Of a DNA stretch of 64,000 bases, positions 1 through 64,000 are shown piece by piece. Positions within the stretch are counted from its first letter, which is position 1. Each line of letters begins with the position of its first letter. The translations under genes were made by a program, and so were the position numbers. The DNA is from Micromonospora kangleipakensis (GTDB lineage: Bacteria > Actinomycetota > Actinomycetes > Mycobacteriales > Micromonosporaceae). The notes beneath the pieces were generated by a model. That model searched no databases. It was given only the letters and a program-made list of their open reading frames with translations, and had not been told where the DNA came from. The stretch spans positions 3,782,001 through 3,846,000 of the forward strand of contig NZ_SHLD01000001.1 of the NCBI RefSeq assembly GCF_004217615.1, written 5' to 3'.

Positions 1-851
1 AGTGGAGCGTCGCCCAGGAGCACGCGGCCACGCACATCAGCGAGCGGGTGGTGGCAGCCGTCGCCGGGTACGCCAACCCGCGGCCGACCCGCGGCCGGCT
101 CGTGGTCGCCTGCCTGGACGGCGAGTGGCACGCGCTGCCGCCCCGTCTGGTGGCCGAGGTGCTGCGCCTCCGGGGCTGGCAGGTCACCTTCCTCGGCGCC
201 AGCGTCCCCGCCGCGCACCTGGTGTCCTACCTGCACCGGTACGACGCGCACGCGGTCCTGCTGGCCTGCGCGCTGCCGATGCGGCTGCCGCACGCGCACC
301 GCATGATCGAGGCGTGTCGCCGCTCCGACGTGCCGGTGGTGGTCGGGGGGCGCGGGTTCGGCGACGACGGGCGCTGGGCGCGACGGCTGGGGGTGGCGTG
401 GGCGCCGGACGCGCCGACCGCCGCCGACCTGGTCGCCGACGAGCGGGCGCTGCGCCGGGTACCGCCGACCCAGCTCGACCACCTCGCCGACGACGAGTAC
501 GCCAGCCTGGTCAGGCGGCGCGGCGAGCTGATCGACAGCGCGCTGGCGGACCTGCGGGAGCGGGTGCCCGCGGTGCACGACTACACCCCGGCGCAGCTGG
601 ACTCGACCATCAGCGACCTGGGCTACATCATCGACTTCCTGGCCGCCGCCCTCTACGTCGACGACGCCACCCTCTTCACCGACTTCGTCGGGTGGCTGGT
701 GACGATCCTGACCAGCCGCGGGGTGCCGGCGGGTGCGGTCGGGCTCACCCTGGAGCATTATGGACAGACGCTGCGGGACTTTCCCCGGGCGGCGCGGTTC
801 CTCGACGGCGGCCGGGCGCTGGTGAGCGCAGCAGGCCGGCCGCGGCGCTGA
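1..851 (+). CDS. Cobalamin (B12)-binding domain protein, 5' end cut by window
   Basis: The reading frame is open from base 3, so the N-terminus lies outside the window. The first visible residues contain W-S-V-A-Q-E-H, which resembles the upper-face helix (E-H pair) of CarH/LitR-type B12 modules. A Rossmann-like B12 domain follows, with E-W-H-A-L-P matching the family's E-x-H-x-x-G/P cobalt-ligand motif, then V-T-F-L-G-A-S-V-P and a V-V-V-G-G-R-G strand. The last ~110 residues form a helical tail that I do not recognise. A light- or B12-sensing role is inferred from the motifs; the missing N-terminus could carry a MerR-type HTH or nothing. It is followed on the same strand by STAS and receiver genes, which suggests signalling rather than methyl transfer. 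Confidence 0.8.
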   Translation, partial: WSVAQEHAATHISERVVAAVAGYANPRPTRGRLVVACLDGEWHALPPRLVAEVLRLRGWQVTFLGASVPAAHLVSYLHRYDAHAVLLACALPMRLPHAHRMIEACRRSDVPVVVGGRGFGDDGRWARRLGVAWAPDAPTAADLVADERALRRVPPTQLDHLADDEYASLVRRRGELIDSALADLRERVPAVHDYTPAQLDSTISDLGYIIDFLAAALYVDDATLFTDFVGWLVTILTSRGVPAGAVGLTLEHYGQTLRDFPRAARFLDGGRALVSAAGRPRR

Positions 852-885
852 CCGGTCAGGTACGGGCGTCGGGACGCCTCCTGCT

Positions 886-891
886 TATACT
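886..891 (+). promoter_or_regulatory. Probable -10 box (TATACT) of the STAS gene
   Basis: TATACT is close to the actinobacterial -10 consensus TANNNT. Transcription would start near 898, which rules out the upstream in-frame TTG at 891 as the start of the STAS gene. No convincing -35 is visible. Confidence 0.45.
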
Positions 892-938
892 TGCTGCACT
901 GCAAGCATTCGCCTGCGGTGGGAGCGAGAGGGACCGCG

Positions 939-1286
939 TTGCCGTTCACCGTCACCTACGCCCAGCGGGCCGACGGTCGGGCGTGCCTGCGGCTCGCCGG
1001 TGAGCTCGACATGAGCACCGCCCCCGAGCTGAACGCCGAGATCGACCGGCTCCGCGCCGACGGTGAGCGGTACCTGCTGATCGATCTCACCGAGCTGACC
1101 TTCTGCGACTCGACCGGCATCGCGGCGTTCGTCCGCGGCGACAACCGGGCCTCGGCCGACGGCGGCTGGCTGCGGGTCACCGGGGCCAGCGGGCGGGTGG
1201 AGCGGGTGCTGCAGGTGACCGGGCTCGCCGAGGTCCTGCGCTACGACGCGGACACGCCCGACCCGGCCTCGCCGTCGCGCCCCTGA
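939..1286 (+). CDS. STAS-domain anti-sigma factor antagonist
   Basis: This protein of about 115 aa is a single STAS domain of the SpoIIAA/RsbV type. The phospho-acceptor motif is intact: F-C-D-S-T-G-I, with the serine in the usual D-S-x-G position. In this family the unphosphorylated form binds an RsbW/SpoIIAB-like kinase and frees a sigma factor. I chose the TTG at 939 because a purine-rich site (GAGAGGGA, about 926-933) precedes it. GTG at 918 is the alternative. It lies between the B12-binding gene and a receiver-only response regulator and may share regulation with them. Confidence 0.85.
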   Translation: MPFTVTYAQRADGRACLRLAGELDMSTAPELNAEIDRLRADGERYLLIDLTELTFCDSTGIAAFVRGDNRASADGGWLRVTGASGRVERVLQVTGLAEVLRYDADTPDPASPSRP

Positions 1287-1291
1287 TGGGC

Positions 1292-1297
1292 TAGATT
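1292..1297 (+). promoter_or_regulatory. Possible -10 box (TAGATT) for the receiver gene
   Basis: TAGATT fits TANNNT and lies 61 bases before the ATG of the receiver gene, giving a leader of roughly 55 nt. No clear -35 is visible. Confidence 0.3.
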
Positions 1298-1357
1298 TCC
1301 CCGCCAGCAGGTGACCGAGAGGTCCCGTTCCGCCACCGAGACGAAGCAGGTAAACCG

Positions 1358-1804
1358 ATGGGTCCAGGCAGCCCGAGCCCCGTTCGTATCCTGGTGGTGG
1401 ACGACGATCCGGGCGACGTCCTGATGATCGAGGAGGCCCTCGAGGACTCCGACGTCGAGAAGGTCATCGACGTGGTCAACGACGGCCAGGAGGCGATGGA
1501 GTTCCTCCGGCGCGAGGGTCGGCACATCGACGCCCGCCGCCCCGACATGATCCTTCTGGACCTGAACATGCCCCGGATGGACGGCCGGCAGGTGCTCGGC
1601 GAGGTGAAGCAGGACGAGGACCTGCGCACCATCCCGATCGTCGTGCTCACCACGTCGAACGCGGACACCGACATCGTCGGCAGCTACACGCTGCAGGCCA
1701 ACGCGTACGTGACGAAGCCGATCGACCTCGACGACTTCAACGACGTGGTGCGGCGCATCGACGAGTTCTTCGGCCGCGTGGTCGTGCTGCCCAAGCGCTC
1801 CTGA
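1358..1804 (+). CDS. Receiver-only response regulator (Rcp1/CheY-like)
   Basis: 148 aa, all receiver domain, with no output domain. Visible features are the acidic pocket V-D-D-D near residues 13-16, the phospho-acceptor aspartate in L-L-D-L-N-M-P, the conserved T/S in V-V-L-T-T-S, and the K-P of Y-V-T-K-P-I. The 'D-L-N-M-P-R-M-D-G' surround and the long beta3-alpha3 loop resemble Rcp1-type regulators that pair with phytochrome-like kinases or act as phosphorelay shuttles. No cognate kinase is adjacent. With the B12-binding and STAS genes just upstream it may be part of a light or stress relay (inference). Confidence 0.9.
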   Translation: MGPGSPSPVRILVVDDDPGDVLMIEEALEDSDVEKVIDVVNDGQEAMEFLRREGRHIDARRPDMILLDLNMPRMDGRQVLGEVKQDEDLRTIPIVVLTTSNADTDIVGSYTLQANAYVTKPIDLDDFNDVVRRIDEFFGRVVVLPKRS

Positions 1805-1985
1805 GCGTCGTTCGTCCGGATCGCCGCCGGCTGGGGTGCCGGGGGCGGGGATTGTCCACGCGCGGTCGCCGGTCGTCGACCGCCCTCGGATGCTGAACAT
1901 TTTTCCTGAACCGCCCCGGCGGTCACCGGCAGCACCCAGGATCGGCAGGTGGGGAAGAAACATCAGCTGCCTGGGGGGCGACAGT

Positions 1986-2534
1986 ATGAGGTTCTCCGTC
2001 GTTGAGACCGGTTACGACCAGCGGCAGGTGGACTCCTGCCTGGACGAGCTGGGGATCCGGTTGACCCGGCTCGCGGCGCGGGCGGAGAGCGCAGCCGGCG
2101 CCGGTCGTGAGTGGGACCAGATCCGGCAGGAGGCGACCCACCTCTGCGACCTGCTCGACCGGCGGGGCGCGGCCGAGGCGGGCGACGTGGCGGCCGTGCG
2201 GGCCGGCGCGACGGCGGTGGAGCGGGAGGCGGCGCTGCTGGCCCGGGCCCGTGGCGAACTCGACGCCGCCCGCGCCGAGGCACGCCTGGTCCGGGAGCGG
2301 GCGTACGCCGAGGCGGTGCAGGCCCGCCGCGACTTCGAGGCGGCGCTGCTGGCCCGCCGGCAGCGGGAGGCCCAGGTCGACCATTTTCTCGCCGGCCTGA
2401 CCGTGGATCCGGTGCCGGCCGACACCCCGACCGCCGCCGCGGCGGTGCCCGGCGGCGGGGTACCGGCGACCCGGCTGGCGACCGCCGCCGGCGAGGCCCC
2501 GGTCGAGCCGCCGTCCGAGCGGAGCGCGGCCTGA
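1986..2534 (+). CDS. DivIVA-like coiled-coil protein
   Basis: 182 aa. The N-terminus F-S-V-V-E-T-G-Y-D-Q-R-Q-V-D matches the DivIVA/Wag31 N-terminal motif (F-x-V-x-x-x-G-Y-D-x-x-x-V-D), which binds membrane in that family. Residues ~20-135 are an Ala/Arg/Glu-rich coiled coil. The last ~45 residues are Pro/Ala-rich and probably disordered. ATG 1986 is used because the DivIVA motif begins right after it; upstream in-frame codons give no recognisable sequence. It is shorter than Wag31, so it is more likely a DivIVA-domain accessory protein than the polar growth determinant. Confidence 0.7.
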   Translation: MRFSVVETGYDQRQVDSCLDELGIRLTRLAARAESAAGAGREWDQIRQEATHLCDLLDRRGAAEAGDVAAVRAGATAVEREAALLARARGELDAARAEARLVRERAYAEAVQARRDFEAALLARRQREAQVDHFLAGLTVDPVPADTPTAAAAVPGGGVPATRLATAAGEAPVEPPSERSAA

Positions 2535-2541
2535 CCGCGGC

Positions 2542-3387
2542 TCAGATCAGCGCGTCGACCACGGTGGTGGCCCGCTCCTCGTGCTGGGCGTACGCGTCGG
2601 GGAAGGCGGAGACCTGCACGGCCTGGGCGGCCTCGGTGATGCTGAGGTCCGCCCAGCCGGGCACCTCGGCCAGCGCCGCGTAGAACGCCCGGGCCGCGTA
2701 CGCCGGGCGCATCAGCTCGGCGACGGTGCCCCAGCCGCTGCTGGGCCGCTGCTGGAACAGCCCGACCGAGTCGTGGTCGGAGCCGCTGCCCTGGTGCGGG
2801 TAGTCGTACGACTCCGGCAGCACGTCGCTGGCCAGGTTGTAGAGGTTGCTCTCCTGCATCGCGGTGGCGATGGCCACGATCAGGGCCCGGCGCGGCAGCT
2901 TCCTGTCCCGCCCGACGTCGACGATCACCTTGGCGTTGTCCATCTGGCGCTGGTCCAGGCCGGCGACCGGCCGGGGGCGCTTCGGCCGGACCGGCTTCCG
3001 TGCGGCCTTCCTCGTCGGCGTCGGGCTCGGGGTGGCGGCCGGGATCGGGGTGACCGGCACGGCGACCGGCGGGGCGGTCCGCTGGAAGTCACGGGAGGCG
3101 CGCTCCTCCGCCTCGGCGGCGGCCGCCGCCCGGTCCGCCATCACCTCGCGTACGGGCTCGTGGCGCTGGCCGGTGTCCCGGGCACCGATGACGGCGACCA
3201 GGCCGAGACAGCAGGTCACGCCGGTGGCGACGGCGACCCGGGCCGAGGTCGAGGCGAGGGGTCCGCGGCGCGGCGGCTCCGGGGCCCGGTGCCGGCCGAT
3301 CGTCCTTTCGGCTGAGGCGGCATCGGTGGGACGGTCGGCGGGCCTCTTCGCGGTCTGCTTCTGCTCGGGGGTGTCGTCGGGATGCAC
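2542..3387 (-). CDS. Membrane-anchored lysozyme/transglycosylase-like protein
   Basis: 281 aa from a GTG start. A cytoplasmic N-terminus (~45 residues, charged) is followed by one hydrophobic segment (~47-67), then a coiled-coil/Pro-Thr-rich linker and a C-terminal lysozyme-like domain (~150-281). In that domain A-M-Q-E-S-N carries the probable catalytic glutamate, and S-V-G-L-F-Q-Q-R-P-S is typical of actinobacterial transglycosylase-like proteins. It probably acts on peptidoglycan outside the membrane. The start has TAGCCT six bases upstream and no Shine-Dalgarno, so it looks leaderless. Confidence 0.75.
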   Translation of the reverse strand: MHPDDTPEQKQTAKRPADRPTDAASAERTIGRHRAPEPPRRGPLASTSARVAVATGVTCCLGLVAVIGARDTGQRHEPVREVMADRAAAAAEAEERASRDFQRTAPPVAVPVTPIPAATPSPTPTRKAARKPVRPKRPRPVAGLDQRQMDNAKVIVDVGRDRKLPRRALIVAIATAMQESNLYNLASDVLPESYDYPHQGSGSDHDSVGLFQQRPSSGWGTVAELMRPAYAARAFYAALAEVPGWADLSITEAAQAVQVSAFPDAYAQHEERATTVVDALI

Positions 3388-3393
3388 CCGCCG

Positions 3394-3399
3394 AGGCTA
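3394..3399 (-). promoter_or_regulatory. -10 box (TAGCCT) of leaderless lysozyme-like gene
   Basis: On the minus strand TAGCCT is followed by six bases and then the GTG start, which places the transcription start at or next to the start codon. Confidence 0.45.
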
Positions 3400-3716
3400 G
3401 AAAGCATCCGGCCGGTTGCCATCGGGTCGGTTGGTGGCATGCGCCACAATTTGCCACGATCCGCCGGGGCATTACCCTCGGTGAACCATGAAACCGGCTC
3501 ATTGGTCGTTTCGGTTTTGTCGGCTATTACCGATCTAGCGGGGCGAACCCCGCGTAAGATCATCTTCGGTACGGGGTGCGCCGACCTCCCCCGTTCGGCC
3601 CATGCGCCACCCCACCGACCTGCTGGCGAGCGCTCCGCCGGAGGTGCCGGTCCGCCCCGCCGGACCCCGGTCGACCCGGCTGCCGCCATCGGCCCGCCCT
3701 CGCCTTCGCCGCTCGA

Positions 3717-3722
3717 TACGAT
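3717..3722 (+). promoter_or_regulatory. -10 box (TACGAT) of leaderless phosphatase-fold gene
   Basis: TACGAT lies seven bases before the GTG at 3730. No Shine-Dalgarno is present near any candidate start, which supports GTG 3730 as a leaderless start. Confidence 0.4.
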
Positions 3723-3729
3723 GCGGACG

Positions 3730-4680
3730 GTGACGGAGCGTGTGATCGACGAGCGGATGCCCGGTGACCCCCGCGGCCGCCGGGACCGGCGGGGGTTGAT
3801 CGTCGGCCTGCTCGCCGGCCTGCTCGCCGCGCTGCTCGCCGGCCACCGCGCGGTCCCCAACGTGTACGGCTTCGGCAGCCTGCTGGACAGCGCCACCCCG
3901 CTGCTCGGCCTCGGCGTACCGCTGCTCGTGCTCGCCGCGCTGCTGCGCCGGTCCCGGCGGGCGCTCGCGGCGGTGCTGCTCCCGACGGTCGTCTGGGCGG
4001 CGCTCTACGGCGGCGCGTGGCTACCGCCGGCGGCCGGGCCCGGCCCGGCCGCGATCCGCGTCGCCAGCCAGAACCTGCGGTCCGGCAATCCCGACCCCGC
4101 CGCCACCGTCGACCCGCTGGCCGGCTCCGGCGCCGACCTGATCGCGCTGCAGGAGGTCGACGACGACGATCGGGTCGACGCCGCGCTGCGCCAGCGGTAC
4201 CCGCACCGGGCCGCCGTGTCGACCGTCGCCCTGTGGAGCCGGTGGCCGATCCGGGACTCCACCGGCGTGGACACCGGACTGGGCTGGACCCGGGCGCTGC
4301 GCGCAGTGGTCGCCGCCCCGGGCGGCGACCTGGTGGTCTACGTGGTCCACCTGGGCTCGGCCCGGGCGGGGCACACCGCCACCCGGGACGACACGCTGGC
4401 CACACTGGCCAAGACCGTCCGTGCCGACCACGCCCCGCGACTGGTCGTGCTCGGCGACCTGAACACCGCCGCCACCGACCGGGTCTTCGTGCCGCTCACC
4501 CGGCTGCTGCGCGACGCCCAGGCGGACGCCGGGCAGGGCTTCGGCTTCACCTGGCCGGCCGAGCTGCCGGTGACCCGCCCCGACCACGTGCTCTACCGGG
4601 GGCTGAAACCGACGGCGGCCGGCGTACTGCGCACCCCGGACAGCGACCACCGGGCGGTGACCGCCGGCTTCCGCTGGTGA
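3730..4680 (+). CDS. Membrane-anchored endonuclease/exonuclease/phosphatase family protein
   Basis: About 316 aa. The N-terminus has three hydrophobic segments (roughly residues 18-37, 45-65 and 70-95), then an extracytoplasmic EEP domain. Its signatures are S-Q-N-L-R (Asn), L-I-A-L-Q-E-V-D (metal-binding Glu), V-V-L-G-D-L-N-T (Asp/Asn), and the terminal S-D-H-R-A-V (Asp-His pair). The family hydrolyses phosphodiester or phosphomonoester bonds; a secreted member may act on lipids, nucleic acids or sugar phosphates, and the substrate is unknown. ATG 3721, GTG 3742 and ATG 3757 are alternative starts. The gene converges with the OsmC gene, with only ten bases between the stop codons. Confidence 0.8.
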   Translation: MTERVIDERMPGDPRGRRDRRGLIVGLLAGLLAALLAGHRAVPNVYGFGSLLDSATPLLGLGVPLLVLAALLRRSRRALAAVLLPTVVWAALYGGAWLPPAAGPGPAAIRVASQNLRSGNPDPAATVDPLAGSGADLIALQEVDDDDRVDAALRQRYPHRAAVSTVALWSRWPIRDSTGVDTGLGWTRALRAVVAAPGGDLVVYVVHLGSARAGHTATRDDTLATLAKTVRADHAPRLVVLGDLNTAATDRVFVPLTRLLRDAQADAGQGFGFTWPAELPVTRPDHVLYRGLKPTAAGVLRTPDSDHRAVTAGFRW

Positions 4681-4690
4681 GCCCGGCGGC

Positions 4691-5116
4691 TCAGTGCCGG
4701 CCGTTCTCCGCCGGGGTGACGGTGAGCCGGTGCCGGCTGTTGTCGCCGCTGGAGAACGGCCAGAGCCGGTCCGCGTACGCGACCAGGTCGGCCAACTGCT
4801 CCCGGGTCAGCCCGGCCGAGGAGATTTCGGCGTGCACGTCGGCCCGGTACCGGCCGTCGTCGTCGCGGCCCAGTTTCGCCTCCGCGGTCACCTGGACCGT
4901 GTGCGCCTCATTGGTGATGTCGGCGGCAGCCTCCACCGCCGCGTGGTGCAGGCAGGACGCGAACGCGGCGGCGAGCAGCTGCTCGGGCTTCAGCCCGGTG
5001 CAGTGCGGCGCCAGCGGCGACGCCAGGGCGGTGGAGAGCCCACCGTCGTCGGTGCGTACGTGTCCGCCCGCAGCGGTCGCGGTGGCCTCGTGCAGCCAGG
5101 AACTCGGATCCGGCAT
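4691..5116 (-). CDS. OsmC/Ohr family protein, apparently one-cysteine type
   Basis: 141 aa, start supported by GGGAGG seven bases upstream. Family motifs are G-L-K-P-E-Q-L-L-A-A-A-F-A-S-C-L-H-H-A, which contains the expected peroxidatic cysteine. Ohr enzymes reduce organic hydroperoxides with a Cys pair. Here the position of the second cysteine (family C-P-Y-S) reads W-P-F-S, so the resolving cysteine is missing. An extra cysteine lies earlier in A-P-H-C-T-G. It may need an external thiol such as mycothiol for turnover (inference) or have another role. It is likely cytosolic. Confidence 0.85.
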   Translation of the reverse strand: MPDPSSWLHEATATAAGGHVRTDDGGLSTALASPLAPHCTGLKPEQLLAAAFASCLHHAAVEAAADITNEAHTVQVTAEAKLGRDDDGRYRADVHAEISSAGLTREQLADLVAYADRLWPFSSGDNSRHRLTVTPAENGRH

Positions 5117-5193
5117 CGCGTTCCTCCCGTCACTCACCCGCCCGGCTACCCGGCTCCCACCCGCTGAAACCGGGCCGGGGCCCGGGGGAGGAC

Positions 5194-6138
5194 TCAGCTG
5201 GCCCACTCCGTGGGCTGCCGGTCGACGACCATCGCCTCGGTGGACTCGGTCGCCGCCCGGTCGGTCCACGGGGAGACCGGGGCGATCCGCTGCCGGGGCG
5301 TCGCGGTCAGCATCGGCACGTAGACCCGGGCGTCCACCACCTCGGCGAGCAGCAGCGCGGCCATCAGGCTGCTGGGGCGCTGGTCCGGGTCGTCGGCCAG
5401 GCAGCGCCGGCACAGGTCGGCGACCTCCGCCGGCAGCCCCTCGATCTCCGGCAGCGGCTCCGGCGCCTGCCGCTTCCGCTCACCCAGCAGCTGGGTGGTG
5501 CTGCAGGCGGCGTACGGCAGGCGACCGGTCAGGCAGTAGTAGAGCAGCACGCCGAGGGCGTACATGTCCGCTGCGGGGGTGGCGGGCTGCTGGTCCAGCT
5601 GCTCCGGGGCAAGGTAGGCGGGGGTGCCCACCACGATGCCGTCCGGGGTGTGGTCCGTCGCGCCCGCCGAGGTGGCGATGCCGAAGTCGAGGACCTTCAC
5701 GCCCGACGGGGTGAGGATCACGTTCGCCGGCTTCACGTCGCGGTGCACGATGCCGTGCGCGTGCGCGGCGGCCAGGGCGGCGCTCACCTCGGCGCAGACC
5801 CGGACGGCGATCCGCCAGTCCAGCGGGCCCTCCCGAAGGTGGGCGGCGAGCGTCTCGCCCTCGGCCAGCTCCATCACGATGTACGGCGCCTCGCGGCCGG
5901 GCATCGTCGTCGAGGTGCCGAAGTCGTGCACGCTGGCCACGTTCGGGTGCACCAGCCGGGCCGCCGACCGGGCCTCCTCCCGGATCCGCTCCACCGACGT
6001 CGCCTCGTCGAGGCTGGGCGAGATCAGCTTCACCGCGACCGTCCGGTCCAGCACGAGGTCGTGGGCCCGCCAGACCTCCGACATCCCACCGATGCCGACG
6101 CGCTGTTCGAGCTCGTACCGCCCGCCCAGCGTCCTCAT
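5194..6138 (-). CDS. Soluble Hanks-type serine/threonine protein kinase
   Basis: 314 aa. The kinase core is complete: V-G-I-G-G-M-S-E-V glycine loop, V-A-V-K lysine, H-R-D-V-K-P-A-N catalytic loop (~residue 130), D-F-G metal site, G-T-P-A-Y-L-A-P-E-Q activation segment. The protein ends ~40 residues after the kinase domain and I see no transmembrane segment or PASTA repeats, unlike PknB, so it should be cytosolic. ATG 6138 is preferred over an upstream in-frame start because GAGGAG lies at a normal distance and the kinase domain begins 6 residues later. The substrate is unknown. Confidence 0.9.
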   Translation of the reverse strand: MRTLGGRYELEQRVGIGGMSEVWRAHDLVLDRTVAVKLISPSLDEATSVERIREEARSAARLVHPNVASVHDFGTSTTMPGREAPYIVMELAEGETLAAHLREGPLDWRIAVRVCAEVSAALAAAHAHGIVHRDVKPANVILTPSGVKVLDFGIATSAGATDHTPDGIVVGTPAYLAPEQLDQQPATPAADMYALGVLLYYCLTGRLPYAACSTTQLLGERKRQAPEPLPEIEGLPAEVADLCRRCLADDPDQRPSSLMAALLLAEVVDARVYVPMLTATPRQRIAPVSPWTDRAATESTEAMVVDRQPTEWAS

Positions 6139-6314
6139 CGACCACTCCTCGTCCTCGTCCGGGATCCGATCCCGGTGCTTCGGGACGCGGTACCCGGGGC
6201 CCGAGCTGGGCAAACCGCCGCGGGTTTGCCGGCCGGGGCCGGCCGCGGCGGGGTAGCTTCCCCTCCAGGGGCGTGGTTACCACGGGTCCCGGCCCGGGGA
6301 CGGAGGGTGTGCGG

Positions 6315-6548
6315 GTGGCTGAGGTGCGCGTACGGTTCGTCGGCGGACCCGCCCACGACCTGGTCCGGGAGCTGCCGGCCGACCCCGACGGCGCGCCGCC
6401 GCAGTGGTGGATCATGCGCCATCCCGGCCGCGCCGCGCCGCCGGCCGGCGGCGGACCGGACCACCTCTACGAGCGGGACCACCGGGACGGGTACGGCACC
6501 TGGACGATGCGTTTCGTCCGGACCGACCCGCTCGGCGCGACCGAGTGA
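6315..6548 (+). CDS. Small hypothetical protein (77 aa)
   Basis: I do not recognise this family. The protein begins V-A-E-V-R-V-R-F-V-G-G-P and has tryptophan- and aromatic-rich stretches (Q-W-W-I-M-R, Y-G-T-W-T-M-R-F). It has no signal peptide or membrane segment. GTG 6315 is chosen because GGAGGG (6302-6307) lies seven bases upstream. It is divergent from the kinase gene and converges with the SDR remnant. Confidence 0.6.
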   Translation: MAEVRVRFVGGPAHDLVRELPADPDGAPPQWWIMRHPGRAAPPAGGGPDHLYERDHRDGYGTWTMRFVRTDPLGATE

Positions 6549-6559
6549 CGGCGCCGCGG

Positions 6560-6715
6560 TCAGGCCGGGGCGGCGCGGCTGGTGTCGAGGCCGACCAGGG
6601 CGAGCCGGGCGCCCCGGGCCGCGGCCAGCTGGGCGGTGTGCGCGCCGATGCCCCGGGCGGCCCCGGTCACCAGGACGACCTTGCCGGTCAGCGGGCCGGG
6701 ACGAGGATCACCCAT
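6560..6715 (-). pseudogene. N-terminal stump of a short-chain dehydrogenase (SDR)
   Basis: An open frame of 51 codons (53 from the ATG at 6721) encodes the start of a classical SDR: L-T-G-K-V-V-L-V-T-G-A-A-R-G-I-G, i.e. the first beta strand and the T-G-x-x-x-G-x-G NAD(P)-binding loop, then alanine-rich helix and strand 2. It then stops at 6560-6562. The catalytic S-Y-K part of an SDR (~250 aa) is absent and nothing downstream continues it. Its start overlaps the end of the ApbE-like gene, so it would be translationally coupled. It is most likely the remnant of a deleted SDR gene. Confidence 0.6.
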
Positions 6716-7565
6716 GGGCATGCCCGGCAAGTTGCCACCGGGTAGCCGGCTGCGGAAGGACCGCCGGGCGCGCCACCGGCCAGGCCCGCACGCCGTGTCC
6801 GGCCAGCCACTCCGGGCCGTCCGGACCGCGCGCCAGCGCCGCCACCGCGAGCATCGCGGCCCGCGCCGCGTCCGGCGCGGCGACCGTCACCGCCGCCCAC
6901 GGCGAGGCCGGCGCCCCTCCGGTACGCGGGTCGCGTACCCCGCCGCCGTCCGCCCGATGCCCGTCCGCGGTGACCAGGGCGCCGCTCGCCAGGCTGCCCG
7001 GCCCGCCCTCGACCGCGACCGGCCAGCCGCCGTCCGGCGCCGGCCCGGCGGCGGCCACCCGGGAGCCGACGGCGACCAGCACGCCGGTCCGGTGCCGGAC
7101 CGCAACCTGCTCGGCGCAGCGCTGCGCCAGGTACGCGGTGGCGGTGGCGCCCAGGTCCAGCCACCTCGGCGGTGGTACCGACAGCAGCTCCCCGCGCAGC
7201 GTCACCGCCCGCCAGTCCGCCGTCCGGCCCACCGGCCCCGGCCCGGCGCCGCAGACCGGCAGCGGCCCCCGGACCGCCGCCCGGCGCAGCCGGGCCGCGC
7301 CGACGGTCGGGTCCACCGCGCCGCCGCTGGCGTCGGCCGCGCCGAGCGCCACCGCCACCAGGTCCCGCAGCAGCGGGCCGACCGGCACGGGGCGACCGGC
7401 GGCGCGGTGCGCCCGGGCCAGCTCCGACTCGGCGGTGCGCAGCGCGGCCAGCCGGCCCGCCACCGCGCGCCGGGCCGCCGGCAGCGCCGTCCGCTCGGTC
7501 ACCGCCACCCGCACCGGCCGGTCCCGCCACCACCAGCGGACCTCGAAGGTCCCGTTCAGGTTCAT
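6708..7565 (-). CDS. ApbE-like FAD:protein FMN transferase
   Basis: 285 aa. Family features are L-D-L-G-A-T-A-T-A-Y (family D-L-G-G-x-x-K-G-Y), G-V-L-V-A-V-G-S (family G-x-x-V-x-x-G-G), R-D-P-R-T-G-G-A-P (the conserved 'D-P-x-T-G' metal-site segment), and the final V-T-V-A-A-P-D-A-A-R-A helix. ApbE transfers FMN from FAD to a Thr/Ser of a partner flavoprotein. No lipoprotein signal is visible and it is shorter than classical ApbE, so it may be cytosolic. No obvious FMN-accepting partner is adjacent. The conserved lysine and glycine of the first motif are replaced, so activity is uncertain. Confidence 0.75.
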   Translation of the reverse strand: MNLNGTFEVRWWWRDRPVRVAVTERTALPAARRAVAGRLAALRTAESELARAHRAAGRPVPVGPLLRDLVAVALGAADASGGAVDPTVGAARLRRAAVRGPLPVCGAGPGPVGRTADWRAVTLRGELLSVPPPRWLDLGATATAYLAQRCAEQVAVRHRTGVLVAVGSRVAAAGPAPDGGWPVAVEGGPGSLASGALVTADGHRADGGGVRDPRTGGAPASPWAAVTVAAPDAARAAMLAVAALARGPDGPEWLAGHGVRAWPVARPAVLPQPATRWQLAGHAHG

Positions 7566-7822
7566 CTCGGCAGCCTGCGGGCCGTGCCTGGAGGGGACGT
7601 GGGTCGGGCCTGTGGCCCCGCTGTGCGTCGGCCGCGCCGGGTGGCGCCGGGGTCACAGACGAGCGGGCACGATCGGCACCGGGGGCGGGGCGGAGACCTG
7701 TCGGGGCCCCGATCCAGGGTCGACGACCGGCCGACGGCGGGCCTCGCGCGAGAGCGTCCCGGCGGGCCCGCACAGCTGGTACACAGGATCGGGACAGGCC
7801 CGGCACAGCGGAGCGACCCACG

Positions 7823-8578
7823 ATGGGGGACATGGTCATGGACGGGCAAGCCACACAGGGCCGGATCGAGCTGCGCCGCCCCGACGGGGAACCGGTGCGG
7901 GTGCTGGTGGTCGACGACGAGCCGACGCTGACCGACCTGCTCTCGATGGCCCTGCGCTACGAGGGCTGGCAGGTGCGCAGCGCGGGCAACGGGATGGCGG
8001 CGCTGAGCACCGCCCGGCAGTTCCAGCCCGACGCGGTGGTGCTCGACGTGATGCTGCCCGACCTGGACGGCTTCCAGGTGCTGCGCCGACTGCGCGAGCA
8101 GACCCCCACCGTGCCGGTGCTCTTCCTCACCGCGCGCGACGCAGTGGAGGAGCGGATCGCCGGGCTCACCGTCGGCGGCGACGACTACGTCACCAAGCCG
8201 TTCAGCCTGGAGGAGGTGATCGCCCGGCTGCGCGCGCTGCTGCGCCGCTCCGGCTTCGCGGTCGCCACCCGGGAGGACGCCGTGCTCACCGTCGGCGACC
8301 TCAGCCTGGACGAGGACAGCCACGAGGTCCGCCGGGGCGACGACCTGATCACCCTCACCGCGACCGAGTTCGAACTGCTCCGCTACCTGATGCGCAACCC
8401 GCGCCGGGTGCTGAGCAAGGCGCAGATCCTCGACCGGGTCTGGAACTACGACTTCGGCGGCCAGGCCAACGTCGTCGAGCTCTACATCTCGTACCTGCGG
8501 AAGAAGATCGACGCGGGCCGCGGGCCGATGATCCACACGCTGCGCGGCGCGGGGTATGTCCTCAAGCCCGCGGAGTGA
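7823..8578 (+). CDS. OmpR-family response regulator (TrcR/TcrA-like)
   Basis: About 251 aa. Receiver domain: V-D-D-E (acidic pocket), V-L-D-V-M-L-P (phospho-acceptor Asp), F-L-T-A-R and V-T-K-P-F. The C-terminal winged-helix domain has T-A-T-E-F-E-L-L-R-Y-L and the terminal T-L-R-G-A-G-Y-V-L wing. ATGs at 7832 and 7838 are in frame and also possible; the last has GGGGGA at a good distance. The next gene is its histidine kinase, overlapping by 23 bases, so they form one operon. Targets may include the downstream glycosyltransferase genes (inference from position). Confidence 0.93.
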   Translation: MGDMVMDGQATQGRIELRRPDGEPVRVLVVDDEPTLTDLLSMALRYEGWQVRSAGNGMAALSTARQFQPDAVVLDVMLPDLDGFQVLRRLREQTPTVPVLFLTARDAVEERIAGLTVGGDDYVTKPFSLEEVIARLRALLRRSGFAVATREDAVLTVGDLSLDEDSHEVRRGDDLITLTATEFELLRYLMRNPRRVLSKAQILDRVWNYDFGGQANVVELYISYLRKKIDAGRGPMIHTLRGAGYVLKPAE

Positions 8579-10061
8579 CCGACCCGGGCGGCTGCGGCGC
8601 CGGCTGGCCGGCTGGTCGCTGCGCCGCCGGCTGGTGGTCTCCGTGGTGGCGCTGCTCGCCCTGGTCAGCATCGGCATCGGCGGCCTCACCACGGTCGCCC
8701 TGCGACACTTCCTGATCGGCCAGGTGGACAACCAGCTCACCATGGGCGACCGGCGCGCCGACAACCTGCCGCCCTGGTTCCGGCAGCCCGGCGATCGGCG
8801 GCCGGGTCCCGGCACCCAGCCGGCCGCTCTGGAGCCGCCGCGCGGCTTCCCGCCCGGCTCGATCGCGATGCGGGTCGCCGACGGGGTCACGACGGCGACG
8901 GCCCGAGCCGAATCCGGGGGAGTCGACGCGGTTCCGGCCACCGACATCACCTCACTTGCCGCGCTGCCGACCGACGGGCAGCCACGTACCGTTGAGCTCG
9001 ACGACCGCGGTGACTACCGCGCGGTGGCCCATCGGACGGCCGACGGCGACGTACTCGGCGTCGCCATCCCCCTCTCCGGCGTCGAGGAGACGGTCATGTG
9101 GATGATCGTCGCCCAGGCCGGCGTGGTCACCGCCGGGCTGCTGATCGCCGGCAGCCTCGGCGCGCTCATCGTCCGGGCCACCCTGCGCCCGCTGAACCGG
9201 GTCGCCGCCACCGCCAGCCGGGTCACCGAGCTGCCGCTGGACCGGGGCGAGGTGGCGCTGTCGGTGCGGGTGCCGGAGGCCGACACCGACCCGCGTACCG
9301 AGGTGGGCCAGGTCGGCGGCGCGCTCAACCGGATGCTCGGGCACGTCGCCGCCGCGCTCGCCGCGCGGCAGGCCAGCGAGACGCGGGTACGCCAGTTCGT
9401 CGCCGACGCCAGCCACGAGCTGCGGACCCCCCTCGCGGCCATCCGCGGGTACGCCGAGGTGGCCCGGCGCGGCCGGGACCGGGTGCCGCCGGACGTGGCC
9501 CACGCGCTGCGCCGGGTGGAGTCGGAGAGCACCCGGATGACCAGCCTCGTCGACGACCTCCTGCTGCTGGCCCGGCTCGACTCCGGCCGGCCCCTGGCGG
9601 CCGAACCGGTCGACCTGACCGCGCTGGTCGTCGACGCGGTCAGCGACGCGCACGTGGCCGGCCCGGAGCACCGCTGGCAGCTCGACCTGCCCGACGAGCC
9701 GATGGCCGTGACCGGGGACGGGGCCCGGCTGCACCAGGTGGTGGCGAACCTGCTCGCCAACGCGCGGGTGCACACCCCACCCGGCACGACCGTGACCACC
9801 CGGCTGGCCCCGGTCCCCGGCGGGGTCGAACTCAGTGTCGCCGACGACGGGCCGGGCATCCCGGCCGACCTGCAGGAAGACGTTTTCGAGCGGTTCGCCC
9901 GCGGGGACAGCTCCCGGTCGCGGGCGCACGGCAGCACCGGGCTCGGCCTGGCCATCGTGGCTGCCGTGGTGGAGGCCCACCACGGCCGGGTCGACGTGGC
10001 CAGCCGCCCCGGCCGCACGGTCTTCACGGTGTGGCTGCCGGCTTCCACAGCCGACGCATAG
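8556..10061 (+). CDS. Sensor histidine kinase (TrcS-like)
   Basis: 501 aa. Membrane segment ~25-47, an extracytoplasmic region of ~130 residues rich in Pro/Gly/Arg, second membrane segment ~180-205, HAMP region, HisKA with A-S-H-E-L-R-T-P-L-A (phospho-His near residue 285), then HATPase with N-box (L-L-A-N-A-R-V-H), D-D-G-P-G-I-P and G-L-G-L-A-I-V. ATG 8556 overlaps the regulator's end by 23 bases; no good ribosome site is visible, so translation is probably coupled. The signal sensed is unknown. Confidence 0.93.
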   Translation: MSSSPRSDRPGRLRRRLAGWSLRRRLVVSVVALLALVSIGIGGLTTVALRHFLIGQVDNQLTMGDRRADNLPPWFRQPGDRRPGPGTQPAALEPPRGFPPGSIAMRVADGVTTATARAESGGVDAVPATDITSLAALPTDGQPRTVELDDRGDYRAVAHRTADGDVLGVAIPLSGVEETVMWMIVAQAGVVTAGLLIAGSLGALIVRATLRPLNRVAATASRVTELPLDRGEVALSVRVPEADTDPRTEVGQVGGALNRMLGHVAAALAARQASETRVRQFVADASHELRTPLAAIRGYAEVARRGRDRVPPDVAHALRRVESESTRMTSLVDDLLLLARLDSGRPLAAEPVDLTALVVDAVSDAHVAGPEHRWQLDLPDEPMAVTGDGARLHQVVANLLANARVHTPPGTTVTTRLAPVPGGVELSVADDGPGIPADLQEDVFERFARGDSSRSRAHGSTGLGLAIVAAVVEAHHGRVDVASRPGRTVFTVWLPASTADA

Positions 10062-10106
10062 GTCGTTCACGGGGCCGGGTCAGCGGGCCGCCCGAGGCTT
10101 GCCGGC

Positions 10107-12530
10107 ATGGACAGAACAGAGAGCCTGTTGACCGCGCCCACGACCGGGCAGCCCACACCGGCCGCCACCTCGGCCTCCATGCCGGCCGCCGCTCCGGCGC
10201 CGAAGCCCACCGCGGCCGAACCCGAACCCGTCCGCGCCGACGGCGACCGTCCGCCGCCCGAGCCCGCCCGGGCCGACCCTCGTTGGGCGCGGCCGGCCCT
10301 GCTGGCCCTCCTGCTCGCCACCGGACTGCTCTACCTGTGGAGCCTCGGCTCCTCCGGCTGGGCCAACTCGTTCTACTCGGCCGCCGTGCAGGCCGGCTCG
10401 GAGAGCTGGAAGGCGTTCTTCTACGGCTCGTCCGACGCGGCCAACTCGATCACCGTCGACAAGACCCCGGCCTCGCTCTGGCTGATGGCCCTCTCCGTGC
10501 GGATCTTCGGGCTGAGCAGCTGGTCGATCCTGGTACCCCAGGCGCTGCTCGGCGTCGCCTCGGTCGGCGTGCTGTACGCCGCCGTCCGGCGCTGGTACGG
10601 ACCCGTGGCCGGACTGATCGCCGGCGCGGTGCTCGCCGCCACCCCGGTGGCGACCCTGATGTCCCGGTTCAACAACCCCGACGCCCTGCTGGCGTTCCTG
10701 CTGGTCGCCGCCGCGTACGCCACGGTGCGCGCGGTGGAGACGGCGAGCACCCGCTGGATCACCCTGGTCGGCGCGCTGGTCGGGCTCGGCTTTCTCACCA
10801 AGATGCTCCAGGCGTTCGTGGTGATCCCGGTCTTCGCCGGGGTGTACCTGCTGGCCGCCCCGACCGGGCTGGGGCGCCGGGTGTGGCAGCTGCTGCTGTC
10901 CGGGCTGGCCGTCGTGGTCGCCGCCGGCTGGTGGGTGGCGGTCGTCGAGCTGGTCCCGGCGAGCGCCCGCCCCTACATCGGCGGGTCGCAGCGGAACAGC
11001 ATCCTGGAGCTGACCCTCGGCTACAACGGCCTCGGCCGGATCACCGGCGACGAGGAGGGCAGCGTCGGCGGCGGCGCGACGGGCGGCGGCGGTGGTCCGT
11101 TCTCCGGGCAGACCGGCTGGCTGCGGATGTTCGACACCGAGGTCGGCGGCCAGATCTCCTGGCTGCTGCCGGCGGCGCTGATCCTGCTGGTGGCCGGCCT
11201 GGTGCTGGCGGGCCGGGCGGCGCGGACCGACCGGCGACGGGCCGGGTTGGTGCTCTGGGGCGGCTGGCTGCTGGTGACCGGGCTGATCTTCAGCTTCATG
11301 TCCGGGATCTTCCACGCCTACTACACCGTGGCCCTCGCCCCGGCCGTCGGCGCCCTGGTCGGCATCGGGACCGTCCTGCTGTGGCGGGAGCGCATCGCCC
11401 CGGCCGCCGCCGTCGCCGCCCCGGCCGGCGGGTACGCCCCGGCCGTCTCGACCGGCCCGGTCCCGCCGCTCGCCGGCACCCTGGTCGCCCCGTCGCCCGG
11501 CGGGCCGGCCGCGTCCGTGGCGCCGCCGGCCGCGTCCGGCGAAGTCCCGGCCGAGGCGTCGACCGACTCCGGTGCGGACCCGATCGACGAGGGCACCGCC
11601 GGCCGGACCGGCGTGCGGTGGCGCGCCCTGGCCGCCACCGTCACCCTCGCCGTCACCCTCGCGGTCACCGCGTGGTGGTCGTGGCGGCTGCTCGGCCGCA
11701 GCGTCGACTGGCACCCGTGGCTGCGCACCGCCGTGCTGGTCGTCGGGCTGGCCGCGGCCGTGCTGATCGTCCTGGCCGACCGGCTGCCCCGCCGGGCCGT
11801 TCCGGTGGTGCTCGCGCTCGGCGCGGCCGCCGCGCTGGCCGGGCCGGTGGCGTACTCCCTGGAGACCGCGTCGACGCCGCACACCGGCTCGATCCCGACC
11901 GCGGGACCGTTCGTGCAGGGCGCCTTCGGCCCCGGCCGCGGTGGGTTCCAGGGCGGCCGGCTGCCGGGCGGCATGGAACTCCCCGGCGGTGGCCAGTTCC
12001 CGGGTTTCCCGGGCGGCGGCCAGAACGGCGCCACCGGCCAGGACGGCCAGCTTCCGGCGTTCCCCGGCGGTGGGCAGAACGGGCAGCTCCCGAGCCTCCC
12101 CGGCGGCGCGCAGGGGCAGCTCCCCGGCGGCGACGGTCGCGCGCAGCGCGGCGGCGGCATGGGCGGGCTGCTCGACGCCCGCGAGCCGAGCGCCGAGCTG
12201 AAGTCCCTGCTGGCGGCCGACGCCGACGCCTACACCTGGGTGGCGGCGACGATCGGTTCGAACAACGCCTCCGGCTACCAGCTCGCCACCCAGCGGCCGG
12301 TGATGGCGATCGGCGGCTTCAACGGCAGCGACCCGTCGCCGACGCTCGCCCAGTTCCAGCGGTACGTCGCGGACGGGAAGATCCACTACTTCATCGGCGG
12401 CGGTGGGTTCCGGGCCAACGGTGGCAGCTCCGCCTCCCAGGAGATCGCCTCCTGGGTCGCGGAGAGCTTCACCGCGAAGACCGTCGACGGGGTCACCGTC
12501 TACGACCTGACCAGCGGAACGGAGGGCTGA
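10107..12530 (+). CDS. GT39-type (ArnT/PMT-like) membrane glycosyltransferase with Gly-rich insert
   Basis: 807 aa. A ~55-residue Pro/Ala-rich cytoplasmic leader precedes a polytopic membrane domain with the family's D-K-T-P motif (V-D-K-T-P-A-S-L-W) and a further F-N-N-P-D-A loop. The enzyme should use a polyprenyl-phosphate sugar on the outer face. Two low-complexity regions stand out: a Pro/Ala linker (~430-495) and a Gly/Pro/Gln stretch (~610-680) with repeated F-P-G-G-G-Q-N-G units. A conserved C-terminal soluble domain follows (D-A-Y-T-W-V-A-A-T). It sits 45 bases after the kinase gene and 3 bases before a GT2-GtrA gene that probably supplies its lipid-linked sugar donor. Confidence 0.85.
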   Translation: MDRTESLLTAPTTGQPTPAATSASMPAAAPAPKPTAAEPEPVRADGDRPPPEPARADPRWARPALLALLLATGLLYLWSLGSSGWANSFYSAAVQAGSESWKAFFYGSSDAANSITVDKTPASLWLMALSVRIFGLSSWSILVPQALLGVASVGVLYAAVRRWYGPVAGLIAGAVLAATPVATLMSRFNNPDALLAFLLVAAAYATVRAVETASTRWITLVGALVGLGFLTKMLQAFVVIPVFAGVYLLAAPTGLGRRVWQLLLSGLAVVVAAGWWVAVVELVPASARPYIGGSQRNSILELTLGYNGLGRITGDEEGSVGGGATGGGGGPFSGQTGWLRMFDTEVGGQISWLLPAALILLVAGLVLAGRAARTDRRRAGLVLWGGWLLVTGLIFSFMSGIFHAYYTVALAPAVGALVGIGTVLLWRERIAPAAAVAAPAGGYAPAVSTGPVPPLAGTLVAPSPGGPAASVAPPAASGEVPAEASTDSGADPIDEGTAGRTGVRWRALAATVTLAVTLAVTAWWSWRLLGRSVDWHPWLRTAVLVVGLAAAVLIVLADRLPRRAVPVVLALGAAAALAGPVAYSLETASTPHTGSIPTAGPFVQGAFGPGRGGFQGGRLPGGMELPGGGQFPGFPGGGQNGATGQDGQLPAFPGGGQNGQLPSLPGGAQGQLPGGDGRAQRGGGMGGLLDAREPSAELKSLLAADADAYTWVAATIGSNNASGYQLATQRPVMAIGGFNGSDPSPTLAQFQRYVADGKIHYFIGGGGFRANGGSSASQEIASWVAESFTAKTVDGVTVYDLTSGTEG

Positions 12531-12533
12531 GCG

Positions 12534-13763
12534 ATGACCTTTCCGAGCGCCCCCCGGGCGGCGGTGCAGGCCCGGCCGACGACGCCCACCGCGGTGCTGG
12601 ACGTGGTGGTGCCGGTCTACAACGAGGAGGCCGACCTCGGCCCCTGCGTCCGGCGGCTGCACGCCCACCTGACCGCGCACTTCCCGTACCCGTTCCGGAT
12701 CACGGTGGCGGACAACGCCAGCGTGGACGGCACCCTCGCGGTGGCCGAGGCGCTCGCCGCGGAGCTGCCCGAGGTCGGGGTGCTGCACCTGGACGCCAAG
12801 GGGCGGGGCCGGGCGCTGCGGGCCGCCTGGTCCGCCTCCCCGGCGCCCGTGCTGGCGTACCTGGACGTGGACCTCTCCACCGACCTGGCGGCGCTGCTGC
12901 CGCTGGTGGCGCCGCTCATCTCCGGCCACTCCGACCTGGCCATCGGCACCCGGCTGGCGCGGACCAGCCGGGTGGTCCGGGGCGCCAAGCGGGAGGTGAT
13001 CTCCCGCGGCTACAACCTGCTGCTGCGCGGCACCCTGGCGGTGCGCTTCTCCGACGCGCAGTGCGGGTTCAAGGCGATCCGCGCCGACGTGGCGGCCGGG
13101 CTGCTGCCGCTGGTGCAGGACACCGGCTGGTTCTTCGACACCGAGCTGCTGGTCCTCGCCCAGCGGGCCGGCCTGCGCATCCATGAGGTGCCGGTGGACT
13201 GGGTGGACGACCCGGACAGCCGGGTGGACATCGCCGCCACCGCCCTGGCCGACCTGCGGGGCATCGGCCGGCTGGCCCGTGCCCTGGTCACCGGGGCGCT
13301 GCCGTTGGCGGAGCTACGCGAGCAGCTCGGTCGGGCGCCGCTGGCCGCGCCGCCGGCGCAGGTGCCGGTCGGGCTGCCCCGGCAGCTCGCCCGGTTCGCC
13401 GCGGTCGGGGTGGCCAGCACGCTGGCGTACCTGGTGCTCTTCGTGGCGACCCGGGGTGCGTTGGGGGCGCAGGCGGCGAACCTGCTGGCCCTGCTGGTGA
13501 CCGCGGTGGCCAACACCGCCGCCAACCGCCGGCTCACCTTCGGCATCACCGGCCGCCGGCACGCCGCCCGGCACCACCTGCAGGGGCTGGCCGCCTTCGC
13601 TCTGGGGCTCGCCCTGACCAGCGGCTCCCTCGCCGCCCTGCACGGCGTGACCGCCGAGCCGCCCCGCCCGGTGGAGCTGGCGGTCCTGGTCGCGGCCAAC
13701 CTGGCCGCCACCGCGCTGCGGTTCCTCCTGCTCCGGCTCGGCATGCACCACCGTCGCCCCTGA
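12534..13763 (+). CDS. GT2 glycosyltransferase (dolichyl-phosphate-mannose synthase type) fused to GtrA domain
   Basis: 409 aa. The N-terminal GT2 domain (~20-260) has V-V-V-P-V-Y-N-E-E, the D-V-D-L-S-T nucleotide/metal site and the family's C-G-F-K-A and W-F-F-D-T-E-L-L segments. The C-terminal ~120 residues form four hydrophobic helices of the GtrA type, with N-T-A-A-N-R-R typical of GtrA. Such fusions make and flip polyprenyl-phosphate sugars at the membrane. It begins three bases after the GT39 stop, so the two are surely co-transcribed and likely act in sequence. Confidence 0.9.
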   Translation: MTFPSAPRAAVQARPTTPTAVLDVVVPVYNEEADLGPCVRRLHAHLTAHFPYPFRITVADNASVDGTLAVAEALAAELPEVGVLHLDAKGRGRALRAAWSASPAPVLAYLDVDLSTDLAALLPLVAPLISGHSDLAIGTRLARTSRVVRGAKREVISRGYNLLLRGTLAVRFSDAQCGFKAIRADVAAGLLPLVQDTGWFFDTELLVLAQRAGLRIHEVPVDWVDDPDSRVDIAATALADLRGIGRLARALVTGALPLAELREQLGRAPLAAPPAQVPVGLPRQLARFAAVGVASTLAYLVLFVATRGALGAQAANLLALLVTAVANTAANRRLTFGITGRRHAARHHLQGLAAFALGLALTSGSLAALHGVTAEPPRPVELAVLVAANLAATALRFLLLRLGMHHRRP

Positions 13764-13818
13764 CCGCCCGGGCCAGGCTGCCCAGCGCGATCCTGCCGGG
13801 CGGCACCGGCACCGACGG

Positions 13819-14664
13819 TCAGCAGGCGAGAGCGGTCGAGAGGACCTCGACGAGGCGCCGCGCGTGGCGCCCGTCGGGGTCCTCGTCGGCGTTGAGGTCG
13901 GCCACGCTCATCCCGAGCAGTCGCTCGGACCGAACGAGCGGTCCGACCAGCGCGAGCAGGTCGTCCCAGTCGAGGCCGCCGGGCTCGGGGTAGGTCACCG
14001 CGGGCAGCGCACGCGGGTCGAGCACGTCGAGGTCGAGGTGGAGCCAGGCCGGCGCGACGCCGTCCCCGGCCAGCTCCCGGCCGACCTCCGCGGCGCCGCG
14101 TCGCCGCAGCGCGGGCGCCGGGAGCTGGAGCACCCGGGGGTCGACCCGGTCGGCCTCCCGGCGGCTCGCATCGTCGTCGGGCGGGCGGTGGCCGACCAGC
14201 CGGACCTGCGCGGGGTCGACCAGCGCCCGGCCGAACAGGTCGGGGCCGTGACCGGTGAGGATGGACAGCTCCATGTCCGCCCCCTCGCCGGTCTCCGACG
14301 TCCGGCCGTCGAAGAAGTCGGCGTGACCGTCCAGGAACCACAGGCCCGTACCGGCGGGCAGGCCGAGGAAGACGCCCAGCAGGATCGTGCAGTCCCCGCC
14401 GAGCACCAGCGGACGCTCTCCGGCGGCCCGCACCTCCGCCACCCCCGCGGCGATCGCTCTGCTCGCCCGGCGCACCTGCGCGGCGCCGATCAGGCCGGTG
14501 GCCGGGTCCCGCCGCGGATCGTCGATCCGCGCGTCGACCGCTCCGCCGTCCCGCCCGTCGAGCCGCGCCAGCAGGCCGGCCGCCCGCAGCGCGCCCGGCG
14601 CGCGTTCCTCGCCCCGACTCCGGCCCGAGGAGTCCAGCGCCGCGTCCAGCACCGTCCATCGCAC
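13819..14664 (-). CDS. Arginase/agmatinase (ureohydrolase) family protein
   Basis: 281 aa from GTG 14664. Metal-site motifs are D-G-H-A-D-F-F (family D-x-H-x-D) and D-L-D-V-L-D-P. In the first motif, family G-G-D-H-S reads G-G-D-C-T, so one histidine ligand is a cysteine, as in the formiminoglutamase-like/'GGDC' branch. The natural substrate (arginine, agmatine, a guanidino acid) cannot be decided. The start has TAGCCT six bases upstream and no Shine-Dalgarno. It is divergent from an AraC gene only 37 bases away. Confidence 0.85.
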   Translation of the reverse strand: MRWTVLDAALDSSGRSRGEERAPGALRAAGLLARLDGRDGGAVDARIDDPRRDPATGLIGAAQVRRASRAIAAGVAEVRAAGERPLVLGGDCTILLGVFLGLPAGTGLWFLDGHADFFDGRTSETGEGADMELSILTGHGPDLFGRALVDPAQVRLVGHRPPDDDASRREADRVDPRVLQLPAPALRRRGAAEVGRELAGDGVAPAWLHLDLDVLDPRALPAVTYPEPGGLDWDDLLALVGPLVRSERLLGMSVADLNADEDPDGRHARRLVEVLSTALAC

Positions 14665-14670
14665 TGCCGC

Positions 14671-14676
14671 AGGCTA
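14671..14676 (-). promoter_or_regulatory. -10 box (TAGCCT) of leaderless ureohydrolase gene
   Basis: On the minus strand TAGCCT is followed by six bases and the GTG start. Its spacing places the start site inside the 37-bp divergent gap shared with the AraC gene. Confidence 0.45.
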
Positions 14677-14688
14677 GCCCGGGCGTGG

Positions 14689-14694
14689 CAGGCT
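14689..14694 (+). promoter_or_regulatory. Possible -10 box (CAGGCT) of leaderless AraC gene
   Basis: CAGGCT is a weak match to TANNNT but lies seven bases before ATG 14702, and no Shine-Dalgarno is present. The same hexamer occurs six bases before the methyltransferase start at 54395. Confidence 0.3.
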
Positions 14695-14701
14695 GGGCGG
14701 C

Positions 14702-15382
14702 ATGTACGGGGAGTTCCCCGCCGCCCTGCCCGGCGCGGTGCGCTGGACCAGCGTCAGCGACGGCGCGCCCGCCCGGGTGTTGCCGGACGGCTGCCTGGAC
14801 CTGCTCTGGTCCAGCCGGTCCGGGCTCCTCGTCGCCGGCCCGGACCGCACCGCGTACCTCACCGACCCCACGCCGGGGGAGCGGTGGCTCGGGCTGCGGC
14901 TGCCACCGGGCATCGGTCCCGCCGTCTTCGGCGTCCCCGCCGACGAGCTGCGCGACCGCCGGGTGCCGCTGGACGCGGTCTGGGGCCGAGCGGCGACCGA
15001 CGTCGCCGAGCGGCTGGGCGAGCGGCCGACCGCGGTCGGGCTGGAGGCCGTCGTCGCCGCCCGGCTGGCCGCCGCCGGGGGGCCGGACCCGCTCGGCGTA
15101 CGGGTCGCCGCGCTGCTCGCCGCCGGGACCAGCGTCACCGCGACCGCCGCCGAGGTCGGTCTCGGCCCGCGCCTCCTGCACCGACGCAGCCTGAGCCTCT
15201 TCGGGTACGGCCCGAAGACCCTCGCCCGCATCCTGCGCATGCAGCGGGCGTTGGCCCTGGCCCGCACCGGCACGCCCCTCGCGGAGGTGGCTGCCCGCTC
15301 CGGCTACGCCGACCAGGCCCACCTCACCCGTGACGTCCGGGAGCTGGCCGGCGTTGCACCGACCCTGCTGTTGAAGGTTTGA
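14702..15382 (+). CDS. AraC-family transcriptional regulator
   Basis: 226 aa. The N-terminal ~130 residues are a sensor domain of the 'DUF6597' type, with V-L-P-D-G-C-L-D-L-L-W. The C-terminal double HTH includes S-V-T-A-T-A-A-E-V-G-L, the R-R-S-L-S-L-F-G-Y-G-P-K segment and the second-HTH signature G-Y-A-D-Q-A-H-L-T-R-D. The gene is divergent from the ureohydrolase with overlapping promoters, so it probably regulates that gene and itself. Confidence 0.9.
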   Translation: MYGEFPAALPGAVRWTSVSDGAPARVLPDGCLDLLWSSRSGLLVAGPDRTAYLTDPTPGERWLGLRLPPGIGPAVFGVPADELRDRRVPLDAVWGRAATDVAERLGERPTAVGLEAVVAARLAAAGGPDPLGVRVAALLAAGTSVTATAAEVGLGPRLLHRRSLSLFGYGPKTLARILRMQRALALARTGTPLAEVAARSGYADQAHLTRDVRELAGVAPTLLLKV

Positions 15383-15403
15383 TCCGTCGACCCCGGCCAG
15401 CGA

Positions 15404-15799
15404 TCACGGCTTCAGGGGCGCGAACAGGTCCACGCCGTTGCCGTCCGGGTCGTGGAGGACCGCGTACCGCTGGCCCCAGAAGGCGTCCCAGGGCGCCAGG
15501 TGGCCGTGGTGTCCCGCCCCGGTCAGCTCGGCGTACCAGCGGTCGACCTCGGCCGGGTCGGCGCAGCGGAACGCCAGGTTCATCCGGGGGCTTCCGGTGG
15601 GCGCCGTCCAGTGCGGGTCGAAGCCGCGGATCATGTCGACCGTGTCCCACGCCAGCCGGACGCCGTTGTCCAGCGTGACCTCCACGTGCGACTCGCGCTC
15701 CGCGCCGGGCGGGATCGCCAGCCCCAGCCGGCGGTAGAAGTCCAGGGTGCGGGCCATGTCGGTGACCGTCATGCCGATCAGGTCGAAGCGAGGTGTCAT
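15404..15799 (-). CDS. VOC (glyoxalase/bleomycin-resistance fold) protein
   Basis: 131 aa. It has the paired beta-alpha-beta-beta-beta repeats of VOC proteins: F-D-L-I-G-M-T-V-T-D-M at the start and a central M-N-L-A-F-R-C-A-D strand. The C-terminal A-V-L-H-D-P-D-G-N-G-V-D-L-F is the family signature. The function cannot be assigned beyond the fold. ATG 15799 is preferred over GTG 15808, because TACCGT lies seven bases before the ATG and the GTG would fall inside the likely promoter. Confidence 0.85.
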   Translation of the reverse strand: MTPRFDLIGMTVTDMARTLDFYRRLGLAIPPGAERESHVEVTLDNGVRLAWDTVDMIRGFDPHWTAPTGSPRMNLAFRCADPAEVDRWYAELTGAGHHGHLAPWDAFWGQRYAVLHDPDGNGVDLFAPLKP

Positions 15800-15806
15800 G
15801 CCGGCC

Positions 15807-15812
15807 ACGGTA
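15807..15812 (-). promoter_or_regulatory. -10 box (TACCGT) of leaderless VOC gene
   Basis: On the minus strand TACCGT is followed by seven bases and the ATG. The same hexamer precedes the ABC exporter and secA2 starts at 6-8 bases. Confidence 0.45.
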
Positions 15813-15985
15813 GGGGCGGGCGGGGCCGGTCGTCTTGAACGGAACGGACGTGGGCGCAGTGACCGGTGTGGCCTTCACGACCGGCCCGCGCGGCGTACGG
15901 TGTCAAGGAGACAAGTCCGGCTTAAAGGGCCAAATGCCTCATCGTGGCCGGCCTCCATGACGGCGAGGGAAGGGAGCGGCCGGTG

Positions 15986-16132
15986 ATGCATCTGGCCTAC
16001 CTGGACGCGGGGTCCGGCAGCCTGATCGTGCAGGCGGTGGTCGGCGGCGTGGCCGGAGCGGCGGTGGCCGCCAAGCTCTACTGGCGCCGGCTGGTCGCCC
16101 GGTTCCGTCGCCAGCCCACCGACCAGCGCTGA
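15986..16132 (+). CDS. Small membrane protein (48 aa)
   Basis: The sequence starts M-H-L-A-Y-L-D-A-G-S-G-S and continues with one hydrophobic helix (~residues 12-31), ending in a basic tail (W-R-R-L-V-A-R-F-R-R). AGGGAGCGG lies upstream of the ATG at a slightly long distance; GTG 15983 is an alternative. It is followed after 16 bases by the methyltransferase gene and is probably the first gene of that operon. I do not know its function. Confidence 0.65.
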   Translation: MHLAYLDAGSGSLIVQAVVGGVAGAAVAAKLYWRRLVARFRRQPTDQR

Positions 16133-16148
16133 CCGGCCGGCACCGACC

Positions 16149-17558
16149 ATGGCGGTCTCCGACACCGGCATCCGGGTCGAACCCGGCTCCTTCCGCGATC
16201 CGGGCAACCGGGTCTTCCACCGCGACGGCGAGGTGCTGCGCGGGCTCGACGAAAGGGCCGCCGAGGATTGGCGGGCCCTGGCGGCCAGTGGCTTCTTCCG
16301 CACCCTGCTCGCGGACGGGAAGGTCTGCGGCACCGAGGAGGCCACCGCCACGCCGCCCTGGGCCGCGGTGCTCCGGCACGAGCGGATCCCGTTCGTCTCG
16401 CACCCGTACGAGTGGTCGTTCGGCATGCTGCGCGACGCCGCCCTGCTGCACCTGGAGATCCTGCGCGCGGCGCTCGGCGCCGGGTTCACCACCAAGGACG
16501 GCTCGGCGTACAACCTCCAGTGGTGCGGCGCGTCCCCGGTCTTCATCGACGTGGGCTCCTTCACGCCGCTGCCCCCGGGGGAACCCTGGGCCGGCTACCG
16601 CCAGTTCTGTCAGACGCTGCTCTATCCGCTGCTGCTCCAGGCCCACCTCGGCGTCGACTTCCAGCCGTGGCTGCGCGCCCGGGTGGACGGCATCGAGCCG
16701 GACCAGCTGCGCCGGCTCTTCGGCGGCGCCCGGCGGCTGCTGCCCGGCGTGCTCACCCACGTGCACCTGCACGGCGCCATGCAGCAGCGCAACGCCCGCG
16801 CCACCACCACCGACGTCCGGGCCCAGCTGCGGGCCGCCGGCTACTCCCGGGAGCTGGCCTCGGCGACGGTCCGGGGCATCGAGAAGCTGGTCCGCCGGCT
16901 GGATCACCGGGCGGGGCGCAGCCACTGGTCGGACTACCAGCGCACCTGCGGCTACTCGGCACAGGACCGGCAGGCCAAGGAGCGGTTCGTCGCGGAGGCG
17001 GTGGCCGGCACGGGCACCCCGGCGCTGGCCCTCGACCTGGGCGCCAACGACGGCCGGTACGCCCGGATCGCCGCCCGGCACGCGGGGTACGTGGTCGCCG
17101 TCGAGCAGGACCCGGCGGTGGTCGACGAGCTCTACCGGGCGCTGCGCGCCGAGGGGGAGCGGCGGATCCTGCCGCTGGTGATGGACCTGGCCGACCCGTC
17201 GCCCGGCGGCGGGTGGCGCGGCGTCGAGCGGGCCGGCTTCGCCGACCGGACCCGGGCCGACGTGGTGCTCGCCCTGGCCGTGGTGCACCACCTGGCGATC
17301 GGGCGGAACGTGCCGCTGGCGGAGGTGGTCGACCAGCTCGCCGGGCTGGGCGCGCCCGGCGCGACGCTGGTGGTGGAGTTCGTCCACCCGGAGGACCCGA
17401 TGGCCCGCCGGCTGCTGGCCAACAAGCCCGACGGGATCTTCCCCGAGTACCGGCGCGACGCGTTCGAGCGACTGCTCGCGGCGCGCTGCCGGATCACCCG
17501 GCGCGCGGAGCTGCCCTCCGGCACCCGGACGCTCTACGAGGCGGTGGTGGGTGGCTGA
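16149..17558 (+). CDS. Class I SAM-dependent methyltransferase, two-domain
   Basis: 469 aa. The N-terminal ~270 residues form a domain I recognise only from similar actinobacterial methyltransferases (D-P-x-N-R-V-F, F-T-T-K-D-G-S-A-Y-N, F-I-D-V-G-S-F). The C-terminal Rossmann domain has motif I L-A-L-D-L-G-A-N-D-G, an acidic V-A-V-E-Q-D, and A-L-A-V-V-H-H-L in motif IV. NoeA (nodulation) proteins share this layout. It overlaps the sulfatase-like gene by eight bases, so both may modify one surface glycopolymer (inference). Confidence 0.85.
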   Translation: MAVSDTGIRVEPGSFRDPGNRVFHRDGEVLRGLDERAAEDWRALAASGFFRTLLADGKVCGTEEATATPPWAAVLRHERIPFVSHPYEWSFGMLRDAALLHLEILRAALGAGFTTKDGSAYNLQWCGASPVFIDVGSFTPLPPGEPWAGYRQFCQTLLYPLLLQAHLGVDFQPWLRARVDGIEPDQLRRLFGGARRLLPGVLTHVHLHGAMQQRNARATTTDVRAQLRAAGYSRELASATVRGIEKLVRRLDHRAGRSHWSDYQRTCGYSAQDRQAKERFVAEAVAGTGTPALALDLGANDGRYARIAARHAGYVVAVEQDPAVVDELYRALRAEGERRILPLVMDLADPSPGGGWRGVERAGFADRTRADVVLALAVVHHLAIGRNVPLAEVVDQLAGLGAPGATLVVEFVHPEDPMARRLLANKPDGIFPEYRRDAFERLLAARCRITRRAELPSGTRTLYEAVVGG

Positions 17559-19596
17559 GGGCACCCTCTCGCCGCCCGACGTCCGGCCGGCCCCGCCCGC
17601 CCCACCACGGCCGGGCCGACCCTGGCGGGCGGAGCTGGGCCGGCTGTTCGAGGTGGTCGCGCTGGTCGGCCTGGTGGTCACCCAGCCGCTGCTGGACGTG
17701 CTCGGCCGCAGCCCCGACTTCTTCCTGTTCCACCGCGCCTCGCGGAGCGACATCCTGCTCCTGGTGGCGCTGATCGCGATCGCGCCGACCCTGCCGTTCG
17801 CGCTGCTCGGCGCGGTCAGCCTGGTCGCCGGGCGGGCCACCCGGGCGGCGGTGCACACGCTGCTCGTCGGGCTGCTGCTGGCCGCCCTCGCCGTCCAGGT
17901 CGGGCGGCACGGCACGCCGCTGCGGGGCGTACCGCTGCTGCTGGTCGCCGTCCTGGTCGGCGCGGTCGGGGCGGCCGCGCACCGGCGCTGGCGGGCGCCC
18001 GGCCGCGTGCTGCGGGTGGCGGCGCTCGGGCCGCCGGTCTTCGTCGGCCTCTTCCTCTTCGCCTCGCCGGCCTCGGCGGTGGTGCTGCCCCGGGCGCACG
18101 CCGGCGCCGCCGGGGTCGCCGGCCCGGGCGCCCACCCGCCGGTGGTCATGATCGTCCTGGACGAGCTGCCGCTGGTCTCGCTGCTCGGCCCGGACGGGAA
18201 GATCGACGCCACCCGTTACCCGCACTTCGCCGAGCTGGCGCAGGGTTCCACCTGGTACCGCAACGCCACCGGGGTCAGCGGCTGGACCCCGTACGCGCTG
18301 CCGGCCATGCTCACCGGCCGCTATCCGGCCGAGCCGTTCGCCCCGCACTACTCGCAGTACCCGGACAACCTCTTCACCGCCCTCGGCGGGCTGTACGACG
18401 TCAAGGCCGAGGAGAGCATCACCCGGCTCTGCCCACCCAGCCGCTGCGAGCAGCCGGCCAGTCCGGAGCAGGGGTTCGGCGTGCTGGTCCGGGAGAGCGG
18501 CCGGCTGCTGCGCCAGGTGACCGCCCCGGTGGACAGCCGAATCGACCCGGAGGACTCCTACCGCGAGCTGACCCGCGCCGAGGCCGGCCTGGACGCCGCC
18601 GAGCCGGTGCCGGCCGACCCGAAGTTCCGCTGGGACACCCTCGACGACAACCAGCCGGTCCGGTTCACCAGCTTCCTGGCCGGGCTGCGTCCGTCGTCCC
18701 GCCCCACCCTGCACTTCCTGCACCTGCTGATGCCGCACTCGCCGTGGGCGTACCTGCCCTCCGGGGCGCACTACGCCGCGCCCGAGGACCTGCCCAACGA
18801 CGGCGTCGGCTGGGTGGACCTGGCCCGCCAGCGGCACCTCGCCCAGCTCGGCTACACCGACCGGCTGATCGGCGAGACGCTGCGTACGCTGCGCGCCACC
18901 GGCCTCTACGACAAGGCCCTCGTCCTGGTCACCGCCGACCACGGGGTGAGCTTCCGCAGGGACTGGCAGGGCCGGGGGATGGACGCGATCAACCACGCCG
19001 CCGACCAGGTGGCCTGGGTGCCGATGTTCGTCAAGGAGCCCGGCCAGCGCGCCGGCCGGGTGGACGACCGCAACTGGGAGCACGTCGACCTGCTGCCCAC
19101 CATCGCCGATTACACCCACCTGCGGATCCCGTGGCGGATGGACGGCCGGTCCGCCCGGCAGGCCCCCCGCGCGGGCGCGGAGAAGCGTTTCTACGACCGC
19201 CCCGGCCAGCCGGTTCCGATCACCGGCGGGGTGCCGTCGCCGCCGGCCACGCCGGCCCCGAGCCCGCTGGTCGGCACCCGGGTGGGGGAGCGGCCGGCGG
19301 GCGGTAGGGCGAAGGTGGCGAACCTCGCCGCGTTCCGCGCCGTCGACCCGGCCCACGGCGAGCTGCCGGCCCTGGTCTGGGGGACCGTGCCCGCCGCCGT
19401 GCCGGACGGGACGATGCTGGCGGTGGCGGTCAACGGCACGGTCGGTGCGGTCGTCCCGGTGGTGCCGCCGGACCGGGGTGGCCGGCGGTTCGCCGCGTTG
19501 ATGCCCGACGACCGGCTCTTCACCGCCGGCGCCAACCGCCTCGACCTCTACCGGGTGGGCGCCGACGGCGCGCTGCGCCGGCTCGCCCTCTCCTGA
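17551..19596 (+). CDS. Membrane-anchored sulfatase/alkaline-phosphatase-fold protein
   Basis: 681 aa from GTG 17551. The first ~180 residues contain about five hydrophobic segments. The extracytoplasmic domain begins V-V-M-I-V-L-D-E-L-P (first metal Asp), continues with W-T-P-Y-A-L-P-A-M-L-T-G (nucleophile region), and ends with V-T-A-D-H-G-V-S-F (metal Asp-His). The usual sulfatase C/S-x-P-x-R is not present, so a phosphoryl or phosphoglycerol transfer/hydrolysis role (LtaS/MdoB-like) is as likely as sulfate ester cleavage. It ends with a ~130-residue tail after the catalytic domain. Confidence 0.8.
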   Translation: MAEGTLSPPDVRPAPPAPPRPGRPWRAELGRLFEVVALVGLVVTQPLLDVLGRSPDFFLFHRASRSDILLLVALIAIAPTLPFALLGAVSLVAGRATRAAVHTLLVGLLLAALAVQVGRHGTPLRGVPLLLVAVLVGAVGAAAHRRWRAPGRVLRVAALGPPVFVGLFLFASPASAVVLPRAHAGAAGVAGPGAHPPVVMIVLDELPLVSLLGPDGKIDATRYPHFAELAQGSTWYRNATGVSGWTPYALPAMLTGRYPAEPFAPHYSQYPDNLFTALGGLYDVKAEESITRLCPPSRCEQPASPEQGFGVLVRESGRLLRQVTAPVDSRIDPEDSYRELTRAEAGLDAAEPVPADPKFRWDTLDDNQPVRFTSFLAGLRPSSRPTLHFLHLLMPHSPWAYLPSGAHYAAPEDLPNDGVGWVDLARQRHLAQLGYTDRLIGETLRTLRATGLYDKALVLVTADHGVSFRRDWQGRGMDAINHAADQVAWVPMFVKEPGQRAGRVDDRNWEHVDLLPTIADYTHLRIPWRMDGRSARQAPRAGAEKRFYDRPGQPVPITGGVPSPPATPAPSPLVGTRVGERPAGGRAKVANLAAFRAVDPAHGELPALVWGTVPAAVPDGTMLAVAVNGTVGAVVPVVPPDRGGRRFAALMPDDRLFTAGANRLDLYRVGADGALRRLALS

Positions 19597-19837
19597 CGCC
19601 GGATCCCCGCCCCCGGCCGCCCCTCCGGGCCGCCGCCCCGGCCCCGCGTGCCCCGTTTCCGCCCGCCGCCCGACGCTGGGCGGGCGCGAGCTTGCACAGG
19701 GTTTCCGCGCCGGCAAGTCGGGAATCGGGTGACGCATACCTCACCGCGGAACCACGACGGGCGGTGTCCCCGATACCGCGATTACGGTAAAAGCGAAGGC
19801 AATTCAACGAAGATCTTGCCGGCGAAGCGAGGAACAC

Positions 19838-21121
<1,284 letters not shown>

Positions 21122-21138
21122 CCCGCCCCACCCGCACC

Positions 21139-21179
21139 ACGAAGGCCGCCGACCCCACCCGGGGCTCGGCGGCCTTCGT
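21139..21179 (+). terminator. Rho-independent-type terminator after citrate synthase
   Basis: A perfect 14-bp stem (21139-21152 with 21166-21179) with a 13-base loop that can extend pairing through CCCC/GGGG. There is no long U tract, as is usual in actinomycetes. Confidence 0.85.
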
Positions 21180-21189
21180 CGTCCCGTGA

Positions 21190-21264
21190 CGCCGATCTTG
21201 CACTTGGCGCCCGGTCAGGTCCGACATGTCCGGCGGATCGGGGGCCTGAAGTGCAAGATCGGCG
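21190..21264. repeat. Long inverted repeat, copy 1 (16-bp arms, 43-nt spacer)
   Basis: Arms 21190-21205 and 21249-21264 are perfect 16-bp complements with the core ATCTTGCACTT / AAGTGCAAGAT. The spacer is 43 bases. A second element of the same layout lies at 36996-37069. Both are intergenic, just past gene ends. It may be a REP-like element, a terminator or a regulatory RNA structure. Confidence 0.8.
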
Positions 21265-21286
21265 CGGACCGGGGGTGCGGGGTGGG

Positions 21287-22693
21287 TCAGCGGAGGCCGG
21301 CGGCGGCCAGGAGGTTGCCCTCGGGGGTTGGGGGGAGGGCCCGGCCGAGGGTCATGTGGTGCTCGGCGCGTTCGGCGGTGAACTGGGGGTCCCGGGCGAT
21401 GGCGGCGGCGTAGGCGGCGCCGGTGCGGGCCGCGATGGCCGACCAGCCGTACTGCTCGTGGACCATGGTGCGGGCCCGTCGGGCCAGCGCGCGGGCGCGC
21501 TCGCGGTCCGACAGCAGGGCGTGCACCGCCTCGGTCAGGCCGTCCGGGTCCTGAGGGGCGAAGGTCATCCCGGTCACGCCGGGCTCGACGATCTCGGCCA
21601 GCCCGCCGGTGCGCGCCACCGCCAGCGGCGCGCCGGCCGCGGCGCCCTCCAGGGCCACCATGCCGAACGGCTCGTAGATGCTCGGCACCGCGAAGCAGTC
21701 CGAGGCGGCCATCACCGCGGGCAGCTCGGCCCCGCCGAGGAAGCCGGGCATGCTCACCGCGCCGCCCAGGCCGAGCCGGTGCACCTCGGCTTCGAGGGCC
21801 GGCCGGTACGGCCCGTCGCCGACGATCACCGCGCGCAGCCCGGGGTGCCGCTCGCGCAGCCGGGGCAGCCCGGCGAGCAGGTGCTGCACGCCCTTCTCGT
21901 AGACCAGCCGGCCGGCGAAGGCGACCAGCGGGCCGTCCCCGGCGAAGCGGGCCCGGGCGGCGGCGACCGCTTCGACCGGCGCCCGCCAGCGCTGCGGCTC
22001 GACCCCGTTGGGCACCACGTCTACCCGCGCGGCGGGCACGCCGAAGAGCGCGGTCACCTCGTCGCGCATGTAGCCGGAGCAGACGATCACCCGGCCGGAC
22101 TCAGCGGCCAGCCACTGCTCGACGCCGTGGATGGTGCGGTTCATCTCCTCCGGCAGCCAGCCCTGGTGCCGACCGGCCTCGGTGGCGTGGATGGTGCTGA
22201 CCAGCGGCACGTCCAGGTGCTCGCGCAGGGTCATGGCGGTGTGCGCGACCAGCCAGTCGTGGGCGTGGATCACGTCGTACGCGCCGGACTCGGCGGCGCG
22301 CAGCGCCGCCCGGGTGAGCGTGTGGTTGAACGCCATCGTCCAGGCCAGCAGCGAACCGGTGGCGAGCGGGAAGGTGACCGGGTCCGCGGCGGCGCGGACG
22401 ATGCGGACGCCGTCGGCGTACTCCTCCAGCGGGGCGCCCTCGGCGTGCCGGGTGACCACGGTGACCTCGTGGCCGGCGGCGGCCAGGGCCACCGACAGCG
22501 CGTGCACGTGCCGGCCGAGCCCGCCCACCAGCACCGGCGGGTACTCCCAGGAGAGCATCAGGATGCGGCGGGTCCGCGGGGGCACGCCGGAGTCGGGGCT
22601 CTGCTGCGGGAGCTGGGGCCGGGAGGTCAGGGTGGGCCGGTGGGACCGGTCCGTGGCGGTGGCGGACTGCTCGCCGACCCGCAGGGTGGTCAC
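21287..22693 (-). CDS. GT4 glycosyltransferase, glycogen-synthase-like
   Basis: 468 aa from GTG 22693 (GGAG seven bases upstream). After a ~42-residue disordered leader the GT-B fold starts with M-L-S-W-E-Y-P-P-V-L-V-G-G-L-G, where the family donor-binding K-x-G-G-L is V-G-G-L. Other motifs are H-A-H-D-W, V-V-P-N-G-V, F-A-G-R-L-V-Y-E-K-G, and S-I-Y-E-P-F-G-M-V-A-L-E-G (the E-x7-E pair). It resembles the actinobacterial alpha-1,4-glucosyltransferases (Rv3032/GlgA type). It is divergent from glgX-treY-treZ, so a role in alpha-glucan metabolism is likely. Confidence 0.85.
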   Translation of the reverse strand: MTTLRVGEQSATATDRSHRPTLTSRPQLPQQSPDSGVPPRTRRILMLSWEYPPVLVGGLGRHVHALSVALAAAGHEVTVVTRHAEGAPLEEYADGVRIVRAAADPVTFPLATGSLLAWTMAFNHTLTRAALRAAESGAYDVIHAHDWLVAHTAMTLREHLDVPLVSTIHATEAGRHQGWLPEEMNRTIHGVEQWLAAESGRVIVCSGYMRDEVTALFGVPAARVDVVPNGVEPQRWRAPVEAVAAARARFAGDGPLVAFAGRLVYEKGVQHLLAGLPRLRERHPGLRAVIVGDGPYRPALEAEVHRLGLGGAVSMPGFLGGAELPAVMAASDCFAVPSIYEPFGMVALEGAAAGAPLAVARTGGLAEIVEPGVTGMTFAPQDPDGLTEAVHALLSDRERARALARRARTMVHEQYGWSAIAARTGAAYAAAIARDPQFTAERAEHHMTLGRALPPTPEGNLLAAAGLR

Positions 22694-23009
22694 ATCAATC
22701 TCCGTCCATGCACGAAGGATCGCGCCGGCAACGGTGGCGGCGGAAAGAGGGTGGAGGGGGCCGAGAGGCCGAGCGGACCCGCCCGCGCGGGCGCGTCCGC
22801 ATCAAGGAAAGGGCATCACGCGGTCCCGCGCATCTCGAATAAGCATATCGTGACGGAGGACACCCAAAGCTCCGCCGCAGCTCAGGTGGGTGGATATCGG
22901 GTGTGGTCCGAACAGGTGGATTGGCCGCTCCGGCGACGGGGCATTAGCGGCGTGCGCACCGGCGGTCCGCCCGTCCGGTGCGTTCATGATCATGTGCCGA
23001 AGGAGCGAC
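22694..23009. other. 316-bp divergent intergenic region
   Basis: It separates the GT4 gene (-) from glgX (+). A less GC-rich block at about 22835-22865 contains TATGCT on the minus strand, a plausible -10 for GT4. On the plus strand CATTAG (22942-22947) could serve glgX. A small palindrome (arms CACCGG/CCGGTG, about 22957-22981) lies just before the glgX start. I see no gene here. Confidence 0.4.
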
Positions 23010-25127
<2,118 letters not shown>

Positions 25128-25128
25128 C

Positions 25129-27461
25129 ATGTCCGACACCCCCCGACCCGATGTGACGACGGCAGCGACGACGCGGGTCGGGTCGACCTACCGCGTCCAG
25201 ATCCGCCCCGGCTTCGACCTCGACGCCACCGCCGGGCTCGCCGACTACCTCGCCGACCTCGGCGTCACCCACCTCTACAGCGCGCCGCTGCTCACCGCCA
25301 GCCCCGGCTCGGCGCACGGCTACGACGTGGTCGACCACCGGGCGGTCAACCCGGAGCTGGGCGGCGAGGCCGGACGGCAGCGGCTGGTCCGCGCGCTGCG
25401 CGCCGCCGGGCTGGGCCTGGTCGTGGACATCGTGCCGAACCACGTCGGGGTCGCCCAACCGGCGGCCAACCCGGCCTGGTGGGACGTGCTGCGCCGGGGC
25501 CGGGACTCGGCGTACGCCGATTGGTTCGACATCGACTGGGACCGCGGCCGGCTGCTGCTGCCGGTGCTCGCCGACAGCCCCGACGCCCTCGACGACCTCA
25601 AGGTCGTGGAGGGGGAGCTGCGCTACCACGAGCACCGCTTCCCGATCGCCGACGGCACCGGCGCGGGCACCGCGCGCGAGGTGCACGATCGGCAGCACTA
25701 CGAGCTGATCTCCTGGCGGCGCGGCGACGCCGAGCTGACGTACCGCCGCTTCTTCGCCGTCTCCGACCTGGCCGGCCTGCGGGTGGAGGACCCGGCGGTC
25801 TTCGCCGCGACCCACGCGGAGCTCCTGCGCTGGGCCGACGCCGGCGAGCTGGACGGCATCCGGGTCGACCACCCGGACGGGCTGCGCGACCCCGCCGGCT
25901 ACCTGGCCCGGCTGCGCGCGGCCGCGCCGGCCGCGTGGCTGCTGGTGGAGAAGATCCTCGAGTACGGCGAGGAGCTGCCGGCCTGGCCGGTGGACGGCAC
26001 CACCGGCTACGACGCCCTGGCGGCAGTCAGCGGGCTCTTCGTCGACCCGGACGCCGAGGGCGACTTCACCGCCCTCGACACCCGGCTCACCGGGCACGCC
26101 ACCTCGTGGGAGAACCTGACCCACGACACCAAGCTGGCCGCCGCCAGCCGGCTGCTCGCCGCCGAGCTGACCCGGCTCGCCGCGCTCGTCCCGGAGCTCG
26201 ACCGGGAGGAGGCCCGGGCGGCGCTGGCCGAGCTGGCCGCCTGCTTCCCGGTCTACCGCGGCTACCCGCCGGAGGGCGCCCGGCACCTGGCCGCCGCCCG
26301 GTCCGAGGCGGGCCGGCGGCGGCCCGACCTGACCGCCGCCCTGGACGCGGTCACCGCCCGGCTGCGTGACCCCGGGCACGAGCTGGCCGCCCGCTTCCCG
26401 CAGCTCACCGGCGCGGTGATGGCCAAGGGCGTGGAGGACACCGCCTACTACCGGTGGAGCCGGTTCGTCGCGCTCAACGAGGTCGGCGGCAGCCCCGCCC
26501 ACTTCGGCGTGCCGCCGGCGGAGTTCCACCGGTTCGCCGCCGCCCGGCAGGTGCGCTGGCCGGCCAGCATGACCACCCTCTCCACCCACGACACCAAGCG
26601 CGGCGAGGACGTGCGGGCCCGGCTCGCCGTCCTGTCCGAGCTGCCCGGGCGCTGGGCCGGGCGGGTGTCGGACTGGATGTCCCGCGCGCCGCTGGCCGAC
26701 CCCGCCTTCGCCCACCTGCTCTGGCAGACCGCCGTCGGGGCCTGGCCGATCGAGCGGGGCCGGCTGCACGCGTACGTGGAGAAGGCCGCCCGGGAGGCGT
26801 CGGTCTCCACCGGCTGGGCCGACCCCGACCCGGCCTTCGAGCGGGAGCTGCACGCCCTGGTCGACCGGATGTACGACGACCCGGAACTGCACGCCGAGAT
26901 CACCGCGTTCGCCGCCGAGATCACCCCGGCCGGGTGGTCCAACTCGCTCGGCCAGAAGCTGGTCCAGCTCGCCATGCCGGGCGTGCCGGACACCTACCAG
27001 GGCACCGAACTCTGGGAGAACTCGCTGGTCGACCCGGACAACCGCCGGCCCGTCGACTTCGCCGTACGACGGGACCTGCTGGCCCGGCTCGACGGCGGCT
27101 GGCGGCCCGACGTGGCCGCCGACGGCGCGGCGAAGCTGCTGGCGGTCTCCCGGACGCTGCGGCTGCGCCGGGACCGCCCCGAGCTCTTCGCCGGCTACCG
27201 CCCGGTGCCGGCGCACGGCCCGGCCGGGGCGCACGCGCTCGCCTTCGACCGGGGCGGCGCGATCGCGGTGGCGACCCGGCTGCCGCTGCGCCTGCACCGG
27301 GCCGGCGGCTGGCGGGACACCACCCTGTCACTTCCCGTTCATTCGGTGACTGACATGTTCACCGGTCGGGTCTACAGTGGCTCTGAGCTGCTGATGCATG
27401 ATCTGCTGAGCACGTATCCCGTCGCCCTGCTGGCTCCCACCGATTCCGTGGAGGCTGCCGC

Positions 27462-27465
<4 letters not shown>
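25129..27465 (+). CDS. treY: Malto-oligosyltrehalose synthase TreY
   Basis: 778 aa. This GH13 enzyme turns the reducing-end alpha-1,4 bond of maltodextrin into an alpha,alpha-1,1 bond. Signatures are Y-R-V-Q-I-R-P-G-F, D-I-V-P-N-H-V-G-V (region 1), G-I-R-V-D-H-P-D-G-L (nucleophile region), L-V-E-K-I-L (Glu) and T-L-S-T-H-D-T-K-R (region 4). It overlaps treZ by four bases (ATGA). The product is cleaved by TreZ to free trehalose. Confidence 0.96.
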
Positions 27466-29195
<1,730 letters not shown>

Positions 29196-29284
29196 CGCCT
29201 CGGCGGCGCCGGCCGATCGTGCGGGTTGGCTCCGGGCCGGGCACCCGGTCGGGCCGGAAAGCGACCGTGAACAGGGCTGAGCCG

Positions 29285-30763
29285 TCAGGGGATCGGCCAC
29301 TCGTGGACCGGGCGGTTGCTGTGCATCAGCTCCACGTAGTGCCGGACCACCTCGCGCAGCGCCGCCGGCCGGTCCAGGTGGTCGGCGGACTCGAACCGGT
29401 GCAGCGTCTCCACCTGCCAGCTCGCGCCGTTGCGCCCGGTCAGGCAGCGCTGCTCGACGATGCCGAGCAGCCGGTCCCGCTCGGCCGGGTCGAGCCCCCA
29501 CCGGTCCAGCCCGTGGTACGCCAGCGGCAGCAGCCGGCGCAGCACCAGCTCGGTCACCGGCAGGTAGCCCAGCCCGGGCCAGAACACCTGGGCGTCGATG
29601 CCGTGCCGGGCGCAGCTGGTGAAGTTCTCCTCGGCGGCGCTGAACGACATCTGCGACCACAGCGGCCGGTCCGACTCCGCCAGGGCCCGGACCAGCCCGA
29701 AGTAGAAGGCGCTGTTGGCGATGGTGTCCAGCACGGTCGGGCCGGCGGGCAGGACCCGGTTCTCCACCCGCAGGTGTGGGCGCCCCTTCAGCACGTCGTA
29801 GACCGGCCGGTTCCAGCGGTAGATGGTGCCGTTGTGCAGCCGCATCTCGGCGAGTTTCGGCACGTCCCCGGCCGTCAGGGTCTCGGCCGGGTCCTCCGGG
29901 TCGCAGACCGGCAGCAGCGCCGGGAAGTAGCGGACGTTCTCCTCGAACAGGTCGAAGACGGTGGTGATCCAGCGTTCGCCGAACCAGACCCGGGGGCGTA
30001 CCCCCTGGGCCTTGATCTCCTCGGGGCGGGTGTCGGTGGCCTGCTGGAAGAGCGGCACCCGGGTCTCCCGCCACAGCTCCCGGCCGAAGAGCAGCGGCGA
30101 GTTCGCGCCGAGGGCGACCTGGATGCCGGCGATCGCCTGGGCGGCGTTCCAGTAGTCGGCGAACTGGGCGGGGCTGACCTGGAGGTGGACCTGAGTGCTG
30201 GTGCAGGCCGCCTCGGGGGTGATGGTGTCCGCGGTGGTGGCCAGCCGCTCCACGCCGCTGATCGAGATCCGCAGGTCCTCACCGCGGGCGGCGAAGATCT
30301 GCTCGTTGAGCAGCGCGTAGCGGGGATTCGCCGAGAGCGTCTCGGCGGTCAGGTGTTCGGGGCGCAGGGTGGGCAGGATCCCGATCATCACCATGTGCGC
30401 GCCGACCGTGCGGGCCTTCTCCTCGGCGGCGTTCAGGCTGGCCCGGACGTGCTCCTCGAACTGCGCGGTGCCGGTGCCGACCAGCCGGCGCGGCGCCACG
30501 TTGATCTCGACGTTGAACTGGCCCAGCTCGGTCTGGAAGGCCGGGTCGGCGATGGCGGCCAGCACGTCGGCGTTGCGCATCGCCGGCTCCGAGTCGTCGT
30601 CGACCAGGTTCAGCTCGATCTCCAGGCCGGTCATCGGCCGCTCCACGTCGAAGCGCGACTCGCGCAGCATCTCGGCGAAGACGTCGAGACAGCGGCGTAC
30701 CTTCTCCCGGTAGCGGGCCCGGTCCTCCCGGCTGAAGGTCCTCGCGCCGACGTCCTCGCCCAT
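29285..30763 (-). CDS. Glutamate-cysteine ligase-like (GCS2-type ATP-grasp-like) enzyme
   Basis: 492 aa. The N-terminal G-L-E-I-E-L-N-L-V, the F-N-V-E-I-N strand, C-T-S-T-Q-V-H-L-Q-V and the H-L-R-V-E-N-R-V-L-P segment match bacterial gamma-glutamyl carboxylate-amine ligases. The family joins glutamate to cysteine or another amine using ATP. Actinomycetes make mycothiol rather than glutathione, so the amine acceptor here is open (EgtA-type ergothioneine supply or another gamma-glutamyl compound). It is monocistronic and convergent with treZ, with an ~89-bp gap that shows no strong hairpin. Confidence 0.8.
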   Translation of the reverse strand: MGEDVGARTFSREDRARYREKVRRCLDVFAEMLRESRFDVERPMTGLEIELNLVDDDSEPAMRNADVLAAIADPAFQTELGQFNVEINVAPRRLVGTGTAQFEEHVRASLNAAEEKARTVGAHMVMIGILPTLRPEHLTAETLSANPRYALLNEQIFAARGEDLRISISGVERLATTADTITPEAACTSTQVHLQVSPAQFADYWNAAQAIAGIQVALGANSPLLFGRELWRETRVPLFQQATDTRPEEIKAQGVRPRVWFGERWITTVFDLFEENVRYFPALLPVCDPEDPAETLTAGDVPKLAEMRLHNGTIYRWNRPVYDVLKGRPHLRVENRVLPAGPTVLDTIANSAFYFGLVRALAESDRPLWSQMSFSAAEENFTSCARHGIDAQVFWPGLGYLPVTELVLRRLLPLAYHGLDRWGLDPAERDRLLGIVEQRCLTGRNGASWQVETLHRFESADHLDRPAALREVVRHYVELMHSNRPVHEWPIP

Positions 30764-30913
30764 GGTCACCACCCTGTCACCGCTGGTTCCCCTAACCTTG
30801 CACGCCACGGCCGGGCGGGGAAGACCCGATGGACCTTTACCTACCCAGTCACCGCCCCGTGATCCCCGTCGCGTCCGGCGTCCGGCCGCGCGGTCCGGCC
30901 CGGTGCGCTTGGC

Positions 30914-30919
30914 TAGCAT
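30914..30919 (+). promoter_or_regulatory. Probable -10 box (TAGCAT) of DUF3817 gene
   Basis: TAGCAT would start transcription near 30926, downstream of the first in-frame ATG, which decides for the second ATG at 30945. Confidence 0.4.
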
Positions 30920-30944
30920 GGCCGGCGACCAGTGGGGAGAGGCG

Positions 30945-31283
30945 ATGCGCGAGAAGACGACCAGGCTGTTCGTGGCGGCGGCGATCGCCGAGGCGTGCTC
31001 CTGGCTGGCCCTGCTGGCCGGCATGGCGGTCAAGTACGGCCCGCCCGCCAACGAGACCGGCGTGCACGTCTTCGGGCCGATCCACGGCGCGCTCTTCGTG
31101 GTCTACGGCATCCTCGTCCTGGTGGTGGCCCGGCTGCGCCGGTGGCGGCTGCTGACCACCGCCTTGGCGCTGGCCTGCGCGGTGCCGCCGTTCGCCACCC
31201 TGTTCTTCGAGCGCTGGGCCCGCCGGCGCGGCCTGCTCGACGACGCGTCGACCCCACAGCCCATCCCCACCCCCGTCGGCTGA
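30945..31283 (+). CDS. DUF3817 small integral membrane protein
   Basis: 112 aa with three hydrophobic segments (approximately 9-28, 37-60 and 66-88). L-F-V-A-A-A-I-A-E-A-C-S-W, V-K-Y-G-P and G-P-I-H-G-A-L-F-V are typical of DUF3817. I prefer ATG 30945 over ATG 30918: GGGGAGAGG lies directly before it, while 30918 overlaps TAGCAT (30914-30919), a likely -10 box. The function is unknown. Confidence 0.85.
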   Translation: MREKTTRLFVAAAIAEACSWLALLAGMAVKYGPPANETGVHVFGPIHGALFVVYGILVLVVARLRRWRLLTTALALACAVPPFATLFFERWARRRGLLDDASTPQPIPTPVG

Positions 31284-31351
31284 CCCGCCGGCCGCGCGAC
31301 GTCCGACCCACGGGCCGGGCCCGCGCCCGCCCCGGCGACCGGCCGGGCCGC

Positions 31352-32212
31352 TCAGCCGGCCAGGAAGTCGGCGAGCAGCGCGGCGAGCCGCTCCGGCGCC
31401 TCCTCGGCCAGGTGGTGCCCGCAGCCCACCGATGCGGCGCGGACGTCGTCGGCCCAGTCCCGCCAGATCGCCGCCGGGTCGCCGTAGAGGTCGACCATGT
31501 CGTCCCGCTCGGACCAGACGAACAGCACCGGGCAGCCGATCCGCCGGCCGGCCGTCCGGTCGGCGTCGTCCGCCGCCCGGTCCGGGCCCAGGCCGGCCCG
31601 GTAGTCCTCGCACATCGCGTGCACCGTGGCCGGGTCGTGGATGGCGCTGCGGTAGTCGGCGTACGCCTCCTCGCCCATCGCCTCCGGCGAGCCGCCGTAC
31701 CAGGCGTCCGGATCGGCGTTGATCACCCGCTCGGCCGGCTTGTCGAGCTGGCCGAGGAAGAACCAGTGCCACCAGCGGGCCGCGAACCGGGCGTCGCAGC
31801 GGGCCAGCGCCTCGCCGATCGGCACCCCGTCGAGCACCCCGAGCCGGCTCACCCGGGCCGGGTGGTCCAGCGCGGTCCGCATCGCCACGTACGCGCCCCG
31901 GTCGTGGCCCACGACCGCCGCCCGGTCGTGGCCGAGCGCGTCGAGCAGCCCCACCACGTCCGCGGCCATCGCCCGCTTGGCGTACGTGGTGTGCGCCGGG
32001 TCGCTCGGTGGCTTCGACGAGCCGCCGTAGCCCCGCAGGTCCGGGCAGATCACGGTGTGCCGCTCGGCCAGCAGCGGGGCTACCCGGTGCCAGGTGGCAT
32101 GGGTGCGCGGATGCCCGTGCAGCAGCACCACCGGCGGCCCCGACCCGCCGTGCCGGACCCGCAGCCGCACCGGGCCGACGTCGATCTCCTCGAGGGTGAA
32201 TCCGGCGAACAT
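31352..32212 (-). CDS. Alpha/beta hydrolase, fluoroacetate/haloacetate dehalogenase-like
   Basis: 286 aa. H-G-H-P-R-T is the oxyanion segment. V-G-H-D-R-G has aspartate as nucleophile, as in haloacetate dehalogenases and epoxide hydrolases. G-V-L-D-G-V-P carries the probable acid of the triad, and G-C-G-H-H-L-A-E-E the histidine. W-W-H-W-F-F-L-G-Q matches the tryptophan/histidine segment that binds halide in fluoroacetate dehalogenases. The substrate is not proven; a general dehalogenase/epoxide hydrolase label is safest. It is cytosolic, with no signal peptide. Confidence 0.8.
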   Translation of the reverse strand: MFAGFTLEEIDVGPVRLRVRHGGSGPPVVLLHGHPRTHATWHRVAPLLAERHTVICPDLRGYGGSSKPPSDPAHTTYAKRAMAADVVGLLDALGHDRAAVVGHDRGAYVAMRTALDHPARVSRLGVLDGVPIGEALARCDARFAARWWHWFFLGQLDKPAERVINADPDAWYGGSPEAMGEEAYADYRSAIHDPATVHAMCEDYRAGLGPDRAADDADRTAGRRIGCPVLFVWSERDDMVDLYGDPAAIWRDWADDVRAASVGCGHHLAEEAPERLAALLADFLAG

Positions 32213-32249
32213 GGCCGCACCGGTGCCCGCGACCGGCCGGGCGGAAACC

Positions 32250-32792
32250 TCAGCCGAGCGCCGTCCAGGCGGCGATTCCGGCCAGCAGCAGCGCGCCGAG
32301 CATCGCCTGGAGCAGCAGCGGCGGACCGAGGTGGGACCAGACCGTCGCGGTACGCGGGGTGAGCAGCTGGCCGGTGGTCAGGTTGACGATCCGCTCGATC
32401 CGCGGCGGCAGCTCGGGGTCGCGTTGGGGGCGCAGGGTGAGCTGCACGTGGTCGGCGGGGTGCAGCGCGCTCTGCGGCAGGTGCCCGTGCAGCTCCACCT
32501 CCAGCAGCCGGTCCGCGCCGTCGCGCAGCCGCAGCGGGGTCACCAGGAACTCCGGCCCCTTCTTCAACTCCTTGAAGCTGCGCCGCGCGGCCCCGCCACC
32601 GCTGCTCAGCAGCGACCGCACCAGCAGCATCAGCAGCCCCATCACGCCCGCCGCGATGAGCACCGCGACCAGCACGGGCTGGCGCACCGGCACCTCGCGG
32701 GGGTAGCCCTCCAGCAACCGGACCACCCGCCCGGTGACGATCCGCTCCGTCGGCCGAACCACGCGTCGGATATGGAGGTCGGTATCCATCAT
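32250..32792 (-). CDS. Hypothetical two-helix membrane protein
   Basis: About 180 aa. Hydrophobic segments are at ~40-60 and near the C-terminus (~157-178), with a soluble region between (~70-150) that contains basic K-E-L-K-K-G-P-E-F and a beta-rich part. I do not recognise the family. Two adjacent ATGs (32792, 32789) follow G-T-G-G-T-G without a clear ribosome site. It is divergent from the Rv2629-like gene, with about 145 bases between. Confidence 0.6.
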   Translation of the reverse strand: MMDTDLHIRRVVRPTERIVTGRVVRLLEGYPREVPVRQPVLVAVLIAAGVMGLLMLLVRSLLSSGGGAARRSFKELKKGPEFLVTPLRLRDGADRLLEVELHGHLPQSALHPADHVQLTLRPQRDPELPPRIERIVNLTTGQLLTPRTATVWSHLGPPLLLQAMLGALLLAGIAAWTALG

Positions 32793-32937
32793 CACCACCG
32801 AGAGTCCCGTTTCGTTCACTGATGGTATCGGCTCCTCGGGTTGAACGACGTGAATGAACACCGGTCACGCGATGGCCGCCAGGTGACATCCGGGACGGCG
32901 CGGGTATGCGTGCGGCCGAGCTGGAAAGGGGTCGAGC

Positions 32938-34062
32938 ATGCAGCTGTCCTTCCTGCGTCCGCTCTACGACCGTCCCGGGCCGTGGTGCTCGGTCTATCTG
33001 GACGCCTCCCGGGACACCCACGACTCCCGTCCCGCGCTGGACCTGCGCTGGCGGGCCCTCAAGGGCCGACTGCTGGAGCAGGGCGCCGACCCGGCGAACA
33101 TCGACGCGGTCGAGCGGGTGGTCCGTGGGCACGACCCGATGGTGGGGGACTACGGTCTGGCCGTCTTCGCCACCGGCGGACGGGTGGTGCTCTCCGAGTA
33201 CCTCTCCGCGCCGCCGCTGCGGGACCTGGCCAGCTGGTCCATCCTCCCGCACACCATGCCGCTGGTCGCCCAGCGCGGCGAGCAGGTCGCCTGGGTGCGG
33301 GTGCTCGCGGACCGCAGCGGCGCGGACGCCATCGCGGTCAGCGCCGGCGGGGTGCCCCGAAAGGCGCACGTCAAGGGTCGGGAGAGCTACCAACTGCGCC
33401 GGGTCAATCCCGGCGGCTGGTCCCAGTCCCGCTACCAGCGGGCGGCGATGGAGGCCTGGCACCACAACGCCGGCGACGCCGCCGCGGCCACCGCCGAGCT
33501 GGCCGCGAAGGTGGGCGCCGACGTGGTGGTGGTCGCCGGCGACATCCGGGCCACCGGCATGATCGCCGCGCAGCTCCCGGAACGCTGGCAGGACGTGCTG
33601 GTCCGCACCGACGCCGGCTCGCGGACCGACGGCGCCGACCCGATGGCCATGGACGACCTCACCGTGCAGACCATCGCCGAGGTCGCCGACCAGCGGATCG
33701 CCACCGCGCTGGACCGGTTCGGCGTCCAGGAGGACGTCGGCGCGGGGCTGGAGGCGGTCGTCTCCGCGCTGCAACGCAACCAGGTCGACACGATGCTGAT
33801 CGTCGACGACGCCTCCGCCAACGGCAAGCTCTGGATCGGCCCGGAGCCGACGGAGATCGCCACCGACCCCGGGCAGCTGATGAACATGTCGGTGGCCGAC
33901 CCCCAGCGGGTCCGTGCCGACGCCGCCCTGCTCCGGGCGCTGGTCGGCACCGACGCCGAGCTGACCGTGCTGGCGCCGGAGGAGGCGCCCGAGCTCACCG
34001 AGGGCGTCGGCGCGGTGCTGCGCTACGTCGACGCCGGCACCCCCGGGCGGGGCAATGGCTGA
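32938..34062 (+). CDS. Rv2629/Balon-like eRF1-family ribosome hibernation factor
   Basis: 374 aa, close in length to mycobacterial Rv2629. The domain order fits the bacterial eRF1-like (baeRF/Vms1) family: an N-terminal domain with W-C-S-V-Y-L-D-A-S-R-D, a central RNase-H-like/eRF1 domain 2 (V-V-V-V-A-G-D-I-R-A near residue 200), and a C-terminal L7Ae/pelota-like domain (V-D-T-M-L-I-V-D-D-A). No G-G-Q motif is visible, so it would not hydrolyse peptidyl-tRNA. Balon-type members bind the ribosomal A site in resting cells. The next gene starts eight bases before its stop. Confidence 0.75.
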   Translation: MQLSFLRPLYDRPGPWCSVYLDASRDTHDSRPALDLRWRALKGRLLEQGADPANIDAVERVVRGHDPMVGDYGLAVFATGGRVVLSEYLSAPPLRDLASWSILPHTMPLVAQRGEQVAWVRVLADRSGADAIAVSAGGVPRKAHVKGRESYQLRRVNPGGWSQSRYQRAAMEAWHHNAGDAAAATAELAAKVGADVVVVAGDIRATGMIAAQLPERWQDVLVRTDAGSRTDGADPMAMDDLTVQTIAEVADQRIATALDRFGVQEDVGAGLEAVVSALQRNQVDTMLIVDDASANGKLWIGPEPTEIATDPGQLMNMSVADPQRVRADAALLRALVGTDAELTVLAPEEAPELTEGVGAVLRYVDAGTPGRGNG

Positions 34063-35818
34063 TCGGACGGTCGCAGACCTGGTGGTGGAGCGGCTGCGCG
34101 CCTGGCGGGTGCCCCGGGCCTTCGGCTACCCCGGGGAGGCGATCGCCCCCCTGGTGGGCGCGCTGGACCGCGCCGGCGGGGACCCGCAGTTCATTCCGGC
34201 CCGGCACGAGGAGACCGCCGCCTTCATGGCGACCGGCCACGCCAAGTTCACCGGCGAGATCGGGGTCTGCCTGGCCACCCAGGGGCCGAGCGCCGTGCAC
34301 CTGCTCAACGGCCTCTACGACGCCAAGCTGGACAGCAAGCCGGTGGTGGCGATCGTGGGCGAGGACGTCACCGGTCCGCTCGGCGGCGCGCACGAGGAGA
34401 TCGGGCTGAGCCGGCTCTTCGGCGACGTCTGCAACCAGTTCGTCCGGTACGGGCGGGTGGCCGAGCAGGTGCCCGCCCTGCTCGACCAGGCGTTCCGTAC
34501 CGCCGCCGCCACCCGCAGCCCGACGTGCGTGGTGCTGCCGCGCGCGTTGCAGGAAGCCGTGGTGCCGGACCTGCTGCCGCAGACCGCGGGGGTGCTGACC
34601 GCGACCCCGGGTGAGCCGCTGGCCCGGGTGCTGCCGCACGACGCCGACCTGGACGCCGCCGCGTCGCTGCTCGCCGGCGGCCAGCGGGTGGCGATCCTGG
34701 TCGGCCAGGGCGGGCACGGCACCGCCGACCAGATCGTGGCGCTGGCCAACCGGCTCGGCGCCGGGGTGGCCACCTCGCTGCTCGGCAAGCCGGTGCTGGA
34801 CGAGCGGCTGCCGTTCCACACCGGGGTGCTCGGCGAGGTCGGCACCACGGCCGCCGCCCAGCTGATGGGGGGCTGCGACACCCTGCTGCTGGTCGGCACG
34901 AACGACCCGTGGACGGACTACTTCCCGATGCCGGGACAGGTGCGGACCATCCAGATCGACATCGACGGACGGCGGATCGGCACCCGGTACCCGGTGGACG
35001 TCCCGCTGGTCGGCGACGCCGCGGACACCCTGGCCGCGCTGCTGGGCCGGGTCACCGACCGGCCCAACCAGCAGTGGCGGGGTGTCGTCGAGAGCTCGGT
35101 GGACCGCTGGCGGCAGGCCGCGGCCGACCGGGCCGCCGCCCCGGCCGAGCCGGTCAACCCGCAGCTGGTGCTCCACGAGCTCTCCGCCCGGGTGCCCCGG
35201 GACGGCTCGGTCGCGGTCGACGTCGGGTCGGTCCTCTACTGGTACGCCCGGCACCTGGAGCTGCCCCCGGGCGTCCGCGCGCAGCTCTGCGGGACGCTCG
35301 GCTCGATGGGCTGCGCCCTGCCGTACGCGGTCGCCGCCAAGCTGGCCCGCCCGGACGAGCCGGTGCTCGCCCTGCTCGGCGACGGCGCGATGCAGCTCAA
35401 CGGACTGGCCGAGCTGATCACCGTGGCGCACCACTGGCGGGAGTGGCGGGACCCGCGGCTGGTGATCCTGGTGCTGAACAACCGGGACCGCTCGGGGATG
35501 GGCGGCGGCCGGCGGCCGACCGGCGAGCTGGGTGACCGGCGACCGGACGTGCCGTACGCCGGTTGGGCCCGGCTGCTCGGCCTGCACGGTGTCCGGGTCG
35601 ACCGGCCGGAGCTGGTCGGCCCGGCCTGGGACGAGGTGCTCGCGGCGGACCGGCCCAGCGTGCTGGAGGCGGTGGTCGACCCGGCCGTGCCGCTGAACCC
35701 GCCGGAGCCGGCGCTGGCCGACCTGCGCGGGGTATTCGCCGACGGCGACGCCGCCCGGCGGGTCCGCGAGCGGATGCTCGAGGCCCAGGTGAGCGTGGAG
35801 GCCGAGGACCTCGTTTAG
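34055..35818 (+). CDS. ThDP-dependent enzyme, pyruvate oxidase/acetolactate synthase family
   Basis: 587 aa. The N-terminal pyrimidine-binding domain has R-H-E-E-T-A-A (catalytic Glu). A central Rossmann-like domain contains V-G-Q-G-G-H-G. The C-terminal pyrophosphate-binding domain has L-L-G-D-G-A-M with N-N about 30 residues later (the G-D-G-x(25-30)-N thiamine motif). PoxB-type actinobacterial 'thiamine pyrophosphate-requiring' proteins look like this; the substrate is probably pyruvate, but this is not proven. Translation is coupled to the hibernation-factor gene by an 8-base overlap. Confidence 0.88.
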   Translation: MADRTVADLVVERLRAWRVPRAFGYPGEAIAPLVGALDRAGGDPQFIPARHEETAAFMATGHAKFTGEIGVCLATQGPSAVHLLNGLYDAKLDSKPVVAIVGEDVTGPLGGAHEEIGLSRLFGDVCNQFVRYGRVAEQVPALLDQAFRTAAATRSPTCVVLPRALQEAVVPDLLPQTAGVLTATPGEPLARVLPHDADLDAAASLLAGGQRVAILVGQGGHGTADQIVALANRLGAGVATSLLGKPVLDERLPFHTGVLGEVGTTAAAQLMGGCDTLLLVGTNDPWTDYFPMPGQVRTIQIDIDGRRIGTRYPVDVPLVGDAADTLAALLGRVTDRPNQQWRGVVESSVDRWRQAAADRAAAPAEPVNPQLVLHELSARVPRDGSVAVDVGSVLYWYARHLELPPGVRAQLCGTLGSMGCALPYAVAAKLARPDEPVLALLGDGAMQLNGLAELITVAHHWREWRDPRLVILVLNNRDRSGMGGGRRPTGELGDRRPDVPYAGWARLLGLHGVRVDRPELVGPAWDEVLAADRPSVLEAVVDPAVPLNPPEPALADLRGVFADGDAARRVRERMLEAQVSVEAEDLV

Positions 35819-35870
35819 CGGGTCCTGGTCGGGGCACCTTCCGGGCGATCTCCACCGCCCGGGAGGCCGC

Positions 35871-36971
35871 ATGTCCATCGTCCCCGACCGCCGCTACGGT
35901 CCCGCCCCGCTGCCGGGGTCGCGCGGGCCGGTCTCCGCCGCGTTGCTGGCGGCGCTGCGGCAGCCGCCGCACGACCTGCCGGCCGGCCTCGGCGTCGACC
36001 TCGGCGTCGCGGGCGACCCGATCGCCGACGAGGACCTGCAGCTGACTCTCTTCCTCTGCTACGAGCTGCACTACCGGGGCTGGCGGGACGTCGACGAGGA
36101 GTGGGAGTGGCAGCCCTCGCTGCTGGCCCTGCGGGCCCGCGCGGAGCGGCCCTTCGAGGCGGCGCTGCGTCGGCTGGTCGGGCCGCTGCCGGCTGGGCTG
36201 TCGGGCGGCGTGCCGCAGGCCCTGGCGGAGCTGGTGGCCGCCGCCGACGGTCCGTCGCTCGCCGCCGCGCTCCAGCGCCGGGCGAGCCTGGCGCAGTTCC
36301 GTGAATTTGTCGCCCACCGGTCGGTCTACCACCTGCGGGAGGCCGATCCGCACAGCTGGGGGCTGCCCCGGCTCGGCGGCCGGGCCAAGGCCGCGCTGGT
36401 GGAGATCCAGATGGACGAGTACGGCAACGGCCGGCTGGACCGGATGCACGCCGAGCTGTTCCGGCGCACCATGGACCGCCTCGGCCTCGACTCCGGGTAC
36501 GCCGCCCACCTGGACCGGGTCCCGGCGGTGACCCTGGCGACGAACAACCTGATCTCGCTGTTCGGTCTGCACCGGCGGCTGCGCGGCGCCCTCCTCGGAC
36601 ATCTGGCCGCGCTGGAGATGACCTCCTCGCTGCCTAACCGCCGGTACGGCAACGGACTGCGCCGGCTGGGCCTGGACGAGGTGGCCACCCACTTCTACGA
36701 CGAGCACGTCGAGGCGGACGCGGTGCACGAGCAGATCGCCGCGCACGACCTGTGCGGCGGCCTGGTCGCCGCCGAGCCGGCCCTCGCCGCCGACGTGCTC
36801 TTCGGCGCCGCCGCCGCGCTCGCCCTGGACCGCCGCTTCGCCACCCACCTGCTGCACGCCTGGGCCGCCAGTGCCTCCTCCCTCCGCCCCGCCGCGCCGT
36901 CCCCGTCCCTCCCCGCCCCGCCCGGCCCCGCCGCCGACCGCCCCCGCACCGACCTGCCCGCCGTCGCCTGA
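35871..36971 (+). CDS. Iron-containing redox enzyme, heme-oxygenase-like fold
   Basis: 366 aa, nearly all helical. Putative metal-ligand segments are E-Y-G-N-G-R-L-D-R-M-H and Y-D-E-H-V-E-A-D-A-V-H, giving the E/H pattern of HO-like diiron oxidases/oxygenases (Haem_oxygenas_2 type). The C-terminus has a Pro/Ala-rich tail. It starts 52 bases after the ThDP enzyme and could be co-transcribed with it. A CDGSH Fe-S protein lies convergently downstream, a pairing seen elsewhere in actinobacteria (from memory). The substrate is unknown. Confidence 0.8.
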   Translation: MSIVPDRRYGPAPLPGSRGPVSAALLAALRQPPHDLPAGLGVDLGVAGDPIADEDLQLTLFLCYELHYRGWRDVDEEWEWQPSLLALRARAERPFEAALRRLVGPLPAGLSGGVPQALAELVAAADGPSLAAALQRRASLAQFREFVAHRSVYHLREADPHSWGLPRLGGRAKAALVEIQMDEYGNGRLDRMHAELFRRTMDRLGLDSGYAAHLDRVPAVTLATNNLISLFGLHRRLRGALLGHLAALEMTSSLPNRRYGNGLRRLGLDEVATHFYDEHVEADAVHEQIAAHDLCGGLVAAEPALAADVLFGAAAALALDRRFATHLLHAWAASASSLRPAAPSPSLPAPPGPAADRPRTDLPAVA

Positions 36972-36995
36972 CACCCCGCCCGACCCCGCCCGACT

Positions 36996-37069
36996 CGCGA
37001 ATCTTGCGCTTCGGGCCCGCTCCGCGCGGCCTTTGCCCGCTTCGCCCGAGTACCAAGTGCAAGATCGCG
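36996..37069. repeat. Long inverted repeat, copy 2 (imperfect arms, 43-nt spacer)
   Basis: Arms 36996-37011 and 37055-37069 share the ATCTTGC-CTT / AAGTGCAAGAT core with copy 1 at 21190-21264. They differ from perfect pairing by one extra A and one G:T pair. The spacer is 43 bases, the same as copy 1 but different in sequence. It lies between convergent genes (iron enzyme and CDGSH protein), so it may serve as a bidirectional terminator. Confidence 0.7.
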
Positions 37070-37088
37070 GGGGTGGGGTGGGGTGGGG

Positions 37089-37316
37089 TCAGGGTTCGCG
37101 GTGGGTGGGGGCGCGGAAGTTGATCATCTTGTGGGTGCCGTCGCAGAAGGGCTTGCGGGCGGACTTGCCGCAGCGGCAGAGGGCGACCGTGCCGGGGCGC
37201 GACTCGATCGTCTGCCCGTCGGGCGTGACGAGGGCGAAGTCGCCGCGGACCAGCAGCGGACCGTCCTGGTAGGGGGTGATGGTCGCCGCCGCGTCGCTCG
37301 CCTCGTCCTCGCGCAT
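37089..37316 (-). CDS. CDGSH iron-sulfur domain protein
   Basis: 75 aa. The cluster motif is complete: C-R-C-G-K-S-A-R-K-P-F-C-D-G-T-H, i.e. three cysteines and one histidine binding a [2Fe-2S] cluster as in mitoNEET-type proteins. ATG 37316 is used; longer in-frame starts upstream give GC-rich filler. It converges with the HO-like iron enzyme, which could use it as an electron or cluster donor (inference). Confidence 0.9.
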   Translation of the reverse strand: MREDEASDAAATITPYQDGPLLVRGDFALVTPDGQTIESRPGTVALCRCGKSARKPFCDGTHKMINFRAPTHREP

Positions 37317-37515
37317 GGCCGGAGAAGTGCCCTCCCGGGTGTCGCCGAAACCCCGCCCAGCAGGGGTTTCCGCCCCCGGACGCGGAACCCGGCGACACGT
37401 CGCGGCTGGGTCCGGTGCGTCGGGACCACCCCTCCGCCGCGCACCCGAGGATTGATCCTTCCCGTGGAGGGATGCCCCGTTTAGACCGCATAGGGACGGG
37501 AAGCCGGGCCGGGTG

Positions 37516-38955
37516 GTGAGCGAACGAGGCAAGGTGGGGCCGGTGCCGAAGGTGCCGGTGGGGCTCACGGCTGAGGGCGCCGGACTGGCCGGCGACCGGG
37601 TCGTGGCGGCGGGCAGCACCGCCCGGGTCCTGGTCGCGGCGACCGCCCGGGCACTGAGCGGCACCGACTGCGGCGACCTCGGCCACCCCACCCCGCTGTC
37701 CCGCTTCACCGGCGCCCCGGAGCCGGTCCGCCGGGCCGCGGCGAACCGGGCCGCCGGCCGGGTCGCCCTCACCCCCGCCCAGGCCGCCGAGGTCGACGCC
37801 GAGCGGGTGGCGCGCTGGATCGTCGACCAGTACCCGCGGCGCCGCTACCCCGGGCTGGTGCTCGGCTCGGCGCACGGCTCCGCCGCGCACCTGGCGGTGG
37901 CGCTGGGCGTGCCCTGGCTGCCGGCCGCCTTCGAGCTGACCGCCCACTGGACCCGTGGCGCGGTGGACCGGCCGCGCGCCGCCCTCGACCACGGCGCCGC
38001 GTTCGCCGCCCGCCTGCTCGCCGGCAACTCCGACGTGCACGTCCGGCAGATCCACTGCCCCGCCAGCCGGGGCGCCCTCGCCGGCGCCACCGTGGCCCTC
38101 GCGGTGCGCTGGCGGCGCCTGCCGGCGGCGTACACGCTGTTCCTGGCCGATCGGCTCGAACCCGGCGCGGCGGTGCTGCTGCTGCGCGACGCCCGGACCT
38201 GGCCGGTGCTCGACGAGGGCCGGGGCCACAGCTTCCAGGTCGGCTCCCCGGCCAGCGGCCTCGAACCGGTGGACTTCCACCCGGACGCGCACGCGCTGCG
38301 CCAGGTGCTCCGCTCCGCCGGCGGCGACGGGGCGCACTGGGAGCCGCCGGAGGTCTCCGCCCCGCAGGGCCACGCCGAGCACGGCGTGGAGTCCGGTTTC
38401 GAACTCAGCGCCCGGGACTGGACCGGTCGGCACGGCCATCCGCTGCACCAGGTGCTCTTCCCGCAGCCGGACGCGCTCAGCGCCGCCACGGCCGACCTGT
38501 ACCGGCGCTGGCTGCGGCGGTCCGGCAAGACCGGCGACCGGCTGGTGGTGGAGTGCGGGCGGCTGCTCGACCCGTGGCAGGTGGTCCGGGCCGGGATGGT
38601 GCCGTACTGGTGCGAGAACGCGACCCGGCGCCGGGTGGAGGGGGTGGAGTGGTGGCTCGCCGGCAGCGAGCCGTTCAGCTCGGTGGACGTGCTGCCCGAG
38701 CCGCCGGGCGTCCGGTCGCCGGCGCTGGCCGGCCTGCCGCAGTGGCTGGCGGTGGCCGCGTTCGGGCGGCGGCGGCGGTCGCTGGACCGGGGCTCCGCGC
38801 GGGGCTACCCGGTCTCCTCGGTGCCGACCCGGCGTGCCACAGAGGTGTTGCGCAACCAGCCGTACGACCTGCCCGTCCCGCCGCCGCTGCGCGTCGCCGA
38901 GGCGGTGGACGTGCTCCGGGACACCGGCGCCCACCAGGGGTTACTGGTCTCCTGA
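37516..38955 (+). CDS. Hypothetical protein, ~480 aa
   Basis: I do not recognise this family. It is soluble, with no signal peptide or membrane segment. Notable parts are L-V-L-G-S-A-H-G-S-A-A-H-L (residues ~115-128), two tryptophan-rich stretches (T-A-H-W-T-R-G and V-E-W-W-L-A-G-S) and a histidine-rich middle (G-R-H-G-H-P-L-H-Q). The start is uncertain: GTG 37513, 37516, 37534 and 37543 are all in frame. It is divergent from the CDGSH gene and ends 265 bases before the sigma factor gene. Confidence 0.65.
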   Translation: MSERGKVGPVPKVPVGLTAEGAGLAGDRVVAAGSTARVLVAATARALSGTDCGDLGHPTPLSRFTGAPEPVRRAAANRAAGRVALTPAQAAEVDAERVARWIVDQYPRRRYPGLVLGSAHGSAAHLAVALGVPWLPAAFELTAHWTRGAVDRPRAALDHGAAFAARLLAGNSDVHVRQIHCPASRGALAGATVALAVRWRRLPAAYTLFLADRLEPGAAVLLLRDARTWPVLDEGRGHSFQVGSPASGLEPVDFHPDAHALRQVLRSAGGDGAHWEPPEVSAPQGHAEHGVESGFELSARDWTGRHGHPLHQVLFPQPDALSAATADLYRRWLRRSGKTGDRLVVECGRLLDPWQVVRAGMVPYWCENATRRRVEGVEWWLAGSEPFSSVDVLPEPPGVRSPALAGLPQWLAVAAFGRRRRSLDRGSARGYPVSSVPTRRATEVLRNQPYDLPVPPPLRVAEAVDVLRDTGAHQGLLVS

Positions 38956-39220
38956 CCGGATTTGAGCGGGGGCCGGCGGACCGGTCCACGCCGGCCGGCA
39001 CCAACCCCGGCGAAACATCCTCGCGAACTCGCGGTCCGTGATTGAGTACCTACGGAGCGGGAACACCGCTCGCTGCGACGGCACGATGACGCCGTGTGGC
39101 GGGCTGTCGTCGCTCCTGGCGTGCCAGTCACGTAACCCACTTCCGGCCCGGTGCGTGGCCCGACCACGCGCATGACCGGTTTCCCAATCCGGGCGGGGGA
39201 CCTTCCTGAGGGAGGCGCGG

Positions 39221-40357
39221 ATGTTCGGACAGACCACCACGACCACACCACCACCCACCGATCGGGGCCTGGAAGACCTCGACGCGGCGGCGCTGGCGTA
39301 CGCGGCACGGATCGAAGGCCTGCCGCCGGAGCGGCGGCAGGAGGCACGGGACGACCTGGTCCGCTTCGCGCTGCCCTTCGCCGGGCGATTGGCCCGCCGC
39401 TACCGGGGTCGCGGGGAACCGCTGGAGGACCTGGAGCAGGTGGCCCGCCTCGGCCTGGTCAACGCCGTCGACCGGTACGACCCCGAACGCGGGTCGTTCA
39501 CCGCGTACGCGGCCATCACCATCGTCGGTGAGATCAAACGGCACTTCCGGGACCGCACCTGGGGCGTGCACGTGCCCCGCCGGCTGCGCGACCTGATCCT
39601 GGAGGTGGGGCAGGCGACGGCGGCGCTGACCAGCGAGCTGTCCCGGGCGCCCACGGTCGCCGAGCTGTCCCAACGGCTGGAGACGCCGGAGGAGGAGATC
39701 CTCGCGGCGCTGGAGTCCGCCGCCGGCTACAGCCCGGCCTCGCTCAACGCCCCGGTCGGCGGGGAGAGCTCCGCCGAGTTCGGCGACCTGGTCGGCGAGT
39801 CGGACAACGCGTTGGAATCGGTGGACGACCGGGTGACCGTCAGCGGGCTGCTGCACCGGCTGCCCTGGCGGGAGCGGCGGATCCTCGCCATGCGCTTCTA
39901 CGGCAACCAGACCCAGGCGGAGATCGCGGCCCGGTTCGGCATCTCCCAGATGCACGTCTCCCGGCTGCTCTCCCGGGCGCTGACCTGGCTGCGCCAGGCG
40001 ATGCTCGCCGACGCCCCACCGCCGTGGCAGAACGGGGCCGCCGAGTCGGAGCCGGCGAAGACGCGGGTCTCGGTGCGGCAGAACGGCGACCGGGTGGTCG
40101 TCGAGGTCGGCGGCGACGTCGACCGGGACGGCGCGGACCAGCTGCGCCGGGCGATGCTGGAGGCGGTGACCGGGCAGCCCCGCGAGGTGGTGGTCGACCT
40201 GGTCGGCGCGGGCGGCGTCGACGCGGGCGGGATCGCCGCGCTGATGGCCGGCCGGGACGCGGCGGCCCGGACCGGGGTGCCGCTGCGGCTGACCCGGGTG
40301 CAGCCCGCGGTACGCCGTTCGCTCGCCGCCGCCGGCCTGCCGGCCGCCGGCGACTGA
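39221..40357 (+). CDS. SigB/SigF-type sigma factor fused to a C-terminal STAS domain
   Basis: 378 aa. Region 2 (~45-110) has L-E-D-L-E-Q-V-A-R-L-G-L and F-T-A-Y-A-A-I-T-I-V-G-E-I-K-R-H. Region 3 starts at V-P-R-R-L-R-D-L. Region 4 (~210-265) includes the HTH Q-A-E-I-A-A-R-F-G-I-S-Q-M-H-V-S-R. After a short linker, residues ~285-378 form a STAS domain (V-V-V-E-V-G-G-D-V-D-R, V-V-V-D-L-V-G-A-G). The usual acceptor D-S-x-G is replaced by D-A-G-G, so it cannot be phosphorylated there. GAGGGAGG-like purines precede the ATG. A hairpin at 40381-40409 ends the transcript. Confidence 0.9.
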   Translation: MFGQTTTTTPPPTDRGLEDLDAAALAYAARIEGLPPERRQEARDDLVRFALPFAGRLARRYRGRGEPLEDLEQVARLGLVNAVDRYDPERGSFTAYAAITIVGEIKRHFRDRTWGVHVPRRLRDLILEVGQATAALTSELSRAPTVAELSQRLETPEEEILAALESAAGYSPASLNAPVGGESSAEFGDLVGESDNALESVDDRVTVSGLLHRLPWRERRILAMRFYGNQTQAEIAARFGISQMHVSRLLSRALTWLRQAMLADAPPPWQNGAAESEPAKTRVSVRQNGDRVVVEVGGDVDRDGADQLRRAMLEAVTGQPREVVVDLVGAGGVDAGGIAALMAGRDAAARTGVPLRLTRVQPAVRRSLAAAGLPAAGD

Positions 40358-40380
40358 ACCTGGCCGGTACGGACGAGGAA

Positions 40381-40409
40381 GGGGGCCGGCGCTCGTGGCG
40401 CCGGCCCCC
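40381..40409. terminator. Bidirectional hairpin terminator between sigma and ctaD genes
   Basis: A perfect 12-bp stem (40381-40392 with 40398-40409) with loop TCGTG lies between convergent stop codons at 40357 and 40426. It is followed by CCGTTT on the plus strand. Confidence 0.8.
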
Positions 40410-40425
40410 TCCGTTTCGTGACCGC

Positions 40426-42432
40426 TCAGCGCTCGGGGTTGTCCTCATGGCCGTGCGGGTGCCGCCACCGCTCGCTCTCCGGTGGGCGGGGCTCCGCGCC
40501 CGGCTCGACCTCCTCCTCGGGCACGTCGTACTCCTCGAAGCTCGGCCGGCGGATCTCCTCCGGCTCCGGCACCACCACCGGCCGCGCTCCGGACTGCGGC
40601 GCGGGCTGGTACTCGACGGCCTGGCGGGCGCCGTGCGCCCCCTCGGCGGCCGGCGCCTCGGGGACGTGCGGCTCGAGATGCAGCTCCTCGGCGAAGTGCT
40701 GCGGCGGCTTCGTGGTGCGCTGCGGCAGGTCCCGGCCGAGGTTGGCGACGAGCTGGCCGTACTTGAGGTCGAAGGCGGGACGCTCGGAGCGGATCCGGGG
40801 CATCCGGTCGAAGTTGCGCAGCGGGGGCGGGCAGGTGGTGGCCCACTCCAGGGAGTTGCCGAAGCCCCACGGGTCGTCGACGGAGACCATCGTGCCGTAC
40901 CGCCAGGACTTCCAGACGTTGTAGATGAAGAACAGGGTGGACACGCCCAGGATGAACGACCCGATGCTGGAGATCGTGTTCAGGGTGGTGAAGCCGTCGG
41001 TGGGCAGATAGTCGGCGTACCGCCGGGGCATGCCCTCGTTGCCCAGCCAGTGCTGCACCAGGAAGGTCCCGTGGAAGCCGACGAACATGGTCCAGAAATG
41101 CGCCTTGCCCAGGGGTTCGTCGAGCATCCGTCCGGTCATCTTCGGGAACCAGAAGTAGACCCCGCCGAACGCGGCGAAGACGATCGTGCCGAAGAGCACG
41201 TAGTGGAAGTGCGCCACCACGAAGTAGGTGTCGGTGGTGTGGAAGTCCGCCGGCGGGCTGGCCAGCAGCACCCCGGTCAGGCCGCCGAGCAGGAAGGTGG
41301 TCAGGAAGCCGATGGCGAAGAGCATCGGCGTCTCGAAGGTGAGCTGCCCCTTCCACATGGTGCCGATCCAGTTGAAGAACTTCACCCCGGTCGGCACGGC
41401 GATGAGGTAGCTCAGGACGCTGAAGAACGGCAGCAGCACCTGGCCGGTGCCGAACATGTGGTGCGCCCAGACGCTCATCGACAGCACGGTGATCGCGATG
41501 GTGGCGAGCACTATACCGGTGTAGCCGAAGATCGGCTTGCGGGCGAAGACCGGGATGATCTCGGTGATGATGCCGAAGAACGGCAGCGCCAGGATGTACA
41601 CCTCGGGATGGCCGAAGAACCAGAACAGATGCTGCCAGAGCATCGGCCCGCCGGTGGTCGGGTCGAACACGTGTGAGTGCAGGATCCGGTCCGAGCCGAG
41701 CGCGAAGAGCGCGGCGGCCAGCAGCGGGAAGACCAGGATCACCAGGACGCTGGTGAGCAGCAGGTTCCAGGTGAAGACCGGCATCCGGAACATGGTCATC
41801 CCGGGGGCGCGCAGGGTGACGATCGTGGTGATCATGTTGACCGCGCCGAGGATCGTGCCGACGCCGGAGAGGGCCAGCCCGACGATCCACATGTTTCCGC
41901 CGACGCCCGGGCTGTGCTGGGACAGGCTCAACGGGGTGTACGCGAACCAGCCGAAGTCGGCCGCCCCACCGGGTGTGAAGAAGGACGCCATCACGATCCC
42001 GCCGCCGAACAGATAGAGCCAGTAGGCGAGGGCGTTCAGCCGGGGGAACGAGACGTCCGGCGCGCCGATCTGCAAGGGGACGATGTAGTTGCCGAAGGCG
42101 AAGACCATCGGGGTGGCGAAGAGCAGCAGCATGATCGTGCCGTGCATGGTGAACGCCTGGTTGTACTGCTCGGGGGAGAGGAACTGCATGCCCGGTTGGG
42201 CCAGCTCGGCCCGCAGCAGCAGCGCCAGCACCCCGCCGATCAGGAAGAAGCCGAACCCCGTCACCATGTAGAGCAGGCCGATCAGCTTGGCGTCGGTCGT
42301 ACCCAGCAGCTTGAGCAGCGAATTGCCTCTGATGGCGGTCCGGACCGGGCCGGGATAGCCGCCGAACCGGGCGGGCGCGAGGATCGCGGGCCCCCGGTCT
42401 CGTGCCGGCTCCGTGACTACCCGCTTCGGCAT
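40426..42432 (-). CDS. ctaD: Cytochrome c oxidase subunit I
   Basis: 668 aa with twelve membrane helices. It is the haem-copper catalytic subunit of the aa3 oxidase. Ligands are visible: F-T-M-H-G-T (haem a His), G-H-P-E-V-Y (CuB His with cross-linked Tyr), W-A-H-H-M-F (CuB His pair) and V-A-H-F-H-Y (haem a3/a His pair). After the last helix there is an unusual ~90-residue Pro/Glu-rich cytoplasmic tail ending in a His-containing stretch (R-H-P-H-G-H-E-D). No other oxidase subunit gene is nearby. The start has GTGAGAG upstream. Confidence 0.96.
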
Positions 42433-42519
42433 ATCTCTCACCCCGTCGTGACGACAGAAAGGACGGGCACGCCTACCCGGCCCTCTGCCCATAAAACCAG
42501 GCGAGAGCGGAAAATTCGG

Positions 42520-43251
42520 TCAGTTCGCCGGTAGCATCGCCCAGACGACCTTGCCGTCACCCGTCGGCGCGCTGCCCCAGCGCTGGGTCAGCTCGCGGAC
42601 CAGCAGCAGCCCCCGGCCCCCCTCGGCCCGCAGGTCCTGCCCGGTCACGGCCCGGGCCGCGACCCGGCTGCCGTCCGTCACGGCCACCTGGAGGTACGGC
42701 CGCCGCAGGGTCACCGTCACCTGCATCGGCGTCCCCGCGTGCCGGACCACGTTCCCCACCAGCTCGGTCAGCACCAGCGAGGCCGGCCCGATCAGCTCGG
42801 GGATGTTCCACCGCCCGCAGGCGTCGGTGACCAGCTCCCGGGCCCGTCGGCAGGCGCCGGCGACCGGCTCCAGCCGGGCCCGCAGCCGCGGCGCCGCCGA
42901 CGCGCCGGCCAGCGCGGTGGCCTCCGCGCAGTCCGGCCGCACCGGCACCACCCGGCACGCGGTCGTCTCGGCGAGCCAGCCCGCCGCGTCCGGCGGCGGG
43001 GCGCAGAGCACCACCGGCACCGCGGGCCAGTCGGCGGCCTGGCGGGCGGCGGCGGCGAAGACGGAGAGCGCCAGCCGGTCGACCACGTCGACCTCGGCCA
43101 GGTCGACGACCAGGGCGTCCGGCTGGGCGGTGAGGCAGCGGTCCAGCACGGTGTGCACCGTCCGCATGGTCGCCAGGTCGAGCGCGCCCGCCAGCCGTAC
43201 GAGGGTGACCGGCGACTCGTCGCGGACCTCACAGCTGATCCGGGTCGGCAT
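42520..43251 (-). CDS. STAS-HATPase fusion (anti-sigma regulatory protein)
   Basis: 243 aa. Residues ~1-110 form a STAS domain (V-R-L-A-G-A-L-D-L, V-V-D-L-A-E-V-D-V-V-D-R) in which the acceptor serine is replaced by arginine. Residues ~120-243 are an RsbW/SpoIIAB-like ATPase with N-box E-L-V-G-N-V-V-R-H, and G2-type G-G-R-G-L-L-L-V. Kinase and antagonist halves in one chain suggest a self-contained or redirected partner-switching module. It lies 88 bases upstream of ctaD on the same strand; GAGGG precedes the ATG. Confidence 0.85.
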   Translation of the reverse strand: MPTRISCEVRDESPVTLVRLAGALDLATMRTVHTVLDRCLTAQPDALVVDLAEVDVVDRLALSVFAAAARQAADWPAVPVVLCAPPPDAAGWLAETTACRVVPVRPDCAEATALAGASAAPRLRARLEPVAGACRRARELVTDACGRWNIPELIGPASLVLTELVGNVVRHAGTPMQVTVTLRRPYLQVAVTDGSRVAARAVTGQDLRAEGGRGLLLVRELTQRWGSAPTGDGKVVWAMLPAN

Positions 43252-43339
43252 GAGGCCCTCGATTCCGTCTCGTCGCGAACCTGCGAACTACCCGTCACCC
43301 AGTCGGGTCAAACCGGACCAGCCGCCCAGCCGGTCCTGT

Positions 43340-43804
43340 TCAGCGGCGATTCGCGTCCCGCGTGGTGAGCAGGCCGAGGGCGATCATGCCGACCCCGAGG
43401 AAGAGGTGGAGCCAGTTGTCGGCCGCGTTCAACGGGATGAAGTTCGCGCCGCTGGACTGGTCGACCACCAGGCCGTAGAGCCAGAGCACCAGATAGATGG
43501 CGCCGCCGCCGATCAGGTACGTCCGGGCGCCGGAGACCGTCCGGGACAGCGCCAGGCCGGCGACGCCGAAGAGCAGGTGCACGATGTTGTGCAGCACCGA
43601 GACCTGGAACAGGCCGAACAGCTTCGCGTCCGACTCGTGGCCGGCGAAGTACAGGTCGTCGAAGTTGCTGGTGATCCCCGGTATGAAGCCGAGCACGCCG
43701 ATGATCAGGAAGATCACGCCGACCGTGGCCGCGGCCCGCCGGACGGGGGCGCGGCCGTCGGCGGGGTTGCGTCGGCCCCGGGAGTGGGCCATCGAGTTGA
43801 CCAC
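43340..43804 (-). CDS. DUF4383 membrane protein
   Basis: 154 aa with four hydrophobic helices (about 27-47, 67-87, 97-113 and 132-147). F-Q-V-S-V-L-H-N-I-V-H-L-L-F-G and N-W-L-H-L-F-L-G are the family's His-containing repeats. Start GTG 43804 has GAGGAG six bases upstream, which decides it over ATG 43792. The function is unknown. Confidence 0.9.
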   Translation of the reverse strand: MVNSMAHSRGRRNPADGRAPVRRAAATVGVIFLIIGVLGFIPGITSNFDDLYFAGHESDAKLFGLFQVSVLHNIVHLLFGVAGLALSRTVSGARTYLIGGGAIYLVLWLYGLVVDQSSGANFIPLNAADNWLHLFLGVGMIALGLLTTRDANRR

Positions 43805-43911
43805 GATGTCTCCTCACCTGGAACGGACGGCGGGGTTCCCGTTCCGGCGGGCGGCAAACGCCGGCCCGGCCACCGTGGGGGCGGCCGGGCCGGTGCGGGC
43901 GCTCAGGGCGC

Positions 43912-45066
43912 TCAGGCGGGCAGCAGGGGGCGGGCGGCCAGCTGGCGGACCCGCTCGTACAGCTCGACGTACCGCTGCGCCATCACCGCCGGGGTGAACC
44001 GGGCGACGGCCTCGCGCCGGCACTCGTCCGGGTCCAGCAGACCGGCGGCCAGCACCAGCTCGCCCAGCTCCTCCTCGTCGGTGGTGAGCAGTCCGGTGCG
44101 CCCGTGCTCGATCAGCTCGGGCAGGCAGCCACGCGCCGTGGAGACCACCGGCGTACCCAGGGCGAGGGACTCGACCACGGCGGTGCCGCCGGGCTCCTCC
44201 CAGCGCAGCGGGAAGAGCGAGGCGCGGGCGCCGGCGAGCAGGTCGTCGCGCTCCTGGCCGGCGACCGTGCCCACCCAGCGGACCAGGTCGCCGTCGACGT
44301 GCGGGGCGACGTGGTCGTAGAAGAACCGCACGTCCGGGTTCTGCCGGGCCTCGTCGCCGGCCGCGGCCAGGTCCTCCGGCCGGTGGTACGGCCCGACCGG
44401 GCCGGCCAGCACCAGCGGGAAGCCCACCTGCTGGGCCAGCCGGGCGCCCAGGTCCTGGCCCTTGCCCGGGTTGATCCGGCCCAGAATGATCAGGTAGTCG
44501 CCCTTGTCCGCCTGGGGGCGGCGGTCCGCGTCGACGGCGAGCGGGGTGGACAGGTACACGTGCCCCACCGAGTGGTCGCGCAGCGCCTGCGGGGCGCGGG
44601 CCAGCTGCGAGGCGGAGACGCCGTTGACCCGGACCCGGTCGCCGCCGTCGAGGTTGCCGTAGAGCTCCGGGTGCTTGGCCAGGTCCCAGTGCAGGGTGTG
44701 CAGCGCCGGCGGGGCGTCCGGGCCCATCGCGGCCATGGTGGCCAGCCCGACCGCCTCCACGTGGTCGTGCACCAGGTCGATGTCGTCGCGGGTGTGCAGC
44801 GCACGCACCACCCCGCTCAGGTGCGCCTGGGCGACCCCGCAGACCTGGTTGTACGGCCGCTGCAGGGCGTGGAACTGGCCGTCCGGGAAGACCGAGATCT
44901 TCTCGTCGACCGGCAGGGTGCTGGTCTCCACCGAGGCCAGCACGATCCGGACGCCGAGCCGGCGCAGCTCGGGCACCAGGGTCGCCACCACGTTCTCGAT
45001 CCCGCCGTAGCCGGGGGGCGGCACGGACAACCAGGGACCGGCGTTCATCAGGACGGTGAGACTCAT
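43912..45066 (-). CDS. GT4 glycosyltransferase
   Basis: 384 aa, GT-B fold. The N-terminal donor loop is P-P-P-G-Y-G-G-I-E, followed by L-V-H-D-H-V. The C-terminal nucleotide-sugar domain has I-L-G-R-I-N-P-G-K-G (family G-R-x-x-x-x-K-G), F-P-L-R-W-E-E-P-G-G-T-A-V-V-E-S (E-x7-E region) and V-V-S-T-A-R-G. It is most like actinobacterial 'glycosyltransferase family 4' proteins of unknown acceptor. It lies downstream of a GpgS-like gene on the same strand, so the two may build one product. Confidence 0.88.
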   Translation of the reverse strand: MSLTVLMNAGPWLSVPPPGYGGIENVVATLVPELRRLGVRIVLASVETSTLPVDEKISVFPDGQFHALQRPYNQVCGVAQAHLSGVVRALHTRDDIDLVHDHVEAVGLATMAAMGPDAPPALHTLHWDLAKHPELYGNLDGGDRVRVNGVSASQLARAPQALRDHSVGHVYLSTPLAVDADRRPQADKGDYLIILGRINPGKGQDLGARLAQQVGFPLVLAGPVGPYHRPEDLAAAGDEARQNPDVRFFYDHVAPHVDGDLVRWVGTVAGQERDDLLAGARASLFPLRWEEPGGTAVVESLALGTPVVSTARGCLPELIEHGRTGLLTTDEEELGELVLAAGLLDPDECRREAVARFTPAVMAQRYVELYERVRQLAARPLLPA

Positions 45067-45196
45067 CGTGTCGGGTTCCTTCCCTCGGCGGCGCCCCCGT
45101 CGGCCCTCCGCGTGCCAGCGACCGGCCCCGCGGGCCGGCCGTCACCGCTGCGCGCCGGTCGCCCGGACCGGCCGTCGCCACCGTCGCCCGGGGGCC

Positions 45197-46216
45197 TCAC
45201 GCCGCCACCCGCCGCCGCGGCACCCGGTGCCGCAGCTGCGCCAGCGGCGGGCGCTCCTCGATCGAGACGTCGCTGACCACGATCTCGCGGTCCAGGTTGG
45301 GCAGCGCGTCCGAGCCGCCCCGCCGGAACTGGGTGAGCAGGGCGGCCGGCGTGGTGTTGGGGCTGGCCCAGCCCCGACGCTGCAGGCGGGACCAGGCGGT
45401 CAGCATGATCTGGGCGGACATCCGGCCCAGCGCCGCGGTGTCCTGGTGACGGTGCTTGCGCTCACCCAGGTCCACCTGGGCCAGCGCGTCGAGGCCGACC
45501 AGCTCCAGCAGGTCGATCAGCATCGCCGTCTCCACGCCGTAGCCGGAGACGAACGGCACCTGCTCCAGCACCTCCCGGCGGCCCGCGTACTCGCCGGCGA
45601 GGGGTTGCACGAAGCCGGCCAGCTCCGGCCAGAAGAGGTTGAGCAGCGGCCGGGCCATCAGCTCGGTCACCCGGCCACCGCCGTCGGCCTCGACGCTGGT
45701 CGCGCCGACCAGCGGCCGGTGGTAGAAGCCCTTGACGAAGTCGACCGACGGGTCGGTCAGCAGCGGGCCGATCAGTCCGGTGACGAAGTGCGGCCGGAAC
45801 TCGCGCAGGTCGGCGTCGACGAAGGCGACCACGTCACCCTCGGCGGCGGCCAGGCCGGCCCAGAGCGCGTCGCCCTTGCCGCTCAGCTGGGGCAGCCCCC
45901 GGGTCATCGCGTCCTGGCTGACCACCTCGGCCCCGGCGGCGCGGGCCACCTGGGCGGTCCGGTCGGTCGACCGGGAGTCGACCACGATCAGCTCGTCGAC
46001 GAGGGGGAGCCGGTCCATCAGGTGCTCGCGGATCGTCGACACGATCGCGCCGACGGTGACCTCCTCGTTACGGGCGGGCAGCACCACGCTGACCCGGCGG
46101 TCACCCTTGGCGCGCAGCAGACGCCGTGCCGGCCAGTCGTTGGCCGACGTGGTCCGATAGGTGGCCCAGGCCTCCACCACCGGTGAGACGATCGATTCTG
46201 TATCCCGCACAGGCAC
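45197..46216 (-). CDS. GT2 glycosyltransferase, glucosyl-3-phosphoglycerate synthase-like
   Basis: 339 aa. GT-A features are V-V-L-P-A-R-N-E-E, V-D-S-R-S-T-D-R-T, G-K-G-D-A-L-W, the metal-binding F-V-D-A-D-L, and G-Y-G-V-E-T-A-M-L-I-D with the V-D-L-G-E-R-K-H-R-H-Q segment of GpgS/MpgS enzymes. GpgS makes glucosyl-3-phosphoglycerate, the precursor of glucosylglycerate, a compatible solute and glycan primer. No phosphatase gene (GpgP) is adjacent. GTG 46216 is used; a second in-frame GTG lies six bases later. Confidence 0.8.
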   Translation of the reverse strand: MPVRDTESIVSPVVEAWATYRTTSANDWPARRLLRAKGDRRVSVVLPARNEEVTVGAIVSTIREHLMDRLPLVDELIVVDSRSTDRTAQVARAAGAEVVSQDAMTRGLPQLSGKGDALWAGLAAAEGDVVAFVDADLREFRPHFVTGLIGPLLTDPSVDFVKGFYHRPLVGATSVEADGGGRVTELMARPLLNLFWPELAGFVQPLAGEYAGRREVLEQVPFVSGYGVETAMLIDLLELVGLDALAQVDLGERKHRHQDTAALGRMSAQIMLTAWSRLQRRGWASPNTTPAALLTQFRRGGSDALPNLDREIVVSDVSIEERPPLAQLRHRVPRRRVAA

Positions 46217-46428
46217 ACCCCCAGGTCGTGGCGGAAACGCGGGAAGAGGTTTTCCCAGTACCGACCCCGCGCTAACCGGATCATGCCTACCAGCTTGATC
46301 ACGGACCGGGCACCGGCCGGTTCCCGGCGGATGAACGTCTGATTGCGCCGCCCGTCGGGTTTGGTGGGGTGCCGGCAGGGGGAGAGCTGTCCGGGTAGTC
46401 GTGGAACCGTGGCGAGAGGGTCTGTGGA

Positions 46429-47460
46429 ATGCGCGCGTGCCGGGTGGGACTGGTAGGGGCCGGCGGGGTGGCGCAACGCCACGCCCGGGTGTTGACCGGC
46501 TTCGAGGACGTGGAGCTGCTCGGGGTGACCGACGTGGCCCGGGACGCGGCGGAGGCGCTGGCCGGGACGCACGGCGCCCGTGCCTTCGCCGATGTGGACG
46601 AGCTGCTCGCCGCCGGCCCGGACGCCGTGTACGTCTGCGTGCCGCCGTTCGCGCACGGGCCGGTCGAGGAGGCGGTGATCGCCGCCGGCGTGCCGATGTT
46701 CGTGGAGAAGCCGGTCGCGGTGGACCTGGAGACCGCGGAGCGGGTCGCCGCCCTGGTGGAGCGGCGGCAGCTGCTGACCGCGGTCGGCCATCACTGGCGT
46801 TACCTGCACGTGGTCGAGCAGGCCAGGGAGCTGCTCGCCGACCGTCCGGTGCGGATGGTCAACGGCGCCTGGCTGGACAAGGTGCCGCCGGTGGCCTGGT
46901 GGGCCCGGCGGGACCGCTCCGGCGGCCCGGTGGTCGAGCAGGCCGCGCACGTGCTCGACCTGATCCGCGCGCTGGTCGGCGAGGCCACCGAGGTGACCGC
47001 GTACGGCGACGGCACCCCGCCGCCGGTCGACGGCGCCGACATCGACTCGGTCACCGCGGCGACGCTGCGCTTCGAGAGCGGCGCGGTCGGCACGCTCGCC
47101 GCGGCATGCGTGATGACCTGGAAGCACCGGGCCGGCCTGGAGATCCTCGCCGACGGGCTGGCGCTGTCGCTGGCCGAGGACGGCCTGACCATCTGCGACG
47201 CGGACGGCGAGCGGCACCTGCCCGCCGACCCGGAGGGCGCCCGGACGGCCGTCGACCGGGCCTTCGTCGACGCCGTACGGGGGATCGGCGACGACGTCCG
47301 TGTCCCGTACGCGGAGGCCCTGCGCACCCATCGGCTGGCCCTCGCGGTGGCCGAGTCCGCGCGGACCGGGCGCAGCGTCTCGTTGCCCACCGGGCCGGCC
47401 GCGCGGCCGCGGACGGCCGTGGTGGACGCCGCGCCGGCGGGGGTGACCGTCGATGCGTGA
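46429..47460 (+). CDS. Gfo/Idh/MocA family oxidoreductase
   Basis: 343 aa. The N-terminal Rossmann fold has V-G-L-V-G-A-G-G-V-A-Q-R-H. The family motif E-K-P-V-A-V appears in F-V-E-K-P-V-A-V, followed by G-H-H-W-R-Y. It probably oxidises or reduces a sugar or cyclitol with NAD(P). It overlaps the next dehydrogenase gene by eight bases, so the two are co-translated. It is divergent from the GpgS-like gene, with a 212-bp gap. Confidence 0.9.
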   Translation: MRACRVGLVGAGGVAQRHARVLTGFEDVELLGVTDVARDAAEALAGTHGARAFADVDELLAAGPDAVYVCVPPFAHGPVEEAVIAAGVPMFVEKPVAVDLETAERVAALVERRQLLTAVGHHWRYLHVVEQARELLADRPVRMVNGAWLDKVPPVAWWARRDRSGGPVVEQAAHVLDLIRALVGEATEVTAYGDGTPPPVDGADIDSVTAATLRFESGAVGTLAAACVMTWKHRAGLEILADGLALSLAEDGLTICDADGERHLPADPEGARTAVDRAFVDAVRGIGDDVRVPYAEALRTHRLALAVAESARTGRSVSLPTGPAARPRTAVVDAAPAGVTVDA

Positions 47461-48541
47461 CAAGGTCGTGGTGGTCAGCGGCCCCGGGCGGGTGGAGCTG
47501 GTCGAGCAGGACGCCGCCGAGCTGCGGGACGGCACGTTCCGGGTGGAGACGCTCTACAGCGGCGTCTCCGCCGGCACCGAACTGAGCTACGTCAAGGGCA
47601 CCAACCCCTACCTCAACGTCACCTGGAACGCCGACCTTGGCCTGTTCCAGCCGGGGGAGGCGACCGCCCCGTACCCGGTGGACCGGCTCGGCTACATGCA
47701 GGTCGGCCGGGTGGTGGAGAGCCGTACCCCGGCGATCCGGGTCGGGACCGTCGGCGCGATGACCTACGGGCACCGCACCGGGTACGTCGCCGACCCGGTC
47801 GCCGAACGCTTCGTGCCGCTGCCGGAGGACCTCGACCCGGTGCTCGGCGTCTACGTCGCGCACATGGGTCCGATCTGCGCCAACGGCCTGCTGCACGCCG
47901 CGGCCGACCTGTGCGGCACCGACGTCCGCTCGCTCGGCGACGGCGTGCGCGGCCGCCGGGTCGCGGTCGTCGGCAGCGGCGTCGTCGCGCTGCTCACCGC
48001 GCTGCTCGCCCGGCGGCACGGGGCCGCCTCGGTGGTGGTGCTGGACCCGACCCCGCAGCGGCGGGAGGTGGCCGAGGCGCTGGGCCTGGAGACCCTCGAC
48101 CCGGACGCCGACGACCCGGCGGTGGTGCTGAAGACCCGGTGGAACCACGCCGCCGGCGACCGCGGCGCCGACGTGGTGTTCCAGTGCCGGGGCCAGGCCT
48201 GGGCGCTGCACCTCGCGCTGCGCCTGCTGCGCCCCCAGGGAACGGTCATCGACCTGGCCTTCTACCAGGCCGGCGCGGACGAGGTCCGGTTAGGCGAGGA
48301 GTTCCACCACAACGGCCTCTCGCTGCGCTGCGCCCAGATCGGGCGGGTGCCGCGCGGGCTCGCCCCCATCTGGGACCGGGAGCGGCTCTCCGCGGAGACC
48401 ATCGAGCTGCTCCGGCAGTACGGCGACGTGATCCGCAAGCATCTGGTCTCGGCGGTGGTGCCGTTCGAGGAGGCGCCGGCGCTGCTGACCGACCTGGCCG
48501 AGCGGCGCCGGTCGGAGCTCCAGGTCGTGCTCACGCCCTGA
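47453..48541 (+). CDS. MDR-superfamily dehydrogenase lacking zinc ligands
   Basis: 362 aa. A GroES-like N-terminus (G-V-S-A-G-T-E) and a Rossmann domain with V-A-V-V-G-S-G-V-V-A-L-L mark an alcohol-dehydrogenase-type MDR protein (threonine dehydrogenase/BchC-like). The catalytic-zinc cysteine is replaced by serine, and the four-cysteine structural zinc lobe is absent. It therefore probably acts as a reductase on a carbonyl or sugar intermediate together with the Gfo/Idh protein. The substrate is unknown. Confidence 0.85.
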   Translation: MRDKVVVVSGPGRVELVEQDAAELRDGTFRVETLYSGVSAGTELSYVKGTNPYLNVTWNADLGLFQPGEATAPYPVDRLGYMQVGRVVESRTPAIRVGTVGAMTYGHRTGYVADPVAERFVPLPEDLDPVLGVYVAHMGPICANGLLHAAADLCGTDVRSLGDGVRGRRVAVVGSGVVALLTALLARRHGAASVVVLDPTPQRREVAEALGLETLDPDADDPAVVLKTRWNHAAGDRGADVVFQCRGQAWALHLALRLLRPQGTVIDLAFYQAGADEVRLGEEFHHNGLSLRCAQIGRVPRGLAPIWDRERLSAETIELLRQYGDVIRKHLVSAVVPFEEAPALLTDLAERRRSELQVVLTP

Positions 48542-48606
48542 GCCGGCCGTTCACCGGGTTCGCCGGCGGCCGTCGGCCACCGCCCGGGCGGGATGACCGG
48601 GCCGGC

Positions 48607-48612
48607 TACCGT
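48607..48612 (+). promoter_or_regulatory. -10 box (TACCGT) of leaderless ABC exporter gene
   Basis: TACCGT lies six bases before ATG 48619 and there is no Shine-Dalgarno. Confidence 0.45.
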
Positions 48613-48618
48613 TCTGCC

Positions 48619-50392
48619 ATGACCACGGACGCCGCCCGCCCGCCCGGGCTCGCCGCCCTGCTGCCGTACCTGCGCGCCCACCGCGGCACCCTCGCCGTGG
48701 TGGGCGCGCTGTCGCTGGCCGGCGCCGGGGCCTCCCTCGGGCAGCCCCTGCTCACCCGGGTGGTGCTGGACCGGATGACCGCCGCCCGGCCGATCGCCGG
48801 GCTCGTCGTCGCGCTGGTGGCCCTGGTGGTGGCCGGCGCGGCGGTCGGCGGTCTCCGCGACTACCTGCTGCAACGGACCGCGGAGGGGCTGGTGCTGGGC
48901 ACCCGCCGCCGGCTCGCCGGGCACCTGCTGCGGCTGCCGATCGCCGAGTACGACCGCCGACGCACCGGCGACCTGCTCTCCCGGGTCGGCTCGGACACCA
49001 CCCTGCTGCGGGCGGTGGTCACCTCCGGGCTCTTCGAGACCGTCACCGGGGCCGTGATGGTGCTCGGCGCCGGGACCGCGATGCTGCTGCTCGACCCGCC
49101 GCTGTTCGGGGTGACGCTGGGCGCCGTCGCGGTCGGCATCGGGTTCGCCCTCACCGGTCGGCATCGGGTTCGCCCTCACCGTCGCCCGCCGGGTACGCGG
49201 GCTGGCCCGCCGGGCCCAGGAGCGCGTCGGTGAGATGACCTCCGCCGTCGAGCGGGCCATCTCGGCCGCCCGCACCATCCGGGCCAGCCGGGCCGAGACG
49301 CGGGAGGCGGAGACCGTCGCCGGCAGCGCCGCCGAGGCGTACGCGGCGGGGCTGCGGGTGGCCCGGGTGCAGGCGCTGGTCGGCCCGGCCAGCACGGTCA
49401 CCATCCAGGGCGCCTTCCTGCTGGTGCTGGCCGTCGGCGGGGCCCGGGTGGCCGCCGGGGCGATCAGCGTCGGCGACCTGGTCGCCTTCGTGATGTTCCT
49501 GTTCTTCCTGGTGCTGCCGCTGGGGCAGGCGGTGCACGCGTACACCCAGTTGCAGAGCGGGCTGGGCGCCCTCGCCCGGATCGAGGAGATCCTCGCCGTA
49601 CCGGAGGAGGGGGCCGGCGATCGGCGGGCCCGGCCGGTGGTGGCCCCGGCGGCCGGCGGGCCGGCGGCGATCCGGTTCGACCGGGTCGGGTTCGGCTACC
49701 CGGGCGGGCCGCCGGTGCTGCACGGGGTGAGCTTCACCGTGCCGGCCGGCACCCGGACCGCCCTGGTTGGCCCCTCCGGCGCCGGCAAGTCGACGCTGCT
49801 CGCCCTGGTCGAACGCTTCTACGAGGTCACCGAGGGCGCCCTGTGCCTGGACGGGGTGGACGTGCGCAACCTGCCCCGCGACGCGCTGCGGGCCCGGCTC
49901 GGGTACGTCGAGCAGGAGGCCCCGGTCCTCGCCGGCACGCTGCGGGAGAACCTGCTGATCACCGCGCCGGACGCCCCGGACGACCGGCTCCTGGCCGTCC
50001 TCGACGAGGTCAACCTGGGCCACCTGGCCGAGCGGGCGCCCGAGGGGCTGGGCGTGCAGGTCGGTGAGGGTGGCGTGCTGCTCTCCGGGGGTGAGCGGCA
50101 GCGGCTGGCCATCGCCCGGACACTGCTGGCCGGCCCGCCGGTGCTCCTGCTCGACGAGCCGACCAGCAACCTCGACGCCCGCAACGAGGCGGCGCTGCGC
50201 CGGGCCATCGACGCGGTGGCCGTCCGGCGTACCCTGTTGATCGTGGCGCACCGCCTCTCCACCGTCGTGGACGCGGACCAGATCGTGGTCCTCGACGGGG
50301 GCCGGGTGGTCGCCGTCGGCAGCCACGACGAGCTGACCGTTACCAGCCCCCTCTACCGGGAGCTGGCCACCCACCAGCTCCTCGTCAGCTGA
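48619..50392 (+). pseudogene. ABC exporter half-transporter, split by a 25-bp tandem duplication
   Basis: The first frame (48619-49233) encodes transmembrane helices 1-4 of a type-IV ABC exporter. A second frame (ATG 49235 to 50392, 385 aa) encodes the rest of the membrane domain and the ATPase: Walker A G-P-S-G-A-G-K-S, signature L-S-G-G-E-R-Q-R, Walker B L-L-L-D-E-P, H-loop A-H-R. Between them bases 49131-49155 are repeated exactly at 49156-49180. Removing one copy restores a single 582-aa protein of normal length. TGA (49231-49233) is followed one base later by ATG 49235, so the second part could be translated by reinitiation. Confidence 0.85.
49131..49180 (+). repeat. Perfect 25-bp tandem duplication inside ABC exporter gene
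   Basis: Two identical 25-base units (49131-49155 and 49156-49180), each starting GGTCGGCATC and ending GCCCTCACC. Because 25 is not a multiple of three, the duplication shifts the frame and leads to the stop at 49231. Confidence 0.95.
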
Positions 50393-50489
50393 CCCCGCGG
50401 CAAAGGCCCTGAGCTGGGCGGATGCCGCCAATTCCGGACACCGGCGCGACCTGCCGACCGCCGGGCCGCACAATCGCGTTCGGTTCGCG

Positions 50490-50495
50490 TACCGT
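50490..50495 (+). promoter_or_regulatory. Possible -10 box (TACCGT) of secA2
   Basis: TACCGT lies eight bases before ATG 50504. No Shine-Dalgarno is visible, so the transcript is probably leaderless or nearly so. Confidence 0.4.
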
Positions 50496-50503
50496 TGCCG
50501 CTC

Positions 50504-52798
50504 ATGGGTGTGTCGCAACGGTTGAAGAGCAGGTTCCGGCAGTTCCTCCAGCGGCCGGGAACGACGGTCGAGCTGGCCCCGCTGGCGAAGCTGCTGCCGG
50601 CCATCGAGGCGCGCGAGGAAGAGCTGCAGGCGCTCGACGCCGCCGAGCTGACCGAGGCCGCCGGCGCCGCCAGCGGGTACGAGGAGATCTGCGCGGTCGG
50701 CCGGGAGGCCGCCCGCCGCGGCCTGGACCAGCGGCCGTACGACGTGCAGCTGCTCGGCGCGATGGCGCTGCTCTCCGGCAAGGTCGCCGAGATGGCCACC
50801 GGTGAGGGCAAGACGCTCACCGCCACCATCGCCGCGTACGGGCACGTGCGGATGGGCAACGGCCCGGTCCACGTGCTCACCGTCAACGACTACCTGGCCC
50901 GCCGCGACGCCGAGTGGATGGGCCCGGTCTACACCCTGCTCGGGCTCACCGTCGGCTGGGTCAACGAGGCGTCCACCCCCGAGGAGCGGCGCGCCGCGTA
51001 CGCCTGCGACGTCACCTACGTCTCGGTCAGCGAGGCCGGCTTCGACTACCTGCGCGACCAGCTCGTCACCGACATCGACGACCGGGTCCAGCAGCCGCTG
51101 CGGACCGCCATCGTCGACGAGGCCGACTCGATCCTGATCGACGAGGCCCGGGTGCCGATGGTCCTCGCCGGCGCGGTCTCCGGCGAGCAGGACCCGGTGC
51201 ACGCCGCCGCCGCGCTGGTGCGCGGGCTGCGCAAGGGCCGGCACTACACCGTCGCCGAGGACGGCCGCAGCGTCGCCTTCACCGCCGCCGGCCTGGCCAC
51301 CGTCGAGGCCAAGCTCGGCGGCATCGACCTGTACGACGAGGAGCACGTCGGGCAGCTCTCCGCGGTGAACGTGGCGCTGCACGCGCGGGCCCTGCTGCAC
51401 CGTGACGTCGACTACATCGTCCGGGACGGCTCGGTCGAGCTGATCGACGAGATGCGCGGCCGGGTGGCCCAGCGCCGCCGCTGGCCGGACGGGCTCCAGG
51501 CCGCGGTCGAGGCGAAGGAGGGCCTGGACGCGACCGCCGAGGGCGAGGTGCTCGGCACGATCGCCGTGCAGGCGTTCATCGCGCTCTACCCGAAGGTCTG
51601 CGGGATGACCGCGACCGCGGTGCTCGTCGGCGACCAGCTGCGGGAGTTCTTCGGCCTCGAGGTGGCGGTGATCCCGCCGAACACGCCGTGCGTCCGCGAG
51701 GACGAGTCGGACCGGATCTACGCCACCCGGGCCGAGAAGGAGGAGGCGCTGATCGACGAGATCAAGCGCTGCCACGAGCAGGGCCGGCCGGTGCTGGTCG
51801 GCACCCTGGACGTCAAGGAGTCCGAGGGGCTGGCCGCCGGGCTGCACGCCGCGGGGGTGCCCTGCGTGGTGCTCAACGCCAAGAACGACGACGAGGAGGC
51901 GGCGATCATCGCCGAGGCCGGCGCGTACGGCGCGGTGACCGTCTCCACCCAGATGGCCGGCCGGGGCGTCGACATCCGGCTCGGCGGCAGCGACCAGGTC
52001 GACCGGGAGCGGGTCGCCGAGCTGGGCGGCCTGTACGTGATGGGCAGCGGCCGGCACGACAGCCGCCGGGTCGACGACCAGCTGCGCGGCCGGGCCGGCC
52101 GGCAGGGCGACCCGGGCGGCTCGGTCTTCTTCGTCAGCCTGGAGGACGACCTGGTGGCCCGGCACGCCGGCGACGCCGTCCCGGCCTCGCCGCGGATGAA
52201 CGCCGACGGCCTGGTCACCGATCCGCAGGTGGACTACGCGGTGGAGCACGCCCAGCGGGTCGCCGAGGGCGTCAACCACGAGATCCACCGCAACACCTGG
52301 CGCTACAGCGTGGTGATCGAGCAGCAGCGCAAGGCCCTCGCGGAGCGGCGCGAGCGGCTGCTCACCAGCGACATCGCCGCGCTGATGCTGCTGGAGCGGG
52401 TGCCGGAGAAGGCCGGTGAGATGGACGAGGACCTGCTCGCCGACGCGGCCCGGTCGATCGCCCTCTACCACCTGGACCGGCTCTGGGCCGACCACCTGGC
52501 CGAGCTCTCCGAGGTCCGGGAGGGCGTGCACCTCCGCGCGCTGGGCCGGCTCGACCCGCTCGACGAGTTCCACCGCAGCGCCGTGCCGGCGTTCAACGCG
52601 CTGATCCCGGAGATCGAGACGCGGACCATCGCCACCTTCGAGGAGACCGAGTTCGACGAGGGCTGGGAGCCGGACGCCTCGAAGCTGGTCCGGCCGAGCG
52701 CCACCTGGACGTACCTGGTGCACGACAACCCGTTCGGCTCCGAGCTGGACCGGTTGATCGCCTCCGTGGGGCGGCGGCTCATCTCCGGTTCCCGCTGA
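50504..52798 (+). CDS. secA2: Accessory Sec translocase ATPase SecA2
   Basis: 764 aa, shorter than housekeeping SecA and close to actinobacterial SecA2. Walker A is M-A-T-G-E-G-K-T-L and Walker B V-D-E-A-D-S-I-L-I-D-E-A-R. The second helicase domain contains T-Q-M-A-G-R-G-V-D-I and the L-R-G-R-A-G-R-Q-G-D-P-G motif. It has no C-terminal zinc-binding tail. It powers export of a subset of proteins through SecYEG. It is monocistronic, ended by a strong hairpin at 52807-52848. Confidence 0.93.
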   Translation: MGVSQRLKSRFRQFLQRPGTTVELAPLAKLLPAIEAREEELQALDAAELTEAAGAASGYEEICAVGREAARRGLDQRPYDVQLLGAMALLSGKVAEMATGEGKTLTATIAAYGHVRMGNGPVHVLTVNDYLARRDAEWMGPVYTLLGLTVGWVNEASTPEERRAAYACDVTYVSVSEAGFDYLRDQLVTDIDDRVQQPLRTAIVDEADSILIDEARVPMVLAGAVSGEQDPVHAAAALVRGLRKGRHYTVAEDGRSVAFTAAGLATVEAKLGGIDLYDEEHVGQLSAVNVALHARALLHRDVDYIVRDGSVELIDEMRGRVAQRRRWPDGLQAAVEAKEGLDATAEGEVLGTIAVQAFIALYPKVCGMTATAVLVGDQLREFFGLEVAVIPPNTPCVREDESDRIYATRAEKEEALIDEIKRCHEQGRPVLVGTLDVKESEGLAAGLHAAGVPCVVLNAKNDDEEAAIIAEAGAYGAVTVSTQMAGRGVDIRLGGSDQVDRERVAELGGLYVMGSGRHDSRRVDDQLRGRAGRQGDPGGSVFFVSLEDDLVARHAGDAVPASPRMNADGLVTDPQVDYAVEHAQRVAEGVNHEIHRNTWRYSVVIEQQRKALAERRERLLTSDIAALMLLERVPEKAGEMDEDLLADAARSIALYHLDRLWADHLAELSEVREGVHLRALGRLDPLDEFHRSAVPAFNALIPEIETRTIATFEETEFDEGWEPDASKLVRPSATWTYLVHDNPFGSELDRLIASVGRRLISGSR

Positions 52799-52806
52799 TC
52801 GCTGCC

Positions 52807-52848
52807 AGGGGTCCCTTCCGGCGCGCCGGCCGCGCGGAAGGGACCCCT
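52807..52848 (+). terminator. Strong hairpin terminator after secA2
   Basis: A 14-bp perfect stem (52807-52820 with 52835-52848) with an inner GC-rich loop that can pair further, followed by TT. Confidence 0.9.
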
Positions 52849-52988
52849 TTGCACGGTTTCGATCCCGGTTTGGGAGGGTAGTAGCCCGAGGCTTTCGAGT
52901 CAGGGAGAGGCAGCGGGATGAGACAGGCAATGGCGCCGGACGGGGATGTCGCGTGGTCGTACGCTCCGGGGGCGGGGACCGCGAGCCG

Positions 52989-53729
52989 GTGAACCTGGAC
53001 ATGCGGGAGTCGCCCATCGACGCGCTGGGCGTGCTGGAGACCGCGGCACTGCTGAGGGAGCTGACCGCCGGCCTGATCGCGGTCACCGACTTCGACGAGG
53101 CGCTGGAGCAGCTGGTCCGGATCGCCCGGGACGCCGTACCGGGGGTGAACTGCTGCGGGTTCACCGCGCTGCGGGCGGGCGAGCCGGCCGGCGTGGCCGC
53201 CTCCGACCCCCGGCTGGCCGAGCTGGACGACCTGCGGCACGGCCCCGACTCGCCGGCGATGAGCGCCATCCGCCGCCGCGAAATGATCATCGCGGCGGAC
53301 CTGGCGGAGGAGTTGCGCTGGCCGGCCTGGACCAGCCGGGCCCTCGGCCTGGGCGTCCGCGGGGTGATCTCCGCGCCGGTCGACGTCGACGAGCAGGTCA
53401 TCGGCGCGATCAACCTGTACGCCGAGTCGGCGGAGGGGCTGACCACCCGGCACCAGCTCACCGCGATGCTCCTCGCCGAGCACGCCGGGCTGCTCCTGGC
53501 CGCGGTCCGCGACCGGGCCCGGCAGGCGGCGAAGGCCGGCCAGCTGGACTCCGCCCTGCTGGCGGAGGGGGTCGTCGGGCAGGCCATCGGGGTGATCATG
53601 ACGCAGCGCGGCTGTCCGGCCCCGGAGGCGCTGGACGTGCTCCGCAGCGCCGCCGCCTCGTTGGACATACCGCTGCGCGAGGTGGCCGAGCGGTTGGTGA
53701 TCACCGTCTCCCGTCCCCGGGAGAGCTGA
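52989..53729 (+). CDS. GAF-ANTAR domain protein
   Basis: About 246 aa. A GAF domain (~30-170; F-D-E-A-L-E-Q-L-V-R-I-A, V-N-C-C-G-F-T) precedes a C-terminal ANTAR RNA-binding domain with G-V-V-G-Q-A-I-G-V-I-M and D-V-L-R-S-A-A. ANTAR proteins bind paired hairpins in leader RNAs and stop transcription termination. The ligand of the GAF domain is unknown. GTG 52989 is preferred; GTG 52953 would add 12 residues with no family similarity. No target leader is obvious nearby. Confidence 0.88.
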   Translation: MNLDMRESPIDALGVLETAALLRELTAGLIAVTDFDEALEQLVRIARDAVPGVNCCGFTALRAGEPAGVAASDPRLAELDDLRHGPDSPAMSAIRRREMIIAADLAEELRWPAWTSRALGLGVRGVISAPVDVDEQVIGAINLYAESAEGLTTRHQLTAMLLAEHAGLLLAAVRDRARQAAKAGQLDSALLAEGVVGQAIGVIMTQRGCPAPEALDVLRSAAASLDIPLREVAERLVITVSRPRES

Positions 53730-53806
53730 ACGCCGTTCGTTTCGTCCCAATGGCGGTCGGGTAGCACTCTGGACTGGCGAGCTGCACCAATCCTGGGGAG
53801 GAAGCG

Positions 53807-54307
53807 ATGGAGAGCCGACTGCGGGTGCAGGGGCACCCCATCCAACCGATGCTGGTGACGTTCCCGTTCGGGCTCTTCGTCAGCGCCGCGGTGTTCGACC
53901 TGGCCGATGTCGCCGGTGGCCCCGCCTTCCTCGGCGAGGTGGGCTACTGGAGCGCGGTCGCCGCGCTGGTCGCGGCCGCCCTGGCCACCGTCGCCGGGAT
54001 GGTCGACCTGTGGGACGTCCGGGCCGGCCGGACCCGCCGGACCGCGGTCACCTTCAACCTGGTCAACGCCGCGATGGCGGGGCTGTTCCTGCTCGCCTGT
54101 CTGATCCGGGCCCAGGCGCCGCAGCGGGGCGCCACCGGCGCGCTGCTCGCCGCCGAGCTGCTCGCTCTGGCCGTGGGCGCGGTCGGGGTCTGGCTGGGCG
54201 CCCGGCTGATGCGCCAGTTCGACCGGGGCCGCGTCGAGCCGAGCGGCTTCGAGGCGCTGGGCACGGTCAGCGGCTCGACCGTAGAGATCGTCCGACCGCC
54301 GGCCTGA
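53807..54307 (+). CDS. DUF2231 membrane protein
   Basis: 166 aa with four hydrophobic helices. R-V-Q-G-H-P-I-Q-P-M-L-V-T-F-P-F-G is the DUF2231 start signature (H-P-x-H/Q-P), and G-M-V-D-L lies after helix 2. GGGGAGGAAGCG gives a strong ribosome site. The function of the family is not known. Confidence 0.92.
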   Translation: MESRLRVQGHPIQPMLVTFPFGLFVSAAVFDLADVAGGPAFLGEVGYWSAVAALVAAALATVAGMVDLWDVRAGRTRRTAVTFNLVNAAMAGLFLLACLIRAQAPQRGATGALLAAELLALAVGAVGVWLGARLMRQFDRGRVEPSGFEALGTVSGSTVEIVRPPA

Positions 54308-54382
54308 CACCCCCGCACCCCGTCGCGCCGCGCCCGTCGACCCGGGCGGGGAAAACCCGTTGCCGTGCCCGGCCGCCGGCGG

Positions 54383-54388
54383 CAGGCT
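54383..54388 (+). promoter_or_regulatory. Possible -10 box (CAGGCT) of methyltransferase gene
   Basis: CAGGCT lies six bases before ATG 54395. It is the same hexamer and nearly the same spacing as at the AraC gene. Confidence 0.25.
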
Positions 54389-54394
54389 CGCCGA

Positions 54395-55154
54395 ATGCGC
54401 GCGGACCGTGACTTCGATGACCTGATCGCCGAGGGCGCCGGGGTGCCGGTCGACGGCTGGGACTTCTCCTGGCTGGCCGGGCGGGCCACCGAGGAGCGCC
54501 CCCCGTGGCGCTACGCCCGGCTGGTCGGCGCCCGGATGGCCACCGTCGCCGCCGCGCTCGACATCGACACCGGCGGGGGAGAGGTGCTCGCCGAGACGCC
54601 CACGCCGCCGCCGCTGCTGGTCGCCACCGAGGCCTGGCCGCCGAACGTCGAGGTCGCCCGCCATACAGTGCGCCGGGTCGGCGCCACCGTGGTGCGGGTG
54701 GCCGGGACGCCCCCACTGCCGTTCCGGGACGGCGCGTTCGACCTGGTCACCAGCCGACCCGGTGGAGACCTGGTGGTACGAGATCGCCCGGGTGCTCCGC
54801 CCCGGTGGGAGCTATCTGTCCCAGCAGATCGGGGCGGGCACGGTCCGCGAGCTGAGCGAGGCGATCCTCGGCCCGCTCCCACCGCCGGCCAGCCGGCATC
54901 CGGAGCAGGCGGTCGCCGCCGCCCGGGCCGCCGGCCTGGAGGTCGTCGAACTGCGTACGGCCACCCTGCGGACGGTCTTCCACGACATCGCCGCCGTGGT
55001 GTACTTCCTGCGCAAGGTGATCTGGACCGTGCCCGGCTTCACCGTCGACCGCTACCGCGACGAGCTGCGCCGCCTGCACGACCGCATCCGCGCCGAGGGC
55101 CCCTTCGTCGCCCACGCCCAACGCTTCCTCATCGAAGCCCGCCACCGTTCCTAA
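54395..55154 (+). pseudogene. Class I SAM methyltransferase, broken by a 2-base deletion
   Basis: Frame 1 (from ATG 54395) runs through the SAM domain up to F-D-L-V-T-S-R, then turns into Arg/Pro-rich nonsense. Frame 3 resumes the family sequence at V-E-T-W-W-Y-E-I-A-R-V-L-R-P-G-G and continues to TAA 55154. Inserting two bases (CC) near 54756-54757 gives S-R-H-P-V-E-T-W-W and joins the halves into one ~253-aa protein. The motif S-R-H-P is what related enzymes have (from memory). An IS607-type element abuts the stop codon. Confidence 0.75.
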
Positions 55155-56787
55155 AGACTGAGCGGGAGTGAGTTCTGTTGCCAGAACCCGTGCTCGGCCG
55201 AACGCCCCGAACGGTGTTGGGCGTTCTGGTCCCCCGCGTTCTCACCGCATCCGGCGCCGACCGATCGTGTCCGTGGTCCGGGAATGCGGGGGCGGGTTTC
55301 CTCGCGCCGTGTGGTGCCCGGTCCGGCCTGGGCGGTCCGATGCCCGGCACGATCACTCTGGTCGTGCGGAGGCGGTGCCGTCCGTCGCCGGATCGGGTGC
55401 CCCCCCAGGGCACGCCGTCCGATCGCCACCGCTGCCGCGTGATGGCGAGTGGTCTTGCGATTCTTGCTGGTGAAGGGCTTCTGCCAGTGCTGCGCGCCCC
55501 ACTTGCTCGTGTAGGCCGGGTCCACGACGACGATGGTGATGCCGAGTTCGGTCGCCATACTGACGAGCCGGGCGCGTAGGTTGCTCACGGGCATGCCGGA
55601 GATCAGCTTGCGGAACCGCTTGCGGCGGCCGTGCTTCTCGCGGGTCTTCTCCGCTGCGAAGTCGAGGTCTTCGACCGCGATCGACAGGTTGTGCCGCTTG
55701 GCGAAGTGCAGCAGCCGGATGAGCGCATGCCGGACCTGGGCATCACGGTGCTGCGCGGTGCCGGACAGGTCGTAGCCGTAGGTGAGCGGGGCGCCGAGCG
55801 GGTTGCCGTGCTCATCCAGACGCCAGGCGGCCAGGTGGTCGGCGTTGGTGTCCACGCCGATCAGGCCGCCGACACGGGCGGCGTTCAGGGGCGCGGTCTT
55901 GACCGGCGGGATCGTCCACGAAGCGGTCAGGTACCAGCGGCCCTTGGCGACGTCTTCGTGGATGCGGTAGGCCACCGCCCGGTTCGCGGTGACACGGTCG
56001 CGCCACTGCTCGCCCCGATGCGGGAAAGACACCTTCACGGCGAGCACGTATCGGCCGTGCCGTGCGTTGGCCAGGTGTGCCAGCGGCGCGGGCAGTTTGA
56101 GGGAGACTTCGCCGTCGGGGGTGAGCGGATCGTCTCGTTTCCGAACCGCTTCCCGGACTCTCCGTCGGCTTGGAGGAACCGCCGCTCGGCTTCCCACCTG
56201 CGGCGCCACTGTGGCTCAGTGAGCTGGGCGTCCTCCAGGTTGTTGCGGGCATTCAGCAGCCGCTTGCCGCCGCGTACCACGCGTACGCGGCCCTGTTCCC
56301 GGTCGGCCCGCTCGGCCTCCAGCCGGCACTGGAGCAGGTGCAGGCGGCGCGTCTTGGCGAACCACTCCTGCCGGGTGCGGTAGCCGCCCGGCGCCCGCTT
56401 GCTGCCCTTCTCGCCCACCGGCAGCGACAGGCGGTGCCCGATCGTCGCGATACCGGCCTCAAGAAACTGGATGTGCGCGAGCTGGGCGCGTCGAGACAGC
56501 GCCCACTGATCGTGCGAAGCTTTCGAGATCGACCCGGCCCACCGCGAGGAAGAATCCTCGGTCAGAGCACGCTTCCGATCCGCCCACGCGTCGGTGTCGT
56601 GATCCAGACCGGCAGCGCAACGCGCCTTGAGATCCCGCCCCGCCAGAACACCGAGATGCTCACCTACGGCGCGGAGAACTTTCTCATCCGCAGGCGTGAG
56701 GCCCTTGAGCCGGTCCCGGATCGCCACTCCCGAGGGGCCGAGGCCGACGAACGGCGGGTCGATCGGCCGTAGCTTGGAATCAGCCAT
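55151..56787 (-). pseudogene. tnpB: TnpB (RuvC-type RNA-guided nuclease of IS607), frameshifted
   Basis: The N-terminal half (56787 to ~56125) and C-terminal half (~56125 to 55151) are in different frames. Adding one base near 56121-56126 restores T-I-R-V-T-P-D-G-E-V-S and a protein of ~545 aa. RuvC Asp is in I-G-V-D-T-N-A-D-H-L and RuvC Glu in I-A-V-E-D-L-D-F. The zinc-ribbon cysteines expected after V-D-P-A-Y-T-S are missing (K-W-G-A-Q-H-W), and the RuvC-III region reads T-R-H-H-A-A-A with no Asp. It belongs to the 'TnpB-related' branch seen in actinomycetes. Confidence 0.8.
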
Positions 56788-57356
56788 GCTCGGCGGCCTC
56801 CAGGGCCTTCTGCGCACGGTTGCGGGCCGAACGGCGCCCGTAAAGACCGGCGCAGAACGATGTCAGCACCTCTACCATGTCGCGCACCAGGTCGCCTTCG
56901 ACCTCGCCGTCATCCAGCACCACCAGACGGCGCCCGGCGGCGGACAGGGCAGCCTCAACCAGCTCGACGTTCATTCGCCCGAGCCGGTCTTTGTGCTCCA
57001 CCACGATCGTGGTCACGCCCGCATCGGCCAGCAGCCGCTTCACCTTCGACCGGGCACCGTTCATGCCCGAGCCAACCTCGGACTCCACCCGCACCACCCG
57101 ATGCCCAGCGGAAGCGGCCCATCGGGTCAGTCGGGCGACCTGCCCCTCAAGACCATCTTTCTGATCGTGGGACGAGACCCTCGCATACAGGCCCAGGCCG
57201 TCGACCGCCTCGGGTGTGGTGTTGGCTTCGACGTTCACCAAGATCATGCACGGTCCGACCCGCTGAGCCGGTACCGGCAACGTCCCATCACGGAACCAGC
57301 GATACGCGGTCTGCGGATGCACGCCCTACGCCCCTCGCCCATTCCGTCAGATTCAC
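56780..57356 (-). pseudogene. tnpA: IS607-family serine recombinase TnpA, frameshifted at its N-terminus
   Basis: From GTG 57356 the protein begins M-N-L-T-E-W-A-R-G-V, then a run of three C (57324-57326, plus strand) shifts the frame. With one base fewer it reads G-V-H-P-Q-T-A-Y-R-W-F, the MerR-like HTH of IS607 TnpA. From GTG 57322 the rest is intact: the serine-recombinase nucleophile is in Y-A-R-V-S-S, followed by H-K-D-R-L-G-R and a basic tail. The internal GTG would give a 180-aa protein lacking the first ~11 residues of the HTH. Confidence 0.75.
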
Positions 57357-57455
57357 ACGAAGAAAATAGCACTCACTCGATCATGCTTACCCTCACTCAC
57401 ACGACCTCGGAGGCGAACAGTTGACCACCCCTGACCGGAGCCCCCACCGGGGGGG

Positions 57456-58403
57456 TCAGTGGGCGGTGGCGTGGTGGGCGGCGAGGACGTCGGCGCCGAA
57501 GTCGCTGGCCGGGCGGCGCAGGACGGTGTGCGCGTGGTTGCCGTCGTCGCTGGTGTTGTCGTACTCGATCAGCAGGTCGTCGCCCTGGACCCGGTAGTAG
57601 TGTCGCTGCCCCGGCCGGGTCGGGCCGGCCCAGGCGAAGTGCAGCTCCCCGCCGTCGAGCCGGTCGGCCTCCCGGGCGGCCAGCTCCGGCGGGAGGCGGT
57701 CGAGGTAGAGGGCGACGAGCTGATCGAGCAGCGCCCGGCCGGTCGCCGTGAGCCGGTTCCGGGGCACCCCGAGCGGGTCGAGCCGGCCGGGCGCGGTCGG
57801 CCGGGTGGCGCTGATGATGTCGGTGGGCGCCTCGTCCGCGACGATCGCGGCGGCCCGTCCCGCCGGTCCGAGCGCGTCGAGCAGCTCCCGGGCCAGGTCC
57901 TCCTCGGCGCCGAGCGGCCGGGAGACCGGCCGGCCGGCGTGCCGGACCGTGGCCGGGTTGGCGCCGAAGAAGAGCGGGGCGGGGGAGACCTGGTCGTCGA
58001 CCACGGTCATGCTCACCGAGAGGTGGTGCCCCTCGATCCGCCAGCCCCACCGGTCGTCGGCGGCCGGGTCGCCGAAGAGGGCCACCCAGTAGTCGCCGCT
58101 GTGTCGGCCGCGCCGCCAGCCCTCCGCCCGGTCGAGCACCTCCTCCAGGGCGATGATCGCCATCGCCTGCGCGTACGCCGGCGGGCTCAGCGCGGTGGCG
58201 AGCAGCCGGTGCGCCGCCTTGCGGGCCGCCACGGCCAGGTCGGCGAGGGGCACGCCGGGTCGGGGTCGGGGCCGGTACTCCAGCCACCGCCGGGCCGGCT
58301 CGTCGTCGAAGGCGTGGCCGGCGCGCCGCCGGCCCGACTCGTCGAGCGCCGCCAGCAGGGCGCTGGCCGCCGTGCGCATCTGCTCGGGTACGGGATCCTC
58401 CAC
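57456..58403 (-). CDS. DUF3500 family protein
   Basis: About 315 aa. Family traits are A-L-S-P-P-A-Y-A-Q-A-M-A-I-I, G-R-H-S-G-D-Y-W-V-A-L-F-G-D-P and G-W-R-I-E-G-H-H-L-S-V-S, then a C-terminal H-F-A-W-A-G and Y-D-N-T-S-D-D-G-N-H-A-H. The function is unknown. GTG 58403 is chosen over ATG 58379: TATACA lies six bases upstream and the ATG has no ribosome site. Confidence 0.85.
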   Translation of the reverse strand: MEDPVPEQMRTAASALLAALDESGRRRAGHAFDDEPARRWLEYRPRPRPGVPLADLAVAARKAAHRLLATALSPPAYAQAMAIIALEEVLDRAEGWRRGRHSGDYWVALFGDPAADDRWGWRIEGHHLSVSMTVVDDQVSPAPLFFGANPATVRHAGRPVSRPLGAEEDLARELLDALGPAGRAAAIVADEAPTDIISATRPTAPGRLDPLGVPRNRLTATGRALLDQLVALYLDRLPPELAAREADRLDGGELHFAWAGPTRPGQRHYYRVQGDDLLIEYDNTSDDGNHAHTVLRRPASDFGADVLAAHHATAH

Positions 58404-58409
58404 CGACCC

Positions 58410-58415
58410 TGTATA
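58410..58415 (-). promoter_or_regulatory. -10 box (TATACA) of leaderless DUF3500 gene
   Basis: On the minus strand TATACA is followed by six bases and GTG 58403, the best -10 match among the leaderless genes in this window. Confidence 0.5.
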
Positions 58416-58447
58416 CCGTCCCGGCGGTCGGCGCGCCGGCAGGTGGG

Positions 58448-58840
58448 TCAGCTCCGGCCGAGCGCCGCCAGCATCTCCGGCAGGTCGAAGAAGCGGGCCG
58501 TCTCCACCGCGGAGGGGCTGCCGTGGTCCGGGTCGGCGCCGGCGTCGAGCAGCGCCCGTATCGCCTCGGTGTTCTTCCGGAAGATCGCCGCGGCGAGCGC
58601 CGTCTGACCCCGGTCGTTGATCCGCGCGTGGTCGGCGCCCCGGGCCAGCAGCGCGGCCACGGTCGCCGGATGGGCGTGGTACGCGGCGAGGATCAGCAGC
58701 GTGTCGCCCTTTTCGTTGGTCATGTCGACCGGCAGGCCGGCGTCGACGTATCCGGCCAGCTCCTCGGTCGCCCCGCCGCGCGCCAGGTCGAACATCCGGT
58801 GCGCGAAGGCGAGCGTCTCCGCGTCGAGATCGTCGGTCAT
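58448..58840 (-). CDS. Ankyrin-repeat protein
   Basis: 130 aa with about three ankyrin units: K-G-D-T-L-L-I-L-A-A, R-G-Q-T-A-L-A-A-A-I and A-L-L-D-A-G-A-D-P-D. It is probably a small protein-binding adaptor. The ATG has TAGCCT six bases upstream and no Shine-Dalgarno. It lies upstream of the DUF3500 gene on the same strand and divergent from the cupin gene. Confidence 0.88.
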   Translation of the reverse strand: MTDDLDAETLAFAHRMFDLARGGATEELAGYVDAGLPVDMTNEKGDTLLILAAYHAHPATVAALLARGADHARINDRGQTALAAAIFRKNTEAIRALLDAGADPDHGSPSAVETARFFDLPEMLAALGRS

Positions 58841-58846
58841 CCGTCC

Positions 58847-58852
58847 AGGCTA
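58847..58852 (-). promoter_or_regulatory. -10 box (TAGCCT) of leaderless ankyrin gene
   Basis: On the minus strand TAGCCT is followed by six bases and ATG 58840, the same hexamer and spacing as at the lysozyme-like and ureohydrolase genes. Confidence 0.45.
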
Positions 58853-58910
58853 GTGGGACCCGGTCCGGCCGCGCCTGGTAGCTTGCCAGCCCGGCGCGCG
58901 GGAGGGGCGG

Positions 58911-59288
58911 ATGGACGATTCGGTGTACGTCGGCAACGCGGGCGTGGACGGGGCCACCGACACCGGCTGGCTGCTCGGCCATTTCAGGCCGCCGGGGGAC
59001 GTCCGGCACAGCACCGAGGTCGAGGTGAAGTGGGGCGTGCACCCGGCGGGGGAGGCCCGTGCACAGTGGGCCACCGGCGAGCGCCGCACCGCGCTGCTGG
59101 TGCTGATCAGCGGCCGGTTCCGGGTGGAGCTGCCGGATCGCACGGTGGTGCTCGGCACGCCCGGCGACTACGTGGTGTGGGGCCGGGGCGTCGACCATTC
59201 CTGGTACGCGGAGCGGGAGTCGGTGGTGCTGACGGTGCGCTGGCCGTCGGTGCCCGGCTACCGGGTGGGCCCGCCGCTGCTCCGCTGA
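58911..59288 (+). CDS. Cupin-fold small protein
   Basis: 125 aa. The middle has a beta-rich cupin pattern: K-W-G-V-H-P-A-G-E, V-L-I-S-G-R-F-R-V, and G-T-P-G-D-Y-V-V-W, H-S-W-Y-A-E. Some metal-binding His/Glu are present, but the full cupin motif is not. GGGAGGGG gives a strong ribosome site. The function is unknown. Confidence 0.7.
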   Translation: MDDSVYVGNAGVDGATDTGWLLGHFRPPGDVRHSTEVEVKWGVHPAGEARAQWATGERRTALLVLISGRFRVELPDRTVVLGTPGDYVVWGRGVDHSWYAERESVVLTVRWPSVPGYRVGPPLLR

Positions 59289-59325
59289 CCGGCCGACGCG
59301 ACGGCCGCAGCCGTCCCAGCATTCG

Positions 59326-59356
59326 GTATTACCTACTAAACCCATAGGGTTAGCCT
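59326..59356 (+). promoter_or_regulatory. AT-rich promoter/operator dyad before the cysteine dioxygenase gene
   Basis: A conspicuous less GC-rich patch contains the imperfect dyad CTAAACCC-ATA-GGGTTAG (59336-59353) overlapping a TACTAA-like -10. It is the clearest operator-like site in the window and precedes two sulfur genes, so a sulfur-responsive repressor is a reasonable guess (inference). Confidence 0.5.
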
Positions 59357-59407
59357 TCTATGGTGGAGGGGCACGCGCCGCTCCGCACCCGGGAGGACGA
59401 CCCGCCC

Positions 59408-59860
59408 ATGACCAGCGCACACCCCGTCGACCTGCTCGCCCTCGCCGCCCGGTACGCGGACCCGCCGCGGTGGCCGGTCCCGCTGCGCTTCGACCGGGCG
59501 CAGCGGTGGTACGCGCGGCTCGCGGCCAGGCCCGACCACGAGGTCTGGGCGCTGAGCTGGCTGCCCGGGCAGGGCACCGACCTGCACGACCACGGCGGCT
59601 CGTCCGGTGCCTTCCTGGTCGTCGCCGGCACCCTCACCGAGGAGACGGTCAGCGGCGGCCGGCTGCGTCCGCGCCGGCTGGCCGCCGGCGCCGGCCGGCG
59701 CTTCGGCGCCCGGCACGTGCACGTCGTGACCAACCGGGGCGACCAGCCGGCGGTCAGCGTGCACGTCTACCGGCCCGCGCTGCGCCGGATGACCCGCTAC
59801 CGGCTCCGCGACGGGCAGCTCCTGATCGCCGACGTGGCCGAGGCCGGAGTGGCGTGGTGA
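59408..59860 (+). CDS. Cysteine dioxygenase family protein (cupin)
   Basis: 150 aa. It oxidises cysteine, or a related thiol, to its sulfinate with non-haem iron. Ligand motif [11 protein letters not shown] gives two His; the third is in H-V-H-V-V-T-N. ATG 59408 has GGGAGG upstream at a longish distance; ATG 59360 is the alternative and would add 16 residues. A rhodanese gene follows on the same strand after 62 bases. Confidence 0.88.
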
Positions 59861-59922
59861 ACCCGCCCGGCGCGCGACCCCTCCCGCCCGCAGACCCGAC
59901 ATCCGCCTGGAAGGACCCGACC

Positions 59923-60414
59923 ATGCCGCACACCCGGACCCGTACCGAGAGCTGTCCGGTCCCGCCGTCCGGCTCCCGAGGGATCGAGGAGATCCTCGCC
60001 GCCGCCCGCGCCCGGCTGCGCCGGCTCGACCCCGAGCAGGCCCACCTCGCGTACCGGTCGGGGGCGTTGCTGGTCGACATCCGGCCGGCGGGCCAGCGCG
60101 CCGCGCACGGCACCGTCCCCGGTGCCCTCGCCGTGGAGCGCAACGTGCTCGAGTGGCGGTTCGACCCGCGCTGCCCGGCCCGGCTGCCCCAGGCCGTCGA
60201 CTACGACGTGCCGGTGGTGATCCTCTGCCAGGAGGGCTACACCTCCTCGCTGGCCGCCGCCGCCCTCCAGGAGCTCGGCCTGTACCGGGCCACCGATGTG
60301 GCCGGCGGGTTCGCCGCCTGGCGCATCGCCGGGCTGCCCACCCTCGGTCCCACCCCGCCGCACCGCCCCACGTCCGCCGCGCCCCCGGTCACCGCCGGCC
60401 GGGCACCCCGCTGA
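59923..60414 (+). CDS. Rhodanese-domain sulfurtransferase
   Basis: 163 aa. A single rhodanese domain with L-V-D-I-R-P (first motif) and the active-site loop I-L-C-Q-E-G-Y-T-S, whose cysteine would carry the persulfide. The [11 protein letters not shown] ending is typical. A 50-residue leader and a Pro-rich tail flank it. GGAAGGA is at a good distance from the ATG. With the dioxygenase it forms a probable sulfur-handling operon. Confidence 0.9.
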
Positions 60415-60467
60415 CCGTCGCGCCGTACCTCGGCGTGGCGGGCGCGACCGCCAGCTCAGGAGGCCCC

Positions 60468-61073
60468 ATGTCCGTCGTCGCCATCTCCCCGCGTCCACAC
60501 CGGCCCGGCCGTACCGACTGGGCCGCGCCGCCCCGGCCCCGCACCGAGCCGACCCTGACCATCACCCTCGAGATCGCCGCCGGTGCGCTGACGCCCGGCC
60601 TGGCCCGGCTGGTCGATCTGCTCGGCGAGCTGGCCGAGACGGGCGAGGGGGTGCTCCACCACGAGACCTCGGGCCCCGCCCTCGCCGGCCGGCCGCGCGC
60701 CGCTGTCCCGATCGGCCCGCCGACGCACCCCGCCCTGGTCGCCGGGCCGCCGGCCCCGCAGGCCGGTCCGGACCCGGTACGGATCCTGGCCGGCTCCCGG
60801 ATCGTCCGCCAGGGTCCGCGGGAGATCCCGCTGACCCGGATCGAGTACGACCTGCTGCTCTTCCTCGCCGAGCACCCGCGTCGGGTCTTCACCCGCCGGC
60901 AGCTGCTCGCCGGCGTCTGGGGCTACGAGCACGCGGTGGCGCGCACCGTGGACGTGCACGTCCGCCGGCTGCGCGCCAAGCTCGGCGCCGACACCCCGCT
61001 GGTGACCACGGTGTACGGCGTGGGCTACCGGCTCGCCGACGAGGCCCGCGTCGAGGTGGACCGGGAGCGCTGA
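60468..61073 (+). CDS. Receiver-less OmpR-type winged-helix regulator, copy 1
   Basis: 201 aa. The C-terminal ~100 residues are a Trans_reg_C winged helix: [33 protein letters not shown] and T-V-Y-G-V-G-Y-R-L. The N-terminal ~95 residues are not a receiver and contain [10 protein letters not shown], which recurs in the next regulator. AGGAGG precedes the ATG. It follows the rhodanese gene after 53 bases. Confidence 0.88.
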
Positions 61074-61410
61074 GCCGACGGGCGGACCCCTCGCCGCGCC
61101 GGTGCCCGGGGTCGGATCCGCCGCCCCGGGCGCCCGGCGTCCGCGCGTTCTCCTCGCCGCGTGAGCAGCGGCCCCGCGACCCCACCGGCCAATGTGAACC
61201 GGCCGGGGACCCCCCTTAACGGGCCAACTCGACGACTCTGCTGTAATCATCCTGCCTCGCACGGAGAGCGAGCGGGTGGCTCCGATGTGTTCGTCAATTG
61301 TCACATTCATGCAACGTAGCCGCCCCTTGACCCTCGCACAGGCGCCGGGAAGCATCGATGAAGCGGCGTCCCGGGCCGTGGGGAGATACCCGGACCAGCC
61401 AAGGAGGACC
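61074..61410. other. 337-bp region between the two winged-helix genes
   Basis: The first half is GC-rich without structure that I can see. TGTAAT at 61242-61247 is a fair -10 for the second regulator, giving a ~160-nt leader. The leader contains a less GC-rich stretch at about 61285-61325. No gene is convincing here. Confidence 0.4.
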
Positions 61411-62019
61411 ATGTCGGTCAGCCCCGCCTCGTCGCGCGCCGGATGGCATACGTCCCAACCCGCGGTTCCCGGTCGTCCCCCCGGGGGCCAGCGCCGCCCC
61501 GCGAACACGGCCGCACCCGTGCTCACGGTGACCCTGTCCATCCCGCTCGCCTGCGAGGAGTCCCTGACCCCACCCGCGCGCCGGCTGCTGGAGGCCGCCC
61601 GGGAGATGCTGGAACGCGGTGACGCGGTCATCACCAGCGGCGCCGGCCCGGTGGAGCGGCGCGCCGACCCGGTGCCGGCCGGCCGGTCCCCGTCCCGCCC
61701 CCTCGCACCGACCATCCCGACCCTGCACATCCTGGCCGCCTCCCGCTCGGTGCTGCGCGACGGTGAGCCGCTGCCGCTGACCCGGCTGGAGTTCGACCTG
61801 CTGCTGCACCTGGTCGCCCACCCGCGCCGGGTCTTCACCCGGCTGCAGCTGCTCAACGCGGTCTGGGGGTACGAGCACGCCGGCGTCCGCACGGTGGACG
61901 TGCACGTCCGACGGCTGCGCGGCAAGGTCGGTGTGGACGTCCCCCTGGTCACCACCGTCTACGGCGTCGGCTACCGGCTCTCCGACGACGCCCGCGTCAC
62001 CATCGACCGCACCGGCTGA
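61411..62019 (+). CDS. Receiver-less OmpR-type winged-helix regulator, copy 2
   Basis: 202 aa, paralogue of the preceding regulator. The winged helix is nearly the same ([33 protein letters not shown]). The N-terminal half shares the L-T-V-T-L-S-I-P strand but has diverged. AAGGAGG lies close to the ATG; longer in-frame upstream starts have no such site. It probably arose by tandem duplication. Confidence 0.88.
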   Translation: MSVSPASSRAGWHTSQPAVPGRPPGGQRRPANTAAPVLTVTLSIPLACEESLTPPARRLLEAAREMLERGDAVITSGAGPVERRADPVPAGRSPSRPLAPTIPTLHILAASRSVLRDGEPLPLTRLEFDLLLHLVAHPRRVFTRLQLLNAVWGYEHAGVRTVDVHVRRLRGKVGVDVPLVTTVYGVGYRLSDDARVTIDRTG

Positions 62020-62069
62020 GCCAGCCGGGTCCTTGGTCGGCCACCGGCCCGGCCGGGCACCATGGTCGG

Positions 62070-62708
62070 ATGCGCGCCCGTCCGATCACGCCCGACAGAC
62101 TCGTCGCCGAGCTGACCGACCGGCTCGCCGGCACCGCCGTGCCGGGCCGGCTCCGGGTGGCCGTCGACGGTCCGCCGGCGGCCGGCCCCGACGCGCTGGC
62201 CGCGGCCCTGGTCGACCCGCTGCGTGCCGCCGGGCGCCCGGTGCTGCACGTGCTCGCCGCCGACTTCCTCCGCCCCGCCTCGCTCCGGCTGGAACAGGGC
62301 CGCACCAACCCCGACGCCTACTACGAGGGCTGGGTCGACGAGACCGGGCTGCGCCGGGAGGTGCTCGACCCGGCGGGCGCGGACGGGTCGGGCCGGCTGC
62401 TCCCGTCGCTCTGGGACGCCGCCACCGACCGGGCCAGCCGGGCCGGGTACGTCGAGCTGCCCGCCGGTGGCGTAGTGCTGGTCAGCGGGGCGCTGCTGCT
62501 CGGCGGCGGGCTGCCCTTCGACATCACCGTGCACCTGGCGCTCTCCCCGGCCGCGCTGGCCCGGCGTACCGACCCGGAGCTGCGCTGGACGCTGCCCGCC
62601 TTCGCCCGGTACGCCGACGAGGTCGCTCCGGCCTCCTTCGCCGACGTGGTGGTCCGGGTCGACGACCCCCGCCACCCGGCCGTGGTCGAGCCCGGGGATG
62701 CCGGCTGA
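62070..62708 (+). CDS. Uridine kinase-like P-loop protein
   Basis: 212 aa. Related actinobacterial proteins are called uridine kinase. The start V-A-V-D-G-P-P-A-A-G-P-D lacks the Lys of a normal Walker A (G-x-x-x-x-G-K-S/T), so ATP use is doubtful. A-D-F-L-R-P-A-S-L-R-L-E resembles the uridine-kinase aspartate region. No Shine-Dalgarno is visible. Confidence 0.75.
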   Translation: MRARPITPDRLVAELTDRLAGTAVPGRLRVAVDGPPAAGPDALAAALVDPLRAAGRPVLHVLAADFLRPASLRLEQGRTNPDAYYEGWVDETGLRREVLDPAGADGSGRLLPSLWDAATDRASRAGYVELPAGGVVLVSGALLLGGGLPFDITVHLALSPAALARRTDPELRWTLPAFARYADEVAPASFADVVVRVDDPRHPAVVEPGDAG

Positions 62709-62808
62709 GCGGCCCGGCCGGCGAACCGGACGGCAGCGACGTCGACGGGCGAAAAAATCGGCGGTTTGATCCTTTCCGGCTGCGGGTAATCGCCCCGCTC
62801 ACAGAGCA

Positions 62809-62824
62809 CGGGTGATCTCACCCG
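62809..62824. promoter_or_regulatory. Operator-like perfect dyad (7-bp arms)
   Basis: CGGGTGA-TC-TCACCCG is a perfect dyad 74 bases before the DksA-type gene start. Confidence 0.4.
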
Positions 62825-62840
62825 GGCATCGACGGACAGG

Positions 62841-62864
62841 TCCGGGGCGTTACACCGCCCCGGA
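62841..62864 (+). other. 9-bp stem-loop before the DksA-type gene
   Basis: TCCGGGGCG pairs perfectly with CGCCCCGGA around a TTACAC loop. It may be a weak terminator for the upstream gene or a leader structure. There is no U tract. Confidence 0.5.
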
Positions 62865-62897
62865 ACCGATGTGAGGCCCCACGAAAGGCAGGCAGCG

Positions 62898-63296
62898 ATG
62901 CTCGTCCACGACACGGTAGCCACGGGCCGGTCCCAGGCGGAGATCGACCAGATCCGGCAGTCCCTGCGGTCGCGCTACGACGAGCTGACCGCGGAGTACG
63001 ACCAGGCCGTCCTGCAGAGCCAGGTGCTGCGCCTGGTGGAGGTCGGCGACACCGCCGGCGACGACCAGGCCGACAGCGGCACCAAGACGGCCGAACGGGA
63101 CACCGCGCAGTCCCTGCTGCGCACCATCCTGGACCGTCGCGCCCAGTTCGAGCACGCGCTGACCCGGCTCGAGGAGGGCACCTACGGGTTCTGCGAGGGT
63201 TGCTCCGCGCCGATCCCGGTGGAGCGGCTGGAGATCTTCCCGTCCGCCACCTCCTGCGTGGCCTGCAAGCAGACCCGGGAGCGGCGGGCTGCCTGA
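62898..63296 (+). CDS. DksA/TraR-type C4 zinc-finger protein
   Basis: 132 aa. An N-terminal coiled-coil region (~10-90) is followed by the C4 zinc finger C-E-G-C ... C-V-A-C, with the typical G-x-Y-G-x-C-E-x-C lead (T-Y-G-F-C-E-G-C). DksA-like proteins enter the RNA polymerase secondary channel; actinobacterial members are less understood. The D-x-x-D-x-A tip is not clear. ATG 62898 is used, preceded by AGGCAGG. Confidence 0.88.
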   Translation: MLVHDTVATGRSQAEIDQIRQSLRSRYDELTAEYDQAVLQSQVLRLVEVGDTAGDDQADSGTKTAERDTAQSLLRTILDRRAQFEHALTRLEEGTYGFCEGCSAPIPVERLEIFPSATSCVACKQTRERRAA

Positions 63297-63343
63297 GCGC
63301 CGCCCGAGTTGCCGGTCGGTCCGACGCGCGGTGGACTCCACCC

Positions 63344-64000
63344 ATGGGTGAGATCAAGGTGGGCACCGCCTCGTGGACCGACCGGACCCTGCTCGACTCC
63401 GGCTGGTACCCGCAGACCGCGGACACCCCGGAGAAGCGGCTGGCCTACTACGCCCGGCAGTTCCCGCTGGTCGAGGTGGACGCCACCTACTACTCGCCGC
63501 CCGCCGAGCGGACGGCGCAGCTCTGGGTGGCCCGCACCCCGCCCGGGTTCACCTTCAACATCAAGGCGTTCAGTCTGCTGACCGGGCATCCGACCCGGGT
63601 CGCCGCGCTCTACAAGGACCTGCGCCCGGAGACCGACAAGAAGAACGTCTACCCGGACGACCTGCCGCCGCAGGCGTACGAGGAGGTCTGGACGCGTTTC
63701 CTGTCCGCCCTGGACCCGCTGGTCGAGGCGGGCCGGCTCGGCGCGCTGCTGTTCCAGTTCCCGCCCTGGTTCACCATCAAGCGGGACAACAAGCAGTACC
63801 TGCTCGAGGTGGCGAAGCGGTGCGCCCCGCTGCGCCCGGTCTTCGAGTTCCGGCACGCGTCCTGGTTCGACGGGGCGAACCGGGACGAGACGCTGGGCTT
63901 CCTGCGCCAGCACCGCCTGGCGTACGTCTGCGTAGACATGCCGCAGGGGCACCGGTCGTCGGTGCCGCCGGTGCTGGCCGCGACCGCGGACCTGGCGGTG
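63344..64000 (+). CDS. DUF72 family protein, 3' end cut by window
   Basis: An open frame from ATG 63344 runs past the end of the window (219 codons visible). The start G-E-I-K-V-G-T-A-S-W-T-D, followed by F-P-L-V-E-V-D-A-T-Y-Y and F-N-I-K-A-F, then L-L-F-Q-F-P-P-W-F and F-E-F-R-H-A-S-W, are DUF72 (TIM-barrel, YecE-like) signatures. The function of the family is unsettled. A GGTGGA element lies upstream, without a strong ribosome site. Confidence 0.9.
   Translation, partial: MGEIKVGTASWTDRTLLDSGWYPQTADTPEKRLAYYARQFPLVEVDATYYSPPAERTAQLWVARTPPGFTFNIKAFSLLTGHPTRVAALYKDLRPETDKKNVYPDDLPPQAYEEVWTRFLSALDPLVEAGRLGALLFQFPPWFTIKRDNKQYLLEVAKRCAPLRPVFEFRHASWFDGANRDETLGFLRQHRLAYVCVDMPQGHRSSVPPVLAATADLAV

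Follow-up and report, generated by a model that had tools for sequence, protein, structure and literature searches.

An exact 25-base tandem duplication breaks the reading frame of an ABC exporter gene in Micromonospora kangleipakensis

Results

Genes and features of the exporter locus

The window, by which we mean the whole stretch of 64,000 nucleotides analysed here (positions 3,782,001 to 3,846,000 of contig NZ_SHLD01000001.1 in assembly GCF_004217615.1), is derived from M. kangleipakensis. It carries an ABC exporter gene that is read as two open frames, the secA2 gene next to it, and an IS607-like element farther along, as follows.

48619..49233, + strand: first of the two open frames, with 204 codons for the N-terminal part of the exporter (open reading frames; Pfam ABC_membrane)
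49130..49154, + strand: first copy of the 25-base unit (repeat search, Tandem Repeats Finder)
49155..49179, + strand: second, identical copy of the 25-base unit, the match extending two bases farther to 49181 (repeat search, Tandem Repeats Finder)
49218..49222, + strand: AGGAG, 12 bases before the ATG at 49235, which could serve as a ribosome site but has poor spacing and equally belongs to normal coding sequence
49231..49233, + strand: TGA closing the shifted frame (sequence)
49235..50392, + strand: second open frame, 385 codons, C-terminal part of the exporter (open reading frames; Pfam ABC_tran and ABC_membrane)
50504..52798, + strand: secA2, accessory Sec translocase, a neighbour outside the event in which no break was seen (NCBIfam TIGR04221)
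55151-57322, - strand: IS607-like element (resolvase and TnpB-like product)
55151-56209, - strand: TnpB-like part 2 (weak Cas12f1-like_TNB match, 0.0052)
56035-56817, - strand: TnpB-like part 1 (no Pfam match)
56780-57322, - strand: serine resolvase of the IS607-like element (Pfam Resolvase, 6.6e-20)

The first frame starts with the ATG at 48619 and runs in the normal frame through the first copy of the 25-base unit, after which it is shifted and ends at the TGA; its product comprises helices 1-3, the first part of helix 4, and then about 25 out-of-frame residues. The second frame encodes the last part of helix 4, the coupling helix, the last two long helices, and a complete nucleotide-binding domain. 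When searched apart, the two products matched neighbouring portions of the same families of exporters. The first piece matched ABC_membrane (PF00664) with its residues 27-178 (5.1e-19; 69.4 bits against a cut-off of 28; profile positions 3-159 of 274), and the second piece matched both the same profile at positions 180-273 of 274 (1.5e-11; 45 bits, cut-off 28) and ABC_tran (PF00005) at positions 1-137 of 137 (2.3e-31; 109.6 bits, cut-off 25). A previous examination of the DNA letters (hereafter the sequence-only reading) had placed a frame shift within the transmembrane domain and had given 582 aa as the normal length of the protein; the two frames with their adjoining ABC_membrane matches bear out the former, and the intact proteins of close relatives (P0002, P0004, and G032), all of 582 aa, the latter.

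The two domains of the half-transporter do not lie on one polypeptide here, since the TGA at 49231-49233 parts the frames. When the pieces were scored apart against NCBIfam TIGR02204 (MsbA_rel), they reached 65.6 and 310 bits, below the curated cut-off of 780.4. The sequences GPSGAGKST, LLSGGERQR, and VLLLDEPTS, which we take to be the motifs of the nucleotide-binding domain, were unbroken in the translation of the second frame. At E <= 1e-20, the second piece had 20 additional matches elsewhere in the source genome, and the one with the highest score was 39% identical. A promoter and terminator scan of 48300-50600 returned no site.

As for the neighbouring features, TIGR04221 recognized secA2 on 50510-52798 with 1199.4 bits against a cut-off of 725, and the DNA match of many relatives extended 17 bases into it, to query base 1961 (window 50520). 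In the element at 55151-57322, presumably a member of the IS607 family, the parts of the TnpB-like product lie in two frames, and here, some 6 kb away from the exporter, a frame again appears to be broken.

Extent and rarity of the duplicated unit

Tandem Repeats Finder delimited the array to 49130-49181, with a period of 25, 2.1 copies, 100% matches, and no indels. The exact and abutting 25-bp duplication that the sequence-only reading had given as 49131-49180 is this same array in a neighbouring register. Among exact tandem pairs of period 16-300, the exporter pair was the only one in 464 kb of the source genome (the 64-kb window plus 20 evenly spaced 20-kb stretches), and simulated order-3 Markov sequence of five times 464 kb contained no exact tandem pair of period >13; a chance repeat was ruled out on these two grounds. 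In 863 kb from 115 other loci, mostly of actinomycetes and some of Firmicutes, eight exact tandem pairs of period 16-300 were found, which is denser than in the source-genome sample and indicates that DNA of this kind does contain short tandem duplications. The duplicated stretch is bordered by CCGTCGC, a 7-base direct repeat at 49124-49130 and 49179-49185, and this repeat probably did not set the length of the unit, as its spacing is unfit for 25 bases.

The second copy could have been put in by the assembler or taken over from a minority of the reads, so that the duplication would be an assembly or consensus artefact. Two copies were present in no other record examined, and the frame break in the IS607-like element could likewise indicate consensus errors. 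The source genome, however, is a single contig of 7,267,142 bases that is rated 100% complete, and the 464-kb sample, with no other exact pair of period 16-300, gave no indication that such errors are generally over-represented. Furthermore, the usual error of long reads concerns the length of homopolymers, which an exact, in-tandem copy of 25 bases does not resemble. We thus regard an artefact as rather unlikely.

The duplication site in relatives

Of the 109 relative loci L004-L112, the 49 of Micromonospora were aligned at the site, some of which represent one genome present in two collections. In the alignment, every one of these 49 loci was 25 net bases shorter at the duplication site; the gaps summed to 25 in 48 of them, and in the other one (L039) a gap of 30 bases was offset by a counter-gap of 5. 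An open frame of at least 535 aa ran through the site in all 49. None of them had a repeat there, and a predisposition of the site to repeats was hence ruled out among these loci. The sequence-only reading had taken the duplication to be recent and had proposed a comparison of sister strains; with all 49 loci single-copy at the site and the two copies in the window identical, recency was well supported.

A search for the junction pattern with at most two mismatches yielded three of 160 genus genomes, namely, the source genome, G016, and G042. The matches in G016 and G042, both with two mismatches, were dismissed because no exporter match lay nearby. Inside the exporter gene, the pattern was therefore found in none of the 159 other genus genomes, although a strongly diverged junction would escape it.

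The nearest full-length protein among the best 120 of 7,998 was that of Micromonospora sp. IBHARD004 (P0002), which matched the first piece at 178 of 179 residues and shared 98% identity with the second. This strain was not among the best 80 loci of the contig scan. An excerpt of PMC12821332 reports nanopore sequencing for it and names M. kangleipakensis DSM 45612, at a dDDH of 66.8%, as the nearest strain. Among the genus genomes, the nearest was G032 (93% identical in DNA), and none of the others in the 160-genome set exceeded 96% identity to the second piece.

The residue following FALT (or its equivalent) was compared in 116 aligned orthologues, i.e., the best 120 of 7,998 minus P0001, P0070, P0107, and P0109, which were the window's own protein, too short, or devoid of the anchor motif. 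Phenylalanine was present in 59, valine in 56, and glycine in IBHARD004 alone. This lone glycine, residue 180 of P0002, lies directly beside the position of the duplication junction in the window, and the junction of the window likewise encodes glycine after FALT.

Distribution of the gene and its other interruptions

An orthologous N part at >= 70% identity was found in 78 of the 160 genus genomes, and seven further genomes matched it at only 43-48%, as paralogues. The N and C parts gave an equal open-frame length in 70 of the 78 orthologues, and two (G028 and G123) were cut by contig ends. The remaining six looked interrupted: those of the source genome, G004, G013, G014, G084, and G142. In the latter five (loci L138, L136, L137, L005, and L014, respectively), the breaks fell at different codons and appeared as small frame changes of net 1 to 7 bases relative to whichever of ten intact references was nearest. 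Repeated loss of the gene through duplications like the present one was considered, but an inserted tandem copy longer than 2 bases was seen in none of the five. Since the assemblies of G013, G084, G004, and G014 are in at least 20 contigs, their interruptions may be sequencing errors; the five as a whole may thus represent either repeated loss or errors of draft sequence. Judging from its patchy presence in 78 of 160 genomes and the interruption of 6 of the 78, the exporter gene appears to be dispensable.

In simple-sequence contingency loci, many copies of a short unit are present and the frame is set by the repeat number. A frame change by copy number is similarly conceivable for the exporter duplication, and the sequence-only reading had suggested a contingency switch, that is, a phase-variable locus at which the exporter is toggled in the population as the 25-base copy is gained and lost. 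Exact tandem copies can indeed be lost: spontaneous in-ORF duplications in pneumococcal cap3A, cap8E, and tts (Waite et al., 2001, 2003) are described in passages of PMC4022640, PMC4243769, and PMC2995930, where those of capsule genes are reported to be reversible and a cause of capsule loss, and a passage of PMC3519483 reports that, in M. smegmatis, direct repeats of 38 bp separated by about 1 kb raised precise deletion about 1,000-fold over the background. For inserts of 9 bp or less, however, reversion at no more than about 1e-5 is expected in a passage of PMC4022640. Moreover, in contrast to the simple-sequence loci, only two 25-base copies exist here, and no repeat tract was seen at the site in the other strains and species compared: all 49 Micromonospora loci were single-copy, the junction (<= 2 mismatches) occurred in the exporter gene of 0 of 159 other genus genomes, one frame ran throughout in 70 of 78 orthologues, and the five other interrupted ones lacked any inserted tandem copy exceeding 2 bases. 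As a contingency locus should vary in other strains, and neither a repeat nor a change of copy number was found at the site in the relatives compared, we abandoned the term switch and retained the statement that the duplication could revert. A phase-variable exporter is therefore highly improbable in our estimation.

The break in helix 4 and the stop-restart arrangement

A structural model of the intact IBHARD004 protein was built with AlphaFold2 from 29 sequences, giving five models with mean pLDDT values of 60.2-80.7. The best of them (mean pLDDT 80.7, pTM 0.61) had a continuous helix at residues 160-207 and a short helix at 209-214, the latter of which we take to be the coupling helix. A Foldseek search with this model found BmrA (E 6.6e-36), human ABCB10, and M. 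smegmatis MsRv1273c/72c as the nearest structures. In the window, the native sequence ends after residue 179 and picks up at 198, so that about 18 residues (180-197) are absent from both products; in light of the helix at 160-207 in the model, helix 4 is cut mid-way. As in type IV ABC exporters such as BmrA, ABCB10, and MsRv1273c/72c, each open frame corresponds to one part of the fold, but whereas these exporters and the intact orthologues consist of a single chain, the chain in the source genome is broken within helix 4.

The sequence-only reading had noted that two polypeptides might still be made, and a functional split transporter would follow if translation stopped at the TGA, restarted at the ATG, and the pieces assembled. 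The ATG at 49235 does begin one base after the TGA at 49231-49233, with AGGAG 12 bases upstream, and both pieces are otherwise intact, the second with a complete ATPase domain. However, the layout does not seem to have been shaped for a restart. The ATG codes for an internal methionine in all 49 relatives, TGA occupies the stop position in 3 of the 49, and the position of AGGAG reads AGGAG in 18 and AGGAA in 31; the closeness of stop and ATG was accordingly dismissed as an evolved restart. As the ATG is a conserved internal methionine, the stop-restart pair looks most simply coincidental. In addition, the missing residues of helix 4 are replaced by an out-of-frame tail rich in proline and arginine, and the breaks of the five other interrupted orthologues lie at other codons. 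The juxtaposition of stop and start thus stood, while the case for two polypeptides was graded weak; from these sequence comparisons a working two-piece transporter seems unlikely, and indeed very much so.

Selection on the two pieces

The dN/dS value against the sister G032 was 0.24 for both pieces. Branch counts of nonsynonymous to synonymous changes, obtained with five outgroups of which one (L005) is itself frameshifted, were 2:5 for the window and 4:9 for the sister in the first piece (9 ambiguous), and 8:12 and 2:10 in the second (16 ambiguous), numbers that are too small to show relaxation. Both pieces were otherwise well kept, with no further stop and with intact motifs. Such a lack of visible long-term decay would fit a very recent event, but would fit a functional product or an artefact as well. 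Taken together with the identity of the two copies, these values indicate that the event is recent, and no more.

Discussion

The window contains a 25-base tandem duplication that is absent from the compared relatives, and the frame that it disrupts is intact in their orthologues, as would be the case for a pseudogene. This is an event of a known kind, namely, a short tandem duplication breaking a gene. It resembles the duplications described for pneumococcal cap3A, cap8E, and tts in that a frame-breaking, in-ORF tandem duplication that is lacking in relatives halts the product; those duplications are described as reversible, and phase variation is reported for the capsule genes in the passages cited above, whereas here there is one genome record of a Micromonospora exporter. 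A literature search joining phase variation, tandem duplication, ABC transporter, and contingency found nothing.

Considering all these observations, we think it probable that the locus is a recent loss-of-function allele of an ABC exporter half-transporter, caused by a single 25-base duplication inside its coding sequence. The duplication would most likely have originated by replication slippage or by template switching at very short similarity, given that, past the second copy, agreement with the start of the unit lasts for two bases only. The resulting shift of frame within transmembrane helix 4 would leave a truncated membrane piece as the first product and, as the second, at most a fragment comprising the ATPase domain and two of the six long helices, and the exporter function would presumably be lost. 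The extra copy could in principle collapse again at low frequency, and reversion by slippage is plausible.

The glycine of IBHARD004 bears on whether such a reversal might have happened in nature. An ordinary point change would explain it simply, and it could also be left behind if one copy were lost with slight imprecision. That the duplication predates the strain and comes and goes in the species group, IBHARD004 being a scarred revertant and the exporter reversibly silenced, is a reading to which we give little credence, the glycine belonging to one strain that is known here from its protein alone and from nanopore data. If it were true, however, the pair would exemplify the natural reversal of a short duplication between closely related strains, and reversible silencing by short duplications in actinomycetes would become directly testable by sequencing more strains. 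On the reading as a recent loss-of-function allele, which we prefer, the locus is a clean example of how a short tandem duplication disrupts an exporter that Micromonospora can apparently do without.
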